Shown here one piece after another: positions 1-25,142 of a stretch of DNA of 25,142 bases. Each line of letters starts with the position of its first letter. The first letter of the stretch is position 1. The stretch comes from a virus. Position numbers and translations under genes: made by a program. The notes beneath the pieces were generated by a model. It searched no databases and was not told the DNA's origin. It was given only the letters and a program-made list of their open reading frames with translations. The stretch lies in IMG/VR virus record IMGVR_UViG_3300025282_004735, positions 1 to 25,142 of that record. One strand, 5' to 3'.

Positions 1-43
1 CCTCAGCCTTCACACCGGATTGATCTCGGTGTGAAGGCTGAGG
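1..43. repeat. Perfect 17-bp inverted repeat at the window edge
   Basis: Bases 1-17 (CCTCAGCCTTCACACCG) are the exact reverse complement of bases 27-43, separated by a 9-nt spacer. The right arm is genuine recA coding sequence (codons for LGVKAE). The left arm occupies the place where the RecA sequence preceding 'IDLGVK' should be, but encodes PQPSHR, which does not fit RecA. This suggests a fold-back or chimeric contig end rather than a natural hairpin. Confidence 0.85.
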
Positions 44-258
44 TGATTGAAAAGTCTGGTTCCTGGTACTCCTATAAGGGCGAACGCATGGGCCAGGGCC
101 GCGAGAAGACACGGAATTTCCTCAAGGAAAACCCCGCTATCGCGGATGAGGTCGAGGACGCGATCCGGCGCAATGCGGGCCTGCTCGCAGACGAACTTCT
201 CAATGCCGGCATGGAGTCTGAGCAGGATGACGATCTGCCGGACGCCGCCGAAGGGTGA
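1..258 (+). CDS. recA: Recombinase RecA, C-terminal fragment (5' end outside window)
   Basis: RecA is the ATP-dependent strand-exchange protein and the co-protease that triggers the SOS response. Only the last ~80 residues are present. IDLGVK, EKSGSWYSYKGERMGQG and the run through FLKENPAIADEVEDAIRRNAG match the RecA C-terminal domain, and the acidic tail (ESEQDDDLPDAAEG) is typical. Recognisable homology begins at about base 19. The first six codons do not fit RecA and coincide with an inverted repeat, so they are probably not genuine. The stop is TGA at 256-258. recA followed by alaS is a common alphaproteobacterial order. Confidence 0.93.
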   Translation, partial: PQPSHRIDLGVKAEVIEKSGSWYSYKGERMGQGREKTRNFLKENPAIADEVEDAIRRNAGLLADELLNAGMESEQDDDLPDAAEG

Positions 259-321
259 TCTGATATGCTCTGAAATCTGGCAATTCAGGGCATGATCTCT
301 CACATTTCAGGTCAATGAACT

Positions 322-367
322 GTCCCTTTGTGGCGCACCCCGCTTGGCGCGCCGCGAAGGGACCTTT
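322..367 (+). terminator. Probable recA terminator hairpin
   Basis: Bases 322-336 pair with 349-363 in a 15-bp stem containing G-U pairs, with a 12-nt loop, followed by CTTT. The stem is strong but the T-tract is short. It lies 64 nt after the recA stop and before alaS, so it would separate the two transcripts. The rest of the 259-436 gap shows a TAATAT (380-385) that could be part of an alaS promoter, but no convincing -35 box. Confidence 0.55.
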
Positions 368-382
368 ATATCGCCGGTGTAA

Positions 383-3063
<2,681 letters not shown>

Positions 3064-3092
3064 GCGGCCAGGCCAGCAATTGACTCAAACGG

Positions 3093-3116
3093 CGGAGCCC
3101 CTATGTAGGGGCTCCG
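3093..3116 (+). terminator. Hairpin after alaS, probable terminator
   Basis: CGGAGCCCC (3093-3101) pairs perfectly with GGGGCTCCG (3108-3116) around a 6-nt loop, 30 nt after the alaS stop. No T-tract follows because the SAM-II riboswitch starts in its last two bases. It may act as a weak or Rho-aided terminator. Confidence 0.55.
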
Positions 3117-3169
3117 TGGTGATTTGGTCGGTCGGCTTGCAGCCACGTTAAACAACTTGCTAAAAGGCT
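3115..3169 (+). promoter_or_regulatory. SAM-II riboswitch controlling metA
   Basis: The segment has the signature blocks of the SAM-II (metA/metC) pseudoknot riboswitch: CGTGG-TGATTTGG (P1 5' arm at 3115-3119), GGCTTGCAGCCACG (P1 3' arm CCACG at 3143-3147), TTAAACAA and CTTGCTAAAAGG. Known SAM-II elements bind S-adenosylmethionine and block translation of methionine biosynthesis genes. Here it lies about 70 nt before metA, the expected target. A promoter for it was not identified and may lie inside the alaS 3' end. Confidence 0.9.
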
Positions 3170-3238
3170 GCGCGGATATTCCGAACACCCTCACGGCAAG
3201 AGTCCGGCTGGCCAGAACTTGGTAGCGGAGTATTGCGT

Positions 3239-4192
3239 ATGCCCATTCGAATTCCTGACGGCTTGCCCGCGCGCGAAACGCTTGTGCGCGAAGGTGTGCA
3301 GGTGCTGGATGAATCCATTGCCACACGGCAGGATATCCGCCCCATGCAGATCGGCCTTCTGAATTTGATGCCCAATAAGATCGAGACCGAAGCACAGATT
3401 GCTCGGCTTGTCGGCGCAACTCCGCTGCAGGTGGAGCTGACGCTCGTCCGGATCGGCAGCCATGTTGCCCGCAACACGTCGGAAGAACATCTCATCTCTT
3501 TTTATCATACCTGGGATGAGGTGAAGGATCGGAAGTTCGATGGCTTCATCATAACCGGAGCGCCAGTTGAGCGGTTGCCATTCGAAGACGTGTCGTACTG
3601 GGACGAGTTGAAACAGATCTTCGATTGGACAGAAACCCATGTGCATTCCAGCTTTTTCATTTGCTGGGGTGCCATGGCGGCGGTCCAGCATTTTCACGGC
3701 GTTCCAAAGCATGAACTGAAAGAGAAGGCTTTCGGCGTTTATCGTCACCATAATCGCAAGCCGGAATCTCCTTTCCTCACGGGGTTCTCGGACGACTTTT
3801 CCGTTTCGGTGTCGCGCTGGACGGATGTGCGGCGGGAAGACATTCCCGAAGACAGTGGTCTGAGCATTCTTATGGAGAGCGATGAGACCGGTCTGTGCCT
3901 GCTACATGAAGCGCACGGAAACCGGCTCTATATCTTCAATCATATTGAATATGATTCTACATCGCTCGGCGCAGAGTATCAGCGAGATGTGTCGGCGGGG
4001 AAATCCATCAATGTACCGGCCAACTACTTTCCGGATGATGATCCCACCCGGACCCCGAAAAACCGGTGGCGCTCGCACGCGTTTCTATTGTTCGGGAACT
4101 GGATAAACCAGATGTATCAGACAACGTCCTATAATCTCAAAGATATAGGAACGGAGCGCGGCGGCGACAGTAAGGTCCGGCAGGCCAAGTAA
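3239..4192 (+). CDS. metA: Homoserine O-acetyltransferase, MetA family
   Basis: This enzyme acylates the homoserine hydroxyl, the first committed step of methionine synthesis. The 317-residue protein matches the MetA family over its full length ([11 protein letters not shown] start, [45 protein letters not shown]). With ATG 3239 as start the key residues fall at the usual positions: nucleophile Cys142, His235 and Glu237. Residue 111 is glutamate, which in characterised members specifies acetyl-CoA rather than succinyl-CoA, hence the acetyltransferase call. GGAG at 3227-3230 is a good ribosome binding site 8 nt upstream. A TTG at 3233 is less likely. The SAM-II riboswitch upstream indicates feedback by SAM. 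Confidence 0.95.
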
Positions 4193-4245
4193 TCTTTGTT
4201 TCGCCAAGGGGCTCTCAATATCCGGCCAAGCCGGACAATAAAGAA

Positions 4246-4295
4246 TGGTCGGAGTGAGAGGATTCGAACCTCCGGCCCCTGCCTCCCGAAGACAG
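4246..4295 (-). other. Prophage attachment site: 3' half of tRNA-Pro(CGG)
   Basis: Read on the minus strand, this is an anticodon arm (CTGTC / TTCGGGA / GGCAG, anticodon CGG), a 5-nt variable loop, a T-arm (GGAGG / TTCGAAT / CCTCT), a 3' acceptor strand CACTCCG, discriminator A and encoded CCA. No D-arm or 5' acceptor strand follows beyond 4295. A tRNA 3' fragment beside an integrase is the standard signature of integration into a tRNA gene. The reconstituted full tRNA-Pro should lie at the right end of the prophage. Confidence 0.88.
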
Positions 4296-4307
4296 TGGTT
4301 GCCTGCG

Positions 4308-4622
4308 TCATGTGTTGTCACCCGTTGTTTTTCCAGTCTCTTTCGCGTCATCAGTTGCCGATGTTCCGCTTTCGTTGTCAGACAGACGCGCATTATGCGC
4401 ATTTGGTGGCGTGGGGAGCGGCTGACTGTCTGGGTGCACTTCAATTCGACTCCTCCAGAATGGGCCTCTTTCCCGGACTCGATGACGTGACGTGGATGAC
4501 CGTAGGTAAGCTCCGCAGTTCGAGCACAGCGCATCTTGGAAAAACCACGGATCGGAAAATGATACGCGGTGTGGGACGCCATCTCCGCACTCACAAAAAA
4601 ATCTTACAGCCCAGTTTCTCAT
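4308..4622 (-). CDS. Small putative zinc-ribbon protein downstream of integrase
   Basis: This 104-residue ORF starts with an ATGA overlap with the integrase stop, the coupling style seen throughout this operon. It has two cysteine pairs spaced like a zinc ribbon, FFCECGDG near residue 10 and LCSNCGAY near residue 33, then a charged, proline-rich and probably disordered C-terminus. It ends 13 nt from the tRNA fragment, so it would be the last phage gene before the att site. The function is unknown. The metal-site pattern and the overlap support it, but no family was recognised. Confidence 0.55.
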   Translation of the reverse strand: MRNWAVRFFCECGDGVPHRVSFSDPWFFQDALCSNCGAYLRSSTSRHRVRERGPFWRSRIEVHPDSQPLPTPPNAHNARLSDNESGTSATDDAKETGKTTGDNT

Positions 4623-5614
4623 CCCGCTATCCTTCCTGTTACACTTCTCGAATAATCTTCACTGAACCGCGCATAGTGCTTGCGCACGGTCTCGATATTG
4701 TCATCCAGCAAATACGCCGCTTGCTCGAACGTACCGCCATTGCTGACCAGCCATGAGGCGGCTGTCCGGCGCATATCGTGGATTGTCACGTCCTCAATGC
4801 CTGACAGGCGCTTGGCGGTGCTGAACGCGGTCTTTACCGCCTTGACCTGCTTTCCCTTCCACTGGACCACATAGGGGCCTTCAGCGAGCAGTGCGGCCTT
4901 GCCTAGCTGGATTGCCAGCGGCGCATTGCAGGCCACCCACGGTGTGCGGGATTTGCGGCTTTCGGTTTGGGGGAACCAGATCCCCGACCGCTCCCAGTCA
5001 ATATCGTCCCATGTCAATTCCAGGATTGCGGCCTTGCGCTGTCCGGTGAACACGGCGATGGCCAGAAACGTTTGCAGGTGAGGCGCTGAGGCGTCCCATA
5101 GGCGGGTGAACTCTTCCCACGTCAGGAACCTGTCACGGGGCGCTGACGGGCGCGGAGCTTCGATATAGGGCAAGCGGTCGATCCATCTCATCTTGAAGGC
5201 CCAGTGCAGGGCAGAGCGCAGAGCGCGGCATTCGGCATTGATCGTGCTGTTGGAGACACCGCCAGCGCGACGGGCATTGTGGTACATGCGCACTTGTGGG
5301 CGGGTCAGGTCATCAGGCTCATACGCGCCGAGGATTTCCTTCACGGGTTTCAGCCGGTAGAATACCGTTGCCGGATCACGGATGCCGTCTTCGGTGCGGT
5401 CCTTCAGGTAGGCGTCACAGATGTCAGCCACGAGCGCCCCCGGCTCCGGCATTTCCATTTCGGTGATGAAGCGCGCTTTCCATTGCTCGGCTAGCCCCTT
5501 GCTTTCTTCGCCGGTAGAGCGGCGATGACTGCGGCCATTCTCGGACCACGTGACGAACCAGACGCGGCTTCTTTTTCCATTGATGACGGGTCGTTTAAGA
5601 TGGTACTTTCGCAT
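4619..5614 (-). CDS. int: Tyrosine-type site-specific integrase
   Basis: This integrase catalyses phage recombination between attP and the tRNA-Pro attB. Its 331 residues are a normal length. An N-terminal arm/core-binding region is followed by the catalytic domain with Arg193 (FTGQRKAAILEL), a probable Lys221, His279 and Arg282 (IHDMRRTAAS) and nucleophile Tyr314 (ETVRKHYARF). The usual LGH box reads LDD, so the third-box His/Trp is replaced by Asp. ATG 5614 is chosen because GGAGG lies 10 nt upstream. A GTG at 5635 is less likely. The gene overlaps the excisionase-like gene by 124 nt in another frame and sits at the end of the pL operon with no promoter of its own visible. Confidence 0.95.
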   Translation of the reverse strand: MRKYHLKRPVINGKRSRVWFVTWSENGRSHRRSTGEESKGLAEQWKARFITEMEMPEPGALVADICDAYLKDRTEDGIRDPATVFYRLKPVKEILGAYEPDDLTRPQVRMYHNARRAGGVSNSTINAECRALRSALHWAFKMRWIDRLPYIEAPRPSAPRDRFLTWEEFTRLWDASAPHLQTFLAIAVFTGQRKAAILELTWDDIDWERSGIWFPQTESRKSRTPWVACNAPLAIQLGKAALLAEGPYVVQWKGKQVKAVKTAFSTAKRLSGIEDVTIHDMRRTAASWLVSNGGTFEQAAYLLDDNIETVRKHYARFSEDYSRSVTGRIAG

Positions 5615-5775
5615 TCGATATAGTCCTCCAGCCACTCCATCTTGAACCGCAATAGTTTACCAAGCTTAGCGCATTTCAGTTTACCCTCATCCACGCGCCG
5701 GCGCACTGTGGAATCAGAACAGCCGAGATAATCCGCTGCTTGCTGAACCGTCAGGAGGGGTTGCGGCCTGCTCAC
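5491..5775 (-). CDS. Excisionase-like helix-turn-helix protein
   Basis: This 94-residue protein carries a MerR/excisionase-type winged HTH (LLTVQQAADYLGCSDSTVRRR, then KLKCAKLGKLLRFKMEWLEDYIE). Proteins of this kind bend DNA at att sites and direct excision, and its place next to the integrase supports that role. The GTG at 5775 is preferred because it overlaps the previous stop as GTGA with GGGAAG just upstream. A longer frame reaching 5856 would begin with non-HTH sequence overlapping the previous gene. The last 124 nt also encode the integrase N-terminus. Confidence 0.8.
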   Translation of the reverse strand: MSRPQPLLTVQQAADYLGCSDSTVRRRVDEGKLKCAKLGKLLRFKMEWLEDYIECESTILNDPSSMEKEAASGSSRGPRMAAVIAALPAKKARG

Positions 5776-6170
5776 TTCCCGTCCTCCAGAGCGCGGAGAA
5801 GGGCGATGATCACGTATTTCGCAATCTTTTGTGGGACCTCTCCGCTGACGAACCACAAGTTCATACCCTGGTCGAGCGCCGCCACGAGCTGTTCTCGCGT
5901 TTCTGTCTTCTTCTCACACAGGGCTGTGGCTGCATCGAGGGATGTGGTAAGGTTCGGGGTGCTGACTGACCCAATTGTTCCGCACCCTGTTGGCCCGACG
6001 ACAAGGCCGTCACGCTTACAGCTGCGCAAAAACTCCTCGTGTCCAGTCTGATAGCGCTTCAGGCTCCAGTATGTGGCGTGGTCGTCGCTGGTTGCGGCAA
6101 ATATCTCCGCATCCAACTCCCTTGACCCGCCTTCCTTTTCCAGTCGCTCAATTAGATCAGCTTTGGTCAT
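5772..6170 (-). CDS. Phage protein, possible ABA-sandwich type
   Basis: This 132-residue protein starts with DLIERLEKEGGSRELDAEIF, typical of small phage proteins described as ABA-sandwich domain proteins. The later SLDAATAL and the alanine/leucine-rich C-terminal helix (AKYVIIALLRALEDG) fit the same family. The biochemical role is unknown. It overlaps the upstream gene by 14 nt and the excisionase-like gene by 4 nt. The family call rests on the end motifs only, because the middle was not recognised. Confidence 0.65.
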   Translation of the reverse strand: MTKADLIERLEKEGGSRELDAEIFAATSDDHATYWSLKRYQTGHEEFLRSCKRDGLVVGPTGCGTIGSVSTPNLTTSLDAATALCEKKTETREQLVAALDQGMNLWFVSGEVPQKIAKYVIIALLRALEDGK

Positions 6171-6717
6171 GGCTTTGGTCCTTTAGGGCGTCACGGGCGA
6201 AATCTCCGACAACCTGCGCAGCAAGAATTTGGCTGCACTGTTCATCTGTGATTTCTGTCAATTTGAAATCATTGAGGGAGCAACCTTCACGCGGGATGCG
6301 CTGCCATAGGTATTCTTGGGACGGTATTGATGCAGCCCTCTGGATAGTCATGACGCCAAATGTGGCGGCGTGATCGTCGCCGTAGTCCCACCGTTGTTCT
6401 GCAATTTCCTCCGGGCTCGACCAAAGCTCCTCGGGGGCGTCTCCATCCCAGAACATGTCCGGCATGCAGCGAGTGCTCAGCTCGGCATTTTCAAGCCTAA
6501 GCCTCTCATTCTCTTCCTGTAGGGCGCGGGTTACGTCCTGCACGCTTTCGGCAAGTGATAGCCATGTTGCCTTACAATGCATGTCGGCGGCATAGGATGA
6601 TGTACTCGGAAGCTCAGGCCACGCGAAAAGCCCGTTCGGCCAGCCGTGCTGGTCGGCCCAGTCGAAATACAGCGTTTGGGCAACCTTCTCTAAATCCACT
6701 TTCACTTCATCAGTCAT
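6157..6717 (-). CDS. Hypothetical phage protein
   Basis: This 186-residue protein is not recognised. It is acidic and tryptophan-rich, with a short coiled-coil stretch (ALQEENERLRLENAELS) near residues 64-80. No catalytic motif or membrane segment is visible, so it is probably a cytoplasmic early protein. It is coupled to the gene upstream by an ATGA overlap and to the one downstream by a 14-nt overlap, which supports it as a real gene. Confidence 0.7.
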   Translation of the reverse strand: MTDEVKVDLEKVAQTLYFDWADQHGWPNGLFAWPELPSTSSYAADMHCKATWLSLAESVQDVTRALQEENERLRLENAELSTRCMPDMFWDGDAPEELWSSPEEIAEQRWDYGDDHAATFGVMTIQRAASIPSQEYLWQRIPREGCSLNDFKLTEITDEQCSQILAAQVVGDFARDALKDQSHDQS

Positions 6718-7253
6718 TTGTCTGCTCCTGTGTTGAGAAACTGGTGACCCGCGCAGGCTGAGCAGCCTCCCCCAATAGTTTGGAACTGCCAGAAGACTGG
6801 GGACTGTCGCTTTTCGGACTCCTCCCTCGCTATCGCCTTATACACTTCCGGGTGCCCCAAAATCGGGTCTTGGTCGAACCTGATTATGCCCTTGTAAGTC
6901 CAAGGTTTCGGCCACCCATTGGACTCGCGTTCAAGCGCGACAATGCCGGTCATCCACTGGTGTGTTGGCAGATCAATGCCGCAATCTTCCTTGAAGGCTG
7001 ACACCCCGGTTTTCCACGGACCAATCAGATCAACGCAACCGCCTTGCACAAGTTCGAATGTCAGTGTTCGGCCTGCCGATCCCCGTGAGCCTTTGCCACC
7101 GTCTACCCATATGTTTTCACCGGGGCACAACTGATCGGCTACCACCCACTTCTTGCCGGACTTTCCGGTAAAGAGAAAATACTTATACTGGGATGCCCGA
7201 CCAGATGCTGAAAACATGGCCTGCTCACCGCCGTATGTTACTTCGTCTTTCAT
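6714..7253 (-). CDS. Hypothetical phage protein
   Basis: This 179-residue protein is not recognised. It is rich in glycine and tryptophan (KKWVVADQLCPGENIWVDGG, FELVQGGCVDLIGPW) and ends with a CSACAGHQF stretch. It looks like a compact beta-rich protein. No signal peptide or membrane segment is evident. It follows the NinB-like gene with an ATGA overlap and precedes another unknown with the same overlap. Confidence 0.7.
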   Translation of the reverse strand: MKDEVTYGGEQAMFSASGRASQYKYFLFTGKSGKKWVVADQLCPGENIWVDGGKGSRGSAGRTLTFELVQGGCVDLIGPWKTGVSAFKEDCGIDLPTHQWMTGIVALERESNGWPKPWTYKGIIRFDQDPILGHPEVYKAIAREESEKRQSPVFWQFQTIGGGCSACAGHQFLNTGADK

Positions 7254-7648
7254 CCCACTTCATCCTTCATGCTAAGGGTTATGCCGCGCTCTGCGGCCTC
7301 TGCGTTCATCAATTCAATCAGGTCGCTGAATTGCCGCTTGCTGAGCTTGCTGGTGCGAAGGCCAGCCGGGAACCAGCGTGACCCGTCCAGCGAGGGCAGG
7401 ATTTCCTGCTCATGGCCAAGGGCCTCCATGAAGATCGATTTCCACTGAAAATCCTTGAACGTCCGCCCCTGGATTTCCCCCTGCCGTTCGAACTCTTTCA
7501 GGCAAGGCCACATCAAGCGGTTTTGCTCGTCTGTTCTGGTCGGCTCCCGTGCGATCAGCATGTAGCCGTATGGGTACTGTGCGATCTCACGGAAGGCCGT
7601 TTCCAGCTCGGCGCGGGAGGTAATCAGGGAGGAGCGGAGGGTGGCCAT
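7250..7648 (-). CDS. ninB: NinB/Orf-family recombination protein
   Basis: Lambda NinB (Orf) binds single-stranded DNA and SSB and can replace RecFOR in phage recombination. This 132-residue protein has the family features: TDEQNRLMWPCLKEF, FKDFQWKSIFMEALG and the C-terminal SRWFPAGLRTSKLSKRQFSD-LIELMNAEAAERGI. Its place behind an annealing protein and an exonuclease fits a phage recombination module. Its ATG overlaps the upstream TAA by one base and its stop overlaps the next start as ATGA. Confidence 0.88.
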   Translation of the reverse strand: MATLRSSLITSRAELETAFREIAQYPYGYMLIAREPTRTDEQNRLMWPCLKEFERQGEIQGRTFKDFQWKSIFMEALGHEQEILPSLDGSRWFPAGLRTSKLSKRQFSDLIELMNAEAAERGITLSMKDEVG

Positions 7649-8652
7649 TAGAACCTCACGGACACATTCGGCACAGAGTCAGAAACGATAGCCAGAACGA
7701 TCTTCTTTGCAGCCTCTTCATCGACGCCCCCATGCTCCATAATGGCCTCTTTGGCTGCCCGCATGATCGAGGATCTGTGTTTCTGGTCCGCCTCTCGCTT
7801 AGCCAGCGCTTCTGCTTCAGCCTTGCGCTCGCGCTCCTGCCGATCCAGTTCCGCTTGTGCTGCCTCAGCCTTCTTGCGCTCCTCATCCAGAGCTGCTTGC
7901 GCCTTTTGCCGCTCCTCGTTGGCAGCGCGTTCTGCGGCTGCCTTTTCGGCATTGGCGATACGTTCGGCCTCAGCCTTAGCTTCCGCCTCTTTCCGTGCGT
8001 TTTCGGCAGCGAGCCGCTCAATTTCGGCCTTCTCAGCCCGCAGGCGCTCCAACTCGGCGCGGTCTTCGGCCTCCTGTTTCAGCTTGTCGGCTGACGCATC
8101 AAGGGCAGCAATGGCGGCATCTCGCTCGGATTGCGCGACGACCAGAAGATCGCCAAACAGGTCTGGATCGATATCAGAGCCTTCAATGGTCTGCCGAAGT
8201 GAGGCGATGTCATCAAGATCTGTCTGCGGAAGTAGGGCATCGGAATAAAGCGTTCGCAGATAGGTGACGCGCTGCTTTTTGCGTTCCTCTTCTTGCTCCC
8301 ACTCGGTAACAGGCTTTCTAGCCAAATCCCGGAGGGCGTCCATCTCGTCAACAATGCGCTTCTTTACGGCGTTTACTTCGTCGACCGCCTTGCGGTGCTC
8401 CTCCGTGAGGGCCTTTCCAGCATTTTCAAGCTTCACCTTGCGCTTGGAAATTGAGTAAGCAAGCGACTTGACCGCATCCCGCCCGCTGGCCGTTTCAAGG
8501 TTTACCGAAAGGCCCTCTATTTCTGCTTTGATCGAGTCAATGAGTAGATCGACCATGCCCGCCTCGCGGTAGATCGTGGCCGGATTTGATTCCAGGATTT
8601 CCCCGACATCGGCGGAGTTGTGTCCAATAGTTGCGGTTGCTGCCTCGGTCAT
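7648..8652 (-). CDS. Coiled-coil phage protein of the recombination module
   Basis: This 334-residue protein has a short N-terminal segment (ATATIGHNSAD), a helical region to about residue 190, then a long heptad-rich Ala/Glu/Lys/Arg coiled coil (about 190-295) and a small C-terminal domain (KEAIMEHGGVDEEAAKKIVLAIV). Similar proteins often sit beside phage exonuclease and annealing genes. The role is not established, and a scaffold or partner function for the nuclease is an inference. The repetitive EAEAKAEAERIANAEKAAAE composition makes distant homology calls unreliable. Confidence 0.75.
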   Translation of the reverse strand: MTEAATATIGHNSADVGEILESNPATIYREAGMVDLLIDSIKAEIEGLSVNLETASGRDAVKSLAYSISKRKVKLENAGKALTEEHRKAVDEVNAVKKRIVDEMDALRDLARKPVTEWEQEEERKKQRVTYLRTLYSDALLPQTDLDDIASLRQTIEGSDIDPDLFGDLLVVAQSERDAAIAALDASADKLKQEAEDRAELERLRAEKAEIERLAAENARKEAEAKAEAERIANAEKAAAERAANEERQKAQAALDEERKKAEAAQAELDRQERERKAEAEALAKREADQKHRSSIMRAAKEAIMEHGGVDEEAAKKIVLAIVSDSVPNVSVRF

Positions 8653-9281
8653 GCTGCTTCTCCAATGCTGAGGGCTTCAAGGGCGGAAACCGTGTCAGAA
8701 ACCTCCTTCAGGAAGGCTGAAACCTCAGTTTCCATTTCGATGATTTTTGATTGATCACGCTGCACGCGCTTCACGAATAGAGACAGGTGCGCCGGCAAGC
8801 GCGGATCATAGGAAACGAAGTCGCACCACTGGCGACCCGTGCAGGCCATCTGCCACATCATCTGTGTGATGTACTTGGACGGAACTTTCCCGCTCAGCAG
8901 CGTGTCGATGTGGGTGGCCGTGTTCGGACACTTGATCTCGACAAGACCGGATTCTCCGACATAGCCGTCAGGGCTTGCGCCACTCTCTGGGATTGACGGG
9001 TGGATTACGAACTCGGCCTTGGTGACTTCCGTCCCGTCGGCGTGCAGGAAGGCGTAGGCATCGCAGGCCTCTTCTTCGTGATCCGTACCCCACTGCATGG
9101 CAGCGTTGGAGTAGGATTCAGCAACCGCACCAGTCAGGCGCTCCGCCACAAGTTGGGCCTTGTAGTTCTTCCGGCTAGCAGCGGGGCCGCTCTTGGTCTT
9201 GGCGATAATGTCCGCGATCCGGCTGGCTGTAGCCTTGCCGCAGCGCTGCGCGAACCATTCAACTGATCCCTGTTCAATCAT
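8649..9281 (-). CDS. YqaJ/lambda-type exonuclease
   Basis: This exonuclease of the viral recombinase family resects double-stranded DNA to feed a single-strand annealing protein. The 210-residue protein has the PD-(D/E)XK core: GTDHEEEACDAY near residue 66, SPDGYVGE with Asp105, VEIKCPN with Glu115 and Lys117, and a glutamine helix (YITQMMWQMACTGRQWCDF). The gene follows the ERF gene with an ATGA overlap, the usual Red-like arrangement. The protein ends in GEAA, a pattern shared with several genes here. Confidence 0.93.
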   Translation of the reverse strand: MIEQGSVEWFAQRCGKATASRIADIIAKTKSGPAASRKNYKAQLVAERLTGAVAESYSNAAMQWGTDHEEEACDAYAFLHADGTEVTKAEFVIHPSIPESGASPDGYVGESGLVEIKCPNTATHIDTLLSGKVPSKYITQMMWQMACTGRQWCDFVSYDPRLPAHLSLFVKRVQRDQSKIIEMETEVSAFLKEVSDTVSALEALSIGEAA

Positions 9282-10027
9282 TGGGCTGTCTCCTCTTTCG
9301 GAAGTTTGGCTTCAAGAATCTTCTTGAGCGGCTCGAAGTTTTTCAGGTGAATATCGGCCATGCCTTCGACCTTGGCGTACTTGAAGAAGTCAGCACGGTT
9401 CACGCCGGACTTCCGGATCAGATCATCCAGGATGGTCATCTCTTCAGGGCCGAGTGTTTCCGGCTGCGGGCTGGCAGCATTCCCATCATCATCCTTGGTG
9501 GCGATGTCGAAAATCATCAGCTTGAGATAACGCCGTCCGTAGGTGGTGGACGATCCGAAGGCGTGTGTGTCAGTCTTGTTCCGCGAGCCCTTGATGCCGG
9601 TGGCGTCAACAGGGATGTTCGCTTCGTAGTGCCGCTCATGACCGTCTTCATGCAGAAGGTCACAAACCATCTTGTAGTGCCCTTCCATGTCGGAAACCGC
9701 CGTTCCGAACGTGGGCGCAAAACCATGCTCTGCCAGTATCGGATCAATAGCGTCTGCCACGGCTTCCAAATCCACATAGTTGGATTTTGTCTGATCATTG
9801 CGCTTGTTCCGAACGAGCGGTTTGATAGCCTTCTTGGCGGCAACGAAGTCGCGGTTGAATGCGGCCTTGGCGTTGCTGGCCTGTTGGCGCTCCTGCATCT
9901 CCAGAAGCTTCTCCATCTTGGCCACATCGAAATTCGGATCGGTCGCGGCGCGTTCGATCAGGGCAAAGATCGGATCACCTTGAACCGCCTCTTCCTGCTC
10001 GACAATATCGTATTGGGTGTCAGCCAT
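9278..10027 (-). CDS. ERF-family single-strand annealing protein
   Basis: ERF proteins anneal complementary single strands, promote recombination and help circularise phage DNA. This protein has the family pattern: KAAFNRDFVAAKKAIKPLVRN, YVDLEAVADAIDPILAEHGFA, and THAFGSSTTYGRRYLKLMIFD equivalent to the usual GSAITYGRRY box. ATG 10027 (249 residues) is chosen because AAAGGAG lies 8 nt upstream. The frame is open to 10072, but the extra residues overlap the zinc-finger gene. With the next gene it forms a Red-like pair. Confidence 0.92.
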   Translation of the reverse strand: MADTQYDIVEQEEAVQGDPIFALIERAATDPNFDVAKMEKLLEMQERQQASNAKAAFNRDFVAAKKAIKPLVRNKRNDQTKSNYVDLEAVADAIDPILAEHGFAPTFGTAVSDMEGHYKMVCDLLHEDGHERHYEANIPVDATGIKGSRNKTDTHAFGSSTTYGRRYLKLMIFDIATKDDDGNAASPQPETLGPEEMTILDDLIRKSGVNRADFFKYAKVEGMADIHLKNFEPLKKILEAKLPKEETAQ

Positions 10028-10208
10028 TGCGCTTACTCCTTTCATGAAACGCATCGCATTTCCTGTGGTCATGCTCTGAGATGAGGATTGTGACCTGGTG
10101 CTTGTCCTTGCAGTGCCACTGTCTTGCGAGCGGCGTATTGAACGGGGCAGCGCAGATAGGGCAGGCCAAGGGGTGCTGGCTTGTGCGGGTGAGGTTGGCG
10201 GGGGTCAT
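10020..10208 (-). CDS. Small C2H2-like zinc-finger protein
   Basis: This 62-residue protein has CPICAAPFNTPLARQWHCKD-KH, a CxxC...HxxxxH pattern typical of a single C2H2-type finger. It starts at an ATG overlapping the previous TGA (TGATG) and its last codons contain the ribosome binding site of the ERF gene, so it is tightly coupled on both sides. It may bind DNA or protein, and the target is unknown. Confidence 0.75.
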   Translation of the reverse strand: MTPANLTRTSQHPLACPICAAPFNTPLARQWHCKDKHQVTILISEHDHRKCDAFHERSKRNG

Positions 10209-10603
10209 CAGCCTTCTCCCTTCAGGGTGGCGAGGGCAGCCTGCGCGACATCTGCGATTTCGGCATGGCTCTCGACCACGAAGGATGCTGAATAAAGCTC
10301 GGTCCCCTGATCGCTCGTCCACTCGGGGCCGTTGCGGTTGTAGCTGGAGACGTGCGAATGCGCCATGCTTCGGACTTCCTCCAAAGCCTCCACCACCGCC
10401 AGTAGGGCAGGGAGGGCGTTGATGGCCTCGACTATGAGGGCTGCGTCGTGAGCCTCGCACTCGATTGCATACATGCCGTGCTGCAAGCCATCATCGATCC
10501 GGGTTAGCCCATCAACTGTGGCAGCGTGCTCCAAATACCACGGGCCAGCTGACGCCTTCCCCAGCAACTCTCTCAAACGCTCTACTGTATCTGGGTTAGT
10601 CAT
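10208..10603 (-). CDS. Hypothetical phage early protein
   Basis: This 131-residue protein begins MTNPDTVERLRELLGKASAG, resembling the small Ea22-like phage proteins that open with a short helix, 'GPWYLE' and an 'IECEAHDAALIVEAINALPAL' segment. The function is unknown. ATG 10603 is used because AAGGAC lies upstream and because it overlaps the stop of the preceding small gene. The longer frame to 10693 would run through that gene. Confidence 0.72.
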   Translation of the reverse strand: MTNPDTVERLRELLGKASAGPWYLEHAATVDGLTRIDDGLQHGMYAIECEAHDAALIVEAINALPALLAVVEALEEVRSMAHSHVSSYNRNGPEWTSDQGTELYSASFVVESHAEIADVAQAALATLKGEG

Positions 10604-10745
10604 TGGTCTGGTCCTTGAACGAAATGACGATGCCGAGCATGGGCACAGGCAGGATATACAGACGACGCTTTTGCTGATCGTAAAATGCGCCAATCCAGAA
10701 GTCGTACCAAGCGAACAGCGGTTTAATTCTCACACCTCTTTTCAT
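10596..10745 (-). CDS. 49-residue hypothetical phage protein
   Basis: This short gene encodes an aromatic, basic protein (KPLFAWYDFWIGAFYDQQKR, then RLYILPVPMLGIVI). I recall similar small proteins from other phages, but that is from memory and no function is known. Both ends overlap neighbours: ATG 10745 overlaps the previous stop as ATGA, and its last 8 nt overlap the next start. The YILPVPMLGIVI stretch is hydrophobic but short for a membrane segment. Confidence 0.75.
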   Translation of the reverse strand: MKRGVRIKPLFAWYDFWIGAFYDQQKRRLYILPVPMLGIVISFKDQTND

Positions 10746-10816
10746 GCCACTTTCCTCTCGATCTCAATTGCGGCCCACTCACAGTGGCGGGCGGTGTCGT
10801 AAGTGCCGTTAGTCAT
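10742..10816 (-). CDS. 24-residue candidate phage microprotein
   Basis: This tiny ORF (MTNGTYDTARHCEWAAIEIE, then RKVA) is linked by ATGA overlaps to the gene before it (stop at 10813) and after it (start at 10745). It fills exactly the space that would otherwise be an untranslated gap in a fully coupled operon, and its end carries a ribosome binding site (GAGAGGAAAG) for the next gene. It may be translated mainly to keep ribosomes coupled. No homology was recognised. Confidence 0.5.
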   Translation of the reverse strand: MTNGTYDTARHCEWAAIEIERKVA

Positions 10817-11085
10817 TGGTCGGCCTCCGCCAAGATGAAGTGACCCTTCTCAACGAGGTACTTTTCGACCTCGCGCGCCAGCTTGTTGCGAGCCTTCATG
10901 ATCTGGCTGTCAGGGATCAGGCTGCGCATGGCGCACCGCAGGATCGCGTCTGCGTCTTTCTGCCAGTGTTCGATCATGTACGGATCAACATCAGTTGGGC
11001 CGAATGCCTCGATTTGATCCTTGATGGGATCGGCCGACCATCCATAAGCTAGCTGAAACTCAAAAACTTCGGTAACGTCACTCAT
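10813..11085 (-). CDS. Hypothetical phage early protein
   Basis: This 90-residue protein is not recognised. It is mostly helical, with FEFQLAYGWSADPIKDQIEA near the start and KARNKLAREVEKYLVEKGHF near the end. No metal site or membrane segment is visible. It starts with an ATGA overlap at the conserved GCGGCATGAG junction and ends with another ATGA, which supports translation as part of the operon. Confidence 0.68.
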   Translation of the reverse strand: MSDVTEVFEFQLAYGWSADPIKDQIEAFGPTDVDPYMIEHWQKDADAILRCAMRSLIPDSQIMKARNKLAREVEKYLVEKGHFILAEADQ

Positions 11086-11378
11086 GCCGCTTTCCTTTCC
11101 ATGTCGATGCAGATGTGTTCCGCAGCCACAGCCGCGCGATAATCCCTGAACCGCTTGCTTGCGATTGCTCTGGCCATCATCCAGTGGTCATGGATTACGG
11201 CTCTCAGGTTCGGGCCTGCTTCCCAGTAGATCCGTTCGATCTCCTGGTAGTCTGACAGCTCTGCGAAGTGGGCTTGCTTGACGCCCTCAAGGCGCTCTGC
11301 TGCGAAGGCTCCCTCTATGGCGCGTGACTGGATGGGGCAGCGCATCGGGTGGCGGGATATGTGGTGGGAGAGGTTCAT
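11082..11378 (-). CDS. Hypothetical phage early protein
   Basis: This 98-residue protein is not recognised. It opens with a His/Cys-containing segment (MNLSHHISRHPMRCPIQSRA) and continues as helices rich in Ala, Glu and Arg, ending ERKAA. ATG 11378 is used because GGAG lies 8 nt upstream and it overlaps the previous stop as ATGA. The longer frame to 11459 would run through the preceding gene. Confidence 0.66.
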   Translation of the reverse strand: MNLSHHISRHPMRCPIQSRAIEGAFAAERLEGVKQAHFAELSDYQEIERIYWEAGPNLRAVIHDHWMMARAIASKRFRDYRAAVAAEHICIDMERKAA

Positions 11379-11653
11379 GACCGGTACTCCATGACGTACT
11401 TTTTCGCTTCGTCCTTGGACATTTTCTCGCCCGTCCAGTCGTTCCAAATCTCCTCGCAATTAACGGCGTCGATTAGGTCGCACACGGCTTGCTTGTGGGC
11501 GGGCGTCATATCTTGAGCCGCCGCGCTCATCGACCAACTGAGGCCGCGCGTATCGACGTCCTTGGCGACCTTCTGCGCCTCGTCGCTGACGAAGCTCCAC
11601 GCCTTCAGTGTGCCCCACTTCAGTGTCAGTGAATCTTGCTTGTCCTCGCTCAT
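11375..11653 (-). CDS. Hypothetical phage early protein
   Basis: This 92-residue acidic protein (MSEDKQDSLTLKWGTLKAWS) is not recognised. It contains a predicted helical centre (SAAAQDMTPAHKQAVCDLID) and a tryptophan-containing C-terminus. Repeated phage genes with a 'LKWGTLKxW' opening probably exist, but no function is known to me. It is ATGA-coupled on both sides, and its start lies in the conserved junction sequence. Confidence 0.68.
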   Translation of the reverse strand: MSEDKQDSLTLKWGTLKAWSFVSDEAQKVAKDVDTRGLSWSMSAAAQDMTPAHKQAVCDLIDAVNCEEIWNDWTGEKMSKDEAKKYVMEYRS

Positions 11654-11844
11654 GCCGCTTCCCCTTTCCGATAGTGTTGGTCGGCGGGTGGGGGCGAATT
11701 GGTCTCAAGCGCGGTGACAACAACATTTGCCAGCACCGCCGCGTAAATCTCCAGATTCCCCGCAAACTCATCATCCCCGCAATCCCTTGCAGATGTTGCA
11801 TATTTGAGGATTGCTTCCTCAACGACTGTTCTTGTGTCGCTCAT
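11650..11844 (-). CDS. Hypothetical phage early protein
   Basis: This 64-residue protein is not recognised. It begins MSDTRTVVEEAILKYATSAR and is largely helical, ending RKGEAA. ATG 11844 overlaps the previous stop as ATGA with GGAAGGGAG just upstream. The open frame continues to 11886, but that start lies inside the previous gene. The C-terminus and start context are almost identical in sequence to those of the next junction upstream. Confidence 0.66.
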   Translation of the reverse strand: MSDTRTVVEEAILKYATSARDCGDDEFAGNLEIYAAVLANVVVTALETNSPPPADQHYRKGEAA

Positions 11845-12155
11845 GCCGCCTCTCCCTTCCGCTCGTATTCGTCGGCCTTGGCCCAAGCCATTTTGTAGAT
11901 TTGTTGAACCGCCCTTGCGTCTGCAGTAAGCTGGCAGTCAGGGTCATCCATCGGGACGGTGACGCCGAGGTCTTCCGGGATCATCACCTGCAAGTTCTGG
12001 TAGAGCAGGTGGATCTTGTTTTGCTTGGAATAGGTTCGCCACTGGAACCACATCCACATGTGAAGGTCCGCATCTGCCACCTCATTGAACAGCTCTTGCT
12101 CTGAAGGCTCTTTGCGGTGTGCGCTTTGTATCTGGTCGTAGCGGGAGGTGAGCAT
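11841..12155 (-). CDS. Hypothetical phage early protein
   Basis: This 104-residue protein is not recognised. It has a tryptophan-rich centre (DADLHMWMWFQWRTYSKQNK) and a C-terminal helix ending YERKGEAA. It starts 1 nt after the stop of the first operon gene, with GGAGG about 11 nt upstream, and its own end carries the binding site for the next gene. It is probably cytoplasmic, because the aromatic stretch is not long or hydrophobic enough for a membrane segment. Confidence 0.68.
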   Translation of the reverse strand: MLTSRYDQIQSAHRKEPSEQELFNEVADADLHMWMWFQWRTYSKQNKIHLLYQNLQVMIPEDLGVTVPMDDPDCQLTADARAVQQIYKMAWAKADEYERKGEAA

Positions 12156-12156
12156 G

Positions 12157-12465
12157 TTATGCGGCCTCCTCTTCTGGGAGTGCGCGAATTTCTTCGAGAG
12201 GGAACTCGCGCCGGTAGTCGTTCTTCACAACCAACGTCTGAATCTCGTGTGAGGTGAGGCCGTGAAAGGGCACATCCGGGTCTTCCGGGTTGCCGTCCAC
12301 AGTATCGCGATCCTCGTTGTCCCAGCTGTCCGTGATGTCTGCGAGATGACCGAGGCAGCACATACCGCCAGTCTGCTTGTCATGAAGGGTGCCGCCCGCC
12401 CATTTTGCATTCGGGCTTTCCAGCCTTTCCAGCCAGCGTGCTTTGAGTTCTTTCGAGATCGGCAT
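12157..12465 (-). CDS. First gene of leftward operon, small phage protein with CCLG motif
   Basis: This 102-residue protein is the first gene after pL, with GAGGAAG 7 nt before ATG 12465. It has KARWLERLESPNAKWAGGTL followed by GGMCCLGHLADI. A similar 'CCLG' motif is seen in widespread small phage proteins of unknown function. It ends PEEEAA. As the promoter-proximal gene it should be the first product when the repressor is lost. Confidence 0.72.
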   Translation of the reverse strand: MPISKELKARWLERLESPNAKWAGGTLHDKQTGGMCCLGHLADITDSWDNEDRDTVDGNPEDPDVPFHGLTSHEIQTLVVKNDYRREFPLEEIRALPEEEAA

Positions 12466-12493
12466 AACTGTCTTCCTCTGTTTCGATGAGGAG

Positions 12494-12521
12494 ACTGTAA
12501 CACCTGACGTTATGGCGTCAA
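12494..12521 (-). promoter_or_regulatory. Promoter pL of the leftward operon
   Basis: On the minus strand, TTGACG (12516-12521) and TACAGT (12494-12499) are separated by 16 nt. A 17-bp operator occupies the spacer and overlaps the -10 box. It is closely similar to pR, with a shared TTGAC, TAACG and GGTGTTA order. Transcription would start near 12487, 22 nt before the first ATG. Confidence 0.8.
12497..12513. promoter_or_regulatory. Operator 1 (pL spacer)
   Basis: The 17-bp imperfect palindrome GTAACACCTGACGTTAT matches the consensus RTAACRCCNGGYGTTAY of five sites around the switch. It lies between the -35 and -10 boxes of pL, so binding would block RNA polymerase. Confidence 0.8.
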
Positions 12522-12530
12522 CTACTTTTT

Positions 12531-12547
12531 GTAACGCGTGGCGTTAT
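12531..12547. promoter_or_regulatory. Operator 2 (upstream of pL)
   Basis: GTAACGCGTGGCGTTAT is a 17-bp palindromic site centred 34 bp from operator 1, about three helical turns, which allows side-by-side or cooperative binding. It covers the TAA stop codon of the repressor gene. Confidence 0.8.
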
Positions 12548-12879
12548 TCGTTGGCGGCTCGTATCAGCTTGAGGGACCGCTCGCGTTGATCCGGCTTCAG
12601 AGAGCGCATGTAGCCGACAAGATCGACAACATCGCCATCAACGTCCGGATTGACTGAAATGAGCGCCCACTTCGGGACAGCAAGGGCAATGGCGAGCGCC
12701 TCCAGGATTGGCTCACTGTAAGGCTGCATACCCCGTTCTATACGGGAAAGGCTCATTGCGCTGATGAGTTCGACACCCGGCTCTGTTTCCATACGCGCTG
12801 CCAGCTTGGCAAGGGAGAGCCCTGCTTTCTGCCGCCATTGCTTGATATAGTGGTTCGGCTGGGTGTCACCTTTACTCAT
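12544..12879 (-). CDS. Short XRE-family phage repressor (CI-like)
   Basis: This 111-residue protein has an XRE-type helix-turn-helix over residues 11-71 (YIKQWRQKAGLSLAKLAARM, AMSLSRIERGMQPYSEPILE, LAIALAVP) and a short C-terminal helical tail (LVGYMRSLKPDQRERSLKLI). It lies opposite the Cro-like gene and is bordered by five operators, so it is the likely lysogeny repressor. It lacks the S24/LexA-like peptidase domain, so RecA-stimulated self-cleavage is not expected. The ATG 12879 has no strong ribosome binding site. Its own promoter appears to contain operator 4, which suggests autoregulation. Confidence 0.85.
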   Translation of the reverse strand: MSKGDTQPNHYIKQWRQKAGLSLAKLAARMETEPGVELISAMSLSRIERGMQPYSEPILEALAIALAVPKWALISVNPDVDGDVVDLVGYMRSLKPDQRERSLKLIRAANE

Positions 12880-12888
12880 GCGCTACAT

Positions 12889-12905
12889 GTAACCCACCCC
12901 GTTAC
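12889..12905. promoter_or_regulatory. Operator 3
   Basis: GTAACCCACCCCGTTAC has perfect outer half sites (GTAAC/GTTAC) around a divergent centre. It starts 10 nt upstream of the repressor ATG and covers the predicted transcription start of the repressor gene. It would mediate autorepression. Confidence 0.75.
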
Positions 12906-12908
12906 GTT

Positions 12909-12937
12909 AGCATATAGCACCGGGCGTTACGAAAAGT
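12909..12937 (-). promoter_or_regulatory. Candidate promoter of the repressor gene
   Basis: On the minus strand, ACTTTT (12932-12937) and TATGCT (12909-12914) are 17 nt apart. The -35 box is weak, as expected for a regulated maintenance promoter. Operator 4 occupies the spacer and operator 3 covers the start region. Confidence 0.4.
12914..12930. promoter_or_regulatory. Operator 4
   Basis: ATAGCACCGGGCGTTAC is a 17-bp site with one good half (GGCGTTAC) and one weaker half. It is centred 34 bp from operator 5 and 25 bp from operator 3, and falls in the spacer of the proposed repressor promoter. Confidence 0.75.
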
Positions 12938-12939
12938 TC

Positions 12940-12967
12940 TTGACCACGTAACGCCGGGTGTTATGAT
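12940..12967 (+). promoter_or_regulatory. Promoter pR of the rightward operon
   Basis: TTGACC (12940-12945) and TATGAT (12962-12967) are separated by 16 nt, a near-consensus sigma-70 promoter. Operator 5 fills the spacer. The expected start of transcription (about 12974-12975) coincides with the second candidate ATG of the Cro-like gene. Confidence 0.82.
12948..12964. promoter_or_regulatory. Operator 5 (pR spacer)
   Basis: GTAACGCCGGGTGTTAT is the best match to the shared consensus and lies between the -35 and -10 of pR, in the same relative position as operator 1 in pL. Confidence 0.82.
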
Positions 12968-12974
12968 GCCAATC

Positions 12975-13178
12975 ATGACACATCCCATCAAAAGCTGGCT
13001 GGACGCCAACGAGACCACTCAGGAGGCTTTTGCCGCCGACGTGGGCATATCACGGATGCAGCTCTGGCGCATCATGAATGGGTCAATGCCGTCGCGTGAT
13101 ACGGCGCTGGCAATACAGGAAGCAACGAATGGGGCGGTGAAGGCAGCGGTTCTCCTGAAGCTGGAGGATGCAGCCTAG
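12975..13178 (+). CDS. Cro-like helix-turn-helix regulator
   Basis: This 67-residue protein is a single HTH domain (residues 13-51: TTQEAFAADVGISRMQLWRI, then MPSRDTALAIQEATNGAV), the size and layout of YdaS/Cro-type regulators. It is the first gene from pR, divergent from the repressor, so it should bind the same operators and favour lytic growth. An ATG at 12963 in the same frame would lie inside the -10 box, so the ATG at 12975 is preferred. That ATG falls at the predicted transcription start and has no ribosome binding site, so the mRNA may be leaderless. The protein ends LEDAA. Confidence 0.82.
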   Translation: MTHPIKSWLDANETTQEAFAADVGISRMQLWRIMNGSMPSRDTALAIQEATNGAVKAAVLLKLEDAA

Positions 13179-13339
13179 TGTTGATCCCCCTGATCCGCCT
13201 CTCTCTCCCATCCTCCCGCCAGCGCGGTCGCTGGGCTGACCAGCTCACCTTCCTTGCTGGCCTGTTCCTCTGCGTCTTCTCAGGAATGATCGTCGGGGGC
13301 GCGGGCATCTGGGTCTTCTTGCGGATCGGGGGTGCGTGA
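13178..13339 (+). CDS. Small single-span membrane protein
   Basis: This 53-residue ORF starts at GTG 13178, overlapping the Cro-like stop (TAGTG), with GGAGG (13163-13167) 10 nt upstream. After a basic N-terminus (RLSLPSSRQRGRW) it has one hydrophobic segment (LTFLAGLFLCVFSGMIVGGA, continuing GIWVFL), predicted to cross the inner membrane. It ends with a TGATG overlap into the next gene. The role is unknown; a superinfection-exclusion type function is possible but unsupported. Confidence 0.6.
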   Translation: MLIPLIRLSLPSSRQRGRWADQLTFLAGLFLCVFSGMIVGGAGIWVFLRIGGA

Positions 13340-13629
13340 TGGATATGCCAAAGCCGACGCGTCATGTGGGAGGGTATGGCCCCGACTGCCCTTGGTGTGG
13401 ACGCAACATCCCGCACATCAATGTCGAGTGGGATAACGTCGAAGTACTGACTGACCCCTCTGACGATAGCGCAATACTTGTGTCTGCGAGGGGGTGCTGT
13501 CCTGAGTGCGGCAAGCCTGTGACCATTACGGAAACCAGAACAGACACGACGCTTGTTGGTCAGACTGCGCCAGAGCGCACCGAACGGGACCGCCAGTATC
13601 TCCGGTCACTCGAAACGGTAGGGGGCTGA
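13339..13629 (+). CDS. Small zinc-ribbon phage protein
   Basis: This 96-residue protein has two CxxC pairs, CPWC (17-20) and CPEC (54-57), the layout of a zinc ribbon (HVGGYGPDCPWCGRNIPHIN and ARGCCPECGKPVTITETRTD). It resembles the small 'Lar-like' or zinc-ribbon proteins of phage early regions, but no specific family was confirmed. The ATG overlaps the upstream stop (TGATG). A GTG at 13336 directly precedes it. Confidence 0.7.
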   Translation: MDMPKPTRHVGGYGPDCPWCGRNIPHINVEWDNVEVLTDPSDDSAILVSARGCCPECGKPVTITETRTDTTLVGQTAPERTERDRQYLRSLETVGG

Positions 13630-13630
13630 A

Positions 13631-14314
13631 ATGGGGCAGGGGACGGACGCACCGGTGTGCTCACATAAAGGCTGTGGAAAGAAAACCCACCGCCGGGGCA
13701 TGTGCCAAAAGCACTATAAGGCATTCAGAACAGGGCCGGACTACAGGCCGATGAAGCGGCTGAAGGATGCTGGCTGCGCGGTGGATGGGTGTGACCTTCC
13801 TTACCACGCCAAGGGGTATTGCAGTGCGCACTATACTCGGTCCGAACGAAACGGAGATCCCCTGGTTATAAAATGCCCGCCGAATGGATCGGTTGAGGTG
13901 TGGCTCCAGAGCACCATGCCTTATGACGGGGATGAGTGTCTCATTTGGCCGTTCGCTAGAGACCCCAATGGCTACGGTCGGGCGCGGAGGAAGACAGCCA
14001 ACGGTTACAAATCCGCGCTGGCTAGCCACGTCGTCATGGAGGTCTGCGGATCGCCTAGGCCGTCAACAAAGCACTGCTGCCTTCACTCCTGTGGAAATGG
14101 TCATTTTGGGTGCGTGAATCCAAAGCACATGCGCTGGGGAACCCAAGCCGAAAACATTGAGGACATGATGCGGCATGGAACGCACCACTCCCAGTCCGGC
14201 AAGCGCAAGGAAATTGATGGCCCGTATGTGGTCATAGAGCCCGAGATTGAAACCGCAGCCGGACACCCGGCAACGGTCTGGGCAATCACTCAACAGCAGG
14301 AGAGCGCAGCATGA
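13631..14314 (+). CDS. HNH endonuclease with two N-terminal zinc fingers
   Basis: This 227-residue protein starts with two similar Cys/His units (C10,C15,C25,H28 and C49,C54,C64,H67, each C-x4-C-x9-C-x2-H). A phage-type HNH domain follows: CLIWPFARDPNGYGRARR, then LHSCGNGHFGCVNPKHMRWG with His152, Asn163 and His166, and TQAENIEDMMRHGTHH. HNH enzymes cut DNA, and this subtype is often a free-standing homing or phage endonuclease. The last 12 codons lie in a 37-nt direct repeat that recurs at the end of the next gene. Confidence 0.88.
   Translation: MGQGTDAPVCSHKGCGKKTHRRGMCQKHYKAFRTGPDYRPMKRLKDAGCAVDGCDLPYHAKGYCSAHYTRSERNGDPLVIKCPPNGSVEVWLQSTMPYDGDECLIWPFARDPNGYGRARRKTANGYKSALASHVVMEVCGSPRPSTKHCCLHSCGNGHFGCVNPKHMRWGTQAENIEDMMRHGTHHSQSGKRKEIDGPYVVIEPEIETAAGHPATVWAITQQQESAA
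14278..14314 (+). repeat. Gene-junction direct repeat, copy 1
   Basis: This 37-nt segment is identical at 35 positions to 14499-14535. It encodes the last residues of the HNH protein (ITQQQESAA), a ribosome binding site (CAGGAGAG) and the ATGA start/stop overlap of the next gene. Confidence 0.9.
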
Positions 14315-14535
14315 CATTCACCGATGATGGAACACGGGTGCCTTACGATTGGATGCCGCTTTCGATGGCGAATGGAGTGGAGTGGGCATGCCTCCGACGA
14401 GGCCACAAGGACCGGTTTGAGTGTCTGTACCGGACGGGTCTGGCCAATCAATTTTTCTGGTGGCTCGGCGCGCTGAGCACCGTTCTTCACAAGCCCGGCT
14501 GGGTAATCACTCAACAACAGGAGAGCGCAGCATGA
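14311..14535 (+). CDS. Hypothetical protein flanked by direct repeats
   Basis: This 74-residue protein is not recognised. It is rich in tryptophan (VPYDWMPLSMANGVEWACLR, FFWWLGALSTVLHKPGW) with no clear membrane segment. Its C-terminus WVITQQQESAA is nearly the same as that of the HNH protein before it, because a 37-nt repeat ends both genes. The gene plus one repeat copy is thus a 221-nt unit that could be lost or gained cleanly. Confidence 0.65.
   Translation: MTFTDDGTRVPYDWMPLSMANGVEWACLRRGHKDRFECLYRTGLANQFFWWLGALSTVLHKPGWVITQQQESAA
14499..14535 (+). repeat. Gene-junction direct repeat, copy 2
   Basis: This segment differs from 14278-14314 at two positions (GGGT/GGGC and CAACAACAGG/CAACAGCAGG). 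It contains the end of the 74-residue ORF, the ribosome binding site and the start of the ASCH gene. Confidence 0.9.
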
Positions 14536-15026
14536 GCGACGCGATTTACGCTATTTCCGTTCGGCAGCCTTGGGCGTGGGCGCTGATTCACGGCGGAAAG
14601 GATGTCGAGAACAGGACAAAGGCCCCACAGGGAACATCCAATCTCATAGGCCACAGGTTCTGCATACACGCCTCCAAGGGAATGACGCAATACGAGTATG
14701 AGTGTGCTGCTGATTTCATGGCAACTTTGGGTGTCGAGTGCCCGCGTCCTGACAGGTTATTTCGTGGCGGTATCATTGGCTCTGTGCGCCTTGATCACGT
14801 GACTAGCGAGTATTCAAGCCGGTGGTTTTTCGGGCCGCGAGGGCTGATTGTGCGAGAGCCTCAGTCCTGCGACCCGGTGGCGGCATCGGGACAGCTCGGG
14901 TGGTTCAAGTGGAAGCCGTCTGGCGCTCTGGAGGAGCCCAAGCCGTGGATGGTGAAATGGCCCAACCAGACCATCAAACGCGCCGCTGAGAATGCGCCGC
15001 TACCGTTGTGGGAGGGGGCCGAATGA
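14532..15026 (+). CDS. ASCH-domain protein
   Basis: This 164-residue protein begins with the ASCH signature (YAISVRQPWAWALIHGGKDV followed by ENRT) and has the later GGIIGSVRLDHV strand of the fold. ASCH domains are PUA-related and bind RNA or modified nucleotides, and some act as nucleases or hydrolases. Phage copies are common but their role is mostly unknown. ATG 14532 overlaps the previous TGA. Its end holds GGAGGGGG, a strong ribosome binding site for the following gene. Confidence 0.85.
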   Translation: MSDAIYAISVRQPWAWALIHGGKDVENRTKAPQGTSNLIGHRFCIHASKGMTQYEYECAADFMATLGVECPRPDRLFRGGIIGSVRLDHVTSEYSSRWFFGPRGLIVREPQSCDPVAASGQLGWFKWKPSGALEEPKPWMVKWPNQTIKRAAENAPLPLWEGAE

Positions 15027-15208
15027 CCCGCTGCACCCGCCCTTCCTGCCCCCACACAGCAGAGCCTGCAAAGACCGTCACGGGCGAGCCTCTCTGCCAT
15101 CGTCATTTGATGGATGACCGCTGGGCCGCCCGCTCTGGCGCTGAACGATACGACCGCAATGCGCGGATGCCAGCCACATTCAAAAACAACAAGGGGGTAT
15201 ATTGCTGA
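15023..15208 (+). CDS. Small Cys/His zinc-finger protein
   Basis: This 61-residue protein has Cys4, Cys9, Cys25 and His28 (CTRPSCPHTAEPAKTVTGEP, then LCHRHL), a single treble-clef or finger-like unit resembling the two units of the HNH protein upstream. The function is unknown. It is coupled by ATGA to the ASCH gene and by TGATG to the HTH gene after it. Confidence 0.68.
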   Translation: MTRCTRPSCPHTAEPAKTVTGEPLCHRHLMDDRWAARSGAERYDRNARMPATFKNNKGVYC

Positions 15209-15579
15209 TGCCTAAGAAACTTCCGAGTTCCACGACGGACCTGATCCTGAAGCTGCACGATGAAGGCTATCACAATGCCGAAATCGCCAAGCGCGCCAGA
15301 TGCTCACGGCCTTTCGTCACAACAACATTGCAGGACGCAGGGAGAAAGCGCAACCGGGTAGGAGCTATCGCTGGACGCCCCGGCTTGCGGCATCTCGAAA
15401 AGCTCGCCTTTCAAAGCGCTCAGAAGAACGCTCGCCGCCTTCGGGACCGCCTTGTCCGCATCTATGAAAGCGCCTCCGACGAGGCCGCCCTGGATGCGAT
15501 CGATGCGCTGTGTGAAGTCGATGCCGCGATTGACCGCATAGGCCGCAGCCGAAGCGCCAAGCGCCGGAGGATCGCATGA
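15208..15579 (+). CDS. Helix-turn-helix phage protein
   Basis: This 123-residue basic protein has an N-terminal homeodomain-like HTH (STTDLILKLHDEGYHNAEIA and KRARCSRPFVTTTLQDAGRK), then a helical, Arg-rich C-terminus. It is probably a DNA-binding regulator or replication accessory protein. ATG 15208 is used because it overlaps the previous stop. A TTG at 15202 is closer to the AGGGGG ribosome binding site and would add two residues. Confidence 0.7.
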   Translation: MPKKLPSSTTDLILKLHDEGYHNAEIAKRARCSRPFVTTTLQDAGRKRNRVGAIAGRPGLRHLEKLAFQSAQKNARRLRDRLVRIYESASDEAALDAIDALCEVDAAIDRIGRSRSAKRRRIA

Positions 15580-15839
15580 CCCTCGATCAGATCGCAATCA
15601 AGATGGGCGCTGAGGGTAACGGCAAGGCGCCTCACAACATCCAAGGCTTCGCTGTCAGGGCGTTTGCGGACGGCCATAGCCTTCAGGACATTCAGGACTA
15701 CACGGGCCGCTCTGAGATGGCCCTCATCCACATGATCCGCTTCGCCTGCATGACGGACAATTGCCGGTCCTACAGCCGCTCCCTCTCGCAAATCAAACAA
15801 CAGCTTTCGCAGGCTGAACTCGGAAGGGGGCAGGGATGA
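15576..15839 (+). CDS. Small helix-turn-helix phage protein
   Basis: This 87-residue protein has a predicted HTH (RAFADGHSLQDIQDYTGRSE followed by MALIHMIRFACM), similar in plan to the gene before it. It may bind phage DNA, but the target is unknown. ATGA overlaps join it to both neighbours. Its end encodes GRGQG over a strong ribosome binding site (GGAAGGGGG). Confidence 0.66.
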   Translation: MTLDQIAIKMGAEGNGKAPHNIQGFAVRAFADGHSLQDIQDYTGRSEMALIHMIRFACMTDNCRSYSRSLSQIKQQLSQAELGRGQG

Positions 15840-16390
15840 GCAAGACCAAGTTCAACATAGACGAATGCCGACAGCGCGCGATGAGCCGGTTCAAGGATAC
15901 CGCCCTGCAGTCTCGTGTGTTGCGGGCTGAGGAAGACGCCTTGAGGGATTTCTCCAATCTCTTGGCGGAGTGTGAGAGCCCAATCGAAATGTCGCTTCTG
16001 ACGGCCATGTTCGACAACCCATCATTTGATGGCTTCGCTTTCACACCAAAGCAGCACCACCGTTTTTTCTTTCATGCCGCCAGAGACAAATGCGTCTGCG
16101 CTCAGTTCCAGATTGACCGGTTTCGTTGCGACTTCGCACTGACCGTCCAGCATCCGTATGGAACCAGAACGAAGATCGTCATCGAATGCGATGGCCATGA
16201 CTATCACGAGCGCACCAAAGAGCAGGCGCGCCGCGACAGATCGAGAGATCGCCTGATGACCGCCGATGGCTGGCGTGTTCTCAGATTCACCGGATCCGAA
16301 ATTCATCGCGACGCTGATGCGTGCGTCGAGGAAATCGCGTCCATCATCGAAAACGACAGCATAGACGACTGGAGAAGCGCCAATGGCTAG
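15836..16390 (+). CDS. DUF559/Vsr-like PD-(D/E)XK endonuclease
   Basis: This 184-residue protein has the layout of Vsr-fold nucleases: ESPIEMSLLTAMF (Glu51), FQIDRFRCDFALTVQ (Asp99), IVIECDGHDYHERTKEQARR (Glu117) and a C-terminal RDRLMTADGWRVLRFTGSEI with the trailing Cys-Val-Glu-Glu helix. DUF559 proteins are related to very-short-patch repair and restriction endonucleases. Between HTH genes and the replication initiator it could act in DNA repair, resolution or host DNA degradation, which cannot be decided here. Confidence 0.8.
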   Translation: MSKTKFNIDECRQRAMSRFKDTALQSRVLRAEEDALRDFSNLLAECESPIEMSLLTAMFDNPSFDGFAFTPKQHHRFFFHAARDKCVCAQFQIDRFRCDFALTVQHPYGTRTKIVIECDGHDYHERTKEQARRDRSRDRLMTADGWRVLRFTGSEIHRDADACVEEIASIIENDSIDDWRSANG

Positions 16391-17300
16391 CGTCCCGTTT
16401 ATGCCCCTCTACACATCTGACTATCTGGGAGACACGGGGCATCTCTCAACTGAACAGCATGGGGCATACATGCTCCTGCTCATGCAGATGTGGAATGCCG
16501 GGGGCTCGCTTCCGAACAACAAGCAAATCCTGGCGCGCATGGTTCGCTGCTCCACCAAGAAGTGGGTAGCAATGTCCGACATCATTCTTGAGTTTTTCGA
16601 GGTGGGTGATGACCGAATTTCGCACAATCGCCTGACATTTGAGCGCCAAAAGGTTGAGGGAAAAATCGAAAAGAGGCGTGCCGCTGGGGCATTGGGTGGA
16701 AAAGCTAAGGCACTGAAAAATAAGGAAACAGGCCTAGCAAAAGCTAAAGCAAAAGGGGTAGCAAAACCCTGCCATTCTCCAGAACCAGAACCATCTACTA
16801 CTGACGTAGTAGACAACGGGGGCGATCTTCAGACCGCTTTTGATGCGTACGTGAATGTCGCCAAACGACTTGAGCGTGAACGCGGTAGCCGGGTTTGGCC
16901 GGTGAACATCACCTTCACGAAAGAACGCAAAGCTCGCCTGAAAGCTCGCATCCGTGAACATGGCCTTGATGCATGGGGGACGGTCCTGCGCAAGGCGGCC
17001 GCTTCCCCGCACTGCACTGGCGCGAACGGCTGGGCAGCCGACTTTGATTTTCTCACCAGCAAATCCGGATTCTTGAAGACCCTTGAAGGAAACTACGATG
17101 ACCGCTCTGCAAACGTACAGCCGCTCCGCCGAAGTGGCGCTGCCCAATCCGGAGGATGTTCTACAGCTGAGGACAGCTTTGACCGAGCTCTCGCGAGCAT
17201 GGCGGGAGACGCCCCCCGGTCAGCCGATCCAGCATGGGATGACGGATTCACAATTGAGGGGGAGGTTGCAATTGCTGCAGCAGGCTCAGGCTATCGGTAG
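16383..17300 (+). CDS. DUF1376-domain phage replication protein
   Basis: This 305-residue protein has an N-terminal DUF1376 (YdaU-like) domain (PFMPLYTSDYLGDTGHLSTE, AYMLLLMQMWNAGGSLPNN), a winged-helix-like unit seen in phage replication initiators. A Lys/Ala-rich linker (AKAKAKGVAK) and a C-terminal domain (VWPVNITFTKERKARLKARI to ANGWAADFDFLTSKSGFLKT) follow. Its position matches the lambda O slot, so it probably recognises the phage origin. The last 67 codons overlap the next gene in another frame by 203 nt. It starts 8 nt before the previous stop. Confidence 0.85.
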   Translation: MASVPFMPLYTSDYLGDTGHLSTEQHGAYMLLLMQMWNAGGSLPNNKQILARMVRCSTKKWVAMSDIILEFFEVGDDRISHNRLTFERQKVEGKIEKRRAAGALGGKAKALKNKETGLAKAKAKGVAKPCHSPEPEPSTTDVVDNGGDLQTAFDAYVNVAKRLERERGSRVWPVNITFTKERKARLKARIREHGLDAWGTVLRKAAASPHCTGANGWAADFDFLTSKSGFLKTLEGNYDDRSANVQPLRRSGAAQSGGCSTAEDSFDRALASMAGDAPRSADPAWDDGFTIEGEVAIAAAGSGYR

Positions 17301-17571
17301 CGTTCAGGAGGTTGGTCACGTGGTGAAGCGACTTCTGCTGAACTACTGGCCAGCTGGTAAGCCTGTCCCTCAGACCGTTGTGCAGGACTGGGTGCGCCAC
17401 CTCGTCGACCAGCCCTTCGCCAGCATCTTCGAGTGCTACGAGCGCCAGATCCGCTCCACAGACGATTGGGCTCCGCGGGTTGGGCAATTCCTGGAGAAGG
17501 TCCAGCGCCACGCCCAGCAAGTGAAGCACATCGAAGATGCCCTTCGCCTTTCCATTTCCGACAGAACCTAA
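17098..17571 (+). CDS. Hypothetical phage protein in the lambda P position
   Basis: This 157-residue helical protein (MTALQTYSRSAEVALPNPED, LRTALTELSRAWRETPPGQP, WVRHLVDQPFASIFECYERQ) follows the DUF1376 gene, where lambdoid phages carry a helicase loader. No Walker motif is visible, so a DnaC-type ATPase is excluded and its role is unknown. ATG 17098 has GAAGGA 7 nt upstream and is preferred over a start at 17083. It overlaps the upstream gene by 203 nt in a different frame. Confidence 0.75.
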   Translation: MTALQTYSRSAEVALPNPEDVLQLRTALTELSRAWRETPPGQPIQHGMTDSQLRGRLQLLQQAQAIGSVQEVGHVVKRLLLNYWPAGKPVPQTVVQDWVRHLVDQPFASIFECYERQIRSTDDWAPRVGQFLEKVQRHAQQVKHIEDALRLSISDRT

Positions 17572-17591
17572 ACCAACAGGGGGACTAAACC

Positions 17592-17954
17592 ATGAACTAC
17601 ACATGCGTATGTTGCGGAGTAAAGATTTCGCCACTCGATATCCGCAACAAGATCCGCGCTCACGAGCATGAGGTGTCGAGCTTCTATAGCGTTTCCATCG
17701 ACCTGATCAAATCACCCACCAGGGCATCACACGTTGTCGAGGCACGTCATGAGCTTTGGTATCGGATGGTTGCGCTTGAAGGCCGCAGCAGCAAGTGGGC
17801 TGCCAACTGGACCGGCCATGATCATTCGAGCGTCCTCTATGGCGTCAAGCACTACGCTGGAATGCTTCACGGCACACCACGGGACGCCAGCCTCAAAGAC
17901 ATCCGCCAAGCCGCACAGGCCCCCTTGCTGAAACTGATGGAGGAAGCAGCGTGA
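17592..17954 (+). CDS. DnaA-domain-IV-like DNA-binding protein
   Basis: This 120-residue protein has a Cys-rich start (YTCVCCGVKISPLDIRNKIR) followed by a region like the DnaA C-terminal DNA-binding domain: VEARHELWYRMVALEGRSSK, then TGHDHSSVLYGVKHYAG, equivalent to the DnaA signature GRDHTTVLHA. It lacks the AAA+ ATPase domain. Such proteins could bind DnaA boxes and either recruit or compete with host DnaA at the phage origin. It has GGGGG upstream and ends MEEAA over the next start. Confidence 0.78.
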   Translation: MNYTCVCCGVKISPLDIRNKIRAHEHEVSSFYSVSIDLIKSPTRASHVVEARHELWYRMVALEGRSSKWAANWTGHDHSSVLYGVKHYAGMLHGTPRDASLKDIRQAAQAPLLKLMEEAA

Positions 17955-18145
17955 GACAGTCGCCTCCGCGCTTGCGGGTCAATGCTGACTTTCAGGGCGA
18001 GATTTCCCTTACGGACTGGTGGCGATCGCTCGCTCCTATTGAGCGTCTGGATCTGCTCCGGGATTGGATCTTCGACTTAAGCAACCTTTACGATCGGGAG
18101 CTTGCATTGCTCCACGTCATTCCAGGAAAGGACACGAAGCAATGA
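17951..18145 (+). CDS. Small hypothetical phage protein
   Basis: This 64-residue protein is not recognised. It begins at GTG 17951, overlapping the previous stop as GTGA, and ends with an ATGA overlap into the NusG-like gene. It contains a helical stretch (WWRSLAPIERLDLLRDWIFD) without obvious motifs. Coupling on both sides is the main support. Confidence 0.62.
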   Translation: MRQSPPRLRVNADFQGEISLTDWWRSLAPIERLDLLRDWIFDLSNLYDRELALLHVIPGKDTKQ

Positions 18146-18663
18146 CCCAATGGTTTGCGTTCAGTTGCCGGGCGAACCAGACAGCCCAAGCCGCCAATCG
18201 TCTAGGCCGTGCGATGGGGTGCGATGCCTTCGCGGTCATGAGAACATACCGCAAGCGCGTCCCCCGTGAGCCTCGCCGCAAGACGGTGACAGAGTGCGCC
18301 TTGAAGTCCTACATCTTCGCAGGCTTCGAGTATGCGCCCAACTTCCTCGCCATCCAGAACATGCCGGGGCCACGGATCTACCCGATCAGCTTTGCAGGCG
18401 AGATCAAGCCGCTCAACGGCATTGCAGACCTGAAGTGGATCACGGGCGAATTGCCCAAGCCCTTGCACCGGCACTATGACATTCCGCGCCATCGCCAGCA
18501 ACACCGGTACCAGGCTGGCGACTTCGTTGAGGTTGAGAACATCGGCCCGGTTGAGGTGGAATGCGTTGACGGGGAGAATCTGCGTCTGGCCTTGCGGTTT
18601 CTTGGCCGCCCTGTGACAATGCGGGCAGAGGATGCGCAGTTGGCACTCAGGAGGGTTGCGTGA
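18142..18663 (+). CDS. NusG-like transcription (anti)termination protein
   Basis: This 173-residue protein has the NusG plan. An N-terminal domain begins QWFAFSCRANQTAQAANRLG and includes KSYIFAGF, equivalent to the NusG PGYV strand (residues 56-62). A C-terminal KOW-like domain (YQAGDFVEVENIGPVEVECV, then LRFLGRPVTMRAEDAQL) matches the NusG 'G-D-x-V...FGR' pattern. NusG-family proteins bind the RNA polymerase clamp and control pausing and termination. At the end of the early operon, followed by two strong terminators, it is a candidate late-gene antiterminator. This role is inferred from position. Confidence 0.82.
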   Translation: MTQWFAFSCRANQTAQAANRLGRAMGCDAFAVMRTYRKRVPREPRRKTVTECALKSYIFAGFEYAPNFLAIQNMPGPRIYPISFAGEIKPLNGIADLKWITGELPKPLHRHYDIPRHRQQHRYQAGDFVEVENIGPVEVECVDGENLRLALRFLGRPVTMRAEDAQLALRRVA

Positions 18664-19136
18664 GGGGCGTCCTCAAAAACCCAGAGCGGGTCCGGTTTAT
18701 GCGGATCGACATAGAGCGAAGCCCTTGGAAGTGGCATCCTACCATCTCGATCACTCGCCCGCCAGACCGACTCGAATATTGGCCATCCAAACTCGACCGG
18801 GGCAGGCTCCCATATGGTCGGGTGCTGGCGTACTTCTGGAATAGGAAGCAGTGGTATTTCCACACGAGGCCAAGGTGGCTGTTGAAGCTGGAGTTTGACA
18901 GGAACTGGAAAGGCGTGAACGGTCGGATCATCGTTTGTGGCCGCGTGCTCTGGCAGGGAGAGAATTGGCGCGGCCGCTACAAGTTCATGGAACGCCAGCG
19001 TTTTTACGACTGGCGGGAAATTAAACAGGCGCTTTTCGTCTTCTGGTCGATGGAGTTCCTGACGGCAATCGCAGCCCTTGACCCGCACACCAAATCACCG
19101 GATAAGGGAAACAGTTCACCGCGGTCGATGCCCTGA
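18660..19136 (+). CDS. Hypothetical phage protein, last of the rightward early operon
   Basis: This 158-residue protein is not recognised. It is basic and rich in tryptophan and arginine (YFWNRKQWYFHTRPRWLLKL, GRVLWQGENWRGRYKFMERQ), suggesting nucleic-acid contact or a beta-rich fold. It begins at GTG 18660 overlapping the NusG-like stop (GTGA). The C-terminal ~25 residues look disordered. It is the last gene before the terminators. Confidence 0.62.
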   Translation: MRGVLKNPERVRFMRIDIERSPWKWHPTISITRPPDRLEYWPSKLDRGRLPYGRVLAYFWNRKQWYFHTRPRWLLKLEFDRNWKGVNGRIIVCGRVLWQGENWRGRYKFMERQRFYDWREIKQALFVFWSMEFLTAIAALDPHTKSPDKGNSSPRSMP

Positions 19137-19270
19137 GAGGATTGTTCGCCCGGTGCCGGGGCTGGAACACCGCGAGCGCGATCACCAGACCCCAAGTTTT
19201 TTCCATGTCTGAAATCCAGAGCAAGCAGCGGCAGCTTAGTCCCCCCGGCCTGTCCGCCGTTGCAAGCAAG

Positions 19271-19305
19271 CCCCGTGCTTCCTGTTTGGAGGCGCGGGGT
19301 TTTTT
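19271..19305 (+). terminator. Rho-independent terminator 1 after the early operon
   Basis: CCCCGTGCTTCC (19271-19282) pairs with GGAGGCGCGGGG (19288-19299) in a 12-bp stem with a 5-nt loop, followed by six T residues. The 19137-19523 region holds this, a second terminator and a structured segment, but no convincing gene. Confidence 0.88.
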
Positions 19306-19349
19306 CATAGGGTGAGGCCCTATTCGGCAGGGCTTCATACCATCACCTT

Positions 19350-19395
19350 GAGCCTGCGGTGCCTCCTCTGACATTCCTACCCGCAGGCTCTTTTT
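19350..19395 (+). terminator. Rho-independent terminator 2
   Basis: GAGCCTGCGG (19350-19359) and CCGCAGGCTC (19381-19390) form a perfect 10-bp stem with a 21-nt loop, followed by TTTTT. It lies 45 nt after terminator 1, so the two act in tandem between early and late genes. Confidence 0.8.
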
Positions 19396-19404
19396 CCCCA
19401 TCGG

Positions 19405-19480
19405 CATCCAGCCAGGCACTTATTCAGAAACCCGTTCTGTTGCGGAACGCTCACTTCGTCGGTTCAACCTGGCTGGATAC
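19405..19480 (+). other. Structured segment upstream of late genes
   Basis: ATCCAGCCAGG (19406-19416) is complementary to CCTGGCTGGAT (19468-19478). Inside it, CGTTCTG (19433-19439) and CGGAACG (19443-19449) form a 7-bp hairpin with a 3-nt loop. It could be a structured leader RNA or a protein-binding site just before the first late gene. Confidence 0.5.
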
Positions 19481-19523
19481 CCATGCGGAAATGAAAGGGA
19501 CGCACAATGGAAGGCACGAGAGC

Positions 19524-19841
19524 ATGAAGTACGAAGTCAAAGGGCTATTCAGCTACGGCGTTTACGATGGCGACCGTTTGCTTGGCACCTACGAAAGCGA
19601 GAAGTCAGCCACTCTGGTCTGTGATGCGCTGAATGACGAGGCTGCGCGGGTGTTGGTCGATCCTGCTGTCGGTCAGTCTGTCGTCAATCCAGCGCGCGAC
19701 GCTGACATTGAGGCCCTTCAAGGCTTGGGTTGGGCCGTTGAGGAGCGCCAGCAGGTCGTAGGCGCAGGGCAGTTTCCGCCCATTACTGGTGATGGAAACG
19801 CTAGCGCCTTCACCAACGGCCAAGACAAGGAGACAACCTAA
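19524..19841 (+). CDS. Hypothetical protein, first late-region gene
   Basis: This 105-residue protein is not recognised. It starts MKYEVKGLFSYGVYDGDRLL, a small beta-type start, and continues with STA-like acidic helices and a disordered tail. ATG 19524 is used because GAAGG lies 9 nt upstream. The frame is open to 19359, but that part has no ribosome binding site and overlaps terminator 2. It overlaps the next gene by one base (TAATG). Confidence 0.62.
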   Translation: MKYEVKGLFSYGVYDGDRLLGTYESEKSATLVCDALNDEAARVLVDPAVGQSVVNPARDADIEALQGLGWAVEERQQVVGAGQFPPITGDGNASAFTNGQDKETT

Positions 19842-20065
19842 TGGCTATCCTATCCCCCGAGGCCAAGAAGAATGCCAAGCCATTCATCAACGCCCTTTGG
19901 ACCGCCCTTGTGGTCATGGTCTGCATTGCGCTGGCCTGCAAGTACATCCTGAGCGGTTACCCGCCGCTGATTGCCTTCCTTGAGCCGTTCGCTGAGCTGA
20001 CCATCGTTCTCGGCATGATCGGCGTTGGCCTGATCGTCGCGGATCGGAACCCGCTGGTTAAGTGA
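19841..20065 (+). CDS. Small membrane protein, candidate holin
   Basis: This 74-residue protein has two hydrophobic segments, ALWTALVVMVCIALACKYIL (about residues 19-38) and IAFLEPFAELTIVLGMIGVG-LIVA (about 44-67), with charged ends (PEAKKNAKPF, RNPLVK). The size and two-span layout suit a class II holin, and it lies just before the terminase genes. No endolysin gene is in the window, so the lysis role is tentative. The ATG overlaps the previous TAA. Confidence 0.7.
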   Translation: MAILSPEAKKNAKPFINALWTALVVMVCIALACKYILSGYPPLIAFLEPFAELTIVLGMIGVGLIVADRNPLVK

Positions 20066-20271
20066 TGACCTCGAAGGTGATTGAAGAGTACAGCACCGAA
20101 AACGGCTCATGGCGATATGGTCTTGAGGTTGATGGCGCATTTTGTGGATTCTCCGGCGTTGGCGTTCCGCTTGTTCCGATGCCCGGAATGACGGCTGAGG
20201 ACCTGCTGAAAATGGCTGAGTTTGAGAGTGCCGACTCTATCAAGCTTGCTGGCGGTGAGAGCCGGGACTAA
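20065..20271 (+). CDS. Hypothetical phage protein
   Basis: This 68-residue protein is not recognised. It reads as a small beta-rich protein (ENGSWRYGLEVDGAFCGFSG) with an acidic C-terminal helix. A TGATG overlap joins it to the membrane protein before and a TAATG overlap to the 30-residue membrane peptide after, so the four small genes are read together. Confidence 0.6.
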   Translation: MTSKVIEEYSTENGSWRYGLEVDGAFCGFSGVGVPLVPMPGMTAEDLLKMAEFESADSIKLAGGESRD

Positions 20272-20363
20272 TGCCTCCCCCCGAGATCATCTTCTACCTC
20301 CTGATAACCGCCATCATCATCGGCGGCATCCTGTGGGCCATGAAGGGCATACTCGGTGACTGA
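20271..20363 (+). CDS. 30-residue membrane peptide
   Basis: This short ORF (MPPPEIIFYLLITAIIIGGI, then LWAMKGILGD) has one strong hydrophobic stretch of about 20 residues. It begins at a TAATG overlap and its end overlaps the next small ORF by 8 nt. Phage peptides of this kind can serve lysis, but there is no homology evidence. Confidence 0.55.
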   Translation: MPPPEIIFYLLITAIIIGGILWAMKGILGD

Positions 20364-20451
20364 CCTTCGCCGCTCTCTCCTATCTATCTCTATAGCCCTG
20401 ACCGCCCTCGCTGTCGGGGTGACTGCTTTGGTGGTGAATTTCGCAACCTGA
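20356..20451 (+). CDS. 31-residue membrane peptide
   Basis: Starting at GTG 20356 inside the previous ORF, it encodes MTDLRRSLLSISIALTALAV and GVTALVVNFAT, a short basic head followed by a hydrophobic span. The paired, overlapping arrangement of two membrane peptides resembles small lysis or spanin-like pairs, but neither has the lipobox of Rz1. The confidence is modest because such short frames occur by chance. Confidence 0.45.
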   Translation: MTDLRRSLLSISIALTALAVGVTALVVNFAT

Positions 20452-20550
20452 GTTTGCAATCCCCGCCGGGTGGATACCCGAAACCGGCAACCAAAAATAG
20501 CACCTTATCGACAATCAATCTGGGACGCCGCGAAAGTGGCGGGAGGATGA

Positions 20551-20856
20551 ATGGCAACCGCAAAGTCTAAACTAGACGGAACTAGAAAGAAGACAGGCGG
20601 CCGCAAGAAGGGCACGCCGAACAAGACGACCGCACTTCTGAAGGACGCGATTATCGAAGCGGCCACAAAGGCAGGAAACAAGGAAGGGCTTGTTGGCTAC
20701 CTTACGCGCCAGGCTGATGAAAACCCTGCTGCGTTCATGACGCTTCTTGGCAAGGTCCTGCCGATGCAGGTGACCGGTGAGAACGGCGGCCCGATCAAGG
20801 CGACCACGCGCGTTCAGCTCATCGCAGTAAGTCCGAGTGACAACGCTAAGGATTAA
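20551..20856 (+). CDS. Putative terminase small subunit
   Basis: This 101-residue basic protein (TRKKTGGRKKGTPNKTTALL, KDAIIEAATKAG) resembles small phage packaging proteins with the 'GRKKGTPNKTT' N-terminus, and is placed directly before the large terminase. The small subunit recognises phage DNA and feeds it to the motor. ATG 20551 follows GGAGG at 20542-20546. The 20452-20550 gap has a small hairpin (20467-20480) and no gene. Its last 20 nt overlap the large subunit start. Confidence 0.75.
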   Translation: MATAKSKLDGTRKKTGGRKKGTPNKTTALLKDAIIEAATKAGNKEGLVGYLTRQADENPAAFMTLLGKVLPMQVTGENGGPIKATTRVQLIAVSPSDNAKD

Positions 20857-22198
20857 AATCCCCGAGAAGCTTGCTCCTGTCTTTGAGGGAGAGGCTCGCT
20901 ACAGAGGCGCTTGGGGTGGTCGCGGATCTGCAAAGACGCGCACCTTCGCAAAGATGGCGGCTGTGATCGGCGCCCTCGCTGCTGAGGCTGGCGAAGAGGG
21001 CATCGTGCTTTGCTGCCGCCAATTCATGAACAGCCTTGATGATTCTTCGCTGGCAGAGGTCAAGGCTGCGATTTCGTCAGAGCCTTGGCTGGAAGAGAGA
21101 TACGAGGTTGGGGAAAAATACATCCGCACGGTTCCGCAGCTGGCGGGGCGTGTTGATTTCAAGTTCGCAGGTCTCGACCGCAATTTGGACAGCATCAAAT
21201 CAAAAGCGCGCATTCTCCTGTGTTGGGTGGATGAGGCGGAAAACGTCATTGAAGCAGCGTGGGTCAAGCTGATCCCGACCGTTCGGGAAGACAATTCCGA
21301 GATCTGGGTCACGTGGAACCCTGAGAGCACACGAAGCGCGACACACAAGCGTTTCCGTCTGAGTGAGCCAAACCGCTCCAAGATTGTCGAAATGAACTGG
21401 CGCGATAACCCGTGGTTTCCGTCAGTGCTTGAAGAGGAAAGACAGAACGACCTTCGCGACCGACCTGACCAGTACGAGCACATCTGGGAGGGTGATTTCA
21501 AGACGGTCTACGAGGGCGCTTACTATGCCAAGTCGCTCATCAAGGCGAAGCATGACGGTCGCATCAAGGATTTGCACGTTGAGCCGTCACTGACTGTTCG
21601 GACGTGGCACGACCTCGCAGGTGCTGGAGACAAGGCGGACGCTTACTCGATCTGGGTTGGCCAGTTCGTGGATCAGCAAATCTGGCTGCACGGCAATTAC
21701 AGCACCGAGGGCCAGCCGAGCGCGTTCCACATCAACTGGCTGCGTCAGTGGTGCCTTGATCGGGGCATCAAGCGCTGCATTGTCACGCTGCCGCACGATG
21801 GCGACCAGGTGAAGCAGGATTACAGCTGGCGCAACATCTGGAACGCGGCCTCAGAGCCCGGCGTCGTTGAGTTCATTGTGGAGGTCGTCCCCAATCAGGG
21901 GCGCGGCGCTGCAATGAAGCGAATTGAAGAGGGCCGGAAGGTCTTTCCTCGTGTCTGGTTTGACGAAAAGGGAACGCAGGCCGGTCGGGAAGCCTTGGCG
22001 GCCTATCACGAAAAGCGTGACGAGAACCGAAGCGTGGGCCTCGGGCCAAATCACGATTGGGCGTCACACGACGCAGACAGCTTTGGCCTGATGGCCTGCA
22101 CCTACAAGCCTCCGGGCCAATCGGCTGATGCGGAGGAGCTCATGGCAGCATTGTACAGCAAGGGATCGCGCCGACCGGCGGGATATTTGGGTAATTGA
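20837..22198 (+). CDS. Terminase large subunit, PBSX/Terminase_3 type
   Basis: The 453-residue DNA-packaging motor combines an ATPase and a nuclease. The Walker A motif is GGRGSAKT (27-34), Walker B is ILLCWVDEAE with Asp132 and Glu133, and the coupling motif is WVTWNPES (157-164). The C-terminal nuclease region begins at RTWHDLAGAGDKADAYSIWV and includes NHDWASHDADSFGLMA near the end. Start GTG 20837 overlaps the small subunit. It pumps DNA into proheads together with the portal encoded downstream. Confidence 0.95.
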   Translation: MTTLRIKIPEKLAPVFEGEARYRGAWGGRGSAKTRTFAKMAAVIGALAAEAGEEGIVLCCRQFMNSLDDSSLAEVKAAISSEPWLEERYEVGEKYIRTVPQLAGRVDFKFAGLDRNLDSIKSKARILLCWVDEAENVIEAAWVKLIPTVREDNSEIWVTWNPESTRSATHKRFRLSEPNRSKIVEMNWRDNPWFPSVLEEERQNDLRDRPDQYEHIWEGDFKTVYEGAYYAKSLIKAKHDGRIKDLHVEPSLTVRTWHDLAGAGDKADAYSIWVGQFVDQQIWLHGNYSTEGQPSAFHINWLRQWCLDRGIKRCIVTLPHDGDQVKQDYSWRNIWNAASEPGVVEFIVEVVPNQGRGAAMKRIEEGRKVFPRVWFDEKGTQAGREALAAYHEKRDENRSVGLGPNHDWASHDADSFGLMACTYKPPGQSADAEELMAALYSKGSRRPAGYLGN

Positions 22199-22199
22199 T

Positions 22200-22421
22200 A
22201 TGAGTTGGGAAGATGCTCTGGCCGCTGGTGTGCCGGACACAGTAAGGCGACTCCGTGACATCCCTGATGGTGCCGATTGTTGGCATATCGGAATGACCGA
22301 TTCTGCGGGTCTTGAGAGCGCTTGGGACTTTGTTGTCACGCACGGCCCGAAGCCTGTCCCGGATTGGGTTTGCATGAAAACTCTAGCAGTTGGGGCGGTG
22401 TTCTACTTTGGCTCAGACTGA
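22200..22421 (+). CDS. Hypothetical protein between terminase and portal
   Basis: This 73-residue protein (MSWEDALAAGVPDTVRRLRD, AWDFVVTHGPKPVPDWVCMK) is not recognised. Terminase and portal genes are usually adjacent, so this is an inserted small gene. It has a weak ribosome binding site and starts right after the terminase stop. It overlaps the portal start by 14 nt. It may be a moron or a head-assembly accessory. Confidence 0.55.
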   Translation: MSWEDALAAGVPDTVRRLRDIPDGADCWHIGMTDSAGLESAWDFVVTHGPKPVPDWVCMKTLAVGAVFYFGSD

Positions 22422-24444
22422 CGCACTCCTGAAAGAAGTTCGCGAACGCTACGACCTCGGCTGGTCTGCCGATGTGCGCAATCGTGAAGCAATGGAAAGC
22501 GACCTGCGCATGGTTGCGGGTGACCAGTGGCCTGAAGATGTGCGCCTTGAGCGTGAGGGCGCAACCCAGCCCCGGCCTTGCATCACTGAGAACCTGCTGC
22601 CTCAGTTCGTGCGTCAGGTGGGCAATGACATGCGCGCCAATCCTCCAGCGGTCAAAGTCATCGCAGGCTCTGGTGGCGCATCCAAGCCGGTTGCGGATAT
22701 TCTCACGGGCATGGTCCGCAACATTGAGGCGCGCTGTGCGACCTTGCGGCCTTATGTGACGGCAGGTGTGTCAGCGGCGCGTTGCGGAATCGGCCACTGG
22801 CGCGTCCTGACGGATTACACCGGCCCGACCAGCTTCGAGCAGGAGCTGAAGATTGAGCCGATCCACAACCCGTTTGCCGTGGTCTGGGACCCGTGCGCTG
22901 TGGCGGCCACCCGTGAGGATGCAAACTGGTGCTTCGTCATCGAAGAGATGAGCGAAGAGGAGTTCGCCGAGCAGTATCCGAAGGCCAAGCCGGTTTCGTT
23001 TGACGGCAAGGACAATGAGGCATGGTTCAGTGCCTGGCTGAATGGATCACGCAAGACGATCCGCGTTGCTGAATACTGGCGCAAGGTGCGTGAGCCAGCG
23101 ACTGTTTGCCTGATGATGGATGGTTCGTCTGTATTCAAGGATGAGCTGCCGAAAGAGATGCACGGCCTGATCGTGCGCGAAAGGGAGAGCGACCGTGTCC
23201 GTGTTGAGGTCACCAAGACGAACGGCTTTGAAGTGCTGGAAGAGACGCAGGAGTGGGCGGGTCGGCACATTCCGATTGTCCCGGTCGTGGGCGAGGAATA
23301 CAGCGTTGGCGAGCAGCGGGTTCGTCATTCGGTAATCCGGTTTGCGAAGGATTCCCAGCAGCTCTACAACTACTGGCTGTCCACGCAGACCGAACATCTG
23401 GCCCTGCAGCCGAAAGCGCCTTATGTGGCGACCGCCAAGCAGGTGGCGAAGTATGCCGACATCTGGAAGACGGCGAACACCGACAATCACAGCGTCCTGA
23501 TCTATGACGTTGACACGGATGCGCCAAACTCGAAGCCTCAGCGCGAAATGCCGCCTGCTGGCTCCGTTGCGTTCACAGAGCAGGTTCGGCGCGCAGCTGA
23601 CAGTCTGAAAGCCACCACGGGCATTTACGAGGCAAGCCTTGGTGAGCAGGGCAATGAGAAGTCCGGCAAGGCCATCATGGCGCGCCAGCGGGAAGGCGAC
23701 GTTGGCACATTCGAGTTTCGCGACAATCTGAATGCCTCGGTTGAGCATACCGGGCGCATCCTGATCGAGCTGATCCCGATTGTTTACGACACCCAGCGCA
23801 TGGTGCGCATCCTTGGTGAGGATGGCGAGGAAGACTTCGCAGAGGTCAACAAGCCCGTCCTGGACGAATATGGCCAGCCGGTCGTCAATCCCGAAACCGG
23901 TCAGCCACAGATCGAGAACGACCTCACTGCAGGTGAATATGGCGTGTTCGTGCGCTCCGGCCCGTCCTTCACGACGCGGCGTCAGGAAGCAGCGGAGAGC
24001 ATGATGCAGTTTGTCCAGACCGCGCCACAGGCTGCGCAAATGGTTCTGGACCTGATCGCGAAGAACATGGACTGGCCCGGCGCGGATGAGTTCGCCGAGC
24101 GGTTCAAGAAGATGTTGCCTCCGAACCTTCAGCCGGAAACGGATGATCCGGAGGAGCAGGCCCAGCGTCAACAAGCTGCTCAGCAGGCCGCCAAGCAGGC
24201 CCAGCTGCAGGAGCGTGGCGTGATGGCCGAAATTGCGGAGAAGGAAGCGAATGCCGCCGAGTCGCAGGCAGACGCTCAGAAAGCTGCCGCAGAAGCTGCT
24301 CAGACCCAGATGGAGACAATGCTCCAGTCGGGTCAGCTGCAGCAACTCGTGCAGGCCGCCGTTGAGGCCCAGTTGGGCCAGATACTGGCAGCGATGCAAC
24401 CCCAGCCGCCTCAACCGGCACCTATGCCAGTGGGGCAATTCTAG
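22408..24444 (+). CDS. P22-like portal protein
   Basis: The portal forms the dodecameric ring at the head vertex through which DNA is packaged and ejected. The 678-residue protein has the P22-like portal pattern: VAGDQWPEDVRLEREGATQP, RPCITENLLPQFVRQVGNDM and a 'PAVKVIAG' segment near the start. It ends in a long Gln/Ala-rich coiled coil (QRQQAAQQAAKQAQLQERGV, then LQQLVQAAVEAQLGQILAAM), which corresponds to the P22 portal barrel or tail region. TTG 22408 is chosen because GGGGCGG precedes it. TTG 22390 has no ribosome binding site. Confidence 0.9.
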   Translation: MAQTDALLKEVRERYDLGWSADVRNREAMESDLRMVAGDQWPEDVRLEREGATQPRPCITENLLPQFVRQVGNDMRANPPAVKVIAGSGGASKPVADILTGMVRNIEARCATLRPYVTAGVSAARCGIGHWRVLTDYTGPTSFEQELKIEPIHNPFAVVWDPCAVAATREDANWCFVIEEMSEEEFAEQYPKAKPVSFDGKDNEAWFSAWLNGSRKTIRVAEYWRKVREPATVCLMMDGSSVFKDELPKEMHGLIVRERESDRVRVEVTKTNGFEVLEETQEWAGRHIPIVPVVGEEYSVGEQRVRHSVIRFAKDSQQLYNYWLSTQTEHLALQPKAPYVATAKQVAKYADIWKTANTDNHSVLIYDVDTDAPNSKPQREMPPAGSVAFTEQVRRAADSLKATTGIYEASLGEQGNEKSGKAIMARQREGDVGTFEFRDNLNASVEHTGRILIELIPIVYDTQRMVRILGEDGEEDFAEVNKPVLDEYGQPVVNPETGQPQIENDLTAGEYGVFVRSGPSFTTRRQEAAESMMQFVQTAPQAAQMVLDLIAKNMDWPGADEFAERFKKMLPPNLQPETDDPEEQAQRQQAAQQAAKQAQLQERGVMAEIAEKEANAAESQADAQKAAAEAAQTQMETMLQSGQLQQLVQAAVEAQLGQILAAMQPQPPQPAPMPVGQF

Positions 24445-24464
24445 ACAACAAGGAGGCTATTTCT

Positions 24465-25142
24465 GTGCCAGATCAGGAAGCCATCGAGGTAGCGCAGGCT
24501 GACCTCGCGGATGTGAGCCAAAATTATGGCGACCCGTCCGAAAGTGTGACCTCAGACGTTGAAATCGTCGAGGAAGACACTGAACAGCAGCAGGAGCCCG
24601 AAGAGGCCGCGACGGAAGATGTTGCGGACGGTGACGGCGAGAGAGACACGGAGACCAAGTCGCAGCGGCGTCGTCGCTTGCGGCGGGAACGGGACGAAAA
24701 GCGGGATGCGGAAATACGCCGCCTCCAGCAGGAGAATGACCGTTTGCGGGAGCGATCCAGCAAGCTGAAGCCTCCGAAGCGCGAAGAGTTCTACGACGAG
24801 CCCAGCTACACAGCGGCCCTTGCGGCCTACAATGTGCGGGCACAGGACGCTGAGGAAGCCGCCGAGCGGCTGACCGGTGAGTTCAATGGGGTCGAGGAAA
24901 GCAACCAGAGCAGTTTTCAGGAAGATCTGAGTGATTTCGTGTCGGAAGGGACAGGGAAGTACAAGGATTTTGCAGAGAAGCTGAACCGGGAGCCCAAAGA
25001 CGGCGGCCCAGAGGTGACGGCCATTATGGCGGAAGCCCTGATGGAGACCGATAACGGGATTGATGTTGCCTATCACCTGGCGACGCACCCAGCCGAAGCG
25101 AACAAGATTGCCAAACTGCCGCCGGTTGCGCAGGCACGGGCC
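24465..25142 (+). CDS. Putative phage scaffold protein, 5' part (runs off window)
   Basis: GTG 24465 has AAGGAGG 8 nt upstream, a strong ribosome binding site, and the frame is open to the window end (226 codons). It encodes a very acidic N-terminus (VEEDTEQQQEPEEAATEDVA), a basic, charged coiled-coil segment (RRRRLRRERDEKRDAEIRRL QQENDRL) and helical Ala/Glu-rich sequence. This charge pattern, directly after a P22-like portal, is what scaffold proteins look like. Scaffolds help the coat assemble around the portal. No sequence family was confirmed and the C-terminus is missing. Confidence 0.72.
   Translation, partial: MPDQEAIEVAQADLADVSQNYGDPSESVTSDVEIVEEDTEQQQEPEEAATEDVADGDGERDTETKSQRRRRLRRERDEKRDAEIRRLQQENDRLRERSSKLKPPKREEFYDEPSYTAALAAYNVRAQDAEEAAERLTGEFNGVEESNQSSFQEDLSDFVSEGTGKYKDFAEKLNREPKDGGPEVTAIMAEALMETDNGIDVAYHLATHPAEANKIAKLPPVAQARA

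Follow-up and report, generated by a model that had tools for sequence, protein, structure and literature searches.

A divergent NusG paralogue before the late genes of a prophage, with a conserved promoter, leader and two terminators, as a candidate late-gene switch

A prophage carried by the 25,142-base IMG/VR record IMGVR_UViG_3300025282_004735 (the whole stretch analysed here, referred to as the window) encodes a protein that, by profile comparison, is a very divergent full-length NusG paralogue. The gene closes the rightward early operon and is followed by a putative promoter, a structured leader and two terminators, whose order and sequence are conserved among relatives. We propose that the protein is probably a processive antiterminator of the NusG family that acts like lambda Q, as a portable late-gene switch. 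NusG is a universally conserved host elongation factor, and to our knowledge the late switches of temperate phages outside the enterobacteria are mostly unknown. Here the phage appears to have made its late switch out of this host factor, with a target that is compact and conserved (promoter, leader and two terminators). The range of NusG paralogues would thereby widen from host operons to the late control of phages.

The rightward early operon runs from the cro-like gene through the replication gene and the DnaA-C ORF to the NusG paralogue, with the cI-like gene on the opposite strand (Table 1). This order bears out the first-pass annotation, which had put a NusG paralogue near the end of the early operon. 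Together with the NusG homology, the order of early and late genes also upholds its view that an unrelated, NusG-type protein occupies the position of lambda Q. The DnaA-C ORF (17592-17954) appears to encode the DnaA C-terminal (DnaA-box binding) domain without the ATPase, and a further ORF in the early operon, 15836-16390, a DUF559/MTES_1575 (Vsr-like) nuclease.

Table 1 Features of the window, with their coordinates and the basis of each assignment
Feature	Coordinates	Strand	Basis or remark
Host genes alaS and homoserine O-succinyltransferase
Integrase	4619-5635	leftward
cI-like gene	12544-12879	-
cro-like gene	12963-13178	+
Replication gene, DUF1376/primosomal	16383-17300		Pfam/PHROG scans
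DnaA-C-like ORF	17592-17954		two genes before the NusG paralogue gene
NusG paralogue, NGN + KOW, 173 aa	18142-18663	+	hhalign, weak Pfam/PHROG matches, relatives
Cargo ORF, variable	18660-19136	+	between NusG gene and late promoter; 3' end overlaps promoter
Candidate sigma70-like late promoter (pR'-like), TTGACC-17-GATAAG	19078-19106	+	motif conservation
CAAATCACC block in promoter spacer, candidate recognition element	19091-19099	+
Leader hairpin A	19117-19155	+	fold
Leader hairpin B, GGGGCTGG...CCAGACCCC	19158-19193	+	stem nearly invariant, L002 included
Conserved box AAATYCAGAGCAAGCAGCGG	19212-19231	+	near-invariant across loci
Leader hairpin C	19221-19267	+	fold, near-invariant stem
Terminator 1	19268-19305	+	-28.5 kcal/mol, z -5.9
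Middle hairpin D	19313-19337	+	folds in 11/11 loci with different letters
Terminator 2	19350-19395	+	-19.4 kcal/mol, z -6.3
Long inverted repeat before late genes	19406-19478	+	11-bp perfect stem, z -3.7 for 19403-19485
Terminase PF04466, then P22-like portal PF16510			after both terminators

The NusG paralogue starts with the ATG at 18142, which overlaps the stop of the preceding gene. Matches to the single sequence are weak, both for Pfam PF02357 (NusG; E 0.0085, 17 bits where the cut-off is 22.2) and for PHROG 6386 ‘transcription antiterminator’ (E 0.0013), and the best PDB sequence match, RfaH, reached only E 0.06. We used hhalign to compare a profile of ten family members with NusG/RfaH proteins, mostly from alphaproteobacterial genomes. 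The alignment spans residues 1-166, covering both NGN and KOW (P 95.5%, E 1.6e-8, score 55.4), against a top score of 17.9 among 30 column-shuffled control profiles. This result confirms the earlier assignment as a phage NusG paralogue; the NGN domain is recognised by the profile, with the single-sequence Pfam match below cut-off, and GDFVEVENIGPVEVECVDGENLRLALRFLGRPVTMRAE is aligned to the NusG KOW. The Pfam scan gave no KOW match in the protein, while the KOW region has a local β-strand model (pLDDT 57-81). The C-terminal end is also NusG-like, LGRPVTMRAE being aligned to FGRATPVELD. The lambda Q families PF03589, PF06530 and PF06323 were not matched, NusG alone being returned by the Pfam scan. 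The AlphaFold model is poor overall (mean pLDDT 48), and a Foldseek search with it placed Spt5 and NusG chains among the top matches at E values of only 0.07-0.9. Given this model quality, we set the structure aside as evidence for the fold.

Downstream of the NusG gene, the cargo ORF has no family match in Pfam or PHROG, and its identity to the ORFs of relatives (0.36-0.47) is at the level of shuffled sequences. The slot mostly holds different ORFs in the relatives, including HNH-type and methyltransferase-type genes (judged by eye) and several unknowns; a cargo ORF is common to L005 and L030. A loading site had been sought in 18660-19270. Most of that interval is the non-conserved ORF, and the conserved non-coding part is 19078-19267. 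The sought region is present, and it opens with a sigma70-like promoter of its own, so that the arrangement resembles lambda (Q plus pR' plus tR') more closely than first described.

This promoter escaped a generic promoter scan, which accepts only -10 elements ending in T. Over 60% of alphaproteobacterial promoters are without T at -7 (PMC8407463), and a rule suited to alphaproteobacteria replaced the generic scan. On the + strand of the 25 kb, this rule gave two promoters only, 12940, before the cro-like gene, and 19078, the sole candidate in the early-to-late interval, upstream of both terminators. The exact pattern has a single occurrence in the window, and none of 100 shuffles of the window contains it. 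All 11 loci compared have TTGAC, 17-18 bp spacing and GATA(A/G), directly after or overlapping their cargo ORFs. The ORF start at 12963 falls within the early candidate (12940-12967, TTGACC-16-TATGAT). Since another in-frame ATG, further on, lies near the expected transcription start, the cro-like mRNA may lack a leader. From terminator 2 to the late genes we found no promoter even under a relaxed sigma70-like rule, including 19396-19523, where a strong late promoter had been named as the finding that would refute a switch.

Within the spacer of the 19078 promoter, the first half varies and AAATCACC is invariant in all aligned loci, although the block CAAATCACC also served as the anchor for extracting loci. 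This invariance would suit control of initiation by another factor that binds CAAATCACC, with the terminators only insulating and the NusG paralogue doing something else, and in alphaproteobacteria, -10 elements that lack T at -7 can require factors such as CarD (PMC8407463). However, the terminators separate the promoter from the late genes, which would stay off under initiation control alone, and we consider this explanation very unlikely.

The leader is structured and extends for ~160 nt from the predicted transcription start, about 19113, up to terminator 1; leader and terminators together fold with z -3.7. Hairpins B and C hardly vary across loci. In the most divergent protein relative (L002, 48% identical), an unrelated hairpin, ACATGAG...CTCATGT, replaces hairpin A at the same place, and AAATCACC, GGGGCTGG...CCAGACCCC, the AGAGCAAGCAGCGG box and hairpin C are kept. 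Covariation in hairpin D did not beat shuffles and was not significant. We did not take a short open frame running through terminator 1 (19205-19315) as a gene; it has no conserved start and is interrupted by an in-frame stop in L007, L009, L010 and L030. Rfam gave no relevant match in 15000-21000, and no tRNA was found in the window.

Two strong terminators before the late genes had been described at 19271-19305 and 19350-19395, and the folds obtained here agree. None of 200 shuffles folded as well as terminators 1 and 2. The window has U-tracts of T6 at terminator 1 and T5 at terminator 2. In most relatives, terminator 1 has only a short U-tract, CTTTC or TTTTC, whereas the five T's of terminator 2 are kept in all loci. 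Thus, to judge from these tracts, terminator 2 may be the real barrier in most relatives. Such terminators bear on a different role for the protein, in which it would shield the late operon from Rho and polarity and couple it to translation in the manner of RfaH, the terminators being overcome otherwise. RfaH-type paralogues do act in this way (PMC5449661, PMC7593976), and the KOW domain is retained. However, two strong intrinsic terminators directly behind a conserved leader are hard to account for without a factor that defeats them, and LoaP shows that NusG paralogues can do so (PMC12691694); we regard an RfaH-like role as distinctly unlikely.

Relatives were found by protein patterns plus terminator or promoter DNA searches. 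Counting the window, the module of promoter, leader, terminator 1 and terminator 2 is conserved across 11 loci, lying 0.2-0.8 kb after the NusG gene in the ten others, with protein relatives at 48-80% identity. Leader identity to the window (0.63-0.78) is comparable to that of the NusG gene (0.62-0.76), the intervening cargo ORF being at shuffle level. Members of the family occur on roughly twelve IMG/VR contigs and in a single Pseudooceanicola MAG. This MAG is the single genome with the protein among 397 family-level and 385 class-level genomes, and the single one with a convincing leader among 393 order-level genomes. Short leader matches in nine host genomes lie inside unrelated coding frames and were taken as chance. 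GenBank phages yielded no relatives of the protein (tblastn) or the DNA (blastn).

Comparison of the loci indicates that the packaging modules downstream differ, with at least three kinds (Terminase_3/P22 portal, Terminase_6N and SU10 portal). In L009 the module is intact and the DNA after terminator 2 is different. From L009 and the varied packaging modules, it appears that gene, promoter, leader and terminators stay together while cargo and late genes change. This linkage is in part shared ancestry, since the relatives are one phage group. The inverted repeat at 19406-19478 is common to the window, L002 and L003, with a different sequence in the other relatives; it contains an inner hairpin and could be a cos/pac site or serve RNA stability. 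If an unrecognised promoter after 19396 served the late genes, the module would be a small-RNA gene, and the conserved inverted repeat could be cited in its favour. However, no sigma70-like site lies there under the relaxed rules, and the altered DNA of L009 also speaks against it, making such a promoter extremely improbable.

Several loci vary the module. L008 and L010 have extra cargo genes between hairpin C and terminator 1, plus a hairpin GCCCCCGGCGC...GTGTCGGGGG. The same ~120 nt insert splits the leader of L003 and L026 and duplicates the ATYCAGAG box. A 57 kb phage (L028) has two close copies of the terminator 1 hairpin, one of them after a tRNA-like sequence, and no NusG gene or leader was found in it. 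Terminator 1 is therefore not diagnostic, and the L028 copies are probably a more widely shared terminator sequence.

In lambda, pR' makes the 6S RNA, which ends at tR', and N has two nut sites. We propose that transcription would likewise start constitutively at the 19078-19106 promoter and give a structured leader RNA (~190 nt) ended at terminators 1 and 2, as 6S RNA is at tR'. The early operon, once it has run long enough, would yield the NusG paralogue, which could load on polymerase during leader transcription through a signal in 19091-19267, for which the spacer block, the AGAGCAAGCAGCGG box and hairpins B/C are candidates. The protein would then stay bound through its NGN domain and take the polymerase past both terminators and into the terminase, portal and other late genes. 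The promoter-spacer block (compare the lambda QBE) and the leader RNA (compare LoaP) are both almost invariant, so conservation does not distinguish them as loading signals.

The protein might instead behave like N, loading on polymerase from the early promoter at 12940 and carrying through the early operon and both terminators, with 19078 minor. The TTGACC-16-TATGAT candidate lies just upstream of the cro-like gene, the NusG gene is inside that operon, and factors of the NusG type serve in elongation and antitermination (PMC7819879). However, the conserved leader is located after the NusG gene, directly behind its own promoter. When the window and its relatives were searched with a covariance model, hairpins B-C did not convincingly recur in any of them apart from the insert-split L003 and L026, as against the two nut sites of N. 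We consider N-like action unlikely.

The layout is that of a lambda-type late switch, sharing with Q/pR'/6S/tR' a protein gene that ends the early operon, a sigma70 promoter, a ~190 nt leader and a strong intrinsic terminator before the late genes (the lambda side in part from PMC7171158 and in part from general knowledge). A possible recognition block in the promoter spacer is also common to both (compare the QBE, PMC7171158). It differs in having a NusG-family protein without a Pfam Q match, a structured leader, two terminators and a cargo slot; we also looked for a promoter-proximal sigma-dependent pause element, and the -10-like sites in the first 30 nt matched at no more than 3 of 6 positions, none of them clear. 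LoaP, a Bacillus NusG paralogue, has a leader RNA hairpin followed by an intrinsic terminator as here (PMC12691694), but it is host-encoded, serves antibiotic operons and uses a UNCG hairpin, whereas the present protein is phage-encoded, precedes phage late genes and has other hairpins; a UNCG loop with two or more closing pairs was looked for in the leader and not found. RfaH shares the NGN + KOW architecture (PMC7593976, PMC5995543), but the phage protein is very divergent, and a search of 19078-19395 for the RfaH ops element, allowing 2 mismatches, found none. Reviews describe rfaH-like genes on prophages and plasmids (PMC7593976), and also cite work on the Serratia antifeeding prophage (PMC6391919). 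AlpA of Pseudomonas aeruginosa is a probably phage-derived antiterminator that behaves like Q (PMC7969949), but is not reported as NusG-related and acts on chromosomal self-lysis genes.

A second case is found in Microcystis phage vB_MweS-yong2 (OM681334), where a NusG paralogue is encoded by the last gene; it matches PHROG 6386 at E 1.9e-19 and exceeds the Pfam cut-off. The two ends of the record share ATGCGAAAGCGG, and reading across them gives the gene, then CCCCGCG-loop-CGCGGGGTTTTT, then the terminase small subunit at base 70. As in the window, a NusG paralogue thus appears to be the last early gene before a terminator and terminase, here in an unrelated phage: searches of the phage collection detected no pairwise similarity between the yong2 protein and the window family. 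We found no characterised function for the yong2 gene. Its protein has a sole viral-contig relative (L060), which begins inside the gene and added nothing. The yong2 genome (L033, L034) looks GC-rich and lambda-like in layout, and its true host may not be Microcystis.

The chances appear even that these systems form a distinct class of phage late switch, in which a NusG paralogue is recruited by a multi-hairpin leader or promoter-spacer element (neither ops nor the LoaP hairpin) as a cassette before unrelated late modules, and which has more than one origin among phages. Processive antitermination of late genes is itself known, and we found no description of the NusG-family version or of a phage NusG paralogue as a late switch in the open-access papers searched. 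To that extent the switch can still be called previously undescribed, with the qualification that PHROGs and one GenBank phage record carry NusG-like ‘antiterminator’ annotations. A search rule for annotating late switches in alphaproteobacterial phages follows from the arrangement, namely to look ahead of the terminase for a hairpin leader with a NusG paralogue beside it.

In another phage type, six contigs (L012, at 2278-2358, and L013, L014, L015, L016 and L017) retain no more than the first 21 codons of the NusG-like gene, the truncated gene forming a conserved 26-aa ORF, MTHW[FY]AFSCRADRTEAAANRLDGETS.
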